Virus record (IMG/VR): IMGVR_UViG_3300025098_000078 | Coordinates: 1 to 48,381 of that record | Length of the DNA stretch: 48,381 bases | Origin: a virus | Direction: 5' to 3' (one strand) | In this document: in pieces, positions 1-48,381 of the stretch | Layout of the letters: every line of letters begins with the position of its first letter | How positions within the stretch are numbered: the stretch's first letter is position 1 | Notes under the pieces: generated by a model | Told to the model about the DNA's origin: nothing | Seen by the model: only the letters and a program-made list of their open reading frames with translations | Database searches by the model: none | Position numbers and translations under genes: made by a program

Positions 1-1331
1 TTCTTAGTAGTAAACAACGTTCCGTTAGGACACATAGTAACGCCGTCTAGGGTGCTTGTATCAATCTCACGGTTTAGTAGTTTGTCTACATTAATACCGC
101 TCACACGGTCATCCAGAAGGGTCTCAGGAGAGATATTATACTGCATGATGAGGTGTGGATACAGTGAGTTAAGGTCAAAGTTAACTACCCAATCATAAAT
201 GCCTGGAACAGGTTCTTTCACATAAGCACCAGCATACTGCTGATCTTTAGTACTCTCAGTTTTAGGAGGAATAATAATATTTTCCTGAGTGAGAGCATCA
301 TAGATGATACTATCCCACATACGAACCTGATAGAATACATCCTCAAAGTTTACCTTGGCATCATATGCCATAGTAACAGCGAGTTCAATCAGTTTCATCT
401 TATCTTCCAGCATGTCTACAAGTTCAACGTCATGGATGTTGTACTCAATAAACTTCTGCCAATCACTACGATAGAAGTCCTGAAAGTTCTCGAACTCAGA
501 GTGATCGAGTTTCTTCTGTCCTAGTTCCACAAAAGCAATGTGGTCTAAACGATAAGATTCTTGATTGGTGTAAGTAAATTTTTGATAGAGATCATAATAG
601 TCAAGGGTAGCAACACCGATGATATCATAATAGATCTTCTCCTGACCCTTCACAAACAACTTACGTTCACGAACAGAGTTCCATGGCGACATAGATCTCA
701 TATGCTTGATACTTAGCATACGATCAATGCGACGGCAGATGAATGGCATATCAAAGAACTTGACATTCCACCCAGTGATTACATCAGGAGTTTTCTGCAC
801 CCAATACTCTAGGAACTTAAGAAGAAGTTCACGTTCATTCTGACAATAAACATAATGAACATCATCACGGGAGTTTCTAAACTCACCGCAACCCCAAGTA
901 ATAATCTTCTTACTAGTAAAGTCTTTTACAGTAATGCAAAGAATTTCTTCCCGTGCTTCCTCAACACTAGGAAATCCATTCTCAGATGTAGTCTCAATAT
1001 CAAGAGACATGATATTAAGTTGACTGAAATCATAGTCAACTTCTTTAGGATACTTACTCAGGATATACTGATATAAGTATTTGGTATTGCCGTAGATAGT
1101 AAAGTTATCTACTGCCTCATAAGTATTAACAAACTCTTTAGCATCTTTAATGCCGCCAAAATGAACGGGTTCTACACAGTTGCCCTCAAGAGTTTTATAT
1201 TTGGTCTGATTTTTTGATGAGACATAAAGAGTTGGAGAGAAGTCTTCACGACGCTCAATCCTTTCACCCCCGCTAAAACCACGATACAAAACTGTATCAT
1301 TGATGATAGCAACATTAGTATAGAAATCCAT
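1..1331 (-). CDS. 43: DNA polymerase gp43, family B (partial, C-terminal part outside window)
   Basis: Replicative DNA polymerase with 3'-5' proofreading. I translated the minus strand from the ATG at 1331; the frame stays open to base 1, so about 443 N-terminal residues are present and the rest lies beyond the left edge. Visible exonuclease motifs are SLDIETTSENGFP (Exo I), TGWNVKFFDMPFI (Exo II) and YNIHDVELV (Exo III), followed by polymerase motif A, NFDLNSLYPHLI. The start overlaps the preceding stop by one base (TGATG), which implies translational coupling to the small Sm-like gene. The other replisome parts (gp45 clamp, gp44/gp62 loader) are encoded upstream in the same direction. Identification is firm. 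Confidence 0.97.
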   Translation of the reverse strand, partial: MDFYTNVAIINDTVLYRGFSGGERIERREDFSPTLYVSSKNQTKYKTLEGNCVEPVHFGGIKDAKEFVNTYEAVDNFTIYGNTKYLYQYILSKYPKEVDYDFSQLNIMSLDIETTSENGFPSVEEAREEILCITVKDFTSKKIITWGCGEFRNSRDDVHYVYCQNERELLLKFLEYWVQKTPDVITGWNVKFFDMPFICRRIDRMLSIKHMRSMSPWNSVRERKLFVKGQEKIYYDIIGVATLDYYDLYQKFTYTNQESYRLDHIAFVELGQKKLDHSEFENFQDFYRSDWQKFIEYNIHDVELVDMLEDKMKLIELAVTMAYDAKVNFEDVFYQVRMWDSIIYDALTQENIIIPPKTESTKDQQYAGAYVKEPVPGIYDWVVNFDLNSLYPHLIMQYNISPETLLDDRVSGINVDKLLNREIDTSTLDGVTMCPNGTLFTTK

Positions 1332-1582
1332 CAAGCAATAGCATCACGATATAATTTTAGCAGACTATCCATAGGATCCACGATAGTAATAATATCACTA
1401 GACCTAATAGGAATCTGTTTTTGATATGAATATGGAACAAAATTTTCCATAATAAAATCTGGAATAAATCCAATCACCACTTTAGGGTTGATGAGGATGC
1501 AATCAGCATCTTCTTCTGGACGTTCTTCAATCTCCGAGATCAGATATTGACCCGTCTTCAGCAATAGAACTTTTACTGTCAT
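1331..1582 (-). CDS. Small Sm-like protein, paralogue A (83 aa)
   Basis: Function unknown. The N-terminus (VKVLLLKTGQYLISEIEE) and C-terminus (IVDPMDSLLKLY) match four other proteins in this window, at 1527, 6891, 12705 and 30123. The shared pattern is a beta-hairpin around LLKSGExI, an NP-V step, then a V..I.DP....Y ending. The length and strand pattern recall the Sm/LSm fold, but that is inference. I chose the ATG at 1582 because AGGAG lies 6 nt upstream; a GTG at 1585 is the alternative. Its 5' end and ribosome site lie inside the 3' end of paralogue B, and its stop overlaps the gp43 start by one base. Confidence 0.8.
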   Translation of the reverse strand: MTVKVLLLKTGQYLISEIEERPEEDADCILINPKVVIGFIPDFIMENFVPYSYQKQIPIRSSDIITIVDPMDSLLKLYRDAIA

Positions 1583-1889
1583 CACGAACTCCTATGTTTT
1601 TAATGTAACTTTCTTTGATATTATCTTGGGGGTCGCAAATGGTAACTACCCAATCTTTATTGACAAAATACTCTTCTGATTTAGAAGTAGCGAGCCATGG
1701 AACGAAACTTAAAACACTGTCTGGTGATTCATTAGCACCCTCAGTGAGAACGCCCTGTTGAACTACAGTAACACGTACAGGTTTAATCATGACAAATTCC
1801 ATAAGTTCCTGAGTTTCGCGATCAATGATCTCACGAAAATCACAAACTATTTCCTCCCCAGATTTGAGGAGAACTAATTGAACGGACAT
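1527..1889 (-). CDS. Small Sm-like protein, paralogue B (120 aa)
   Basis: Second copy of the Sm-like family, function unknown. It shows the fullest motif set: QLVLLKSGEEIV near the start, a KPVRV step, LSFVPWLATS around residues 80-90, and VVTICDPQDNIKESY near 100-115. Its conserved core ends before about residue 103. The remaining acidic tail (DDSKSSIAEDGSISDLGD) is encoded in the stretch that also encodes the first 18 or so codons of paralogue A in another frame. An AGGAG box sits just upstream of the ATG at 1889. The neighbours are gp43 downstream and the nucleotidyltransferase upstream, so replication-linked expression is likely. Confidence 0.82.
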   Translation of the reverse strand: MSVQLVLLKSGEEIVCDFREIIDRETQELMEFVMIKPVRVTVVQQGVLTEGANESPDSVLSFVPWLATSKSEEYFVNKDWVVTICDPQDNIKESYIKNIGVRDDSKSSIAEDGSISDLGD

Positions 1890-1925
1890 AAACTCCTAGA
1901 ATTCAACCCTCATCATAGCATGAGG

Positions 1926-2636
1926 TCATCTGATTGACAAGCTGGTAACCTTAAGATTTCTTAGATGTGCTGACATCTTATCCAGATACCCACGGTTGCG
2001 TAGCTCCTTAAACACAAGGTTTTCCACAGCAAACTCGCCGCCACGTTGGATAGCAGATGATCTCATGTCACGCAGTTTCTCTTTGAGTTTTTCAAATGCA
2101 TCACGATCATCTGCTCTGTTATCAATCAGGAAATCAATTTTCTCCATGTAGTGCCTCACCTTATTGATGATATTAGGATCTGAAAGATCTACTTCCTGAT
2201 ATGTGGGACGACGCAACCACAAACTATTCATAAGGGAAAAAACTCCCTGACCGGAAGGGGTTTGATCTCTTCGATCTTGGGCATAGAGTTCAACGTCGTG
2301 TCCATAAATCTGAATATCATGGGTGAGAGCCCATAATTGTTTCTTGTCTCGTAAGTAATCATCAATGAGATCAGGACAATCGGCAATATCCTCCTTGGAG
2401 ACAATAAGATGAAGGTCCAAGTCAGAATACTTAGTATAATTGTAATTGGCATTACCGCCCACTAGCACTACATCGATTATAGCACTGTTAGGAATATTTG
2501 CAAACTCCGCCCACTCTTCTGCAATACGAACTAGTCCCTGCCTGACTTCAGGTTTCATTGCTTCACCAACCCAGATCTTAGGATTTAATTGCTGGTTATA
2601 TCGGAGAGTAAGTTTTAAATCCCTATATGTTTTCAT
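1926..2636 (-). CDS. Nucleotidyltransferase-like protein (pol beta superfamily)
   Basis: This 236-aa protein has the hallmark of the pol beta-type nucleotidyltransferase fold: a GG pair at residues 60-61 and then SDLDLHLI at 71-78, giving the G-[GS]...DxD metal-binding signature. Such enzymes transfer nucleotidyl groups to nucleic acid, protein or small molecules; the substrate here cannot be told. Similar genes are familiar in T4-like cyanophages. The C-terminal half is helical and charged. The start at 2636 is followed by MKTYRDLKLTLRYN. A TATAAATA late-type element ends 19 nt upstream and an intrinsic terminator separates it from the upstream gene, so it probably begins a late transcript. 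Confidence 0.85.
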   Translation of the reverse strand: MKTYRDLKLTLRYNQQLNPKIWVGEAMKPEVRQGLVRIAEEWAEFANIPNSAIIDVVLVGGNANYNYTKYSDLDLHLIVSKEDIADCPDLIDDYLRDKKQLWALTHDIQIYGHDVELYAQDRRDQTPSGQGVFSLMNSLWLRRPTYQEVDLSDPNIINKVRHYMEKIDFLIDNRADDRDAFEKLKEKLRDMRSSAIQRGGEFAVENLVFKELRNRGYLDKMSAHLRNLKVTSLSIR

Positions 2637-2654
2637 CAGGACAGACTTTAATTA

Positions 2655-2662
2655 TATTTATA
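2655..2662 (-). promoter_or_regulatory. T4-type late promoter TATAAATA
   Basis: Exact TATAAATA on the minus strand, 19 nt upstream of the nucleotidyltransferase start and 7 nt downstream of an intrinsic terminator. This element type is recognised by gp55-containing RNA polymerase in T4-like phages. Confidence 0.75.
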
Positions 2663-2668
2663 AGCAAG

Positions 2669-2705
2669 AAAAAAGAGGGTTACCTGACTGTGACCAGGGC
2701 CCTCT
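2669..2705 (-). terminator. Rho-independent terminator after the ferredoxin operon
   Basis: On the minus strand the arms AGAGGG and CCCTCT (plus an inner CCTG/CAGG pairing) are followed by a run of six T. It lies just past the stop of the 70-aa gene at 2729 and would end the ferredoxin transcript. Confidence 0.82.
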
Positions 2706-2728
2706 GCGACGACGATATTCAATTCTAT

Positions 2729-2941
2729 TTAGGTAAAGTACTTATCAAGAACTTCATTACGTTCTTCTTCATGTGCGATGATATCAAGTTGATCTTGAAT
2801 GGCAGCAAGAACATCAGGATGTTCACCAATACCAACAGGGTTCTCTAGATAGACTTCAATGTTTGCTTTTGCTTTAGCAATGTTACCATTAGCATCAGCA
2901 CGGAGTGCATCTAGAATTTTAAAACGAAGTGTATCAGTCAT
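2729..2941 (-). CDS. Conserved small phage protein, 70 aa, unknown function
   Basis: Not recognised beyond being of a kind seen in cyanophages. It reads as two amphipathic helices with an acidic C-terminus (AHEEERNEVLDKYFT) and has no cysteines, membrane segment or nucleotide motif. The ATG at 2941 shares its A with the TAA stop of the 23-aa microprotein upstream (TAATG), so it is probably translated by coupling from the ferredoxin mRNA. A terminator follows its stop directly, making it the last gene of the ferredoxin operon. Confidence 0.78.
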   Translation of the reverse strand: MTDTLRFKILDALRADANGNIAKAKANIEVYLENPVGIGEHPDVLAAIQDQLDIIAHEEERNEVLDKYFT

Positions 2942-3012
2942 TATTTTTTAGGAGTAAGTTTATATGCACCGAAAATAGCGCCTGTGATAAGGGCAATCAT
3001 TAAAACTTCCAT
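2941..3012 (-). CDS. 23-aa single-pass membrane microprotein between ferredoxin and the 70-aa gene
   Basis: Hand-translated as [19 protein letters not shown] then TPKK and a stop. The first 17 or so residues are a clean hydrophobic helix with small residues (GAIFGA), followed by a lysine end. The frame fits its gap exactly: its ATG shares the A of the ferredoxin stop (TGATG) and its TAA shares an A with the ATG of the next gene (TAATG). This double one-base overlap is the style of the surrounding genes and supports real translation. Tiny one-helix subunits are common in thylakoid complexes, but similarity to any of them is not claimed. Function unknown. Confidence 0.68.
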   Translation of the reverse strand: MEVLMIALITGAIFGAYKLTPKK

Positions 3013-3302
3013 CAGTAAAGTTCCTCTTCCTTTTCAGTCAGGATAACCAAGTCTGATGTTGGATACGAAACACAGGTAAGTAAAAATCCTGCCTCAAGTT
3101 GATCGTCATCAAGGAAAGATTGATCGCTTTGATCGACCGTTCCCTCTACGATTTTTCCAGCACAAGTAGAACAAGCACCAGCACGACAGGAGTATGGAAG
3201 ATCTACTCCTGCTTCTTCAGCGGCATCAAGAATATACTGATCGCTCTCACATTGAATAGTGTGATCACCCTCAGTGGTCTTGAGGGTAATGGTGTAGGAC
3301 AT
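3012..3302 (-). CDS. petF: Plant-type [2Fe-2S] ferredoxin
   Basis: Soluble one-electron carrier, 96 aa, the usual ferredoxin length. The four cluster cysteines are in canonical spacing: C39, C44 and C47 in [12 protein letters not shown], and C77 in LLTCVSYP. Cyanobacterial ferredoxin carries electrons from photosystem I to FNR, bilin reductases and others; phage copies are thought to redirect host electrons, for example to phage bilin reductases (established for the family, not shown here). It starts its own short operon: a sigma70-like promoter lies about 30 nt upstream, and the microprotein and 70-aa gene follow with one-base overlaps. Confidence 0.96.
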
Positions 3303-3322
3303 TTACTTTCTTGTAGTTGACA

Positions 3323-3358
3323 TGGTATATATTATACCACACTTCATACAATTATCAA
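3323..3358 (-). promoter_or_regulatory. Sigma70-type promoter for ferredoxin with a palindrome over the -10
   Basis: Minus strand: TTGATA (3353-3358), 16-nt spacer, TATAAT (3331-3336). A 7-3-7 inverted repeat, TGGTATA/TATACCA at 3323-3339, covers the -10 and could be an operator or simply symmetric AT-rich DNA. The -35 overlaps the hsp20 stop codon. Confidence 0.65.
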
Positions 3359-3795
3359 TCGCCTGTCAACTCATATGTTTTCTTTTTCTGATGATCAGGA
3401 ATAATTCTCTTTAATCTAATTGTGAGAAGACCGTTGGTTAGGTCAACACTTCGGACCTCAACATCATCAGCAATAGTTCTACTCCAGGTAAATGCACGAC
3501 GTGCAATTCCTCTTTGTAGATACTCATGATCTGATTCAGAATCTCCAGGTTTAGTGCATTGAACAAATAATTTATTTGATTCTGTCTCAACTTTAATATC
3601 TTCTTTAGTGTAACCAGCAAGTGCTAGTTCTAATCTGAAATCAATACTAGATTCTTTGACAAGATTATGTGGTGGATAATTTGCATTTGATTCATGGACT
3701 GTAGCAAATCTACGAATCCATTCATCCATACCAATACCAAATCTTGATGCATCATTCAATAGCGCATCAATATCCGCAATGTTATACTTAACCAT
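3355..3795 (-). CDS. hsp20: Hsp20 family small heat-shock protein
   Basis: ATP-independent holdase chaperone, 146 aa. The alpha-crystallin domain covers about residues 45-140. It shows the typical beginning of the domain (FRLELALAGYTKEDIKVE), the ENKLFVQ-like strand, the YLQRGIARRAFTWSRTI segment (normally Y..RGI..R.F.R.F.L) and the closing GLLTIRLKRI, which matches the G.L.I...R end. T4-like cyanophages regularly carry Hsp20, where a role in capsid or scaffold folding has been proposed. A late promoter element lies 59 nt upstream, so late expression is expected. Confidence 0.95.
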   Translation of the reverse strand: MVKYNIADIDALLNDASRFGIGMDEWIRRFATVHESNANYPPHNLVKESSIDFRLELALAGYTKEDIKVETESNKLFVQCTKPGDSESDHEYLQRGIARRAFTWSRTIADDVEVRSVDLTNGLLTIRLKRIIPDHQKKKTYELTGD

Positions 3796-3853
3796 TATAG
3801 TAGCTCCTTAAAAAGCGAGTTTGTGTTGTGTGGACCCCTAAGGCATCCACAAA

Positions 3854-3860
3854 TATTTAT
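3854..3860 (-). promoter_or_regulatory. Late promoter ATAAATA upstream of hsp20
   Basis: CATAAATATT on the minus strand, 59 nt before the hsp20 ATG and 9 nt downstream of a terminator. A second ATAAATA at 3953-3959 overlaps the regA stop and lies before the terminator, so it is less likely to serve hsp20. Confidence 0.65.
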
Positions 3861-3868
3861 GACACAAC

Positions 3869-3901
3869 AAAAAAAGCAGATACAGTATAAACCGTATCTG
3901 C
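3869..3901 (-). terminator. Rho-independent terminator after regA
   Basis: Arms GCAGATAC/GTATCTGC (3876-3883 and 3894-3901) with a 10-nt loop, followed on the minus strand by seven T. It ends the replication transcript that contains gp62 and regA. Confidence 0.88.
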
Positions 3902-3955
3902 CTATAAGGGTTTCCGACTTTTGTAGAGACCGCACGAAAAGAGTCTCAAGTCTAT

Positions 3956-4396
3956 TTATGCCTCAGTAGTTGTTACTACCTTCTTCTTACCAATATTATA
4001 TTTTGCCTCAAGAGTCCATTCGACTTTTTCTTTGTAGGCAATAACTTTAATCTGGTTCAGTGGTGATACATCTTCAATTGCTTCAGACTTAAGCACCTTA
4101 ATCAATTCCCAATCAACTAAGAGTTGAGTGATACGATTACGACGCTGCACGTCATTCAATGTAAGATTAGATCTCTTACCATCAAGAGCAAATAACTCTT
4201 TAAAGTGTACGATATAATAACGACCCTGCTTATGAAGAATGTGGCAGGATTGATATAGTTTTTTTTCTTTCCTAGAAGCAACACCAATACGTGTCAGTGT
4301 TTCTCTTACTTTCAGGAAATCATCGGGTTCATTAAGAAGAACCTCCACCATGTCGGCGGGTTCCCATGTTACTTCGATATCAGTTGATGTCGTCAT
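3956..4396 (-). CDS. regA: RegA translational repressor
   Basis: Binds ribosome start regions of early phage mRNAs and represses their translation. The 146-aa product is clearly T4 RegA-like: DDFLKVRETLTRIGVASRKEK, LYQSCHILHKQGRYYIVHFKELF and the C-terminal W-L-x-x-KYNIG all have T4 counterparts. It is longer than T4 RegA (122 aa), with an extra 15 or so residues at the N-terminus and a TTTEA tail. It overlaps the gp62 stop by 4 nt (ATGA), the same gene order as in T4 (44-62-regA-43), although oxygenases, Dam and others are inserted nearby. Confidence 0.96.
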   Translation of the reverse strand: MTTSTDIEVTWEPADMVEVLLNEPDDFLKVRETLTRIGVASRKEKKLYQSCHILHKQGRYYIVHFKELFALDGKRSNLTLNDVQRRNRITQLLVDWELIKVLKSEAIEDVSPLNQIKVIAYKEKVEWTLEAKYNIGKKKVVTTTEA

Positions 4397-4779
4397 TGCT
4401 TACCACCTTTACTCAATTTAAGTTTAATACAATTTAGCTGTTCGTCAGAAAGAAGACTAAGAGCGGATCGTGCTTTCTCATTACTATAACCATAATAAGT
4501 TTTCACTATTTCCAGATCTGTAATTTTTTCCTTTTTCAACCACGGAGAAAATCTCCGTTTTGGTCTGACAATATTTAGTAAAAATTCATATTGTAGTTTC
4601 TTGGATAAGTGGTGGTTGATATTAATCTCATTCGATACCATTATAGTATCGATAAAACCAGACAGACACTTGTTAATAATGAATGGTGGGTATTCATTTT
4701 TGTTCTCATCAGTCATGATGTTTTGTTTCTCATGATTGATAGAATTCAACCAATGTTTCAGTTCAGTTTTCGCCATCAT
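4393..4779 (-). CDS. 62: Sliding clamp loader small subunit gp62
   Basis: Small subunit that with four gp44 subunits loads the gp45 clamp. The 128-aa protein is much shorter than T4 gp62 (187 aa), as is usual in cyanophages. Motifs typical of the cyanophage form are LKHWLNSIN, YPPFIINKCLSGFIDTIM, KKLQYEFLLNIVRPKRRFSPWLKK and YYGYSNEKARSALSLLSDEQL. It overlaps the upstream oxygenase by an ATGA and regA by an ATGA. Position just before regA agrees with T4, but gp44 is separated from it here by five genes. Confidence 0.92.
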   Translation of the reverse strand: MMAKTELKHWLNSINHEKQNIMTDENKNEYPPFIINKCLSGFIDTIMVSNEININHHLSKKLQYEFLLNIVRPKRRFSPWLKKEKITDLEIVKTYYGYSNEKARSALSLLSDEQLNCIKLKLSKGGKQ

Positions 4780-5327
4780 CTCATTTCAAAGTATTGGTTT
4801 TTAGTAGCACCCTTAGGTTTAGGCCAAGAATGTATATCCATAGCCATAGTTATACGAACATCATCAAAGTTATTGGGTGGAACCCAGTGATGAACACTAG
4901 AAGAAAATAACATTAATTCTCCTCTATTGTTATCACATTTTTCTCCCTCAAACCACGTCCCTAAATCAGGATTACCTCCTATAAAAAGATTAGTACAAGT
5001 CCAATCTACTCTAGGTGCGTCAGGGTCTCTAGGATCTCGATGGCAATGTTTAGCAATACCTTCTCCTTTCCTAAAAGTATTTGCCCAGCATTGAACAAAT
5101 TTCCTGCGTCCCGAAACTATCTGTAATTTAGGAACAATAATATCAGCAACCACATTATCATAAAGATAATTATGACACCAATGTCTTCCGGTAAGAGAAT
5201 TAGTAGCAGTACCCATATGAACATCTTCACCAAGGGATTTCACATGTTCTTCTGTTTCTAAAATTCTAGCATAAAGAATATCACATTCTTCAATGCTCAA
5301 AAAATTAGGAATTTTAAATGTTTTCAT
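4776..5327 (-). CDS. 2OG-Fe(II) oxygenase family protein (183 aa)
   Basis: Probable iron/2-oxoglutarate-dependent dioxygenase. A possible facial triad is visible: H96-x-D98 in KHCHRDP and H146 or H147 in SSVHHWVPPN, with R158 positioned to bind the 2OG carboxylate. The segment FIGGNPDLGTWFEGE fits the middle of the double-stranded beta-helix. Cyanophages often encode such enzymes; substrates are unknown. It overlaps gp62 by 4 nt and follows a second oxygenase by 2 nt, so both are expressed with replication genes. Base composition is more AT-rich than gp44/gp45, suggesting a separate origin. Confidence 0.85.
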   Translation of the reverse strand: MKTFKIPNFLSIEECDILYARILETEEHVKSLGEDVHMGTATNSLTGRHWCHNYLYDNVVADIIVPKLQIVSGRRKFVQCWANTFRKGEGIAKHCHRDPRDPDAPRVDWTCTNLFIGGNPDLGTWFEGEKCDNNRGELMLFSSSVHHWVPPNNFDDVRITMAMDIHSWPKPKGATKNQYFEMR

Positions 5328-5329
5328 AA

Positions 5330-5920
5330 TTACTGATAATCAAAACAAGACCAAATAATATTTTTTGTTCCCTCGTTTACAGGGATAGATTTATGAATGA
5401 AGTGAGGACCACAAGGAAAAACTAATATACTATTCTTGATAGGTTTCACTGAAATATTTTCATTAAAAAATTCAGTTTCACCTCCCATAAAACTATCATT
5501 TAAATAAAAGATAGCTGATAGAATAAATTTAAACTTGCCATGTAAATCAACATGCCACTTATACTCTTCATCAGTTTCATAATTTCTAAAATGAAATCTA
5601 GTACCTATTTTTTCAGGACACGTAGCGATTAATGTATGAGAGAATAAACTATTGTCATTAGTATATCTTTCCCAAATGTCAAAATAAATTTTATTAAGAT
5701 CACTAGTAACTTTTAAAAGTTTACCTTTAGATTTTGGGGAATAGTGGGACTGAGATAATTGAGTTATATCATAACTACTATTTTTTACAAAAAAACTTTG
5801 TTTCCTGGGATTAATTTTAGGATCATTATGAGCAACTTCCAAACAAGTTTGAAGTATACTATCAGTATCTGCTACATTTAGATACTGCCAAATAAAATTA
5901 CTGTGTTTAATTACTTCCAT
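5330..5920 (-). CDS. 2OG-Fe(II) oxygenase family protein (196 aa)
   Basis: Second dioxygenase, prolyl-4-hydroxylase-like. From the ATG at 5920 the metal ligands would be H123-x-D125 (KWHVDLHG) and H176 (HFIHKSIPV), with K186 in EGTK as the 2OG-binding residue. YLNDSFMGGETEFF is the classic core strand-loop of this family. A GTG at 5944 would add eight residues but I see no support for it. The start lies inside the last codons of Dam (14-nt overlap). AT-rich, little like the other oxygenase in sequence, so probably not a recent tandem duplication. Confidence 0.88.
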   Translation of the reverse strand: MEVIKHSNFIWQYLNVADTDSILQTCLEVAHNDPKINPRKQSFFVKNSSYDITQLSQSHYSPKSKGKLLKVTSDLNKIYFDIWERYTNDNSLFSHTLIATCPEKIGTRFHFRNYETDEEYKWHVDLHGKFKFILSAIFYLNDSFMGGETEFFNENISVKPIKNSILVFPCGPHFIHKSIPVNEGTKNIIWSCFDYQ

Positions 5921-6743
5921 AATTAAATAGCAAGAGTTCAGCACGATCTTTCTGTTCGTTCATATAATCACCTGTAGACCTCATGGTATAAGTCAGATCA
6001 TAAGTACAGGTCATCCAGTCTCTGAAGCGGTCCTTGACCATCTGAGCGGAGTTATATGAGATTAACTGACGAGCAAGGTGGTTGTCGCAATCAGCAGCAA
6101 ACTGATCATGATCGAAACGCTTATGCAAATCTCCCTTGTTACCATAGAGATTATCTTTGATATCATAGGGTGGATCAGAATATATAAAACAACGTAGATT
6201 GTCTGTAAGCAGTCCTTCATATGACCAGTTAGTAATTTTCCAGTTCTGAATTATTTCTGAGTATCCTTTTAGTTTCTCGATTCCACGCACTGTGAAGTTG
6301 GCATCTGATGCCTGCCTGCTAAAGGATGAGGACTCAGTGAGACCAGAAAAAGAGCACTTGTTAATAATGTAAAAACTAACAGCACGAGATAGATGGGATT
6401 GATCATAATCATTAACCAGTTGTTTTGCTTCAATGAATAAATTTTTTGCTGATACAGGTTCAGGATGTTGCTGCTTAAGTTTCAATAACTCATCACATAA
6501 TTCCCGACTGTAATCTTGAAGAACTCTCCAGAAGTTATACAAAGGTTCGTAAAGATCGTTCACCCACACAGGGATATCTGGGTGTGCTTTAGTGAATGCG
6601 ATAGCAACACTACCACCACCTAGAAATGTTTCCCGATACTCTTCAATGCCATCAGGGAAACGTGGAATAAGATACTTGGTAGCGCGAGACTTACCACCAG
6701 GATATCTAAGCGGCGTCTTGAGAGACTTCAAAGTTTGGTTCAT
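5907..6743 (-). CDS. dam: DNA adenine methyltransferase (Dam)
   Basis: SAM-dependent N6-adenine methylase, 278 aa, D12 class. Residues 10-19 (TPLRYPGGKS) and FLGGGSVAIAF at 40-50 form the SAM-binding motif; SDPPYDIKDNLYG around 189-201 holds the catalytic DPPY. The target is probably GATC as in T4 Dam and E. coli Dam (family knowledge). It may protect phage DNA or regulate packaging. The 5' end overlaps the preceding small gene by 38 nt and the 3' end overlaps an oxygenase. Confidence 0.95.
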   Translation of the reverse strand: MNQTLKSLKTPLRYPGGKSRATKYLIPRFPDGIEEYRETFLGGGSVAIAFTKAHPDIPVWVNDLYEPLYNFWRVLQDYSRELCDELLKLKQQHPEPVSAKNLFIEAKQLVNDYDQSHLSRAVSFYIINKCSFSGLTESSSFSRQASDANFTVRGIEKLKGYSEIIQNWKITNWSYEGLLTDNLRCFIYSDPPYDIKDNLYGNKGDLHKRFDHDQFAADCDNHLARQLISYNSAQMVKDRFRDWMTCTYDLTYTMRSTGDYMNEQKDRAELLLFNYGSN

Positions 6744-6891
6744 GATATTTAAGGTATTCCCAGAAGGTCATTTTAAGTTCTTTCTGTGTCATGCCACAAT
6801 GAGCGGCGGCAGCAGGAAGATTCATAGAAGCATAGAAGAGACCTTCATGTGCTTCGTTCACATTTTGAGGCGTAGTTTTTTTTCTTTCCAT
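6706..6891 (-). CDS. Conserved small phage protein, 61 aa, unknown function
   Basis: Short, mostly helical, with LPAAAAHCGMTQKELKMTFWEYLKYH in its middle; the alanine-rich helix followed by GMTQKEL resembles a helix-turn-helix DNA-binding unit, but it is too short to be sure. The ATG at 6891 shares its A with the stop of the upstream Sm-like gene (TGATG); a TTG at 6894 is less likely. It overlaps the Dam start by 38 nt. Its place between the clamp loader and Dam suggests an early replication-associated role. Confidence 0.75.
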   Translation of the reverse strand: MERKKTTPQNVNEAHEGLFYASMNLPAAAAHCGMTQKELKMTFWEYLKYHEPNFEVSQDAA

Positions 6892-7181
6892 CAAAGAATC
6901 AATTTCTTTTTTTCAGGAGTTGTGATAGGAGAATACATCTGCTCATACTGAGAAACAATTTCTTCTGCTGCATCAGCAACATATACCACAAACTTAGTAG
7001 ACACAGTGATATCTTTTTCTTCTTTACTAATCATCGGAGACCATGCTACAAATGATAGTGTACCCTGCTGTGTAGGAACACCTACAATTCCATTCTTTAA
7101 TGTGAGGGAATTATCGTCATGGTTGACGACTTCAGCAATCACATCCTCTCCAGAGGACATACGAATTAGTTTTACGTTCAT
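6891..7181 (-). CDS. Small Sm-like protein, paralogue C (96 aa)
   Basis: Third member of the window's Sm-like family: VKLIRMSSGEDVIAEV at the start, then GTLSFVAWSPMIS and FVVYVADAAEEIVSQYEQMY. The central FVAWSP matches FVPWLA of paralogue B and IWGPLA of the plus-strand copy. The C-terminal tail is basic (TTPEKKKLIL). I chose the ATG at 7181, which overlaps the gp44 stop as ATGA; a longer frame to 7217 lacks family similarity. Lying directly behind gp44 suggests joint translation with the clamp loader. Confidence 0.82.
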   Translation of the reverse strand: MNVKLIRMSSGEDVIAEVVNHDDNSLTLKNGIVGVPTQQGTLSFVAWSPMISKEEKDITVSTKFVVYVADAAEEIVSQYEQMYSPITTPEKKKLIL

Positions 7182-8119
7182 TTGAATTGACACTCCATCA
7201 TAATTTCGGTTAAACATGCCAGAAGATTAATCTCCTGATCGGCAGCAAACGCTGCCTGGTACTGGTATTTAGCGATTATCAAAACCGCTGCTGGAATAGT
7301 AGCAGGTGTAAGAACATCATACATTGCTTCGTAGATACGATGACTAACCATATTGAAATCGTTATCCAGATTAGCAACTACCCACTTACGAACAATATTA
7401 AACTCTTTGTTCTTCAGAGCATTCATAAGTCCTTTGAGATTGAAGTCAGTGATCTCAGCAAGGATACCAGTATCAATACTACCAGTATTGCCATACTTCT
7501 GAAGTTGATTCAGAACACGACGCCAATCAGGAAAGTGGTTTTGAATTAATTCTGCAACAACTTTTTTATCATAGTCAACATATTCCGCCTCAAGTATAGT
7601 CCTGACACGGTTGAAGAATTGCCCCGCAACAGCTGCCTTTTCTTTTCCTTTGTAGGTGAAGTCAATGACTGAACATCTTGATTGGATGGGGTCAATGATT
7701 TTGTTTTTGTAGTTGCAGGTGAAGATAAATCGGCAGTTGCTATGATACGCCTCAATAGAACTCCGTAAGAGGAGTTGTACATCGTTCCCTGTGTTATCTG
7801 CTTCATCAATAATGATGACTTTGTGCTTACTTCCTTGAAGTGATACGGTCGTTGCAAAAGTTTTTGCTTGGTTCCGTACCGTATCCAGAAAGCGTCCTTC
7901 GTCAGATCCATTAATTACAATATAAGATAGTCCAAGTTCGGCACAGAGTGCCTTTGCTGCTGTAGTCTTACCTACACCAGGTGGTCCAGTGAGAAGAAGG
8001 TTATTCAACTCACCAGCAGCAACCTGTTGCTTAAGATCACGTTTGATGCTATCTGGTAGAATACAATCGTCAATCGTTTGAGGACGATACTTTTCGACCC
8101 AGAGATACTGGTCGCTCAT
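7178..8119 (-). CDS. 44: Sliding clamp loader large subunit gp44
   Basis: AAA+ ATPase that opens and loads the gp45 clamp at primer-template junctions. The 313-aa protein (T4: 319) starts SDQYLWVEKYRPQTIDDCILP, typical of RFC/clamp-loader subunits. Walker A is GPPGVGKTT (residues 45-53), Walker B is IIIDEADN (102-109), and the arginine-finger SRC motif is at 147-149. C-terminal helices form the collar. It lies 16 nt downstream of gp45 and 4 nt overlaps the Sm-like gene after it. Confidence 0.97.
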   Translation of the reverse strand: MSDQYLWVEKYRPQTIDDCILPDSIKRDLKQQVAAGELNNLLLTGPPGVGKTTAAKALCAELGLSYIVINGSDEGRFLDTVRNQAKTFATTVSLQGSKHKVIIIDEADNTGNDVQLLLRSSIEAYHSNCRFIFTCNYKNKIIDPIQSRCSVIDFTYKGKEKAAVAGQFFNRVRTILEAEYVDYDKKVVAELIQNHFPDWRRVLNQLQKYGNTGSIDTGILAEITDFNLKGLMNALKNKEFNIVRKWVVANLDNDFNMVSHRIYEAMYDVLTPATIPAAVLIIAKYQYQAAFAADQEINLLACLTEIMMECQFK

Positions 8120-8135
8120 AATATAAAAATAAAGT

Positions 8136-8801
8136 TTAGTTGGAGTCTGGTTCTAAAGCAATCCAGTATGTGACAGGAATGCTTTTGTTAGTAAAGCGAC
8201 TGATGAGACGCTTAGACATTACTACATCGTAGTCACCTCTGATAAGTTTCAGGTTCTCAACTTTCATGTTGAGGACAAATTCATCATCAGTTTTTCCAAC
8301 ATTAATAGAGAAAGTGTTTGATGTGTCATTCTCCTTATCGCGGACAACAACAGTAACATCAGTGCCATCACCAATCACAGAAAAATCTGGAAGTTGATAG
8401 ACAGCGGCGGCGCGAGTAAGACTTTGAATGTCTGATTCACTCAGAATAAAGTTTACATCTGCCGATGGTACTTTAATACCCTGGTCTGGTGCCTGCTTAA
8501 TCAGACTTGAGTCAGCAAAGAAATACTTAATAGCAGAACGATTGTTCTTAATTTTTACATAATGATCGCTACCAAACTCCATGTCAGCACCACGCATCAG
8601 CGACATACCACCAAGGAACTCATTAAGATCATAGATAGAAAAATTCTTAGGGAAAGTTTCTTCTACATCTGCTTCAGCAAGAATGTTTTCTGCTACTGAA
8701 ATGGTGCGAATAGTATTTCCAGACTTCACAGAAATAGACTGGTTGATGCCAGAGAAATTTTTAAGAAGATTGAAAGTATTTTCAGACAGTTTCATGGTCA
8801 T
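8136..8801 (-). CDS. 45: Sliding clamp gp45 (DNA polymerase processivity factor)
   Basis: Trimeric PCNA-like ring that tethers gp43 to DNA and, in T4, also activates late transcription through gp55 and gp33. The 221-aa product (T4: 228) contains MKLSENTFNLLKNFSGINQSI and IYDLNEFLGGMSLM, closely matching T4 gp45. The first ATG at 8801 overlaps the upstream stop as ATGA; the third codon is a second ATG (8795) that gives the T4-like MKLS start and is equally plausible. The C-terminus YWIALEPDSN matches the T4 ending. Confidence 0.96.
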   Translation of the reverse strand: MTMKLSENTFNLLKNFSGINQSISVKSGNTIRTISVAENILAEADVEETFPKNFSIYDLNEFLGGMSLMRGADMEFGSDHYVKIKNNRSAIKYFFADSSLIKQAPDQGIKVPSADVNFILSESDIQSLTRAAAVYQLPDFSVIGDGTDVTVVVRDKENDTSNTFSINVGKTDDEFVLNMKVENLKLIRGDYDVVMSKRLISRFTNKSIPVTYWIALEPDSN

Positions 8802-9082
8802 CGGTTAGGGTATTCTTCAGTAATGTTGGATTTGTCAGAGAAGTGGAGCAGCAGCAATGCGTAGTGAAGGATCTTAATGATATCACGACGGGCAGTGCCT
8901 TTACGATCATAGCGGGAAGCATACTTCAGGATGTTGCTGCGGCAGAATGCCTCAGCGTCTCCACATGATTCAATAAGATCTAACGTTTGAATACTGTCGT
9001 TACCAGCAGAATAATGTTGTCCATAGGTTCCTGAGATATAATCGCGCAACTCTTTGAGAAGCGCATCTTCATTGTATTTCAT
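8798..9082 (-). CDS. DUF3310-like protein (94 aa)
   Basis: The body reads QHYSAGNDSIQTLDLIES, FCRSNILKYASRYDRKGTARRDIIKILHY, which fits the DUF3310 pattern (HY...I...D.I......F..GN..KY..R...K.....D..K..WY). Proteins of this family are common in phages and close to nucleotide metabolism genes, but no activity is established. It starts 2 nt after gp46 and overlaps gp45 by 4 nt, so it is in the replication-recombination operon. Confidence 0.72.
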   Translation of the reverse strand: MKYNEDALLKELRDYISGTYGQHYSAGNDSIQTLDLIESCGDAEAFCRSNILKYASRYDRKGTARRDIIKILHYALLLLHFSDKSNITEEYPNR

Positions 9083-9084
9083 AA

Positions 9085-10812
9085 TTAATCTCCATTAATC
9101 AATTGTTCCATTTTACTAAAATTTTTCACTTTATCAAATTTGAGAACACGATCGAATTTCTCGACCATGTGTTCTCGGTGCGAGATAATAAACAAGTTGA
9201 GATCGTTCGTAAAGTTCCTCAATATGAATGATAACTCATCAGTGCCCGTGCTGTCAAGTGAGCTGTCAAAGATCTCGTCCAGGACTAGTAGGTTGGTGTC
9301 TACGCTGTTCTTGAGCTTAGCAACGGATCTCCATGTTAGCATAAGCGCGATGTCAATGCGAGACTTCTCACCCTCTGAGAACGATGCATAACTAAAGTCG
9401 TCCCTATAACGAGACTTGATAGTCTCCTCAAAACTCTCACTGAGTGTGAAGTTCACAAAGAAATCCATCTGCTGTAGGTATTGGTTGATGAGTTTATTCA
9501 TCACTGGAAGATATCGTTTGATAATCCTAGTTTTGATACCAGTATCCTTCAGCAGATTAGCAGCAACGCTGTAGTAATCTTTATTCTCTTTGTGAGCGGC
9601 AAGAATACTTTCATAACCTACACGTTGATCGTTAAGATTATTCAACTGTTCCTGCTCTTTACTAGAATCATTCTTACTATCTTGGATAGTTTTAATTTCA
9701 GTTTCTAGTTCTTTGATCTGCTTATTCATATGATTGATGAGAGAATTATTCTTATCAATCACGCTATAGTGTTTACGAATATCATCAGAGACTTCTGTAT
9801 ATTCAGAAATTTGTCCCTTGACTTCATCTATCTGTTGCTCCAGTATTTCCCACGCCTTTTTAGTCTCTGTAATAGTATCGTTGTTACGATCTATCTTATC
9901 AGTCTTAAATTTTTCATCAAGATCTTGCTTACAGGTAGGACATTTATCATTTTTAGAGTAAAAAATGTTTTCTTTTTCTAAGTTATTAACCTTAGTTTTA
10001 AATTTTACTTTAAATTCTTTTAAATTATCATACTTTTTTGAAAGTTTATCACCGTCAAATAACAGAGACTGTCTTTCTTTGATATATTCGTTAGTATTAT
10101 TATTTTCCTCAACTACTTCATCACTTTGCGTAATGAGTTTACCGATTTTATCCTGCTTATAATCAATCAGGTTATCACTTTGTGTTTCGAGTTCCTTTAT
10201 GAGTTCTTCTTGTGTCTCTATACGATGCTTTACTAGATCAAGATCCTTTTCGGTGAAGCGAATATCATCGTTTAATCGCTTCATGCGATCTTTGAGATTA
10301 GTATTCATGGTAGAGAACACTTGAATATCTAAAAGATCCTCAATGATTTCACGACGTGATGCTATCGGCAACTGCATGAATGGAATGAACGTAGAAGATC
10401 CCAGAACAACAATCTGGGTAAACGATTTATAGTTAAGTTTGAGGATCGTTTGTTCTAGGAACTTCTGCTGATCTCCAGTAGCAGCATCTTGGTTCAGCAT
10501 TTCTCCATCAACATAAACCTCAAAGAGATTAGGTTTCATGCCACGGACAACCTTATACTTTTTATTACCCTGAGAGAACTCAACCTCTATAAGACAATCC
10601 TTACCATTAATAGTATTAACAAGTTGAGGTTTGTTAATCCTACGAAAAGGTTTATTGAATAAAACAAAAGTAAGAGCATCTAGTAGAGTACTCTTACCAG
10701 CACCATTCTTTCCGATGATTACATTATTAGTATGAGTATTCAGAGTTATCTCAGTGAAGTTATTCCCACTAGATAAGAAGTTTTTATAACGAATAGTTTC
10801 AAAAATAATCAT
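9085..10812 (-). CDS. 46: Recombination endonuclease subunit gp46 (Rad50-like)
   Basis: SMC-type ATPase partner of gp47 in double-strand end resection and recombination-dependent replication. The 575-aa protein has Walker A at GKNGAGKST (residues 34-42), a long coiled coil from about 175 to 450, a zinc hook CPTC at 291-294 in its middle, the signature FSEGEKSRIDIALM near 480 and Walker B LLVLDEIFDSSLD near 520. All hallmark elements are present and length agrees with T4 (560). Its start overlaps the DUF3110 gene by 14 nt. Confidence 0.97.
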   Translation of the reverse strand: MIIFETIRYKNFLSSGNNFTEITLNTHTNNVIIGKNGAGKSTLLDALTFVLFNKPFRRINKPQLVNTINGKDCLIEVEFSQGNKKYKVVRGMKPNLFEVYVDGEMLNQDAATGDQQKFLEQTILKLNYKSFTQIVVLGSSTFIPFMQLPIASRREIIEDLLDIQVFSTMNTNLKDRMKRLNDDIRFTEKDLDLVKHRIETQEELIKELETQSDNLIDYKQDKIGKLITQSDEVVEENNNTNEYIKERQSLLFDGDKLSKKYDNLKEFKVKFKTKVNNLEKENIFYSKNDKCPTCKQDLDEKFKTDKIDRNNDTITETKKAWEILEQQIDEVKGQISEYTEVSDDIRKHYSVIDKNNSLINHMNKQIKELETEIKTIQDSKNDSSKEQEQLNNLNDQRVGYESILAAHKENKDYYSVAANLLKDTGIKTRIIKRYLPVMNKLINQYLQQMDFFVNFTLSESFEETIKSRYRDDFSYASFSEGEKSRIDIALMLTWRSVAKLKNSVDTNLLVLDEIFDSSLDSTGTDELSFILRNFTNDLNLFIISHREHMVEKFDRVLKFDKVKNFSKMEQLINGD

Positions 10813-11068
10813 GGTGGGATGGTGGAATAATCAGTTCGTTTGGAGCAACAACAGTATATTTGTAACCTGTGCTATCGCACATCTCAATCATTGATTCGCT
10901 GTCTACCTCAACTGGAGACATTGATGGGAAATCATCTGCCTCAAGCAGAACGGCAAATCGTTCAGCATCTTCCTTTTCGCTGAAGAGCAGAAGAACTCTT
11001 TCATTCTTACTGTTTGAAACAGCATATGCTCCTTCGGTTTCCTTTCCTTTAAGACACAGTATATACAT
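10799..11068 (-). CDS. DUF3110 family protein (89 aa), cyanobacterial type
   Basis: Begins MYILCLKGKETEGAYAVS, then VLLLFSEKEDAERFAVLLEA and a final GYKYTVVAPNELIIPP. This matches the layout of DUF3110, a small family known from cyanobacteria, where the (V/I)L.F....DAERYA.LLEA..FP block is characteristic. Its role is unknown. It sits exactly between gp47 (one-base overlap) and gp46 (14-nt overlap), so the phage expresses it with the end-resection complex. Host origin is an inference from the family's distribution. Confidence 0.75.
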   Translation of the reverse strand: MYILCLKGKETEGAYAVSNSKNERVLLLFSEKEDAERFAVLLEADDFPSMSPVEVDSESMIEMCDSTGYKYTVVAPNELIIPPSHHDYF

Positions 11069-12114
11069 TATACCACCTCTAGTGCCTCCACGTAAAGAGA
11101 TTTCATAATTTCTTTCAATTTACCACTATCCAAATTCGTATTAAGTTCTTCAATATATTTTTCCAGAATAGTTAAAGTATCCTCATGTTCCAATTGAATG
11201 TCTTCATCATCACTTTCCTCAGTAGAAAAGTCTTCAATAATCTTAAGATCTAATGTGACATCCTGTAAAGAATTGATAAGATAATCAAACGCAGTGTAAT
11301 CTGTTTTATTTTCTACAACAACTTTTACTACAGTATCTTTATATTTTTCAACATCCAAGTCATAATATTCATTCTTAGTATCATCATAAAATATTTTATG
11401 AAACATTTCGTAAGGATTTTTAATATACTGTAACTTTAAAGTTTCAGTATCAAAGATATGAAATCCACGTTCATCAGCATAATCATTCCAGTACATCTGA
11501 TAAGAGTTTCCAAGATACTTAAAGTTTCCTTTCTGACTCTTAGTATGAAAATGACCGGACATTACCAGTTCAAATTTAGAAAACTCATTAGTGCTACGAC
11601 CATGATTACAGACATAAGTAGGATTAGTTTTAAATCCTTCCATCTCTAAATGACCTAAGACTACTTCAGCATCTGTGTCACGTAGGATACTAACACTCTG
11701 CTCTTCGTTCTGATCACATATCCATGGCAGATAAACCATCTTACGCCCGTCCAGAATGACCTCAGAGGGTTCTGAATATACATTTAGGTTAGAATACTCC
11801 TGAAGTAAACTCTCTAGCGAGTTGATCTCCAGAGTGTTCTTGTAGAAGGCATCATGATTACCGACCATCATATCCATAGTAATACCCATCTCCTCTAGAG
11901 GATTGAAAATATTATCTCTCGCCCAATTAAGAGACCAGAAATCTATGTTACGACGGATATCAAACACATCACCCAAGTGGATGACGTGCTTAATTTTTTT
12001 CTTCTTTAATGTAGGAAAGAAAACATCATTATAAAATTTGAGAAAGTAATCATGGTAGTCTTGATTACCTTTCTTAAATCCATAGTGAGTATCAGTAATC
12101 AGGGCAACTTTCAT
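11068..12114 (-). CDS. 47: Recombination endonuclease subunit gp47 (Mre11-like)
   Basis: Calcineurin-like metallophosphoesterase, nuclease subunit of the gp46-gp47 complex. The 348-aa protein (T4: 339) shows the phosphodiesterase motifs in order: ITDTHYG (residues 6-12), HLGDVFDIRRN (about 46-56), VGNHDAFY (about 83-90), VVLGHLEMEG and VMSGHFHTKSQ. The acidic C-terminal part contains STEESDDEDIQLEHED. It overlaps gp55 by 4 nt at its start. Confidence 0.97.
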   Translation of the reverse strand: MKVALITDTHYGFKKGNQDYHDYFLKFYNDVFFPTLKKKKIKHVIHLGDVFDIRRNIDFWSLNWARDNIFNPLEEMGITMDMMVGNHDAFYKNTLEINSLESLLQEYSNLNVYSEPSEVILDGRKMVYLPWICDQNEEQSVSILRDTDAEVVLGHLEMEGFKTNPTYVCNHGRSTNEFSKFELVMSGHFHTKSQKGNFKYLGNSYQMYWNDYADERGFHIFDTETLKLQYIKNPYEMFHKIFYDDTKNEYYDLDVEKYKDTVVKVVVENKTDYTAFDYLINSLQDVTLDLKIIEDFSTEESDDEDIQLEHEDTLTILEKYIEELNTNLDSGKLKEIMKSLYVEALEVV

Positions 12115-12587
12115 TTTCTAGTTTTCTGCTCGATGTTCTGTTTGATACTATTGTATTCTGAAGAGGAGTAATTCAGTTCATTCTTATCAGCGTGGAGAAC
12201 TTCATCGTATCCAGAACGCTCAAGAATTTTGCTTTTAATTTCTAGTTGCTTCTTTTCTTTTTGAATTCTTCTCAAGAATGCATAGTAAATAATCTGAGTA
12301 AAGTATGCAAAAGGATTGCCACGGTTAGGATCAAAGTTATCGATGTACTGAACACAGTTCTCAATACCATCTGAAATCATATCCTCACGGAAAGGATAGT
12401 TGATGAAGTTAGGACGGTAGGACAGATGCTGTGCGATCTTCAAGAAGCACTCACCAATGTAATTCGGTATCCTAGGGCGATCGGTCTCTTCTGTCAAGGC
12501 TTTTTTTACCAGGTATTTGTAATCAGAGAGTGCCCTCAAGAACTCTTTATTATCTACATAATGTTCTGGCTTCTTTTTGATTCTCAT
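12111..12587 (-). CDS. 55: Late transcription sigma factor gp55
   Basis: Directs host RNA polymerase to TATAAATA late promoters. The 158-aa protein (T4: 185) is gp55-like: IPNYIGECFLKIAQHLSYRPNFINYPFREDMISDGIENCVQYIDNFDP followed by NPFAYFTQIIYYAFLRRIQKEKKQ resembles a minimal sigma region 2. It lacks a recognisable region 4, as expected. The leader holds a near-consensus sigma70 promoter, so early expression by host polymerase is likely, and many late elements lie in the structural region it would serve. A 12-bp palindrome lies 3 nt before its ATG. Confidence 0.95.
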   Translation of the reverse strand: MRIKKKPEHYVDNKEFLRALSDYKYLVKKALTEETDRPRIPNYIGECFLKIAQHLSYRPNFINYPFREDMISDGIENCVQYIDNFDPNRGNPFAYFTQIIYYAFLRRIQKEKKQLEIKSKILERSGYDEVLHADKNELNYSSSEYNSIKQNIEQKTRK

Positions 12588-12590
12588 TTT

Positions 12591-12602
12591 GACACATGTG
12601 TC
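12591..12602. repeat. Perfect 12-bp palindrome at the gp55 start
   Basis: GACACATGTGTC ends 3 nt upstream of the gp55 ATG, in the place where a ribosome site would be. It could be an operator or a translational control element; no protein can be named. Confidence 0.45.
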
Positions 12603-12622
12603 CTATTACTATTTGTACTTAT

Positions 12623-12650
12623 ATTATAACATACTTTAAGAGCTTGACAA
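12623..12650 (-). promoter_or_regulatory. Sigma70-type promoter for the gp55-47-46-45-44 operon
   Basis: Minus strand TTGTCA (12645-12650), 16-nt spacer, TATAAT (12623-12628), 36 nt upstream of gp55. It fits host-type early transcription of late sigma factor, recombination and replication genes. Confidence 0.72.
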
Positions 12651-12704
12651 CATTAGGTTTTATCTGTAGAATAACTCTGTAAGGGTTCAAGAGACAGAGT
12701 AGCT

Positions 12705-13118
12705 TTAATACTTATTGAATAGATCTTCAAACAATATTCTAGCATCATCAACTGATGCGCGATACCCTTGATATTTTTTTTGCGTTGATCTTTTATTAAT
12801 TTTGTTGGTAAACTCTTTTTCATGAGTGTTAATTTCATTAACTGCTTTCTTATAATGAGAAAGTCCAGGTTCAATAAGTTCGTTAATAGTTACAATTTTA
12901 GTATCATCTATAAAAAAGAAATTGTCTGTTGTTGATTTAATCCACTTAGATAATTTTAATCCAGATGCTTTCACATCTTCAAATAGATCTTCTAAAGCAC
13001 TCATGTCTTCTAGCAGTAAAGGATTACTGACTATTAGACCTTCATCATGAACTTCAACAAAAGCGACAATTTCTTCTCCAGTCATTAATTTGATTGAGGC
13101 GAAGAATTTATCATTCAT
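12705..13118 (-). CDS. Sm-like family protein, divergent paralogue D (137 aa)
   Basis: The start FASIKLMTGEEIVAFVEV, then LIVSNPLLLED and IVTINELIEPGLSHY, follow the order of motifs in the other Sm-like copies, but a hydrophilic segment replaces the LSFxPW strand, with KLSKWIKSTTDNFFFIDD in its place. The C-terminal 50 residues are an added helical, basic part (KINKRSTQKKYQGYR) ending in ILFEDLFNKY. Membership of the family is likely but the weakest of the five. It overlaps the UvsW stop by 4 nt and is followed by the gp55 promoter region. Confidence 0.75.
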   Translation of the reverse strand: MNDKFFASIKLMTGEEIVAFVEVHDEGLIVSNPLLLEDMSALEDLFEDVKASGLKLSKWIKSTTDNFFFIDDTKIVTINELIEPGLSHYKKAVNEINTHEKEFTNKINKRSTQKKYQGYRASVDDARILFEDLFNKY

Positions 13119-14587
13119 TTTTTTATGTTTACGGGGATGATCTCATAATTAAATTGCTCCTCATTGTAAACTTTAATTCTTTCCTTTAAATGATTAAGAG
13201 TATAGTTGATATAACTTCCTCTAGAAAAATCATCTGCAATGTCATAAAGTACTGCTTGTGATTTGTTATCTCCTTTACGCAGAACTCTACCAATCGATTG
13301 TAGATTTCTAATCCTAGATTTGCTGGGAGAAGCAAAAATAATGTTATGTAGATTTTTAATGTTGATACCAGTAGAGAAGGTTCCGTAGGAAGCAATGATA
13401 ACGCAGTTATCATTTACCTCTGCTAACTGTCTAATGTTCTCACGTTCAGATGCTTCCACACCACCATGAACAAAGAAAACTTTCTTGGTATCTCCTATGC
13501 TATTATTTATCAAATCAAAAAGTGGTTCACCATGTTTTTCGACATAATTAAATAACACTAAGGTATTTCCTTGTAGATCAGATACTAAATTTTTAATGAA
13601 TACATTTCTTTTATCATGTGTTACAATGTATTCTATCTCATCTTGATAGTTCGCAAACTTATACGATTCATGTTTGAGTGTAAGAATTTTAATTTTAAGT
13701 TGCGTCAACTGATCGCGTTGCATTAACTCAGTTGTACTGGTAACTCTATCTGAGACACCGAACAACCCTTCTAATACTAGACGATGTGTTTTAGTTCCAT
13801 CTAAAGTTCCTGTAAAACCGATGCGATACTTAGCCTCATGAAGTTTAGTCATGATACTGGTAAGGGACTTTGCTTTGAATGTATGGCATTCGTCTCCGAT
13901 CACAGCAGTATATGAGTCAAAGTATTTCTTAGGAAGTTTATAGATGGACTGCCATGTAGTAATGACTACAGGAGCATCAGATACTTTCGCTTCACCTTGA
14001 TATATCTTATGGCAATACTCTTCAGGGTTCCATCCATAGTCTTCAAAGTCTTTGAATAACTGTGTGACTAGTGATATGCTAGGAACGATAATTAAAGTTT
14101 TAAGATTAGCAGCAGTGAAAAATCTCACTAGTGCATAGATCATAAAAGATTTGCCGGACCCTGTAGGTGATAGGATGATCTTTCTATAATTTCTCAGTGC
14201 TTTGAATACAGCATTATACTGATAGTCCCTGGGTTTAATCGCAGTTCCTTCAGTGAGATAGTTTAGATACTCCCTTACTGTCTCTGGCAGAATATCAGGA
14301 TCACGTTCAGTAGGTTTACCGTAGTATTCATTTTCTTTTAGAGAACAAGTATACTCTCGTTCATCCGCCCATTCAAACAAGTATGTAAGAAGTCCGATAT
14401 AAAGTTGACCGTTACCAGGACTAAACAAACGAATTTTTCCATCCCACATTCTATTCTTAAACTGTGGCATGAACTTTGCGTCAGGAACTTCAAAAGTAAA
14501 ATACTCACTCAGTTCCTGTTTAATATATGGTTCGCAATCAATCTGAAGATAGACTTCATTTCTTTTGCTGATAACAATGTCTGCCAT
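13115..14587 (-). CDS. uvsW: UvsW helicase
   Basis: Superfamily 2 helicase that in T4 unwinds R-loops and branched DNA, switching origin-dependent to recombination-dependent replication. The 490-aa protein has an N-terminal DNA-binding region (PQFKNRMWDGKIRLF), Walker A SPTGSGKS (140-147), the DECH box (232-235), motif III-like GFTGTL and motif VI IGRVLRKGDN. Length agrees with T4 UvsW (about 500 aa). It shares one base with uvsY and 4 nt with the following Sm-like gene. Confidence 0.96.
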   Translation of the reverse strand: MADIVISKRNEVYLQIDCEPYIKQELSEYFTFEVPDAKFMPQFKNRMWDGKIRLFSPGNGQLYIGLLTYLFEWADEREYTCSLKENEYYGKPTERDPDILPETVREYLNYLTEGTAIKPRDYQYNAVFKALRNYRKIILSPTGSGKSFMIYALVRFFTAANLKTLIIVPSISLVTQLFKDFEDYGWNPEEYCHKIYQGEAKVSDAPVVITTWQSIYKLPKKYFDSYTAVIGDECHTFKAKSLTSIMTKLHEAKYRIGFTGTLDGTKTHRLVLEGLFGVSDRVTSTTELMQRDQLTQLKIKILTLKHESYKFANYQDEIEYIVTHDKRNVFIKNLVSDLQGNTLVLFNYVEKHGEPLFDLINNSIGDTKKVFFVHGGVEASERENIRQLAEVNDNCVIIASYGTFSTGINIKNLHNIIFASPSKSRIRNLQSIGRVLRKGDNKSQAVLYDIADDFSRGSYINYTLNHLKERIKVYNEEQFNYEIIPVNIKK

Positions 14588-15015
14588 TACCTAATACCCT
14601 CAATAAATGATTTCCATTCAATGGCGTTTTTAATTTGATATGATCTAGTGTTTATCATTCTGATAACACTCTCAAGATATTCGATAATAATATCGTACAT
14701 ATCTATCTTTAATTGTAAATCTTTGATGTGAGGATCAGATTCGATATACATTGTCAAATCTGATTTAAGAAGTTTTAGGTCAAACGGATTTTCCCTATAA
14801 TCTTCTGGGTCTCCTTTACCTGAATAATATTCAAACTTGCGGCGAGTGAGTTGCTTTAAGTTTCCTGCTGCTTGTTTCTTTTTAAATCTGTACTCTGAAA
14901 AAATTTTAAAATATTTTGAATGTAGTTGTGGAATACTGAGTGAGGCAGTATCTAATTCGACAGGATCAATTTTTGCATCCTGTTCCCACATCGCTTGGAT
15001 TTCATCAAAAGTCAT
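14587..15015 (-). CDS. uvsY: UvsY recombination mediator
   Basis: Loads UvsX recombinase onto ssDNA covered with gp32. The 142-aa helical protein (T4: 137) begins MTFDEIQAMWEQDAKIDPVEL and contains RRKFEYYSGKGDPEDYRENP, which matches the RLDYYSGRGDGDEF block of T4 UvsY, and ends with a helix including IKNAIEWKSFIEGI. Its position next to uvsW is conserved with T4. Confidence 0.94.
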   Translation of the reverse strand: MTFDEIQAMWEQDAKIDPVELDTASLSIPQLHSKYFKIFSEYRFKKKQAAGNLKQLTRRKFEYYSGKGDPEDYRENPFDLKLLKSDLTMYIESDPHIKDLQLKIDMYDIIIEYLESVIRMINTRSYQIKNAIEWKSFIEGIR

Positions 15016-15530
15016 TAACTAATCACTGTACCATCATACTTAATTCTATATATGAGATATTTAAAGGTAACTGTTGCGGTAACATATTGTACTCCAGTCT
15101 CAGTAGAATCGAATACTACAGGTGATAATGATACAGGCCATGCATCATCATATTCAATTACAAGATTGGATTGCCAATTACTATTTAAAATTTCTAATAC
15201 AATCTGACCTTCGATCGGATCTTTATCTGTGTCATACTGTTCTGCCAAACCAGTCTTCTTCAACCACTTATGAATAGTGGCATAGTTTGACATATCTTCA
15301 TCAATCAAAAACTTAACTGTCAGATCTTCAAATTCTGTTTCAGTTCCTGCAATCGAATAGTCTCGGAAAGGATTGGGTACTGTAATGTCAGTAATTCTTA
15401 TGCCAGGGATATCAACTGATTGACACAAAAATGATACCTTAGGAAATTTTAAAACCGATAGTTTAAATCCTTGAGGTGCCAGATAATTTGCATTATCAAT
15501 TTTATCAACCAACCAATTTGCCTGGGTCAT
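15015..15530 (-). CDS. 3: Tail-tube-fold protein, probably tail completion protein gp3
   Basis: The 171-aa sequence has the layout of T4 tail-tube proteins: VSFLCQSVDIPGIRITDITVPNPFRDYSIAGTETEFEDLTVKFLIDEDM parallels gp19 (FLCRSAGIPAS, VPFRGRVIKLPGDRTFESWTVTVMADEDM) encoded at 21119. Since gp19 proper is present elsewhere, this copy is best assigned to gp3, the tube-terminating protein that cyanophages carry between gp23 and uvsY. A second tube-like protein is the alternative. A CTAAATA late-type element lies 22 nt upstream. Confidence 0.78.
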   Translation of the reverse strand: MTQANWLVDKIDNANYLAPQGFKLSVLKFPKVSFLCQSVDIPGIRITDITVPNPFRDYSIAGTETEFEDLTVKFLIDEDMSNYATIHKWLKKTGLAEQYDTDKDPIEGQIVLEILNSNWQSNLVIEYDDAWPVSLSPVVFDSTETGVQYVTATVTFKYLIYRIKYDGTVIS

Positions 15531-15551
15531 TTTCGTAATATACCTTTTAAA

Positions 15552-15558
15552 TATTTAG
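15552..15558 (-). promoter_or_regulatory. Late-promoter variant CTAAATA upstream of gp3
   Basis: CTAAATATT on the minus strand, 22 nt before the gp3 ATG and just downstream of a terminator. It differs from ATAAATA by one base; the same variant precedes the gp67-like gene and the 137-aa gene at 29614. Confidence 0.5.
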
Positions 15559-15560
15559 AT

Positions 15561-15583
15561 AAAAAAAGACCCCTTGCGGGGTC
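15561..15583 (-). terminator. Rho-independent terminator after the 57-aa gene
   Basis: GACCCC/GGGGTC stem (15568-15573, 15578-15583), 4-nt loop, then seven T on the minus strand. Confidence 0.9.
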
Positions 15584-15595
15584 TTCTATATTTCT

Positions 15596-15769
15596 TTAGT
15601 TTAAAATTGTTCTACATACTCGTTTGCATTTACTTTGATTTAGTGAATCGCATTCGATTAAACACTCATAATAGTCATTGAGTTTTTGATATTCTACCTC
15701 CGCTCGATCTACTGATTTTTCAAAATGTTTCCATTCAGATAGTTGACCTCTAGATAATAGATTGTGCAT
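15596..15769 (-). CDS. 57-aa protein with twin CX3C motifs behind gp23
   Basis: Found by hand translation. It starts MHNLLSRGQLSEWKHFEKSV, is helical throughout and has two CX3C motifs, CLIEC (36-40) and CKRVC (48-52), separated by seven residues, in a helical-hairpin setting. A strong GGAGG lies 6 nt upstream of the ATG. It stands alone between two very similar terminators, one behind gp23 and one behind itself, so it is a separate unit; readthrough from gp23 or an unrecognised promoter must express it. Twin CX3C spacing suggests two disulfides or a metal site. Function unknown. Confidence 0.72.
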   Translation of the reverse strand: MHNLLSRGQLSEWKHFEKSVDRAEVEYQKLNDYYECLIECDSLNQSKCKRVCRTILN

Positions 15770-15910
15770 TGTGCCTCCATGTAATTTTCAAAAAACATAA
15801 TCAAAGAGAAGGGTTCATTGGTTACCTAACAATTCTACTAGTATGTATATAAAAATGTTCGTTTCAGCACAATTAGGAAATAAAAATTTATGCCTACGAA
15901 TATATACCCA

Positions 15911-15934
15911 TAAAAAAAGACCCCTGTAAGGGGT
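15911..15934 (-). terminator. Rho-independent terminator after gp23
   Basis: GACCCC/GGGGTC stem (15918-15923, 15929-15934), loop TGTAA (plus-strand reading), seven T on the minus strand. It lies 26 nt after the capsid gene. Confidence 0.9.
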
Positions 15935-15959
15935 CTGTGTGAACCTGTGTGAGGTTGTA

Positions 15960-17312
15960 TCACATAAGGTTGGTAACACGTACACGTCTGTAGTAGACGT
16001 TGGTGTTGACGTTGCCAGCGGCGACTGGATCGGAATCGGAAAGGGCAGTGTCACCCTTAGCGAAGGGATTAAGAACCATGCCGTAGCGTGTCTTAAATCC
16101 GATTTTGGGCTGGAAGGTGTCAGGACCAATTGCACGAACCATCTGAAGAGGAACGTAAGGGCAATAGAACAGACCAGCATCATATGCTGATGTACCTTTG
16201 TATCCAGCGATGAAGAACTGAGCAGCGTTAGCGCCCTCAGAAGGAAGTGCCGAATAAGGATCGATGTAAACGCGGATGCGTCCGTTCAGCGTACCAACGA
16301 AGGTGCTACCGGTGTCATCAACATTAAGACCAGTGTTAAGGGCAGGGTTGTAGTCGAGGACTCCAGCCATTGACAGAGCAGAAGCAACATCTGAAGAACA
16401 GATGAGCATGTTGCCCTTCCCTCTACGAGTCTCTTTCGCGATGGCGTTCATTTCACGCTCAATTTGGAAAAGAAGACCTTTGAACTTCTCAACGCTCCAA
16501 CGACCGTTGCTATCAACGTCGAGGTCGAAGGTTCCTTGTGATGCGGTGTTCTGTTGAGCACCAGGCTTAGCGGAACGGAAGACTGTGCGAACGACTTCTC
16601 TGTTGATTTCCGTAAGGATCTCAGCAGAAAGGATGTTAGCAAGTTCAGTCTCAGCGTCAAGACCGTGGATTGCCTTAAGGTCTTGTGCCAGTTCCAAGCT
16701 GTACTCAGCTTTCAGGGCGCGTGACTTAGCAGTAACGGCGATCTTCTCGATCGAGAATGCCATCTCGGGGAATACAGCAGATGCTGCTTCGCCAAGTGCT
16801 TCAGCGGCGGTCGATGCCATGCCAGCACCAGAAGTGTAAGTACCACTGTCGTTAAGAACGGCAGGGTTAGTTCCGGTTTGTGCAGTACCACCAGCAGAGT
16901 TGCCGCTATCATAAGCGGTGCCAGACCATGCTTGGTTGACTTCATTGAAGAATGTCTCAGTACCAGTCTGTGACTCGTAACGTGAGCGCATTGCGAAGAT
17001 CAGTCCAGTAGGACCATTCATGGGTTGAACGCCACAAATGTCATAGGCGATCAGGTTAGGCATTGAACGACGGATCAGTGAGATCAGTACGGGATCAAAG
17101 CCTTGGATGTTGCCACTACCAGTTGTAGCAGTATTGATAGGACCAGCGTTTGTAGGCGCTTCGGTCAACATTCTCTCCTCACGGAGGAATTTTTCTTGGT
17201 TCTCCAGTAATTGTGAAGTAACGGCTTTCTTGTAACTATCTTTGATCTCGGGGAGATCGCCATGAGACAGAACAGGTGCCCACTTCTCTTGGAGTTGTTC
17301 GGTATTGAACAT
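15960..17312 (-). CDS. 23: Major capsid protein gp23
   Basis: Forms the hexamers of the prolate head. The 450-aa precursor starts MFNTEQLQEKWAPVLSHGDL, as in cyanophage gp23, and contains PMNGPTGLIFAMRSRY, AVTAKSRALKAEYSLELAQDLKAIHGLDAE and NREVVRTVFRSAK, all diagnostic. An N-terminal propeptide would be removed by the gp21 protease (LTEAP region near 50-70 is the likely site, as cuts follow (I/L)xE). Composition is visibly richer in G+C than neighbouring genes, typical for a highly expressed gene. TATAAATA lies 41 nt upstream. Confidence 0.98.
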   Translation of the reverse strand: MFNTEQLQEKWAPVLSHGDLPEIKDSYKKAVTSQLLENQEKFLREERMLTEAPTNAGPINTATTGSGNIQGFDPVLISLIRRSMPNLIAYDICGVQPMNGPTGLIFAMRSRYESQTGTETFFNEVNQAWSGTAYDSGNSAGGTAQTGTNPAVLNDSGTYTSGAGMASTAAEALGEAASAVFPEMAFSIEKIAVTAKSRALKAEYSLELAQDLKAIHGLDAETELANILSAEILTEINREVVRTVFRSAKPGAQQNTASQGTFDLDVDSNGRWSVEKFKGLLFQIEREMNAIAKETRRGKGNMLICSSDVASALSMAGVLDYNPALNTGLNVDDTGSTFVGTLNGRIRVYIDPYSALPSEGANAAQFFIAGYKGTSAYDAGLFYCPYVPLQMVRAIGPDTFQPKIGFKTRYGMVLNPFAKGDTALSDSDPVAAGNVNTNVYYRRVRVTNLM

Positions 17313-17352
17313 TAGGTGCTCCTAAAAGTTTTGTTAGTTGTGAACTATAATT

Positions 17353-17360
17353 TATTTATA
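17353..17360 (-). promoter_or_regulatory. Late promoter TATAAATA for gp23
   Basis: Exact match on the minus strand, 41 nt upstream of the capsid ATG. Confidence 0.82.
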
Positions 17361-17368
17361 ATTTTAAA

Positions 17369-18487
17369 TCACTTAGTATAACGAGCGATTGCGTCAACAT
17401 AAGAAGCCATGTGAGCAGGAACTTCCTTCTCAACAACGGGCTCAGATGCTTCTACGCTTTCGTTGACTTGAGCCTTGGGGAAATAGTTTTCCTTAATAGT
17501 CTCAATCTTTTCACGATATGTTTCCTCAGCGGTGAACTCTACACCCTCAGCAAGTGAGGAGAGTTTTTCTTTCTGAGTATCTGCTAAACCTTGGGATACT
17601 TCTACAACGATAGATTCTTTTACGAATTCTCCCAGAGCAGAGTTTAATTCCACATTTTTTTCAATTTGTTCGTTGAGTTTTGTCTCCATCTCATCTAGTT
17701 TGTTAGTCATCCCCTCAACCATGTTGTACTTCTCTTCAGGGATTTCCATGTAGTGTTCAGTGAACACACCCTTCAGAGCAGACATAAATGACTCGGCAAT
17801 CTCGGTACGAATACCTTCGTCAATTGCGAGCTTGTTATCGCTAATCCATTGTTCTACAATATAATTCAAGAATGAGTCAACCTTAGAGGTCATCTCTTCC
17901 TTGATCACGTCAATTTGCTCATTTAACTGAGCGGCATACTTTTCTTCCAAACGTGTTGTTTCTTCTGTGATTTTAGAAGTAACAGCAGCAGTGAAGATTG
18001 TTGTTGCTTTTTCTTTAAAACCTTCTGAAAGTTCCTCGCCATTGACAAGAGCGTCAATGTCAGCAGAAACATCAACTGTTTCTAGAACTTCTTTGGTTTC
18101 ATCAACAGCACCTTCTTTCTTAAGAGAAGGCATTGCGTCCCCGCCACCACGACTGGTACTCTTACCAGACATATCCTTACCACCTTCTAATTTAGGCATA
18201 GGATCTTGCTTGCCTTCACCCGAGTTAACTGCAGTCTTAGACTTCTTAACAGCGGCAGCAGCTTTAGCGCCAGAGTTTTCAAACTTGCCTGAGTGACCTT
18301 CCGAAGAACCGGCAGCCATTGGTTCTACGTTAGCAACTGCAACTTCAGCACCTGATGCACTAGGAAGATTTGTACCTTCTGCTGGAGCTGCACCAGCATT
18401 TACAGCATTCTTCATTTCTGTAACGGTATCAGCATCAAAATTCTTTGATGCAAAGTCCTCAAATTTCTCGTTTAACGAATTAGCCAT
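17369..18487 (-). CDS. 22: Prohead scaffold/core protein gp22
   Basis: Main internal scaffold of the prohead, later cut by gp21. The 372-aa acidic protein is rich in E, K and A. The first 130 residues are low complexity (GAAPAEGTNLPSASGAE, SGEGKQDPMPKLEGGKDM); from about 140 on it is coiled coil (EETTRLEEKYAAQLNEQIDVIKEE). The order gp20-67-21-22-23 is the T4 order. It is about 100 residues longer than T4 gp22, mainly in the N-terminal low-complexity part. An ATAAATA element is 42 nt upstream. Confidence 0.92.
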   Translation of the reverse strand: MANSLNEKFEDFASKNFDADTVTEMKNAVNAGAAPAEGTNLPSASGAEVAVANVEPMAAGSSEGHSGKFENSGAKAAAAVKKSKTAVNSGEGKQDPMPKLEGGKDMSGKSTSRGGGDAMPSLKKEGAVDETKEVLETVDVSADIDALVNGEELSEGFKEKATTIFTAAVTSKITEETTRLEEKYAAQLNEQIDVIKEEMTSKVDSFLNYIVEQWISDNKLAIDEGIRTEIAESFMSALKGVFTEHYMEIPEEKYNMVEGMTNKLDEMETKLNEQIEKNVELNSALGEFVKESIVVEVSQGLADTQKEKLSSLAEGVEFTAEETYREKIETIKENYFPKAQVNESVEASEPVVEKEVPAHMASYVDAIARYTK

Positions 18488-18528
18488 TTAAAATAACCCC
18501 TTATGGATACTTTTGATTTTCTATTACT

Positions 18529-18535
18529 TATTTAT
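18529..18535 (-). promoter_or_regulatory. Late promoter ATAAATA for gp22
   Basis: AATAAATAAG on the minus strand, 42 nt before the gp22 ATG. Confidence 0.72.
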
Positions 18536-18540
18536 TAAAA

Positions 18541-19185
18541 TTACAAGTTAGAAAGCAGTCTCTCAAACCCTTCGAGGATTTTACCCTCAAGTTGATTGCG
18601 AGATACACTGTCTAACTCTTCCTTAACTCTTTGGAGATCTGCTTCTTTAAATGCTCCATTATTCCAAACCCACTCTTTTCCTTCCATAATTCCGTCAACA
18701 AAAGCGTCGGGAGCAGAAGGATCTGCTACAATATCGGCAGCAGTAGTAAGCATGAAATCATCACGGACATAGTTAGAACCACCTTTAGATTCCAAACTAC
18801 CTACACCTCTAGAAGAAACTCCGAGTTGTACACCTTCGCGAAGAAGGTTCTTTGCGATCTGACCCATAGGGGTTTCAAGCAGTTTCGCCTTACCAATATA
18901 GTTTGAACCATCTTGGTAAAGTTCCACAATCTTATGTGAAACACGATCAAGGTTGATGGTAGGACCATCAGGGTGACCTAGTTCACCGAGAGCACGGGAC
19001 TTCTGTACAAAATTTTCATTGTAATTAGTCACTTCGCGCTGAAGAACAGGCATGGGATATACACGACCATTGCGATTTTTTAGATCGCCCTGGAGAAATA
19101 CTCCCTGAATGTATGTATACTCTTTTCCATCTTTCTCTTCAGTGAGGAGTTCAATATCCTCAATGTGCTCTACGATAAGTTTCAT
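18541..19185 (-). CDS. 21: Prohead core protease gp21
   Basis: Serine protease that processes capsid and scaffold during head maturation. The 214-aa protein (T4: 212) has the family blocks YIQGVFLQGDLKNRNGRVYP, RALGELGHPDGPTINLDRVSH with the likely catalytic H71, and VQLGVSSRGVGSL with the likely nucleophile S124 or S125; D151 or D155 in TAADIVADPSAPDAF probably completes the site. It overlaps the gp67-like gene by 4 nt. Confidence 0.95.
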   Translation of the reverse strand: MKLIVEHIEDIELLTEEKDGKEYTYIQGVFLQGDLKNRNGRVYPMPVLQREVTNYNENFVQKSRALGELGHPDGPTINLDRVSHKIVELYQDGSNYIGKAKLLETPMGQIAKNLLREGVQLGVSSRGVGSLESKGGSNYVRDDFMLTTAADIVADPSAPDAFVDGIMEGKEWVWNNGAFKEADLQRVKEELDSVSRNQLEGKILEGFERLLSNL

Positions 19186-19424
19186 GGTTCTTCTGTGGGT
19201 TCGGGTTCTGTGGTAGGTTCTTCAGCAGATGCTTCTACTTCAGGAACTTCAGACTCAACTTCAGGTTCTTCTTCAGTTGGGTTCATCAGTTGAGTGGAAT
19301 ATTCTTTTTTGTAAATATCCAATGCTTCAGATGCCTTGGCATAAAGCACATCAATCACTTCATCAGATGCAACGGAGTTTTCTCCGTTAACAATTTGGTT
19401 AATCAATTCTTTAGTTACACTCAT
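19182..19424 (-). CDS. Prohead core protein, gp67/gp68-like (80 aa)
   Basis: A short helical N-terminus (ELINQIVNGENSVASDEVIDVLYAKASEALDIYKKEY) is followed by an extremely acidic Pro-Glu-rich tail (VPEVEASAEEPTTEPEPTEEP). T4 gp67 and gp68 lie at this same place between gp20 and gp21, and gp67 has a similar helix plus acidic tail, so this is the likely counterpart. Such proteins are cut to small internal peptides by gp21. A CTAAATA element lies 24 nt upstream. Confidence 0.75.
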   Translation of the reverse strand: MSVTKELINQIVNGENSVASDEVIDVLYAKASEALDIYKKEYSTQLMNPTEEEPEVESEVPEVEASAEEPTTEPEPTEEP

Positions 19425-19447
19425 AATAGTAAATTAAATTATAATAT

Positions 19448-19454
19448 TATTTAG
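19448..19454 (-). promoter_or_regulatory. Late-promoter variant CTAAATA
   Basis: AACTAAATAATAT on the minus strand, 24 nt upstream of the gp67-like gene; the same 13-base string recurs upstream of the gene at 29614. Confidence 0.5.
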
Positions 19455-21082
19455 TTTTCAACTTCTTTAGAAGTTTGTGCTTTCATAGGAGGCTTCGATG
19501 TTGTATCAACAGGTCCGCCTGCTGGAGGTGCTACAGCATTAGGATCTTCCACTGGCATGACTGGAGTATCCATCAGTTCACCTGATTTTTTCTCAATGTC
19601 AATTTGGATCTTAATCTCTTCCATTTCAGCTTCCGTTTGCTGTAGGATCTGACGTTTGATATGATCGTTGGAATAATATACTCCAAGGAAAGGTTGCATT
19701 CTCTCTACGAGATTTAACCTCTCGCCAATCATTTCAATTTCTTTTAGTTCAGTGAAATGGTTATCGAACAGGAAGTCATATTGAATATGCTGTTCCATCA
19801 TCTCCCAGTCATCTGTGGTGATAACACCTTTCAGAATGAGTTGTGTCTTCAACATATCATTGAAGAGATGTGCGAATTCTTTACGCAACCTTCCGACAAA
19901 TTTTACGAACTTAAGTTCATCACGCAAGATCTCATTGGAACGTCCGAGACTAAATCCCTTCTCCTCGCCCACGCGAGATGGTGGGAGGTTAAGCGATTTG
20001 TAGAGTTTCTTCAGGAAGTATTCAACGTCCTTCAGTTCTCCGAGATTTTGAGCACCAGGAAGTGTAGTGATTTCTGTTCCTCTACCACCTTCACGGCGAG
20101 GTAACCAGAAATCTTCCAGCATACTCATGAACTTTTTGTCGTCACGAATTTCACCAGTGTTAGCGTCATACACTAACTTGTTTCTGTAGCGAGACATAAC
20201 CTCTCTGAGGTATTGCTCTGCCTTTGCTTTAGGAAGATTGCCAACATCAATGTAGAAAATTCTACGCTCAGGAGCGCGAGACATTCTATAGATAACCAGA
20301 GAATCTTCAATCATTCTCAGTTGGTTAACTGCCTTCAATGCCTTATGAAGATAAGATAATGGAAGGTTATTATTCATGTCAAGCAAACCTGATGACACAA
20401 ATGTAATTGCGTCAGGAGCAATTTTTACCCCTAACTGATCGTTGCCTGCAATTGAAACTGTTGCTTTACTATTAAATACACCCTTAGGGTTATACAAATA
20501 ATACTCAGTAATACTTCCGTAATCAACTTTTCCATTGCTATCTGTAGCAGGAGCAGCTGACTTTTTAACCTCACGCATTTTTTTGATCTTTAATGGATCA
20601 ATGTAGCGGAGTTCTTTAATACCCTCAGTGGGTTTGTTTACATCAATTACCTTATGATAATACAGTCTGCCATCAATGTACCAACGCCTGAAAATGTGGT
20701 AGCATTTTTTGTCAAACTTAATTAGTCTTTTAAGTTCTTTAAATTCTTCTCGAATTCTCTTCTTGATTGATTCACTTACTTCAAGATTAGAGAGTTCAAT
20801 TTCTACTGGTGAATCATCACCATCAGCAACGATTGCCTCGTTGACTACTTCATCAATCGCAGAATCTACTTCTGGATGTAATGATACCTCGCGATATTTT
20901 CTGATCTGCTCAAATTCATTTTTTGAGACACCTTCAATATCGACATATTGACCGTAATAACCTCCAGCAGAGATTGTTACGGTCCCATCATCGTTATTGG
21001 GAGCAACAGGAGATACTAACCCCTGCTGCTTTTTTTTCTTTTGATTATCTTTGTCTAAAGAAAATCCGAATAACTCCGCCAT
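19451..21082 (-). CDS. 20: Portal vertex protein gp20
   Basis: Dodecameric portal through which DNA enters the head. The 543-aa protein (T4: 524) has the regions used as cyanophage markers: RRWYIDGRLYYHKVID, PERRIFYIDVGNLPKAKAEQYLREVM, DFWLPRREGGRGTEITTLPGAQNLGE and NLPPSRVGEEKGFSLGRSNEILRDE. The C-terminus is Pro-rich (VAPPAGGPVDTTSKPPMK). An ATAAATA element lies 31 nt upstream. Confidence 0.97.
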   Translation of the reverse strand: MAELFGFSLDKDNQKKKKQQGLVSPVAPNNDDGTVTISAGGYYGQYVDIEGVSKNEFEQIRKYREVSLHPEVDSAIDEVVNEAIVADGDDSPVEIELSNLEVSESIKKRIREEFKELKRLIKFDKKCYHIFRRWYIDGRLYYHKVIDVNKPTEGIKELRYIDPLKIKKMREVKKSAAPATDSNGKVDYGSITEYYLYNPKGVFNSKATVSIAGNDQLGVKIAPDAITFVSSGLLDMNNNLPLSYLHKALKAVNQLRMIEDSLVIYRMSRAPERRIFYIDVGNLPKAKAEQYLREVMSRYRNKLVYDANTGEIRDDKKFMSMLEDFWLPRREGGRGTEITTLPGAQNLGELKDVEYFLKKLYKSLNLPPSRVGEEKGFSLGRSNEILRDELKFVKFVGRLRKEFAHLFNDMLKTQLILKGVITTDDWEMMEQHIQYDFLFDNHFTELKEIEMIGERLNLVERMQPFLGVYYSNDHIKRQILQQTEAEMEEIKIQIDIEKKSGELMDTPVMPVEDPNAVAPPAGGPVDTTSKPPMKAQTSKEVEN

Positions 21083-21112
21083 TGTATAAATGAAACTACG
21101 TTTTACTGTAGT

Positions 21113-21119
21113 TATTTAT
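21113..21119 (-). promoter_or_regulatory. Late promoter ATAAATA for gp20
   Basis: GATAAATAAC on the minus strand, 31 nt upstream of gp20; it touches the stop codon of gp19. Confidence 0.7.
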
Positions 21120-21706
21120 CACGCAATTGAACTTGCGCCTACGTCATCAGTTTCCCACCAGTCATACTGGAATTCAACAGTATACTCAGCAACAGTATTA
21201 TTGTTGTCATATGACAAGTCAATCTGAGCAATATTGCTTGGGAAAGCGTTGTTGAATTTGTAGGATCTTACTACGTTATGAGGATCGGAAGGATCATCTC
21301 CTGAATTAATTCCTCTACCAAGTTGATCAACTTGTAAAGTAGAAGCAAAAGCTGAAGTATATCCAGCGCCATCATCATGCTTATTCAGACGATCCATCCA
21401 CTTCTCAAAGTATCCTCTGAGTGCCATGTCTTCGTCAGCCATTACGGTAACAGTCCATGATTCAAACGTTCTGTCTCCAGGAAGTTTGATAACTCTACCT
21501 CTGAAAGGAACTTCTACAGTTCCAACACTGCTGGCAGGGATACCAGCAGAACGACATAGGAATGAAAATTTGCCATCACCGGCTTTAACGTCGGAAGCAC
21601 CATCAATAGAACTGATGTTTGCCTCAAGATCTACTACGCTTACACGGAATAGATTAGGACGAAGACCGTAACCAATTTTTCCTTTAAATGCGGTTAAGTT
21701 TGCCAT
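21119..21706 (-). CDS. 19: Tail tube protein gp19
   Basis: Subunit of the inner tail tube. The 195-aa product (T4: 163) contains FLCRSAGIPASSVGTVEVPFRG and KLPGDRTFESWTVTVMADEDM, then AQIDLSYDNNNTVAEYTVEFQYDWWE, all clear T4 gp19 counterparts. It has a longer N-terminal loop and insert than T4. It lies directly downstream of the sheath gene as in T4. An AATAAATA element is 23 nt upstream. Confidence 0.95.
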   Translation of the reverse strand: MANLTAFKGKIGYGLRPNLFRVSVVDLEANISSIDGASDVKAGDGKFSFLCRSAGIPASSVGTVEVPFRGRVIKLPGDRTFESWTVTVMADEDMALRGYFEKWMDRLNKHDDGAGYTSAFASTLQVDQLGRGINSGDDPSDPHNVVRSYKFNNAFPSNIAQIDLSYDNNNTVAEYTVEFQYDWWETDDVGASSIA

Positions 21707-21728
21707 TGTTTGATTATCTCCTTATTTG

Positions 21729-21735
21729 TATTTAT
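21729..21735 (-). promoter_or_regulatory. Late promoter ATAAATA for gp19
   Basis: AATAAATAC on the minus strand, 23 nt before the gp19 ATG. Confidence 0.72.
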
Positions 21736-21741
21736 TGTTAA

Positions 21742-23679
21742 TCAAACTCTACCAACTACTTCGTCAAAACTAACACCAGTGCGGGTGGCAACGAATGTAA
21801 GAGTGATGAAGTTAATTGATCTAGAAGGCTTGATATAGATGTCGGCAACAAATTCATTTCTGTCGATAACATCGGCAGTGTTATTTGATTCATCGGCAAC
21901 TACGAGGAAATCAGTCATGCCTCTTCTTGCCTGAATGTCACGCATGTAGTTGTTTACCTGCGTAGCAAAGTTATTACGAGTGGTTACATCATTCAACTCA
22001 AAAAGTACACTCTTAGAGAACTCTTTGATTGTTCTCTCAAGAATGAGGAACAAACGACGGACGTTGATACGATCGAATGCAGAAGGACTGCGAAGAGCAG
22101 TTTTGTCTCCGAAAAGAACAATACCTTGACCGGGGAATGAAACGATAGGATTGATACGCTTTCCATAAAGTTCATCTCTCTGTGCTTGATTAGGATTGTA
22201 AGCAATCTTAATCGCATTTCTCAAGTTACCTCTATTGAAACCAGCAGGTGAGAACCATGCTTCAGCAGTGTCAGCAGCATTTACACAAAGACCAGCAACA
22301 TCAGCATCACATGGGATCCAACGATATGCATCATTAAATCTGTCATAGATGTACTTGTAGTTGTTTGAGAAAACAGCGTATGAAGAACTATCGCTGATTG
22401 CTTCAAAGAAGTCTACAACGTTTTCTGTTTGAGCAGAACCAGTAGAAGCACCAGATCCAAGAACGTCAGATTTTTGTGGTGAAACAAGAGTGATACAATC
22501 TTTTCTGGTATTAGAAAGGTTGATCAGTGAGTTTGCTTTTGCAAGACTTGAAGGACCAGTGAGGATATAATCAATCAACATGGTCTCAGTGTCAGAGAAG
22601 ACATCGAGATATGTTTGAGTTTCATTTCCTACATTGTAATTCTGATAGTCAGTACCACCAGACAATGTATAAGACTTGGGTCCGTAGAGTTTGAAGACGC
22701 TTGCTGCAGTAGCAGAATCAGAAATATCTACACCATTAGTAGGTGTGTATACTGCAGTATCTTCGTAAGCAGTTACATAGATATACTTTGAACGACCTTT
22801 GATGACGTTCTTGAAGAAGTTACCTTCTCCTTCGGTAGTCTTAGCACCAGGTGCTTTTGAGACGAAAAGAATTTTTTCGAGGATTGTATTTGCTGTTCCG
22901 GTAACACCACCAGTTGCATCGATGATTGCGAAATGCATTTCATCATTAGCACCACTTTTTTCAGCAGCGAAAGGTGAAGTACCAGGGCGAGGTGCGATTG
23001 CACTCCACTTAATTAAACCAGCGACAGCAAACTGCTCGTCATACCAGCTAGCAACACCATCAACGTTTTCTGTGCTTACTGTTCCATCCTTGACGAACTT
23101 ATCAGAACCAGCATCAAGAACAACAGCAACCTTTGTGGTGTCTCCGCTGTTATCTTCATATACAACACCAGTAGCAGTTCCGTCAGTAACTGCGTCTCCT
23201 TGTGAGAAGGCTACACCGTTAGCAAGTGTCAGAATTTGATCCGCACCAGCATCGATTGATACAACCTGAAGTGCATTACCCCATGTTCCGGGAGTTTTGG
23301 AAGCAAAATCATAGACTTGTGAACTGCCTTCAAAGTTAGCTTCGTAATCACCTAAGTTATTGATGTTTACTGATGCTGCACCTGTTGTGGTGGCGTTGGT
23401 TAAAAATCCAGCGGCAGAACTAGAAATTCTTGCTACTTGAAGATTGCCACCGTAGTTAAGAAACTCGGAAGCTGTAAACCAAAATTCGTAGTTGTCTCCG
23501 GTTGGCTTACCGAAAGTTGAAACGAGTTCTTTCTCGTTTGTGATTAATTTTGCAACGCCTACTTCGCCTTTCGTGAAAGGACCAGCAATAGCGCCGACGT
23601 TGGTAGATGTTTCTTGGAGACGTGAATTAGTAAAATCGCGCTCCTGAACAATAATACCTGGCGATGATTGAGATGCCAT
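21742..23679 (-). CDS. 18: Tail sheath protein gp18
   Basis: Contractile sheath subunit. The 645-aa protein (T4: 659) starts SQSSPGIIVQERDFTNSRLQETSTNVGAIAGPFTKGEVG, a typical sheath N-terminus. The conserved C-terminal domain has NRGNLRNAIKIAYNPNQAQRDELYGKRINPIV, GQGIVLFGDKTALRSPSAFDRINVRRLFLILERTI and ATRTGVSFDEVVGRV. The variable middle (about 110-300) is the surface-exposed part. Gene order gp17-gp18-gp19 agrees with T4. An ATAAATA element lies 36 nt upstream. Confidence 0.97.
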   Translation of the reverse strand: MASQSSPGIIVQERDFTNSRLQETSTNVGAIAGPFTKGEVGVAKLITNEKELVSTFGKPTGDNYEFWFTASEFLNYGGNLQVARISSSAAGFLTNATTTGAASVNINNLGDYEANFEGSSQVYDFASKTPGTWGNALQVVSIDAGADQILTLANGVAFSQGDAVTDGTATGVVYEDNSGDTTKVAVVLDAGSDKFVKDGTVSTENVDGVASWYDEQFAVAGLIKWSAIAPRPGTSPFAAEKSGANDEMHFAIIDATGGVTGTANTILEKILFVSKAPGAKTTEGEGNFFKNVIKGRSKYIYVTAYEDTAVYTPTNGVDISDSATAASVFKLYGPKSYTLSGGTDYQNYNVGNETQTYLDVFSDTETMLIDYILTGPSSLAKANSLINLSNTRKDCITLVSPQKSDVLGSGASTGSAQTENVVDFFEAISDSSSYAVFSNNYKYIYDRFNDAYRWIPCDADVAGLCVNAADTAEAWFSPAGFNRGNLRNAIKIAYNPNQAQRDELYGKRINPIVSFPGQGIVLFGDKTALRSPSAFDRINVRRLFLILERTIKEFSKSVLFELNDVTTRNNFATQVNNYMRDIQARRGMTDFLVVADESNNTADVIDRNEFVADIYIKPSRSINFITLTFVATRTGVSFDEVVGRV

Positions 23680-23714
23680 CTTTTACCTCTAAAGTTCAGA
23701 TTTTATTCTGTGAT

Positions 23715-23721
23715 TATTTAT
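23715..23721 (-). promoter_or_regulatory. Late promoter ATAAATA for gp18
   Basis: CATAAATAATC on the minus strand, 36 nt upstream of gp18. Confidence 0.72.
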
Positions 23722-23758
23722 GAAATCCTATGTTTCAACTGGGGAAACAATGCATGAA

Positions 23759-23986
23759 CTACCAGTCTGGATAACCTATTTCAGTAAAACGATCTTTCTT
23801 TTTTCTAGTCTCCATAACTCTTTTAACAGTACAGTCTTTACATTCATAAGAGTATGCTGATAATGTTGATCTTCCTTTCCTAGTTCTATAAAAATCTGTG
23901 AGTAGATCTTTGACTTTACTACAAGATCTGCATTTCCTTTCTTTGAATAGGAGATGTTCTAATTGAAACTCCTCCTCAAAGTCCAT
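23759..23986 (-). CDS. Small zinc-ribbon-like protein (75 aa)
   Basis: Two CxxC pairs, C19-RS-C22 and C49-KD-C52, with YRTRKGRSTLSAYSYE between them suggest a four-cysteine zinc ribbon. Basic residues follow the second pair (VKRVMETRKKKDR), fitting nucleic-acid contact. The same zinc module occurs in HNH-type phage proteins, but no HNH residues are seen here, so no nuclease is claimed. Its ATG shares an A with the gp17 stop (TAATG), tying it to the terminase; it could assist packaging or be a remnant of a homing endonuclease. Confidence 0.72.
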   Translation of the reverse strand: MDFEEEFQLEHLLFKERKCRSCSKVKDLLTDFYRTRKGRSTLSAYSYECKDCTVKRVMETRKKKDRFTEIGYPDW

Positions 23987-25650
23987 TAGTTATAAGAACC
24001 CATGTAAGTAAATTCTGATGACACATCACCATACTCATCCAAGAACCAACGATCTCCATCTTTATCTACAAAACTTTCTTGATCTTCCAGACCATCAGAA
24101 ATAAATCCGAAGGGTGACATATCTTGATCAATTTGATTTTTTTGTTCATCATAAATTCTTTGGCGAACATCATTGTCCGTCATCTCTTTAAAGTAATCTT
24201 GTACTGCTAACCAGCAGAAGATAACCAGACACATTGCAAGGTCATCATGACATCCTTCTTCTGCTTCAAATGATTGACTTTTTTGAATGAACGTAGTAAG
24301 TTCACTGATAGTATCGTAATCTGGGATGACTAGTTTATCATCTTCAATAAAAGTTTTTAAGTTTAGACATCCAACCTTCTTCACGGTCTTAGACATCTTG
24401 ACACCTAGTTGTGTTTTCTTTCCAGAAAATCCTGTACCTACAATTTGTCCTGCTCGCCCTCTCATGGCACACATTAAAATATTGTCATACTCCAAATCAA
24501 AATGCATCATCGATGCTATCTGATCTCCAATATCATTTACTTCCGTTAAAACATATGCCCTATTATATCCCTTTGCCATATCAGTGATAACGGTTGGGAA
24601 CATCATAGGTTTGATTTCGTTATTTTTATAACGTGCTACCAACCTGTAAGGGAACTTTGTAATGTCAAAAACCAAAAATGCGCTATAATCACTGCCCACA
24701 CCACGGGCAACGTCAACAGTAATAATATAATCGTGTTCTTTTTTCGGGTTCTCATAAACTACTAATCCTTTTCCGTTATCGGCAATAGGATCATCATACA
24801 CCATTGTTCGCAGTTTGCTTGCTGCAATTAACGTATCTACAGATCCTAGGAACTCACACTCAAATTCTTGAGTGAACTGGCGTTGAGATGTATTAGCAAT
24901 CGTTTGCTCTTTCCAGTTAGCATCTCTGCCAGGAACTTGACTCCAGTGTACTTCTGTAGTGATATATTCGTTCTTACCCCTCTCAGCATCATGCCAGAGC
25001 TTGTAGAACATATTCATCCCGTTAGGGGTGGAGATGATAATAACCTTGGTAGACTTACCAGAGGAGATCGTAGGGTATACTGAGGAGAAAAATTGCTCGG
25101 CAATGTGAGTTGGAACGAAAGCAAATTCGTCCAGGAAGATGATGTTGAATGACATACCTCGGACAGCAGAACTAGAAGTAGATGCTGCCATGATCTTAGA
25201 ACCATTCTCAAGTTCTAGAGATCCTTTATTCCATGACACAATACCTTGCTGCATCCATTTAGGAAGGTTCTCGTAAGCAAGTTGCAACCTACCGAGAAGT
25301 TCTCTGGATGTACTTAGTTTGTTTGCTAGGATACCGATGTTGACATTATCATTAAAGATACAATAATGCAGCAGGTAAGAAACCACAGTGGTACTCTTAC
25401 CAGTCTGACGTGGTAGTTTAGCAATGTTAAAACGATTACTATGGAACCTTTCAATCATCTCTTCTTGAAAGTCCCACATCTTAAATGGCACCAGACCCTC
25501 ATCCAGTGACACAATCTTGATATAATTTTTAGTAAAGTAGACGGGATCGTCAGCACATTTCAACCACTCCTGAACTTGTTTGGGAGTGAAACTCATTTCC
25601 ACGTTCGCCGCTTTTAGATTGGGCGAACCTTTATAAACTTTATCAGCCAT
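23986..25650 (-). CDS. 17: Terminase large subunit gp17
   Basis: DNA packaging motor with ATPase and headful nuclease domains. The 554-aa protein (T4: 610) has Walker A LPRQTGKST (79-87), Walker B IIFLDEFAF (170-178), a coupling motif ISTPNGMN (about 206-213), and the nuclease start YIITVDVARGVGSDYS with D313 as the first metal ligand. It is 3 nt downstream of the DUF6321 gene. Confidence 0.97.
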   Translation of the reverse strand: MADKVYKGSPNLKAANVEMSFTPKQVQEWLKCADDPVYFTKNYIKIVSLDEGLVPFKMWDFQEEMIERFHSNRFNIAKLPRQTGKSTTVVSYLLHYCIFNDNVNIGILANKLSTSRELLGRLQLAYENLPKWMQQGIVSWNKGSLELENGSKIMAASTSSSAVRGMSFNIIFLDEFAFVPTHIAEQFFSSVYPTISSGKSTKVIIISTPNGMNMFYKLWHDAERGKNEYITTEVHWSQVPGRDANWKEQTIANTSQRQFTQEFECEFLGSVDTLIAASKLRTMVYDDPIADNGKGLVVYENPKKEHDYIITVDVARGVGSDYSAFLVFDITKFPYRLVARYKNNEIKPMMFPTVITDMAKGYNRAYVLTEVNDIGDQIASMMHFDLEYDNILMCAMRGRAGQIVGTGFSGKKTQLGVKMSKTVKKVGCLNLKTFIEDDKLVIPDYDTISELTTFIQKSQSFEAEEGCHDDLAMCLVIFCWLAVQDYFKEMTDNDVRQRIYDEQKNQIDQDMSPFGFISDGLEDQESFVDKDGDRWFLDEYGDVSSEFTYMGSYN

Positions 25651-25653
25651 TTA

Positions 25654-26082
25654 TCAACAGTTCCAAGCTCTCAGTGATTTGTTGATCCTGCTATCGGGAT
25701 CACTAGCAGTCTTCTTACTAGTTAGTTTCTTTTTCATGCCCTTCATTCGAGCGCAGAAGGATGCCCTCCTGGGATTTCCAACCTTTTTGCTTGGTGCTTT
25801 AAGGTCAGATCCAGGATTTTCCTTTTCATAAGATTTTCGTCCTTTAGCGTTAAGTCCTCCTGACTTACTTTTTCCTGACTTTTTTGTCCAGGCTGCTCCT
25901 TCTTGGGTGAGTTCAAATTCTTCTTTAGCAGTCCTCTCTGATTTTTTAAAAGCATCCTTGTCTGGATAGTCGGAGGATCCAGGTTTAGCAGGTGCTTCTC
26001 CACGTTTTCTTTTTGCGTGGATATTGGCATAAAGTCCACGTTTCGCTTCGCTTAGTTCTCTAAATTCTTTAAATGACTTCAT
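25654..26082 (-). CDS. DUF6321-like basic protein (142 aa)
   Basis: The last 80 residues carry a distinctive pattern: AAWTKKSGKSKSGGLNAKGR, SYEKENPGSDLKAP, RRASFCARMKGMKKKLTSKK, DPDSRINKSLRAWNC. This is the DUF6321 signature seen in many phages and some bacteria; function is unknown. The protein is very basic, so DNA or RNA binding is plausible. Its first residues (MKSFKEFRELSEAKRGLYANIHAKRKRGE) resemble leader segments of other phage proteins with this domain. It lies between the terminase subunits. An ATAAATA element is 25 nt upstream. Confidence 0.8.
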   Translation of the reverse strand: MKSFKEFRELSEAKRGLYANIHAKRKRGEAPAKPGSSDYPDKDAFKKSERTAKEEFELTQEGAAWTKKSGKSKSGGLNAKGRKSYEKENPGSDLKAPSKKVGNPRRASFCARMKGMKKKLTSKKTASDPDSRINKSLRAWNC

Positions 26083-26106
26083 GCCAGCAGGGAGGGTTTA
26101 CTAGTT

Positions 26107-26113
26107 TATTTAT
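26107..26113 (-). promoter_or_regulatory. Late promoter ATAAATA for the DUF6321-gp17 unit
   Basis: CATAAATAAAC on the minus strand, 25 nt upstream of the DUF6321 gene and just after the stop of the 89-aa gene. Confidence 0.7.
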
Positions 26114-26116
26114 GTG

Positions 26117-26386
26117 TTAACCTAAATGTGCAACAGATGTGGCATATAAATCACTAACACCATTTGCTACTTCAATGGTATCTGTTCTTTGCTTTTGAAT
26201 TGTCAGTGGTCTATGAGGAGCAACATATACACTACCAAGTACATCACCACCAACATTCTTGACTGTCACTAGGTGAGCATTGCCACCATTGTGATTATGC
26301 TGAAGAAGAATTCTTTCCCCAGAGTCAATGTTGTTTGGTGTGTCTGACAGCACTGTTGATTCACCTAAAAGTTTTACTACGTTCAT
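26117..26386 (-). CDS. Small beta-rich phage protein, 89 aa, unknown function
   Basis: No recognisable domain. It reads as alternating strands: ILLQHNHNGGNAHLVTVKN, GSVYVAPHRPLTIQKQRTDTIEVANG, SDLYATSVAHLG. The pattern resembles small virion proteins that give a positive or neutral beta barrel, and the place between gp16 and gp17 with its own late element (19 nt upstream) fits a structural role, but this is inference only. Confidence 0.75.
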   Translation of the reverse strand: MNVVKLLGESTVLSDTPNNIDSGERILLQHNHNGGNAHLVTVKNVGGDVLGSVYVAPHRPLTIQKQRTDTIEVANGVSDLYATSVAHLG

Positions 26387-26403
26387 TGTTCTATAATTTT
26401 TAA

Positions 26404-26820
26404 TTATTTATCTTCTAATTTATTTTTTGCTTGCTTCAACATCTTAGCAAGATCAGCAGTAGATCCTACAAACATAGTATTGTTAACTGTTGTTGGTCCT
26501 TTCTTTTCTTCCTGACCTAGATCTTTCATCTTCTTTTGAAGATCAGATAATTTATCAGTGATGTCAGCAACGTTCTTAATGCCCTGGAAGGCGACTTCAT
26601 ATGCTCTTGGGTGATTACTGCTCCTAGCAACGTCAAGCAACTCCTCAATGGCAACCTGACCCTTCTGAATGAGTTCATATAACTCACCACGGGCATACTT
26701 ATAATCTGTCTCTATGTCAGCACTAGTAACATCAACCTTTTTGGGTTTAGGTTGCTCCTCTTCATCCATAGGAGTGATGTCAAAAACATCTTCCATGTTC
26801 TGTTGAAATTTATTGTCCAT
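26404..26820 (-). CDS. 16: Terminase small subunit gp16
   Basis: DNA-recognition/regulatory part of the packaging motor. The 138-aa protein (T4: 164) starts acidic (MEDVFDITPMDEEEQPKPKKVD) and continues with two central helices (DIETDYKYARGELYELIQKGQVAIEELLDVARSS, PRAYEVAFQGIKNVADITDKLSDLQKKMKDL), the coiled-coil arrangement of T4-like gp16. Its first 11 nt overlap the gp15 end. Position upstream of gp17 supports the call. Confidence 0.92.
   Translation of the reverse strand: MDNKFQQNMEDVFDITPMDEEEQPKPKKVDVTSADIETDYKYARGELYELIQKGQVAIEELLDVARSSNHPRAYEVAFQGIKNVADITDKLSDLQKKMKDLGQEEKKGPTTVNNTMFVGSTADLAKMLKQAKNKLEDK
26405..26411 (-). promoter_or_regulatory. Late promoter ATAAATA for the 89-aa gene
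   Basis: GATAAATAATT on the minus strand, 19 nt upstream of the ATG at 26386, overlapping the gp16 stop. Confidence 0.65.
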
Positions 26821-27616
26821 GATATATCATCCCCTCATTAAATCCGAAGTCATCATCTGGTTGTAGTAAAGCATCATCAGCAGCATTAATAACACCATCA
26901 GTGTTCTTATCTTCTAATGCTTTAGGAGTAACATTATACTCAAGTGCTCTACCATTAGTATTTCTATCACCAACAAAAGTAGTAGCAATAGACTTTCTAA
27001 TGATATCATTAGCAGCAACAGGACCATACATAAAGGTCTTGACGCTAAATCTTAATGTATAATAAATGTATCTTCTGGTAGAATAATCACCTTCATAATC
27101 ATCAGTAAAATCAATGCTTTCTAAGATGATTGGAATATCTCTTTTCTCATTCATTTCTGGAATGAGATTGACAGTCATGGTAAACTGTGGTTGAAAGAAT
27201 GGTAAAATCTGTTCGATGATTTGAAGAGCATCATCTTGAGATTTTGCGATAGCGTTAAGTTCAAATCCGATAGTATAAGGAACTGGGAGATACTGCACCT
27301 TAGTAGTGGTTGTTTCGCCATCACCAACTGCTCGGTTCCTTTGAATAGGAGGAACTTTTCTTCCAGCATCATACTGCAAAGATGTCATCTCAAATGATAA
27401 CCTAGGAACAGTAATAGTTACTTTCTTATCAAGATCAGGAGATTGCTGAAGTCTTGCTAAAAATTTCTGAACCGGTCCATACGCTAAAGGAACTTTCTGC
27501 TGAGTGACTAGATCACCATTAGCATCAAGGGTCTTTAGTTGAATGTTATTGAAAAGAGTACCAAAAGTGGTTACAGTCTTTCTAATAATTTGGTGATAAA
27601 AATAATTTCCTAACAT
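26810..27616 (-). CDS. 15: Tail sheath stabiliser / tail terminator gp15
   Basis: Caps the tail and joins it to the neck. The 268-aa product (T4: 272) starts MLGNYFYHQIIRKTVTTFGTLFNNIQL, very like T4 gp15, and includes VTITVPRLSFEM, VQYLPVPYTIGFELNAIAKSQDDALQIIEQILPFFQPQFT and FTDDYEGDYSTRRYIYYTLRF. It shares one base with the gp14 stop and overlaps gp16 by 11 nt. Confidence 0.95.
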   Translation of the reverse strand: MLGNYFYHQIIRKTVTTFGTLFNNIQLKTLDANGDLVTQQKVPLAYGPVQKFLARLQQSPDLDKKVTITVPRLSFEMTSLQYDAGRKVPPIQRNRAVGDGETTTTKVQYLPVPYTIGFELNAIAKSQDDALQIIEQILPFFQPQFTMTVNLIPEMNEKRDIPIILESIDFTDDYEGDYSTRRYIYYTLRFSVKTFMYGPVAANDIIRKSIATTFVGDRNTNGRALEYNVTPKALEDKNTDGVINAADDALLQPDDDFGFNEGMIYHGQ

Positions 27617-28764
27617 TAAAAGCTACCAGTAAAATTGCCAAATTCGCCAAACGGATTTATTTCTGTGAAATCAAGAATGTCATCCGCTTCTGTTTCAAGT
27701 TCTCTATTTTCAGAGAAACTATCAGTCATATCGAGAGTATCAAATGAACCTACGGTCCATCGTGCATTTGAATCCGCACCAACAATTTCTTCATTTAAAT
27801 CAAAATTGCCATTCATATAAGCAACTTTCAATGTCCTAGTACTAGGATCATATTCGGCTACTTTACCAACAATATTTGCTGGTGATGCATCAATTATAAT
27901 AGTTGGATTCCATCCGGTGATACTTTCAATTTGATCGTTGGCATCATAAACAACATCTCCATATATGTATGATCCTGAAGGAGCATTAACGGCACTGACT
28001 ACACCATTGGTGATCGCAGTTGTAGATGAAGTAATGAATGTTCCAGTGGGGGAATACCAAAATGCATTTGGAGCAGTTTCGTATTTTTCACCACCTGATG
28101 TGATAGTAATCGCACCAAGAACTCCAGATGAATCAGCGACTGCGGTTGCAGCAGCATCAAATCTAGTTCCAGAAACTTTTTCATCTTCAGTAAAGTATCC
28201 ACTTCCGTTGAGGTTCAATAGAATTGGGAATACTCCAGATTCCATTTCAGTGTTATCAATAGAAGTAACGCCAGTATCAAAGATACTATCGCCATATTCA
28301 AAGACTTCACACGTCAACGTATATGTATATAGACTTCCTAATTGGTAGAAAGGTTTTTGGTTTTCTACATACTTGATTTCAAATACAGTTTCATTCAAAG
28401 GAAACCATACAAGATCTCCGTCATTAGGTCTTCCAGATACAATTTTATTTGTAGAGACATCTACAAAATCTTGCCACCTTCTTCTGGAAAGTGTAAGTGT
28501 TACTTCATCAGTTACTCGAAGACCAAACTTTGATAGCATGTCACCATTGCCACCAAAATTCTGAAAGTTTTCTAGATACATCTCAATGAGATAACTATCT
28601 TTAAACTGAGAATAGTAGATATCATTCCACAACTTATCTTCGTAGATCTGACGAGGAATGTAATAACATTCCAGACCATACATTTTGATCTGCTCGTCAA
28701 CCAGATCCTGTACTAGGTTCTGTTCACCTGTAGTTCCTTGTGTAAAATATAAATTTCTAGTCAT
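27616..28764 (-). CDS. 14: Neck protein gp14
   Basis: Head-completion protein forming the neck with gp13. The 382-aa protein is longer than T4 gp14 (256 aa). N-terminal residues EQNLVQDLVDEQIKMYGLECYYIPRQ and the C-terminal FTEINPFGEFGNFTGSF are typical. The extra 100 or so residues in the middle (from about 185: GSGYFTEDEKVSGTRFDAAA...) are beta-rich and Gly/Thr/Ala-rich, like modules in the tail-fibre genes of this window, and look inserted. It begins 2 nt after gp13. Confidence 0.93.
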   Translation of the reverse strand: MTRNLYFTQGTTGEQNLVQDLVDEQIKMYGLECYYIPRQIYEDKLWNDIYYSQFKDSYLIEMYLENFQNFGGNGDMLSKFGLRVTDEVTLTLSRRRWQDFVDVSTNKIVSGRPNDGDLVWFPLNETVFEIKYVENQKPFYQLGSLYTYTLTCEVFEYGDSIFDTGVTSIDNTEMESGVFPILLNLNGSGYFTEDEKVSGTRFDAAATAVADSSGVLGAITITSGGEKYETAPNAFWYSPTGTFITSSTTAITNGVVSAVNAPSGSYIYGDVVYDANDQIESITGWNPTIIIDASPANIVGKVAEYDPSTRTLKVAYMNGNFDLNEEIVGADSNARWTVGSFDTLDMTDSFSENRELETEADDILDFTEINPFGEFGNFTGSF

Positions 28765-28765
28765 T

Positions 28766-29560
28766 TTATCCGATCATGTCTAGTGGTGGTTCTTCTGCTG
28801 CTAACCTAAATTCACCAAGAATTGTATCAATTTCTTGCTGTGCATCTTCATAGAACTCTCTACCGTTTAGAGTTGTTCCACCAGGCAGTTGGACATTTTT
28901 AAATTTGATAAGGTTTTGACCCCACTGTCTTTTAATAAGAGCAGTAAGATAACGCTTCATCCATACATCATTATATACTTCAGTAGCAGTTTCTGGATCT
29001 ATCATCCTATAGCATTCAATCAAAATCATATCACCGCCATTCAACTGATCCCAATCAGTATCGAGATATAGTTTATTTTCTCTCTTATTAAATCTAATCG
29101 GTTTGAAGTTACCGATCACAAAATCAAGTGTTTCCAGATATTGCTTTACCATATAATAATTCAAGATTTCCATAGAACCAAAGTTATAGAAATCATTCAA
29201 AAATAACTGATACTTCATACTGAAGATATTTCCTGATACTGCTGATGAACTATTGTCATAAGCATATATGTTGGTTATTCCCAGAACATGGTTTGGTACA
29301 GTTATAAAATTATTTTGCTCCTTAAAATCCGAACCAGCAATTGCACCGTTCACTTTCGCGTCGGTAATCATCTGATCGGTTACTTCTAGTTTTAAAAATG
29401 TTTTGACGCTTCCATCAAAATGACGCTCTTGAAAGAACTGAATTGCATCATCTACGAGATCTTCAACTTGATCATCATCTACATTAATCTCTAATACTGG
29501 GAAACCTAATTTCCTCAGACAATAATCAATTAGCTCCTGGCGTGTCGAGGGTCTTGCCAT
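28766..29560 (-). CDS. 13: Neck protein gp13
   Basis: Neck/head completion protein, 264 aa (T4: 309). It starts MARPSTRQELIDYCLRKLGFPVLEINVDDDQVEDLVDDAIQFFQERHFDG, a highly conserved cyanophage gp13 beginning, and has ALIKRQWGQNLIKFKNVQLPGGTTLNGREFYEDAQQEIDTI near the end. No ordinary ribosome site is adjacent to the ATG; the leader is a hairpin that overlaps a late promoter. Confidence 0.95.
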   Translation of the reverse strand: MARPSTRQELIDYCLRKLGFPVLEINVDDDQVEDLVDDAIQFFQERHFDGSVKTFLKLEVTDQMITDAKVNGAIAGSDFKEQNNFITVPNHVLGITNIYAYDNSSSAVSGNIFSMKYQLFLNDFYNFGSMEILNYYMVKQYLETLDFVIGNFKPIRFNKRENKLYLDTDWDQLNGGDMILIECYRMIDPETATEVYNDVWMKRYLTALIKRQWGQNLIKFKNVQLPGGTTLNGREFYEDAQQEIDTILGEFRLAAEEPPLDMIG

Positions 29561-29564
29561 GAAT

Positions 29565-29594
29565 AAAAAATACCCTAGTTTCCTAAAGGTATTT
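29565..29594 (-). terminator. Hairpin plus T-run directly before gp13, overlapping a late promoter
   Basis: Arms AAATACC/GGTATTT (29588-29594 and 29568-29574) followed by T-rich sequence on the minus strand. It probably stops transcripts from the upstream gene at 29614. Its 5' arm overlaps TATAAATA, so RNA begun at that promoter would lack the arm. Confidence 0.5.
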
Positions 29595-29597
29595 ATA
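29590..29597 (-). promoter_or_regulatory. Late promoter TATAAATA for gp13-gp14-gp15-gp16
   Basis: Exact match on the minus strand, 30 nt upstream of gp13. Confidence 0.8.
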
Positions 29598-29613
29598 TTT
29601 GTATATTCTTACC

Positions 29614-30027
29614 TTATGATAAGGGATTACAGTCTACACATTCGGAATTCCAATCAGGATTCCTTTTTTGATATGCCACAAATTCATCATCATCATGAAT
29701 AATTTTTCCTTGCTCATCACGAATTAGTTTGCCATCCATAGTATAAAAACATTTATCACCCAAATCTTCCCAATTTGGATCTTTCTCAACTTGATTTAAA
29801 AACCAATCTTTTACTGATGCAATATTATCAAAAACTCTTACTTGATCCTGAAACTCACACCACCATAAAAGTTTCTCTACAGGGATTTCTGTTTGTTCAG
29901 TATTTTCAAATTCTTCAGTGTCTTCGTCATCAAGCATTGCTTCAATCGTCATATAGGTATCTTCACCATGCTTATCTTCAATCTCTCTAATTACATCATA
30001 GAGAGGGATATCCGTAACAGAATTCAT
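29614..30027 (-). CDS. Acidic phage protein, 137 aa, unknown function
   Basis: Not recognised. From the ATG at 30027 it starts MNSVTDIPLYDVIREIEDKHGEDTY and has an acidic stretch (LDDEDTEEFENTEQTE). EKLLWWCEFQDQVRVFDNIASVKDWFLNQ is aromatic-rich. A compact C-terminal part has CFYTMDGKLIRDEQGKIIHDDDEFV and ends NSECVDCNPLS with a CxxC. A longer frame from 30057 would put the ATG before the predicted transcription start of the CTAAATA element at 30060, so the shorter start is preferred. It is divergent from the plus-strand cassette. Confidence 0.75.
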   Translation of the reverse strand: MNSVTDIPLYDVIREIEDKHGEDTYMTIEAMLDDEDTEEFENTEQTEIPVEKLLWWCEFQDQVRVFDNIASVKDWFLNQVEKDPNWEDLGDKCFYTMDGKLIRDEQGKIIHDDDEFVAYQKRNPDWNSECVDCNPLS

Positions 30028-30059
30028 TTTTAGTATTACTAAATAAAACAACAACATAT

Positions 30060-30066
30060 TATTTAG
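30060..30066 (-). promoter_or_regulatory. Late-promoter variant CTAAATA
   Basis: AACTAAATAATAT on the minus strand, 33 nt upstream of the ATG at 30027; identical over 13 bases to the element before the gp67-like gene. Confidence 0.5.
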
Positions 30067-30071
30067 TTACT

Positions 30072-30099
30072 TTGAAGTGACTGAAATCTGTGTTATAAT
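30072..30099 (+). promoter_or_regulatory. Sigma70-type promoter of the plus-strand cassette
   Basis: TTGAAG (30072-30077), 16-nt spacer, TATAAT (30094-30099), 23 nt before the ATG of the first plus-strand gene. Early, host-polymerase-type expression is expected, unlike the surrounding late genes. Confidence 0.68.
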
Positions 30100-30122
30100 G
30101 TACTATAGTTTATTTAAAAAAA

Positions 30123-30563
30123 ATGAGTATTCAACTTTGTCTTCTGGAGACCGGAGATACTGCTATTGGTGATATTCGAGAAGCAATTGATCCCGAGACA
30201 AATGTGTCATTGGGATATATCGTAACAAATCCATTTACAGTTGAGCATGTGATCAACAATGTAGTTAATGCTGATAAAAATCTATCCAGTCAGAATACAT
30301 CTCCCGAAGGTGCATCATCAATTGCATTCTCGATTTGGGGTCCACTAGCTAGATCTAGAACTTTTAATTTTCATAAAGATTTTGTTAGAGTAATTTACGA
30401 ACCATCAAATTTTCTTACTGAAAAATATATGGAAATTATTCAAAAATGGCAAGAAGAGAATACTGTAAGTGTTGAAGTAGATAATGCCCTGACTAATCTA
30501 TCAGCAAGAATAAATCTTGCAGATGAGGCGGAAGGAAATACATCAGATGAAACTGTGAACTGA
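30123..30563 (+). CDS. Small Sm-like protein, paralogue E (146 aa), plus strand
   Basis: Fifth family member and closest in layout to paralogue B: SIQLCLLETGDTAIGDIREAIDPETN, VTNPFTVEHV, IAFSIWGPLARSR, FHKDFVRVIYEPSNFLTEKYMEII. The motif order and spacing match, with an added 35-residue acidic tail (LADEAEGNTSDETVN). The leader has no Shine-Dalgarno, only an A-rich run before the ATG. It is the first gene of an AT-rich cassette whose other two members are double-stranded beta-helix proteins. Function unknown. Confidence 0.82.
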   Translation: MSIQLCLLETGDTAIGDIREAIDPETNVSLGYIVTNPFTVEHVINNVVNADKNLSSQNTSPEGASSIAFSIWGPLARSRTFNFHKDFVRVIYEPSNFLTEKYMEIIQKWQEENTVSVEVDNALTNLSARINLADEAEGNTSDETVN

Positions 30564-30572
30564 GGAATTTCA

Positions 30573-31361
30573 ATGAGAAAAGATAAAATTTTAACCATTG
30601 GGCAAGAATTATTTCAAACAAATAAACCATTTGAAATTACTGAGTATGATAACTGCATAACTATAGATAATTATACTTATAACATAGATAAAATAGAGGA
30701 AACTTTACTTAAAATTCCTGCAACTAATTGTCATGAAATAAATGAAATTTTTTATTATGGGGAAAAAGAAACTGAATATGTAGGAACTCCTGGTATCACA
30801 CAACCAGTAACTAAAGACTGGGTTCCTCATTACATTAATGATGTTTATACATGTCTCAGTGAAAAAGATTATTTAATTCCCAATCCTAATACTAGTCCTA
30901 ATATTCTCAACAATCTCGTAGCATTTTCTGCCACCGAAGCAGTTCTTTTCTATGAAGAGATGGTTGTAGATAAAAGTTGTAATGTTCCTTCTCCTGCAGG
31001 GGGAGAATTCTTTAGTACATTATGTTTTGATGATGATACTGAAGATAATAAACTAGGTATTACATTCTTTGATTTTATTTTTGAAGGAAGAAAATATTCA
31101 TGTCTTGATGATTTTTCTATCGAAGACGATGAGACTAGAGAACAAATTTTTGAAGTACTTAAAGACTTTGGGAGTGGACTTGGCGGATTAGAATTATATA
31201 ATGAATTTACTGGATCCGAATGGTTTGAACCTACCGAATATATTGAATCAAAACGAAATAGATTAATTGCATTTAAAAGTAGTTATTTTCATATTAGGAA
31301 TTTTAGTGAAGGTGAAAGATATACATTAAATACTTCTTTCATGGCACCCAAATATAATTAA
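30573..31361 (+). CDS. Double-stranded beta-helix-like protein without visible iron ligands (262 aa)
   Basis: Not firmly recognised. The C-terminal part, GLGGLELYNEFTGSEWFEPTEY followed by SKRNRLIAFKSSYFHIRNFSEGERYTLNTSFMA, has the rhythm of the last strands of 2OG oxygenases, where an H is followed by G.RYTLN. A proximal HxD pair is not seen, so catalysis is doubtful. A GAGGAA ribosome site precedes the ATG. It lies 9 nt after the Sm-like gene and 5 nt before a more complete oxygenase-like gene. AT-rich composition marks it as part of an acquired cassette. Confidence 0.72.
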   Translation: MRKDKILTIGQELFQTNKPFEITEYDNCITIDNYTYNIDKIEETLLKIPATNCHEINEIFYYGEKETEYVGTPGITQPVTKDWVPHYINDVYTCLSEKDYLIPNPNTSPNILNNLVAFSATEAVLFYEEMVVDKSCNVPSPAGGEFFSTLCFDDDTEDNKLGITFFDFIFEGRKYSCLDDFSIEDDETREQIFEVLKDFGSGLGGLELYNEFTGSEWFEPTEYIESKRNRLIAFKSSYFHIRNFSEGERYTLNTSFMAPKYN

Positions 31362-31366
31362 ATCTG

Positions 31367-32143
31367 ATGACTTTAACTCTAGATAGTTTCAATAGATATA
31401 CATCACAGGAATTAGCATTTCTAACTGAAATTAATGAAGAAGTAGAAATTAAACTTATCAAAGAAGGTGATATTAAGTATATTAGGGCAACGAATATACT
31501 AAAAAGACCTGATCAATTGGCAGAATTTTTATCTAAATTTCCTGCAGAGGACAGAAATAAAACAATTTTTGATGGTGGTTTCACTGAGAACACAAGTTCT
31601 GCTCCAGGATTCCAGCAATATATTAAAGATTTTTATTTTTCTTCGTGGAATAAATCCATATTTAATATTGGTAAAGACTACAAACTTTATAAGTATACTA
31701 AGTGTAAATTTGATAATTTTACTAATTGCTGTTATCCAGGAATGTTAGCATATGGAAAAAATTTTTTACCACATACAGATTCATTTGGAGTTGCTGCTAA
31801 TGTTTATTTAACTGATGTGCCAAATACTTATACTTCTTTTTTTAGAATAAAAACTAAGAGTGGTAGATATATTCATAATGAATTTGACTTAAAATATGTT
31901 TCGAGAGAAGATGCAGACGATTTGAGGGAAAGATATCAAATATATTCTAATGAAGATACCTGGGAAGATTGGCAAGAATTTAAAGGTGATGCATTTTATG
32001 AAAGATATTTACAAATTCCTTCTGAATATAATTCAATGAATATGTATAAGGGTAATATTTGGCATAGTATCACATACAATTCAAAAAAATCTCCTTTACG
32101 ATACTCTTTAGTTACTGCAGTAATTCCCCATATGGGACATTAA
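31367..32143 (+). CDS. Probable 2OG-Fe(II) oxygenase-like protein (258 aa)
   Basis: A possible iron triad is present: H136-x-D138 in FLPHTDSFGVAANVYLTD and H233 in GNIWHSITYN, with R245 in PLRYSLVT placed for 2OG binding. The spacing between the first two ligands and the third (95 residues) is typical of the fold. The N-terminal 120 residues are unknown and may be substrate-binding. It is the last gene before a bidirectional terminator. It is not a close copy of the two oxygenases at 4776 and 5330. Confidence 0.75.
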   Translation: MTLTLDSFNRYTSQELAFLTEINEEVEIKLIKEGDIKYIRATNILKRPDQLAEFLSKFPAEDRNKTIFDGGFTENTSSAPGFQQYIKDFYFSSWNKSIFNIGKDYKLYKYTKCKFDNFTNCCYPGMLAYGKNFLPHTDSFGVAANVYLTDVPNTYTSFFRIKTKSGRYIHNEFDLKYVSREDADDLRERYQIYSNEDTWEDWQEFKGDAFYERYLQIPSEYNSMNMYKGNIWHSITYNSKKSPLRYSLVTAVIPHMGH

Positions 32144-32172
32144 AAAAGGGGGCATATGCCCCCCATTTTTTT
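32142..32172. terminator. Bidirectional terminator between convergent units
   Basis: Perfect palindrome GGGGGCATATGCCCCC (32148-32163) with six A before and seven T after, so it can stop both the plus-strand cassette and the minus-strand transcript of the 1888-aa gene. Confidence 0.92.
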
Positions 32173-32189
32173 GGTTTTTTATACCAGGA

Positions 32190-35100
32190 TCATGCCTGGG
32201 ATTCTTGCCAGGTAACCCTTGCCGATACAGCAAATGCGTTCGCTGTAGAAACTCCGGTAGAGTCAACGATATTCGCTACGACTGTAAGAATATCAGGACC
32301 GTTAGGATAGGTGCCATCACCACCTAGAATGGAGTTACCCATGTCGGAGATAGCACTTAGATCATAGTCGGTTGATGTAGATTCTCCAACACCAGCACCA
32401 GCGGCGCGGAATGAAAGAATTGTAGAACCACCAGATACTGTTTCATTCGGACCATGCTTCACCAACTGACATAGTGAAGGTTCCTGAACATCCTGATAAG
32501 CATCTGTGCTTAACTGACCATTCAGTTTCAAACTAATCTCCGTTTCGTGTGTGGTGAGAATACCAACGGAAGCAAGTTTAAGTTGCATTCTGTTAATGAT
32601 TTCTCTTTCACCAAGAGCACCTGTAATTGAAGAGTCAACTGAAGGAGCAAGTCTAATTGAGATAAGTGGAATATTCTGTGGAATTGGGTTATCAGCACCA
32701 TCTGGAGCACCAACTGACATTGTTGTGCCATTAGGAACAACGATACATCCATTAGATCCGCAAAGATTTCTTTGGATATTATCAGTATGGTATCTGTTGA
32801 AGACTGATTGAGTTCCTTCAAAATATTGAATATAAACTTGATGGAAGCTTCCAGATGTTCTAGTTCTTGTATCAATAGCACGACCATCAATGAAGTAACC
32901 AGTAGCAATGCTGTTATTATAAATCAGAGTGTTAACAGGAAGATTTGCAGCATCTCCTGAAGGGAAGTAAAGAACTAAGAAATATGTTCTGTAGTAGTTA
33001 CTTCCTTGATATCTCTCCGAAGTAATAGCAGAGTTCGCGGTAGTATTAATGTTAGATGAAGATTCGTTCGTGAACTTCTGGACGTTTCCTGAAGCAGTAA
33101 ACAAATACGCATCATCATTCTGGAACATACCATCCATGATAACTGAAGTACCCCAGTGGAACAGAGTTCCAACATAACTTGGATTACTTGTATTTTCGAT
33201 CTCATAACGTGCAGGCAGGTTACCTGAACGGAAGTAAGATTCAGTTAATCGGTTGTTATGCTTGAATTCATGGACATACTTAACATGACCGTTCTGATCC
33301 TTAAATCCGAAACGGATCTTACCAGCACCGTACCAGGAGTAATCCATGTAGCACATCTGGATCTTAGTGATATCCAAGTTAAATCCTGATGGACCATAAC
33401 CATCTACTTTATCAATATTCCAGTCACTCTGCCCTGCCCTTGTATCAAGTGTCTTGGTACAAATAACGTTAGTGGCATCAACACCTCTATATGCAGGTTG
33501 GATGGTAATCTGAGTGTTGTTAGTAACTTTAACAACTTTATATGACATACCACGAACAACAATATACTCTCCTGTAACCAGTTCGGAAAGGAATTTTGTA
33601 TTAGTTCCAGTGATGATATTGGTATTTTTTTGTACCGTAACTGTTCCTGGAAGTTGAAGAACAGAACTTCTTCTTACACAGTTAAGTGTAGCTCCATCAA
33701 ATTCATAGAAGAAACCATTCTGATCATCAAACATACCTGCGCGAATGTGGCAACCATCCCAAGAAAGGACTTGTGCTTGTGGGAACCCACCTGAACTATT
33801 TCTAGCTGGTTCTGTATCCAGGAGATACTTGAAGTCGTAATCACTACTGATTTCAGTAACTTGACTTGAAATATTCCAAGCACTATCATCAGATTTGATA
33901 ATCTTAATTTCAAGATCAGCACTTAAATTATGTGGTTTAGATGTTGTTACAACACCTTCAATAATTCTACTATAAGTTAAAGATTCGGCTGAGAGTGGTG
34001 AAGTTGTATCTGAGGTAATTCTAAAAGTAGTAGAATTAAGAATTTCGATAATTCTAGTTCCATCGGGAATACCTGTTCCCGAAATTCCCATGTTTTTCAG
34101 TAAGGTGGAAGTGTCAGCAACAGTCAGAATTTCAGAATCTTGAGCTGCAGTTGTCGCAATTATTTGAGTAGTTCCTCTCGTTGTATATGAAAGATCCAGA
34201 ACAGGAATCAACGGAATAAAGTTGATCGCGTATGAAGTCTGAATACCTTTACCTGACTGATAACGGAAGTACTTACGAGTCTGTCTAGAAATTTTAGAGT
34301 TGGGTGACTTAGAAGTACCAATTTCCATACCGCCGTCAAATGGTCTATGCAAGAAGAAACCGTCAGGACGTACATATATGTAAGAAGGAATCAGATAGAC
34401 AATACTTGAACCAGTAAAATCAATTGCATCTTCAACAAGAAGATTCAAGTCATCTTGAATAGCAGTAATAACTGCTTCTTTAACTACACCTGGAGTTGTA
34501 GTAGGATCTACTATTCTAATAATATCACCAATTTTGAAGAATCTCTCGAAGGAAGTTCCTGTTCCAACAATTGCTCTTGATCCAGATACAACCTCAATAT
34601 CACCAACACCAGTTACTTCACCCGAAAGATTGTTACTAACAAGTCTGTGATTACCAACACCGGCACCAGTAAGAGAAATAGCAACAGGTGATGCTGCAGT
34701 CGCATCTGCTTCGGTGGCAGCAAGTTGAATGAAATTATGATCTAGAGTAATTACATAGTAATCTACATTGTTGGTTAATCCAGTAACCTCGGTTCCTCCA
34801 ACAGTATCATAGATAACTCTAGTTCCTGTTGAGAAGAAGTGATTTGGAATATTGATACTATCATCTGAAGTATTAATACTTGCAGAAGAATCAAATCCTT
34901 TTGATGTAGGTGGAATTTTGAATGGAATTGTAACTTCCAATTCATTCTCACTAACCGCTTTAGTAGTCGTATACGAACCATCAACTACGCCAAAAGCAGC
35001 AGTAGTATTTTCAAACGTATGATTACCTACTCCATTATCAGTTAAGTCAATAGTTGACCCACCTTGAGTTGAAGACAATGTAAATCTATTTGCATTAATA

Positions 35101-37856
35101 GGATACACATAATATGAATTGCCACTAACTAAAGGATTAACTACTGTTCCTGTAGTTTCATATTTTACAAGTTCACCAGAAGAGAATTGGTTATCTGCAA
35201 TATAGAAAGAGTTTCTGGTTGGGTTTGTAATAATAGCAGTGAATGTAGTTACACCAGTAGCACCAGCAAGTCTTAGTGCTGACGCTCCAGTTGATGTCTT
35301 AATTCTAAATCTATCATTACTAATTTTTTCAACATAGTAAGTACCAGAAGTGAACGAAGTTCTCTGACTGTTACCAGTTTCTTGATTATAGTAATGAACG
35401 GCACCCGTTGTTGTGATTACAACTGGATCATTTGTGGTGAAACCATGGTCTTCCTTGTAGAAAGAATCATTAGTAGATGTATTTCTCTTAAGAAGAACAA
35501 TATATGCGTTGGTATTACCATCAGAATTAATACCACGGAAATCGGTAGTTGGAGAACTATCGTAACCTGCTTGTCTATACCAGAAGTAGTAGTTATTACC
35601 GCGCAGACGGAATTGGTAATCACTCTCATCCTGCATGTAAATGTTATCAGTCCAGTATGTTTTAGCGTTTCTTCCGCTATATCCACCTACGGTATAACCA
35701 TAGCTATAGTTACCATTATTGTCTCCATTAACACCTTGGTTTTCATGATCAGTCAAGAAATCATAGTTTCCTTGCCATTGTGTATTACCAAGAGGAAGAG
35801 ATTGGAGTTCATCTCCATAAGTTTTCCATCTAGTGCCCCAGTTATTCCAGTGTGCTTTATATCTATATCTGGTAGGATGACCTGAGCTAATGCCAGCTCC
35901 ATATCTACTTGTTGAGAAGAACGCAGTAATATCCCACGGTGTTCCTCCTAAACCATAGGTTCCATTGTTTACAGCAAAATCATATCCAGAATAAGTGTTT
36001 CTGTTGGTACGATAGAAAGTACGATAGTAAACATACCAATTCTGGTTTGGCATATATTCACTTTGAATGTTATAAACAAGTCCTAAATTATGAGCACCCT
36101 GATCAAAACTACCGCCAGTAGAAAGATTAACGGTGTAATTCATTCTCTGACTATGATTTAATTTAAAGGTGTCATTTGACAGTCTTTCAATATAATAAAC
36201 CTGCATTCTGGACAGACCACCTATTGGTAAATCACCAGGATTAGGATAGTATAATACTGCTGCTTTATTATGGAAACCATGACCGATCATGGTAATAGTG
36301 TCAGTTCCATAATTAACATCAGATTCTGGGAACCTCTTGGTATAAGTTGATTCGTAGTTATAAGGAACTCTTTGAGTAGGATCCTCATCATTAGCAATAT
36401 TAGCTTGGTCTGCATCATCAGCAATGGGTCTACCATCTGGAGCATTTGTTTCAATCAGCGGAATCTCAAGGATTTTTGGTGAAACCGTATTTACGAAGTA
36501 GAAATTTGTATTATCCGCAAATCCATGTTCTGCCCTAGTTGTAAGAAGAACTTTAGTATTTGATGCAAATTCTAATGCAAGGGTGCCACCCATTCCATTG
36601 TGATTTGTGCAATGGTAGTGTAGTGTATTATATGAAGGTGAAGTTGTAGTAATAAATACTCTAGTATATGCTCCTGCACTTCCTGGAGTTCCTACACTAT
36701 AAACATACTGAGTTAATGCAGTTCCTGCACCATCTGCCTGATCGTTGAAAGCAATTGGATGAGTAGCATTGCTAGCATCAGATTGATCAAAGATATATAC
36801 AGCATTCCTGCTCAAAGAGAAATTTGGATCCAGATAATCATTTAAGAAATACTTATTACCACCAGCAGCAACACCATTATTTGCAGCAGTTTCTAGCGTA
36901 TAATCTACTGCAGCACCAGTAATTGTAATTACTTCTTCAGCATCATAAGCACCAGTAACAGCAATAACAGTAAGTGTTGAACCATCTACTTTAGCAATAG
37001 TTCCTGCAGTACCAGTTGATTGACCTGAAACTGGTTGACCAACTACAACATCAATGTCAAAAGGTGTAGTCGATGTAAGAAGAGTAGTAGCTTTTACTGT
37101 AACTCTTTTGGTGAAAAGATCAGCTGTAATACCTTTGGTTGTATCCAGATTTACTTGAGCACCTTGGAAAAACTTACCAGGAATAATAGAAGTATAAGTT
37201 CCTTGAAGTTCTTTTGTTTCAGATTGAGCAGCTCTACCTTTATATGTAAATGTTTCGTTAGATGGAACTGATTGAATTAGGTATGAACCTTCAGCAGATA
37301 GTGAAGAAAGACCAGTTACAGTAATTGGAACACCAGTTACTAAACCATGCTCAAATTCACATGTTACTGTGATAATCTCACTACCATCTGTTGCTTCTAC
37401 CTTAGTAATGAATGGGATTGTAGTATCAGCAGTAGACGCATAGAATGAAGGAATATTATTAATAGTCTGAATGGTTTCCCACTTAGAAGCCTGAGGACCA
37501 TACTCAAAGTCGGTATCAATCAGGTTTTCTGGATTTGAAACTCTAAATTTAGAGACAGCATCAACATAAGTTTCTGATGGTTCAATAGCTACATAATCTT
37601 TCTCATAAAAGATTTGTAACTCGTCCTCGGCGGACATTGATGAACAATCATAACGCAATACAAAAACAGATTCTTCAGTTACTTCATCATATGTCCTAGA
37701 AACTAGTCCTAGAAATGCATCAGCAAAATTGTAGATGTTGACGTTATCGGTAATATTCGTTACAAGAAGCAAACGCTTACTTGGAATATTGCCTTTTATT
37801 CTGATCGTATTGGTATTCGGATCAAAAGTATAATAGGTAATTAATTTCTTTGCCAT
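32190..37856 (-). CDS. Large virion structural/tail-fibre-like protein (1888 aa) with cupredoxin-like segment
   Basis: Beta-rich, Gly/Thr/Asn/Ser-rich and without enzyme motifs over most of its length, as in cyanophage tail-fibre or baseplate-associated proteins. Residues about 325-432 form a separate module with THPIAFN and LHYHCTNHNGMGGTLALE: the H...C-x2-H-x2-M arrangement is that of type-1 copper (cupredoxin) sites. Several repeated motifs of the form F...HGF.T.D.V.(Y)..TG (about residues 780-1040) look like domains duplicated within the gene. AAAGGAT lies 7-8 nt upstream of the ATG. The C-terminal ARVTWQESQA is short and polar. Confidence 0.83.
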   Translation of the reverse strand: MAKKLITYYTFDPNTNTIRIKGNIPSKRLLLVTNITDNVNIYNFADAFLGLVSRTYDEVTEESVFVLRYDCSSMSAEDELQIFYEKDYVAIEPSETYVDAVSKFRVSNPENLIDTDFEYGPQASKWETIQTINNIPSFYASTADTTIPFITKVEATDGSEIITVTCEFEHGLVTGVPITVTGLSSLSAEGSYLIQSVPSNETFTYKGRAAQSETKELQGTYTSIIPGKFFQGAQVNLDTTKGITADLFTKRVTVKATTLLTSTTPFDIDVVVGQPVSGQSTGTAGTIAKVDGSTLTVIAVTGAYDAEEVITITGAAVDYTLETAANNGVAAGGNKYFLNDYLDPNFSLSRNAVYIFDQSDASNATHPIAFNDQADGAGTALTQYVYSVGTPGSAGAYTRVFITTTSPSYNTLHYHCTNHNGMGGTLALEFASNTKVLLTTRAEHGFADNTNFYFVNTVSPKILEIPLIETNAPDGRPIADDADQANIANDEDPTQRVPYNYESTYTKRFPESDVNYGTDTITMIGHGFHNKAAVLYYPNPGDLPIGGLSRMQVYYIERLSNDTFKLNHSQRMNYTVNLSTGGSFDQGAHNLGLVYNIQSEYMPNQNWYVYYRTFYRTNRNTYSGYDFAVNNGTYGLGGTPWDITAFFSTSRYGAGISSGHPTRYRYKAHWNNWGTRWKTYGDELQSLPLGNTQWQGNYDFLTDHENQGVNGDNNGNYSYGYTVGGYSGRNAKTYWTDNIYMQDESDYQFRLRGNNYYFWYRQAGYDSSPTTDFRGINSDGNTNAYIVLLKRNTSTNDSFYKEDHGFTTNDPVVITTTGAVHYYNQETGNSQRTSFTSGTYYVEKISNDRFRIKTSTGASALRLAGATGVTTFTAIITNPTRNSFYIADNQFSSGELVKYETTGTVVNPLVSGNSYYVYPINANRFTLSSTQGGSTIDLTDNGVGNHTFENTTAAFGVVDGSYTTTKAVSENELEVTIPFKIPPTSKGFDSSASINTSDDSINIPNHFFSTGTRVIYDTVGGTEVTGLTNNVDYYVITLDHNFIQLAATEADATAASPVAISLTGAGVGNHRLVSNNLSGEVTGVGDIEVVSGSRAIVGTGTSFERFFKIGDIIRIVDPTTTPGVVKEAVITAIQDDLNLLVEDAIDFTGSSIVYLIPSYIYVRPDGFFLHRPFDGGMEIGTSKSPNSKISRQTRKYFRYQSGKGIQTSYAINFIPLIPVLDLSYTTRGTTQIIATTAAQDSEILTVADTSTLLKNMGISGTGIPDGTRIIEILNSTTFRITSDTTSPLSAESLTYSRIIEGVVTTSKPHNLSADLEIKIIKSDDSAWNISSQVTEISSDYDFKYLLDTEPARNSSGGFPQAQVLSWDGCHIRAGMFDDQNGFFYEFDGATLNCVRRSSVLQLPGTVTVQKNTNIITGTNTKFLSELVTGEYIVVRGMSYKVVKVTNNTQITIQPAYRGVDATNVICTKTLDTRAGQSDWNIDKVDGYGPSGFNLDITKIQMCYMDYSWYGAGKIRFGFKDQNGHVKYVHEFKHNNRLTESYFRSGNLPARYEIENTSNPSYVGTLFHWGTSVIMDGMFQNDDAYLFTASGNVQKFTNESSSNINTTANSAITSERYQGSNYYRTYFLVLYFPSGDAANLPVNTLIYNNSIATGYFIDGRAIDTRTRTSGSFHQVYIQYFEGTQSVFNRYHTDNIQRNLCGSNGCIVVPNGTTMSVGAPDGADNPIPQNIPLISIRLAPSVDSSITGALGEREIINRMQLKLASVGILTTHETEISLKLNGQLSTDAYQDVQEPSLCQLVKHGPNETVSGGSTILSFRAAGAGVGESTSTDYDLSAISDMGNSILGGDGTYPNGPDILTVVANIVDSTGVSTANAFAVSARVTWQESQA

Positions 37857-37893
37857 TTGTTAAATCCTTTCGGTTATGTTTATATACGTCTAA

Positions 37894-38082
37894 TCAAAGA
37901 CCAAATGCTACGGACATAGCGACTGATCCCTGCCTAGTAGCGAGTTCGGTTCCCCCAGCTTTCACACCATCGTGAACAACAGCAGTGTTTTTTGTAGTAT
38001 CAACTGTGATTTCACCTTCTGCACCAGTAAAAGTCTGATGTTGGGCAGTTGTCCCTCTTCTGAATTGAACTTGAGTAGTCAT
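37894..38082 (-). CDS. Stand-alone MTD-N-type attachment domain (62 aa)
   Basis: TQVQFRRGTTAQHQTFTGAEGEITVDTTKNTAVVHDGVKAGG follows the N-terminal domain type found on many phage fibres (Major tropism determinant N-terminal, FRRGT..QH..F.GA.GE...D.....vVHDG...GG). Normally this domain anchors a longer receptor-binding protein; here it is the entire gene and ends after a short tail. It could be an adaptor or a fragment left by fibre exchange. A TATAAATA late element is 27 nt upstream; the 1888-aa gene follows by 37 nt. Confidence 0.82.
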   Translation of the reverse strand: MTTQVQFRRGTTAQHQTFTGAEGEITVDTTKNTAVVHDGVKAGGTELATRQGSVAMSVAFGL

Positions 38083-38108
38083 TTTCTATGCTAGAGATTT
38101 TCTTCTTT

Positions 38109-38116
38109 TATTTATA
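38109..38116 (-). promoter_or_regulatory. Late promoter TATAAATA for the MTD-N and 1888-aa genes
   Basis: Exact match on the minus strand, 27 nt upstream of the 62-aa gene. Confidence 0.8.
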
Positions 38117-38123
38117 CAAATTA

Positions 38124-41100
38124 TTATATTATCGTACCAAATACTCTGGAAGGACTAAAGAGCTTGAGAACAGGAATTGCATCTCCACTAAGATTAATCT
38201 TAAGTGTTCCTGGTCTAGTAATTCTAGTAATACTACCTGGATTTGTTCCGCTGAATGTGAATAGATTTGTGGAAACTACTTCACCTTGCTGTCCAATTTG
38301 GGTCTCATCATAATCAATTGCTCTAGCAATAGTTGATCCACTGAGACCGAATAGAGAACCTGAACCAGTATAATGATCTGTTTGCTTCTCAACTGCCTTA
38401 CCATTTGAAGCAATATATCCGAATTCGGATGAGGTTCTGGTAAGTTTAATATCAGATGCTTCACCTGAGATTGTTGCTGATCCTTCAGTATCGTAATTCC
38501 CTTTAGTGAAGGATTCTGTAGCGCCATTGCGGAATTCAAAGAGAGTAGTATTCTCAACATCAATTGTTCTAGATTCTGCTGCTCCTCCGAAGGTTGAAAG
38601 TGTACCTTCACCAGCGAAACTGAGAGCAATGACTGGAACAACTGTATCGTTAAGAACAGTTGCAGTTCCAGAACCAGCAAATCCTCTTGCTCTTATAGAA
38701 GTAGCATTGCCATTAAATTCATATAGGAATGTTTCTTCATCAGGATTAAATCCGACAACTTCAGCGCCACCACCAAGTGTAGAAAGTGAACCTTGACCTT
38801 CGTAAGGTCTGGAGAAGGCACTGTTAGCATTTCCAGTAATAGTTGCTGAACCGGAACCAATAGAAATTCTGCTTCTGGAATCTGAACTATCACCAGTAAT
38901 CTCAAACAGACCAGTCTCAAGATCAGGTGAGATAACACTTGCTTCTGATGCACCATTAAATCCGAATAGCGAACCTTCGCCAGCAAAAGATCTATCTCTA
39001 ACAATATTAGCATCACCAATAAAGTTAAACAGACCAGTAGATTCTTCATCTACTGTTACCGCTTCGGCAGCACCATTAAATCCGAAGAGCGAACCTTCGC
39101 CAGCATAAGGTCTTGCAAAGGCTTCATCCAGATTGTCGCTGATAGTAACATTACCTTCAGCAATGGTAGACCTGACGAATGCATTTGCTTCTCCACCAGA
39201 AGACTTGAATAGGACAGTACTCTCTCCGAGAGAAATTGCTCTACTTTCTCCAGCACCACTTAAGGCAGAAAGTGATCCAGATCCACTGTAGTGATCTGTT
39301 TGTCTTTCTGTGAGAGTTCCATTAACAGATGTGGATCCTTCTCCTACATAATCGCGAGATCTTGATGGTGCTGCAGAACCAGAAGGTATGAATAAAACTG
39401 TAGATTGTGGTGGTTCAATGACAGCAGATTCTGCTCCCGATCCAAATCCGAAGAGTGATCCAGAACCAATATGTAACAGCGAGAATAGAACGAGTGGAGT
39501 ACCACTTGCCTTGAATAGAACTGTATCTGTTGATGGATTAAATCCACGGATTTCTGTGGATCCATTGATAGCAAATAGTGATCCACTACCATTGTGAATA
39601 ATAGTGCGAACAGGAACTGCTTCGCCATAAATCTTAGCACTTTCACCTTCAGGGTTAGTGAAGATGTTAAATCTAAGTTGAAGTCCAGGAGTACCGGAAA
39701 GTCTGGGTGAACCATCAGGACGTGATGTCCATGCCGGGTTCCATTTAGAAGCAGATTTGCCACTAAATGTGAAGAGATTTGTTGTCTCATCACCCCTGAG
39801 GATAATAGTTCTTGCTTCAGCAGATCCAGAAAATCCTTTGAGACCACCAGATGTTCCTGGATCTCTATCATCACCATAATATCCATAAACATTAACTTTT
39901 TGAGATACTGATATACCAGCAACAGTTGCTGATCCACCGATCTTGCCATATACGGAATTAACATAACGTGGTGATGGTCTATACTGTCTCCACTCAAATC
40001 CTTCATTAGGAGTAAGAATTTTGAAGCTGACATTGGTTTTATTACCAACATAAGATCCACGGAAGAATTCACCACAAACACCCTTAAGGGTAATTGGAGA
40101 TTCAAAGGCACGTCCTCTCCAATGTGGACGGAATCTAACAGCGGCGTTGGGAGCGAGGGGAGTATCTTCTGGATATTTGATGGTTCCAGATCCAACCCAA
40201 TTCTCAATATGCTTCTCAACTGCGCCACCACGCATCTTGAGGAGGAAGGTTTCTTCAGGTGTCTGCCAGATTGCTGCCTCAGCAGCATTACCGATACCAA
40301 ACAGAGATCCGCCACCGACGTGAGAATTAATCTCTCTCTTCTTAGCAACACCAGTAATTCTAAAGAGACCGAATGGATTTTCTTCTCCAGGAAGAATAAC
40401 CAGATCACCATGATCAACAGTGGGTGGTAGATATGCATCACCAATAGATCCAAGATTATCAGTTGTAGTGGCATTATCAGTAATGGATCCATACTGATCG
40501 GTTCCAAATCCTTCAACAATGGATGTTGTATTATATGAGAATATTGCCTTCTCAATTTGCTCTCCGATATGGAACAGCGAACCAGAACCAGCGTAGTTGC
40601 CCTTAGTAAATCTTTCTGTAAGGTTACCAGTAAAGTTGAACAGTACTGTGGTTTCTGTATAATCATCTGTTCTGCTTTCAATTCCACCATTGAATGAGAA
40701 TAGTGAACCACTACCAATTTTAGTAAAGCACTGCTGCCACTTATCAATGGAATTGCCAGTAATGTTAAACAGACCGAATGGTTGTGTAGTTTCAGTAATT
40801 ACTAACTGACCATCATCAACCTCACCTTCAGTTACAATTCCATCAACTGCACCGTAGTCAATATTCGAGGTTGCACTTGATGTGATAGATTGATAATCTT
40901 CAGAAGTTTCAACAGTTGTTATCGAAGAATTATTATATGAGAATACTGCCTTCTCAATTCTATCTCCAATGTGGAACAGTGAACCAGAACCAACAAAGTC
41001 TCTAGACCTTGGTGTCTCAGCATCACCAGTAAACGAAATTGTTCCAAGTGCAATATCATTCGATGAAACTTTTTCAATAAGTTCACCGGAAATATTAATA

Positions 41101-44100
41101 TTACCTTTACCACTGTAAGGTCCGCGAATGAACTGAGATTCAGCAATACCCTGGAATTCAAATAATCCAGTGAGGGGGTATTCAGTTTCAGTAATTACTA
41201 ACTGACCAGCATCAACTTCACCTTCAGTTACAATTCCGTCGATTGCACCGTAATCAATTGATGTTCCTGATGCATTAGTAACAGAACCATAATCTCCACC
41301 ATAAATGAACTCTGCAATTGATGATTGACTATAGACAACCGTCGCTCTCTCAATCTTAGTGCCATGATTGAAGAGTGAACCAACACCAACATATGATTTT
41401 GATCTGAATGTATCTCCATTACCACTGAGTTTTCCTTGTTCGTAAGGACGAGCTCTCCAATGTGGAGAGAACCTAAAGTCGGCAGGATCTTGCTGTTCGT
41501 TGAAGATCCTAATAATTCCTTGTCTGGCATTATAAGGTCCACGAATGAATTGAGATTCAGCAATACCTTGGAATTCAAATAATCCAGTAAGAGGATATTC
41601 AGTTTCAGTAATTACTAACTGACCAGCATCAACTTCACCGCCTGTTACAATTGCATTAATCGCACCGTAATCAATTGATGTTCCTGATGCATTAGTAACA
41701 GAACCATAATCTCCACCTGGAGAGAACTCAACAATAGATGCTGAATTATAATCAACCGTTGCTCTTTCAGTTTTAACTCCATGACTGAACAGTGAACCAG
41801 ATGCAATGAATGGTCTGGACTGAGCATAAGTATTGAACTCTCCGTCTGGACCATTGCTGATCTTCGGAGTGCCGAGAAGATGACGAGATCTCCAATGAGG
41901 AACAAATCTGAAGTCTGCGGGATCTTGCTGATCGTTGAAGATCCTAATAGCAGGACTATTTCTATTCCAAATAAATTTAGGGAAGAATTTCTCAGTTGAA
42001 GAACCTGTAATAGAGAAAAGTCTACCTAAAGGATTATTATCATCGGGATCAGTTATTACAATGCCGTTATCAATTGAGTTCGCAGCATCATAAGATTGAT
42101 TTACAGAACCGTAATCAACTACTGAAGATGCAGAAGTTGTGATACTTTCAGCATCCGTAAATGTGAAGGATTCTGTAATCGATGAGATATTATATGAATA
42201 AGTAGTTCTTTCAATTCGATCACCAATATTAAAGAGTGATCCAGAACCAATGAAAGGTCTACTGAAACTATTAGCATCTTCACCAGAAGTATTAAAGAGA
42301 ACAGTTGATTCACCAGCCTGAGAAGTGAACTGAAGATTACTATATCCACCGGTAATTCTAATCTCAGCAGTAGCACCGAGATATGCTTTTGGAGTGGAGT
42401 GAGCAATGTCACCACCAGTAACTTCAAATAGTCTTCCAAATGGTTGTATGGTATATGGTACTAATACCTGACCATAACTTGTTTCTCCGACAGAAGGTTG
42501 AGTAACTTGACCATAATCAGATGTAGATCCAGCGGAAGATAGTGATCCATTATCAGTAGGATCTTGTACTATCTCAATAGAACTATCATTATAATCAAAT
42601 ACTGCTCTCTCATCATTTTGACCAACATTGAATAGAGTGCCACCACCAAAATAAGTTCCTTTGACTGAGATGATGGAAGACATTCCAGCACCAAACTTAA
42701 TAAATTCACCTTGACTTGCTTCCTGTGGGCGATGACCATAAACATAAACTTGTGGAGATGGTTCTGCAAACTGAACCGTAGCACTACCGCGAACGAAAAC
42801 AGTATCAGTTTTAAGATTAGGAGTTACAATATTTACATTAGCTGTATTCAGTGTAGGAACAAATTGAATAGATCTTATGCCAACATTATCAAATGTTCCA
42901 GATCCAAATTGACGTAACTTAAACTCTTGTCCGGCATTTCTAGCTTCTGGTGGTATAGTAGAAAATACTTTCTTCCAATCATCAGGTTCATTGGAATCTG
43001 TGAGTACTTCAATAGGACGGAAAGTATTTCCATCTCTCCAATAGAAGACGAGATCGTCTGCACTTTCTGGACTATTTCCTCCATTACTATTATTGCCAGC
43101 AATAAGATCAAATATAAATTCAGATAGTTCTGAAGCATCAGCTACCCAAGTTAATTCTCTGTACTCATTAACATTAGAAGTGCCGAATCTAAAATACTTA
43201 GTTCCTGTGCCTGAATTAAATCCGCCAGTAGATCCTGATCCAGTGCCAGAGTTTTCAACTGCAACATGAGTGAGACTTGCACTATAATTAGATACTAACT
43301 CATCTGGAAGAACTGTAACAAATCCTGAATTTGTATCAGCATTTCTTAATGCTACTTGTTTTATGCCATATTCATCTTGCGAGAAATATAATCTGAGACT
43401 GAATATAACACCAGAAACTCTGAATTCACTTGGAACTGGGATACTTCTTTCGCTAACACCATCAGTTGCTACTTCCAGACCAACAAAATTTTGTTCGCCA
43501 GGGAATACTACATCAGTTACTTGAGTTAATCCTGTCTTAGTAAAGTAATAATCTAAACTATCTGGACTTATATTGTTTTCATTTCCACCGTTACTATCAT
43601 TACCTCTGATACCACTAACAGTTATATGAGTTACATTAGTGAGATCAAATGCCCATAATGCCTGGGCTATGCCATTGCTTCTGCCATCAACTTTGTAATG
43701 GGGTCCAATATTGAATCCACCAGTAGATCCAAATCCCATCCCCCCATTTTTATACTGATAAGAAGATGAAGAAGCGAAATCACTTGTTACATCTACATCA
43801 GGACCGATGTTTACAAAAGCATATGAATTTTCATAAGATGCAGTATAATCATCTGCTTGTCTTACCGTAGCAGAACCATTAACTTTAATTGCTCCGAACC
43901 TAGCAAAATTAGTATTAAATCCGCCGTAACTTAGTTCGCCAGCATCTGCAGGACTGAGAATTGGTCCGTAATTTTCTGTAGTTCCAGCAGATTGATTAAT
44001 TGTTTGATAATCTTCTAATTGAAGAGACTGATATTCCGATCCTACTGTCTGAGTATCATACGCGAATATTGCCCTTTCATCTTTTTGTCCGATTTCAAAT

Positions 44101-45419
44101 AGCGATCCAGAACCACTATAAGGTCTACTGAATGCATCAGGAATAGTCGAGTTAAATATTCTAGCACCACCACGCCCTCTCCAGTGCGGCAGGAAGGCAA
44201 AGTCACTTGATTGACCGGCATTTACTACTGCCTGACCTTTATAGGTCTTAATGCGCCCAGAACCAACTTCTCCGTAAGTTCTAGCATGAGCACTATCACC
44301 TCCGGTAATCTTGAATAGACCTGTAAGAGGATATGTGGTCTGATCAATTAATACTTGACCGTTATCAAATTCTCCTGCTGTTGCTTGCTCTGAAGTTTGA
44401 CCGTAGTCAATATTACTAGAATTTGTCGGTAAATTGACAGATCCATTATCTGTCCCAATTGAATATTCTACTACAGAACCTGGATTATAATCATAAACTT
44501 TACTTTCCAATCCACCGGAAAGATCAAATAATGATCCACTTCCATAATATGTGGTGCGAGTAAATGAGTCTCCATCGCCTCCACTAATGGTTAAACCAAT
44601 AACATCTTTTCTGACAAATTGTCCTGTTGCCTGATCCAATCCGACAACATAAATTTGAACGGATGGTTGATCAAATTGCTCACTGCCTGTTGAGATGAGT
44701 GAGAATGATCCAGAACCAGTATATGAACTAAACCTATTACTTGTAACTTCAACTCCTCTAATTTTTAGAGGACCGAAAGGTGTTCCTTGTCCGGTTAATA
44801 TATCACCATTGTCGAATTCTCCTTCATCGACAATATTGTCTATCTGACCATATGCAATAGAAGAACCTACGGCAGTGGTGACTTGTCCATAGTCAGCATC
44901 ACTACCATAGGTCTTAATTGATTCGTTTGTGAATTCAAAAGTACTGCTAACATCAGCAGAACCAGATACACGTAAGGATCCAGAACCTCCAATATAAGGA
45001 GCAACAATTCTTTCTAGACCATTAGCAATTTCAAATAATGTCCCGGAACCAGTCCAAGCTTGCTTTCTAATAACAATTGCCTTCTCTCTAAGGACAATTG
45101 TATTTGGCTTAGCAATAAAGACTACAGAAGCAGATTCTTCTTCTACACCACCCAGATTTATACTTCCATATGGATATGTAGTTTCAGTGAATACAATCAA
45201 ATTATATTCTTCAGATGCTAATACATCATTGACAATAAAGTCACTTCCAGTTTCGAGGATGAACTCATTGTTTATAACACCTTCTGTGCCATCTTCAATA
45301 ATGAGATCAAAAAAGTTTGTGCCACGATCAATCGAGGATGTTGGAGCATCATTGATGCTTCCTAAATCCGTACTATCAAAATATTCAATTGATGTTGAAT
45401 CGTAGCGAAATGTATTCAT
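38124..45419 (-). CDS. Giant repeat-built virion/adhesin protein (2431 aa)
   Basis: No enzyme domain; composition is rich in G, S, T, N and short strands. The basic unit is about 90-140 residues: a YxGSGSLFxIG...ERA...Y block, a DYGSVT...DYGxI block, a GEVDxGQLVITETxxPLTGLF block and an ITG strand, repeated about ten times between residues 100 and 1700. From about 1900 only short GEGSLFGFNGAAE-type units remain. FxPHWRxR occurs four times, near residues 410, 1175, 1318 and 1765. Residues 570-880 are different and Asn/Gly-rich with two GFN(I/S)G segments and two GNxSNGGN loops. Such proteins in cyanophages are virion-associated; host attachment is likely but inferred. Confidence 0.82.
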   Translation of the reverse strand: MNTFRYDSTSIEYFDSTDLGSINDAPTSSIDRGTNFFDLIIEDGTEGVINNEFILETGSDFIVNDVLASEEYNLIVFTETTYPYGSINLGGVEEESASVVFIAKPNTIVLREKAIVIRKQAWTGSGTLFEIANGLERIVAPYIGGSGSLRVSGSADVSSTFEFTNESIKTYGSDADYGQVTTAVGSSIAYGQIDNIVDEGEFDNGDILTGQGTPFGPLKIRGVEVTSNRFSSYTGSGSFSLISTGSEQFDQPSVQIYVVGLDQATGQFVRKDVIGLTISGGDGDSFTRTTYYGSGSLFDLSGGLESKVYDYNPGSVVEYSIGTDNGSVNLPTNSSNIDYGQTSEQATAGEFDNGQVLIDQTTYPLTGLFKITGGDSAHARTYGEVGSGRIKTYKGQAVVNAGQSSDFAFLPHWRGRGGARIFNSTIPDAFSRPYSGSGSLFEIGQKDERAIFAYDTQTVGSEYQSLQLEDYQTINQSAGTTENYGPILSPADAGELSYGGFNTNFARFGAIKVNGSATVRQADDYTASYENSYAFVNIGPDVDVTSDFASSSSYQYKNGGMGFGSTGGFNIGPHYKVDGRSNGIAQALWAFDLTNVTHITVSGIRGNDSNGGNENNISPDSLDYYFTKTGLTQVTDVVFPGEQNFVGLEVATDGVSERSIPVPSEFRVSGVIFSLRLYFSQDEYGIKQVALRNADTNSGFVTVLPDELVSNYSASLTHVAVENSGTGSGSTGGFNSGTGTKYFRFGTSNVNEYRELTWVADASELSEFIFDLIAGNNSNGGNSPESADDLVFYWRDGNTFRPIEVLTDSNEPDDWKKVFSTIPPEARNAGQEFKLRQFGSGTFDNVGIRSIQFVPTLNTANVNIVTPNLKTDTVFVRGSATVQFAEPSPQVYVYGHRPQEASQGEFIKFGAGMSSIISVKGTYFGGGTLFNVGQNDERAVFDYNDSSIEIVQDPTDNGSLSSAGSTSDYGQVTQPSVGETSYGQVLVPYTIQPFGRLFEVTGGDIAHSTPKAYLGATAEIRITGGYSNLQFTSQAGESTVLFNTSGEDANSFSRPFIGSGSLFNIGDRIERTTYSYNISSITESFTFTDAESITTSASSVVDYGSVNQSYDAANSIDNGIVITDPDDNNPLGRLFSITGSSTEKFFPKFIWNRNSPAIRIFNDQQDPADFRFVPHWRSRHLLGTPKISNGPDGEFNTYAQSRPFIASGSLFSHGVKTERATVDYNSASIVEFSPGGDYGSVTNASGTSIDYGAINAIVTGGEVDAGQLVITETEYPLTGLFEFQGIAESQFIRGPYNARQGIIRIFNEQQDPADFRFSPHWRARPYEQGKLSGNGDTFRSKSYVGVGSLFNHGTKIERATVVYSQSSIAEFIYGGDYGSVTNASGTSIDYGAIDGIVTEGEVDAGQLVITETEYPLTGLFEFQGIAESQFIRGPYSGKGNINISGELIEKVSSNDIALGTISFTGDAETPRSRDFVGSGSLFHIGDRIEKAVFSYNNSSITTVETSEDYQSITSSATSNIDYGAVDGIVTEGEVDDGQLVITETTQPFGLFNITGNSIDKWQQCFTKIGSGSLFSFNGGIESRTDDYTETTVLFNFTGNLTERFTKGNYAGSGSLFHIGEQIEKAIFSYNTTSIVEGFGTDQYGSITDNATTTDNLGSIGDAYLPPTVDHGDLVILPGEENPFGLFRITGVAKKREINSHVGGGSLFGIGNAAEAAIWQTPEETFLLKMRGGAVEKHIENWVGSGTIKYPEDTPLAPNAAVRFRPHWRGRAFESPITLKGVCGEFFRGSYVGNKTNVSFKILTPNEGFEWRQYRPSPRYVNSVYGKIGGSATVAGISVSQKVNVYGYYGDDRDPGTSGGLKGFSGSAEARTIILRGDETTNLFTFSGKSASKWNPAWTSRPDGSPRLSGTPGLQLRFNIFTNPEGESAKIYGEAVPVRTIIHNGSGSLFAINGSTEIRGFNPSTDTVLFKASGTPLVLFSLLHIGSGSLFGFGSGAESAVIEPPQSTVLFIPSGSAAPSRSRDYVGEGSTSVNGTLTERQTDHYSGSGSLSALSGAGESRAISLGESTVLFKSSGGEANAFVRSTIAEGNVTISDNLDEAFARPYAGEGSLFGFNGAAEAVTVDEESTGLFNFIGDANIVRDRSFAGEGSLFGFNGASEASVISPDLETGLFEITGDSSDSRSRISIGSGSATITGNANSAFSRPYEGQGSLSTLGGGAEVVGFNPDEETFLYEFNGNATSIRARGFAGSGTATVLNDTVVPVIALSFAGEGTLSTFGGAAESRTIDVENTTLFEFRNGATESFTKGNYDTEGSATISGEASDIKLTRTSSEFGYIASNGKAVEKQTDHYTGSGSLFGLSGSTIARAIDYDETQIGQQGEVVSTNLFTFSGTNPGSITRITRPGTLKINLSGDAIPVLKLFSPSRVFGTII
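41116..41300. repeat. Direct DNA repeat, copy 1 (partner 41533-41717)
   Basis: About 185 bp nearly identical to the copy 417 bp further on; both lie in the 2431-aa gene, in the same frame (417 = 139 codons). They encode DYGSVTNASGTSIDYGAI, the GEVDAGQLVITETEYPLTGLF block and IAESQFIRGPY. Confidence 0.85.
41533..41717. repeat. Direct DNA repeat, copy 2
   Basis: Second copy of the 185-bp in-frame repeat. The bases differ from copy 1 at scattered sites, so the duplication is not brand new but is younger than the other repeats in the gene. Confidence 0.85.
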
Positions 45420-45435
45420 TAATGTTTTTTGCCAT

Positions 45436-45458
45436 TAAAAGGGGGGACATAATCCCCC
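45436..45458 (-). terminator. Rho-independent terminator after the 391-aa gene
   Basis: GGGGGGA/TCCCCCC stem (45440-45446, 45452-45458), 5-nt loop, four T on the minus strand. It lies between the 391-aa gene and the ATG of the 2431-aa gene at 45419. Confidence 0.75.
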
Positions 45459-45494
45459 CACAAAAATACATAATAAAAAGTTGTATACTATATA

Positions 45495-46670
45495 TCAGTC
45501 GAGGCTGACGTTCAATGTGATCTTGATTTGGTCACCGTTGTTCTGAATGGGGTATGGACCATTTGTAAATCTTTCAGCAAACATGATGCTGCTGTGAAGA
45601 GTTAGGTCTCCAGTTCCATCAAGAGCAGGAGTTGTACTAAAGCTGTTAGCATCATATACAGTATGAATTGTATATGTTCCGGTAGTAGTACCAGAATTAG
45701 TAGATCCTTGAGCAATATAGATAACATCACCTGCAACTAAAGAATGAGCAGTAGCGTTAACTTTGCTGTATGATAGAGTGATTGAGGAATCAGTAGCAAC
45801 CTGAATGTTATCAGTCAGAGCATTATTGATGTAAATAATTCTATTCAGAATGTCGATACCAATAATTTCAGTTGATGAAGGAACAGCATTGTTACCACCA
45901 ACAACCATACCAACAGTAATATCGTCCATAACGTTAGCAACGTTTGGAAGAGTGATGAAGGTATTACCGATAACACCGATAGAAGGATCTGTATTATCAC
46001 CCTTAGTGAGAACTGTACCAGCAGCAGCTGCGGCAGCATCAGTTACACCATGGATGGTGACAGGCATGTTGTTAGCACGAGCCAAGTAATATCCATAAAC
46101 ATTACCGGCAGCAGAAGTGAATGTGAATGTTTCTTCTGGGTATGTGGCAGTTGTTACTCCACCACTGAAGTTAATTGTTCCAGAAACCGTAGTGCTGTTA
46201 GCAACTGTAAGAACAATTGTTGAACCGTCTACTCTAGAGACTTTTGCTCCAGCACCAATACCAGTACCAGCGACAAGGTTACCTACGCTGATTGTGCCAG
46301 TTACGGAAGCAACTGAAATCGTGTATTCTCCAGAAGTTCCAGTACCAGTACCGGAAGCAATAGGATCACCAGCAGTTGCGATTGCCCAGCGATTACCATT
46401 CAAAAGAATTCCGTAACAAGCAGAATAATCTTGATCAGAGCGATTGTTGTTTACTAGTGGATATCCTGTGTTCCCTGCTGTGCCATATCCATTTGTATTA
46501 CCATCAGCATAGGGCTCATAATAAGCAGTAAATGATGGTACATCACCTTCAGCAGGATCTGTATTTGACGTGAAAAGTTTTAGAACTAAATTTCTAGGGA
46601 TTTCGTGAGTAGCGTTAAGCAGATATCTGAGTGATTCTAACTCACCAATATTTGGTACTAAAAGTGCCAT
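45495..46670 (-). CDS. Virion structural protein, 391 aa
   Basis: Starts MALLVPNIGELESLRYLLNAT and EIPRNLVLKLFTSNTDPAEGDV, a beginning seen on cyanophage virion proteins. Residues 100-180 and 200-330 are Gly/Thr/Val-rich strands (GTISVGNLVAGTGIG, STIVLTVANSTTVSGTINFSGG). The C-terminal FAERFTNGPYPIQNNGDQIKITLNVSLD is conserved in style. No enzymatic motif is seen. It probably belongs to the tail-fibre or decoration set with its neighbours. TATAAATA lies 41 nt upstream. Confidence 0.75.
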   Translation of the reverse strand: MALLVPNIGELESLRYLLNATHEIPRNLVLKLFTSNTDPAEGDVPSFTAYYEPYADGNTNGYGTAGNTGYPLVNNNRSDQDYSACYGILLNGNRWAIATAGDPIASGTGTGTSGEYTISVASVTGTISVGNLVAGTGIGAGAKVSRVDGSTIVLTVANSTTVSGTINFSGGVTTATYPEETFTFTSAAGNVYGYYLARANNMPVTIHGVTDAAAAAAGTVLTKGDNTDPSIGVIGNTFITLPNVANVMDDITVGMVVGGNNAVPSSTEIIGIDILNRIIYINNALTDNIQVATDSSITLSYSKVNATAHSLVAGDVIYIAQGSTNSGTTTGTYTIHTVYDANSFSTTPALDGTGDLTLHSSIMFAERFTNGPYPIQNNGDQIKITLNVSLD

Positions 46671-46710
46671 TTAAAATGTTCCTCTCGGTTGATGTTAATT
46701 TATCTGTTTA

Positions 46711-46718
46711 TATTTATA
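46711..46718 (-). promoter_or_regulatory. Late promoter TATAAATA for the 391-aa gene
   Basis: Exact match on the minus strand, 41 nt upstream of 46670, overlapping the end of the 234-aa gene. Confidence 0.78.
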
Positions 46719-47418
46719 ATTTTACTTTCAAAGCGATAGCAAAATTACTAATTGATACTGTAGTATTTATAACTTCAAATTGAATAATGTCTCCTGCATT
46801 TAAAGTAGTGGTCCACCCAGTCAAAGTGTCGTCACTATTTTTGTTAGTGGCGGCAAATTGTGGAGTATTACCACCACAAATTGATACCACATTAGGATAG
46901 TCATCAAATGTAGATTTTCTCAAATCCACATCCAATGTCCCATCTGCATCAGAAATTAAAATCCAAGATTCAATAACACCAGTAACATCAATTGATAAAT
47001 AACCTTTGTTACCTGTAGTCATTGGTCGTGAACCATTGTCTACGACATAATTAATTGTTCTTGTCAGATCAGCAGTATTAGCAAGAGCAATGCCGAAAAA
47101 CGGCACACTAGTGCTAGCGGGTGGTGTTGCAAATGTGATCTGATTTCCAGATACAGTATATCCAACTCCAGGTTGAAGAATAGTACTATCCACTGAAATA
47201 ATCAATTGCTGATCATTCAATGGTTCATACGATGTGCCAGAAGTACTCAAATTAAACACTGTCTGAGCACCATCAAATTGCGAAGCAAGATCATCCAGAA
47301 TTAAATTCTGGTATTGAACACCTTTTACTGGCGCTTCGTAATTTAGACCGATACTGTAAGGATCGGTCGCCGCCTGAGTTACAGTAAAATTTGTGGTATT
47401 AATTTCGTAATTCGGCAC
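46714..47418 (-). CDS. Virion/tail-fibre-type protein, 234 aa
   Basis: Not identified with a named family. Residues 35-110 (QNLILDDLASQFDGAQTVFNLSTSG, LIISVDSTILQPGVGYTVSGNQITFATPP) match a module found on many phage fibres, where D..S.qFdG..t.F.L...G....P..d..q.LV.vdG..q.PG.dY.v.g..I.F...P is repeated. The C-terminal half is a beta domain with NFAIALKVKL at the end. It shares one base with the gene upstream. It is probably a component of the adsorption apparatus. Confidence 0.75.
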   Translation of the reverse strand: MPNYEINTTNFTVTQAATDPYSIGLNYEAPVKGVQYQNLILDDLASQFDGAQTVFNLSTSGTSYEPLNDQQLIISVDSTILQPGVGYTVSGNQITFATPPASTSVPFFGIALANTADLTRTINYVVDNGSRPMTTGNKGYLSIDVTGVIESWILISDADGTLDVDLRKSTFDDYPNVVSICGGNTPQFAATNKNSDDTLTGWTTTLNAGDIIQFEVINTTVSISNFAIALKVKL

Positions 47419-47756
47419 TATACTGTCACTCCTGGTGTTACTGTTGCAATTCCTTCAATAAATCTTGTTTTATTTCCAGACGCTGATGTCAGAACAATAT
47501 CATAAACATATCTTCTTGGCTTCAATGTAGTTGTAACAGTATCCGATAAATCAATTCTAATTATACCACTACTTCTATTTACAAAAGTGACTGCAAAATC
47601 TGTTGCAGTACTGGTTGTGTAATAACTAGTCTTCAGTTTAGCAGCAGCAGTAAAACCTATAAGATTAACTGGTGCGCCATCCGAATTCTTGATAGTAAAG
47701 GTTGCTGAAAAATCAGTCCCCTGTTCTATCACTAAGTTAAGTGTAATTGCGGACAT
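47418..47756 (-). CDS. Small beta-rich virion-type protein, 112 aa
   Basis: Begins MSAITLNLVIEQGTDFSATFTIKNSDGAPVNLIGFTAAAKLKTSYYTT. The string L.i.qG.dfs..f.i....G.pvnL.G.ta...ir resembles upper-baseplate/BppU-like domains and small fibre accessory proteins of phages; family assignment is tentative. The ATG at 47756 is preferred over a TTG at 47762. The 3' arm of the preceding terminator (AAGGAAGG) would serve as its ribosome site if transcription starts in the hairpin loop. Confidence 0.72.
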   Translation of the reverse strand: MSAITLNLVIEQGTDFSATFTIKNSDGAPVNLIGFTAAAKLKTSYYTTSTATDFAVTFVNRSSGIIRIDLSDTVTTTLKPRRYVYDIVLTSASGNKTRFIEGIATVTPGVTV

Positions 47757-47760
47757 ATAC

Positions 47761-47796
47761 AAAAAAAGACCTTCCTTGTTATTTATAAGGAAGGTC
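47761..47796 (-). terminator. Terminator hairpin with a late promoter in its loop
   Basis: GACCTTCCTT/AAGGAAGGTC arms (47768-47777, 47787-47796), a 9-nt loop and seven T on the minus strand. The loop carries TATAAATA (47780-47787). Confidence 0.9.
47780..47787 (-). promoter_or_regulatory. Late promoter TATAAATA inside the terminator loop
   Basis: Exact match on the minus strand, 24 nt upstream of the ATG at 47756. A second TATAAATA lies at 47799-47806, just before the hairpin, 43 nt upstream. Confidence 0.75.
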
Positions 47797-47806
47797 AGTA
47801 TTTATA

Positions 47807-48004
47807 TTAGTCTACTTCTGGAGTTACTACTTCTGGTTCTACAGTTTCCTCGGGTGGTTCCATCAGATCGATTGCTTCAAGAGCACCTTTGAGTTTTAAA
47901 GCATGTTCTTTCTTTGCTTCGACTTGTGCTTGGAGATTTTTGATCTCTTCGATGGCACTATTGAATTGTTGTGTGAAATTTTCACGCAGTGTTGCTGCTT
48001 CCAT
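47807..48004 (-). CDS. Small coiled-coil protein, 65 aa
   Basis: MEAATLRENFTQQFNSAIEEIKNLQAQVEAKKEHALKLKGALEAID is one long helix with heptads; the tail (PPEETVEPEVVTPEVD) is acidic and Pro-rich. Short coiled-coil proteins with this look are common near fibre genes in cyanophages and may be chaperones or trimerisation factors; function is not known. It has a full-consensus sigma70 promoter upstream and a terminator downstream, so it is a one-gene unit, expressed apart from the late genes. Confidence 0.78.
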   Translation of the reverse strand: MEAATLRENFTQQFNSAIEEIKNLQAQVEAKKEHALKLKGALEAIDLMEPPEETVEPEVVTPEVD

Positions 48005-48027
48005 GTGGTTCCTCAGTTTCAGTTGTT

Positions 48028-48056
48028 ATTATACTACAATTTATTTAGTCTGTCAA
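48028..48056 (-). promoter_or_regulatory. Consensus sigma70 promoter for the 65-aa gene
   Basis: Minus strand TTGACA (48051-48056), 17-nt spacer, TATAAT (48028-48033): both boxes and spacing match the bacterial consensus exactly, 24 nt upstream of the ATG. Confidence 0.82.
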
Positions 48057-48381
48057 TCAGACTCTGTATGACAACTCAAATTCTATAATACAATTGGTTG
48101 AACCAATGGCAGAATTTTGTACTACTCCTCTAACATTATTATTTCCACATACTTGGAATACAACATAACTCGTACCAGAATCATTACTAATACCACAAGC
48201 TACTTGACCAGTATTGCTATAATCATTATCATGGAAATTGAAATTTTGACACGCCACACCACCAACAGTAACAAGATACCCACCGTTTTGATTACTATAA
48301 TTAAATGGTAGTGGACCTAACCTCAGTAGATCATTAGGGGCAGTAAATGCTGGAGTGCCATTTAACTGAATAAATCCGTGA
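48057..48381 (-). CDS. C-terminal part of a virion/fibre-type protein (runs off the right edge)
   Basis: The minus-strand frame is open from the window edge through 48057, giving 107 residues that begin HGFIQLNGTPAFTAPNDLLRLG and end IIEFELSYRV. It is Asn/Gly/Ser-rich with four cysteines (ACQNF, VACGI, FQVCGN, TNCII). It reads like the tip domain of a fibre or adhesin. A GTG at 48257 inside the frame is not needed as a start. The stop is immediately followed by the promoter of the 65-aa gene. Confidence 0.72.
   Translation of the reverse strand, partial: HGFIQLNGTPAFTAPNDLLRLGPLPFNYSNQNGGYLVTVGGVACQNFNFHDNDYSNTGQVACGISNDSGTSYVVFQVCGNNNVRGVVQNSAIGSTNCIIEFELSYRV

Follow-up and report, generated by a model that had tools for sequence, protein, structure and literature searches.

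The window, a 48,381-base IMG/VR virus fragment of a T4-like cyanophage, contains an operon of three genes (ORF1-ORF2-ORF3) at 30123-32143 on the plus strand. The minus strand carries regA, clamp-loader genes, a helicase, gp23, gp20, the tail sheath, the terminase, gp15 and gp13. In its major capsid protein the phage is about 70% identical to the nearest isolates. The host is likely a cyanobacterium, since the 177,686-base record of a relative has two photosystem reaction-centre genes. The features of the three-gene cassette and its flanks are as follows.

28766-29560, minus strand: gp13, a neck gene, on the left flank (phrog_211, E 3.8e-48)
29614-30027, minus strand: x0, a small divergent gene with no function assigned, co-inherited with the cassette
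30039-30045, plus strand: late-type motif CTAAATA, at -84 from the ORF1 start
30060-30066, minus strand: late-type motif CTAAATA for the divergent x0
30072-30099, plus strand: sigma70-type promoter TTGAAG-N16-TATAAT with an extended TG, with 23 nt between the end of the -10 and the ORF1 start
30123-30563, plus strand: ORF1, 146 aa, DUF6561/phrog_431 family, probably Sm-like (phrog_431, E 9.5e-16)
30573-31361, plus strand: ORF2, 262 aa, double-stranded beta-helix (DSBH) homologue of ORF3 without the iron and 2-oxoglutarate (2OG) residues (hhalign, model)
31367-32143, plus strand: ORF3, 258 aa, predicted Fe(II)/2OG oxygenase of the DUF6445 family (PF20043), probably active
31772-31780, plus strand: codons of the ORF3 HxD motif, H136-T137-D138 (alignments)
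32063-32065, plus strand: codon of the ORF3 distal His, H233 (alignments)
32099-32101, plus strand: codon of the putative 2OG-binding Arg of ORF3, R245 (alignments)
32147-32164, both strands: bidirectional intrinsic terminator, separating ORF3 from the convergent virion gene
32190-37856, minus strand: virion structural protein, 1888 aa, convergent, on the right flank (phrog_5838, E 9e-177)

The start of x0 is placed at 30027 rather than 30057, which is favoured by the alignment offset relative to its relatives. As claimed in an earlier note on this DNA, the three cassette genes are the only credible plus-strand genes in 48 kb; the remaining plus-strand ORFs are antisense to minus-strand genes. 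The cassette also splits the late region as described there, with the divergent x0 and the neck genes, including gp13, on one side and the large convergent virion gene on the other. The same note gave the cassette a lower G+C than its flanks. This is true of ORF2 (0.29) and ORF3 (0.28), but not of ORF1, which at 0.35 equals gp13. Low G+C is also found in the cassette relatives and elsewhere in the window, for example in an oxygenase gene at 5330-5944 (0.28). None of the defence-system models matched any of the three cassette proteins. Elsewhere in the window, tandem 2OG-Fe(II) oxygenase genes (PF13759, PF13640) occupy 4776-5944 in the replication cluster, next to gp62; the second of the two has a G+C of 0.28.

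ORF3 scores 26.4 bits against DUF6445 (PF20043), above the cut-off of 24. Its relatives score 29.2, 25.4 and 29.6, with one slightly below the cut-off at 23.5. The tetrad H136, D138, H233 and R245 (HxD...H...R) is invariant in 27 of 27 proteins, comprising 23 ORF3 relatives and four DUF6445 proteins from isolates. The AlphaFold model has a pLDDT of 92.5 and matches PolD, P4H and PHD2 in the PDB. ORF3 thus has the iron triad and downstream Arg on a DSBH fold by which Fe(II)/2OG oxygenases are recognised. The alignments and the model strongly support the prediction of a working DUF6445-type Fe(II)/2-oxoglutarate hydroxylase. Normalised by query length, the TM-scores of the PDB matches of ORF3 and ORF2 are under 0.5, and the identities are 7-15%, so the matches identify a fold but not a substrate. 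Sequence searches with ORF2 and ORF3 against solved structures gave nothing credible, and no ORF3 relative was found in prokaryote genomes. A sequence match to phospholipase C (E 0.0045) was rejected because the catalytic motifs lie outside the aligned part. The literature search found no paper naming DUF6445. Three isolate proteins, syn9 gp213 (L104), SShM2_041 (L146) and SSSM7_030 (L147), are named 'minor coat protein' in RefSeq/phrog_1644. This is probably a misnomer, since all three keep HxD...H...R, and reconsideration of the phrog_1644 label is suggested.

By hhalign, the families of ORF2 and ORF3 are homologous (99.65%, E 4e-25, 235 columns). The full tetrad is absent throughout the ORF2 family (0 of 24 proteins). 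ORF2 reaches 14.6 bits against PF20043, and its relatives 19.6 and 18.3. Because its score is under the cut-off of 24, it is not filed as a DUF6445 member despite being a homologue of ORF3. The AlphaFold model of ORF2 (pLDDT 83.3) matches OGFOD1, P4H and PHD in the PDB, and its nearest viral structural neighbours include other cyanophage proteins. Therefore, the earlier description of two DSBH proteins, with an iron triad in one only, is confirmed by hhalign, by the models and by the residue counts. In the tree, which takes its support from SH-aLRT alone and has long branches flagged, ORF2 forms one clade (93) and ORF3 another (98), so a single duplication appears to be older than all of the cassettes seen. 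The ORF2 reading frame is open in every aligned cassette and the dN/dS is 0.10-0.57 in seven pairs. ORF2 is thereby shown to be an ancient duplicate of ORF3 which lost the metal and 2OG ligands and kept the fold under purifying selection. Since the fold was retained under selection despite the loss of the ligands, ORF2 is most likely a non-catalytic partner.

ORF1 is connected to Sm-like proteins through two genes at the left end of the window.

3-1334, minus strand: partial DNA polymerase gp43
1331-1585, minus strand: second DUF6561/Sm-like gene, overlapping the next (DUF6561 60.6 bits; PDB 3by7, E 1.8e-4)
1527-1889, minus strand: ORF1 relative near the DNA polymerase gene (DUF6561 27.9 bits, cut-off 27; Sm_like, E 0.006)

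ORF1 is 28.6% identical to the product of 1527-1889. Through this gene and 1331-1585, phrog_431 is linked to DUF6561, weakly to Pfam Sm_like, and to PDB 3by7. The relative of ORF1 in contig L016 matches DUF6561 below the cut-off, and the direct comparison of ORF1 with 3by7 gives a weak score (E 0.56). The Sm-like assignment made in the earlier note is therefore probable, by way of the profile chain from phrog_431 to DUF6561 to 3by7 rather than by a structure. From these profile links, ORF1 is a probable Sm-like protein and a paralogue of the genes beside the DNA polymerase. The overlapping pair at 1331-1889 directly adjoins the polymerase gene, and in isolates the relatives of ORF1 are located between hsp20 and gp43, just like the two copies in the window.

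Relatives of ORF2 (55-66% identity) and ORF3 (30-63%) are found on viral metagenome contigs. The widest search gave 33 loci with an ORF3 relative, of which 32 are long enough to show the site; several of the 33 contigs are near-duplicates and the distinct cassette lineages number about six. In all 32, x0 and the same virion gene enclose ORF1, ORF2 and ORF3, with no change in their order or orientation. The genes were never seen apart, which supports the proposal that the trio is a functional set. Relatives of gp13 were found at 80 loci. The trio is present in the three closest of these that reach across the site (L024, L025, L027) and in none of those whose gp13 is 55% identical or less, many of which are incomplete. 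L016, L018, L136 and L138 have a fourth plus-strand cassette gene, which is 2OG oxygenase-like. Its 180-aa product (L016:7834-8376) has matches below the cut-off to 2OG-FeII_Oxy_3 and to NCBIfam FlmC. Several further types of cassette have one or two 2OG oxygenase genes of PF13759 between gp13 and x0, on the late strand. Such extra PF13759 genes are present at L114, L115, L117, L120, L121, L122, L134 and L137 and are absent from the lineage of the window.

One rival reading makes the cassette an AT-rich genomic island or moron that was acquired recently; the earlier note had suggested acquisition as a unit. The G+C of ORF2 and ORF3 is under that of the flanks, and the genes are on the opposite strand with their own promoter and terminator. 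In the isolate S-BM3, only 68 bp, without any gene, separate gp13 from the virion-gene homologue (40% identical over its best stretch), so the cassette is an insertion relative to S-BM3, but an old one. The earlier note had set absence from close relatives as a test, and the insertion is instead present in every site-spanning relative with gp13 at 83% or more. Down to gp13 identities of 44-45%, all relatives examined carry the trio at this site with a similar low G+C, a result that the earlier note had named as refuting its proposal, and a single ancient duplication lies within the cassette. Recent acquisition is therefore very improbable. Most likely the operon is old and resident in a single lineage of uncultured T4-like cyanophages.

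The sigma70-like promoter proposed earlier is at chance level when the window region is scanned alone with a consensus (14 sites vs 15.9 in shuffles), but it is conserved in position. A TTGA-type -35 with a TATAAT-like -10 is located upstream of ORF1 in 17 of 17 relatives, against 0.25 expected. The plus strand of the window has no CTAAATA other than the late-type motif at 30039-30045, and [AC]TAAATA is found between -100 and -65 upstream of ORF1 in 17 of 17 relatives (0.49 expected). This plus-strand motif could instead serve the leader of x0. The bidirectional terminator is also upheld: terminator-like sites in the region number nine, compared with 1.2 in shuffles, and an equivalent hairpin directly follows the stop codon in 19 of 19 three-gene cassettes. 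It is absent from the four-gene cassettes that were checked.

The cyanophage late promoter is NATAAATA (PMC2984593). Genes of S-PM2 that correspond to middle genes of T4 are described with both an early and a late promoter (PMC2984593). With a sigma70 promoter and a late motif both upstream of ORF1, the operon fits this middle-type layout. Since the two are conserved together, the promoter sequences suggest that expression may be middle or continuous rather than early only. Thus the proposal of early expression is supported in part, by the conserved sigma70 promoter, and weakened in part, by the late-type motif conserved upstream of it.

These signals also bear on the suggestion that the trio is an early host-takeover module, which would act soon after infection by modifying or binding translation factors, ribosomal proteins or RNA of the host. 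The conserved sigma70 promoter, the orientation of the operon away from the late genes and the presence of an Sm-like component are consistent with such a role, and the nearest folds include OGFOD1 and a P4H that acts on EF-Tu. However, the late-type motif is conserved too, and fold matches of such low identity cannot assign a substrate. An early host-takeover module is rather unlikely.

The history of the locus was compared by pairwise identity in 15 phages with a 264-aa gp13. Identity in gp13 is uncorrelated with that in x0, ORF1, ORF2, ORF3 and the cassette-side end of the virion protein (Spearman coefficients from -0.13 to 0.01), whereas these five correlate with one another (0.61 to 0.80). 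L133, for example, is 97% identical to the window in gp13 and 37% in ORF3, with no detectable blastp match in ORF2. By these sequence comparisons, the block of x0, cassette and large virion gene has been swapped as a unit among relatives, independently of gp13. The unrelated similarity patterns on the two sides indicate recombination, with a breakpoint likely in or near the conserved gp13.

It is possible, though doubtful, that the oxygenase set modifies the phage itself by hydroxylating the large virion or fibre proteins encoded alongside. The cassette and the adjacent virion gene have a history different from that of gp13, but plain linkage alone can account for what they share. Oxygenase genes of the 2OG type repeatedly adjoin large virion or fibre genes, both at this locus and in isolates. 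In S-SSM7, Sf-FS3 and S-ShM2, a DUF6445 gene is grouped with other 2OG oxygenase genes in the vicinity of a tail-fibre or fibre-like gene; the syn9 homologue, on the other hand, has psbA, hli and thioredoxin as neighbours and not virion genes. The late-type motif upstream of ORF1 would suit a modifier of virion proteins, but a late modifier needs neither the opposite strand nor an early promoter. The virion neighbours of 1888 aa and 2431 aa have no collagen-like Gly-X-Y repeats, and modification of the phage itself suggests no role for the Sm-like protein.

On balance, a resident operon of a macromolecular hydroxylase (ORF3), a pseudoenzyme partner (ORF2) and a probable Sm-like protein (ORF1) is the favoured reading, if only by a modest degree of confidence. 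In this operon, host RNA polymerase would start transcription early from the sigma70 promoter, and the upstream late-type motif would probably keep the genes on later. The bidirectional terminator would insulate them from the convergent virion gene. ORF3 would most likely act by hydroxylating a macromolecule, with the non-catalytic ORF2 most likely binding the substrate or regulating ORF3. ORF1 would probably form a ring that binds RNA or protein and may act in the same complex or pathway as ORF2 and ORF3. For the substrate, large virion or fibre proteins of the phage itself are the leading, if tentative, guess, because oxygenase genes are clustered next to genes of this kind both here and in several isolates. 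The next guess, a weak one, is a host factor. It is more speculative that the three proteins form a hetero-complex, in which the active hydroxylase and its obligate dead paralogue would sit on an Sm-like ring and modify RNA, a ribosome-associated protein or a virion protein during infection of a cyanobacterium.

A metabolic role for ORF3 is improbable. By consuming 2-oxoglutarate, the enzyme would shift the host nitrogen signal (NtcA). Uncoupled 2OG turnover by such oxygenases is usually slow, and neither the Sm-like gene nor the dead paralogue kept in 24 of 24 cassettes would be explained. The window phage does have several other 2OG oxygenases, and a role based on 2OG has been proposed for cyanophage oxygenases generally (Sullivan et al., PMC3037559).

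Cyanophages have many 2OG oxygenases. An active copy, a dead copy and a probable Sm-like protein kept at one site through deep divergence make a compact test case, since three small proteins can be co-expressed and probed for a complex and a substrate.

A 2OG oxygenase is usual as an auxiliary gene in T4-like cyanophages (Sullivan et al. 2010, PMC3037559), but an operon of an enzyme, its dead twin and an Sm-like protein at a fixed site in the late region was not found described. GenBank phage isolates have only distant homologues of ORF3, and two different queries found no match to ORF2 in them. Neither an isolate nor a paper with the arrangement of three genes was found. The families are known; the operon at its fixed site is undescribed, as far as the collections and papers covered show.

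Each of the three proteins can be compared with a known system. ORF3 shares the HxD...H...R tetrad with DUF6445/phrog_1644 proteins such as Synechococcus phage syn9 gp213, but its identity to gp213 is 28% and the locus is different; the DUF6445 genes of isolates have other neighbours, with no ORF2 relative found. ORF1 belongs to phrog_431 and is linked by profile to the group of DUF6561, phrog_431, 483 and 527 and the Sm-like PDB 3by7. It differs from the DUF6561/3by7 proteins in its longer C-terminus and in its location in an oxygenase operon rather than beside the polymerase. The folds of bacterial P4H, PHD2, OGFOD1 and PolD match ORF3, and ORF2 less closely, at 7-15% identity; the iron and 2OG ligands are missing in ORF2. 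OGFOD1 pairs a catalytic and a degenerate DSBH domain within one chain, whereas in the cassette the active and degenerate members of the pair, ORF3 and ORF2, are separate proteins.
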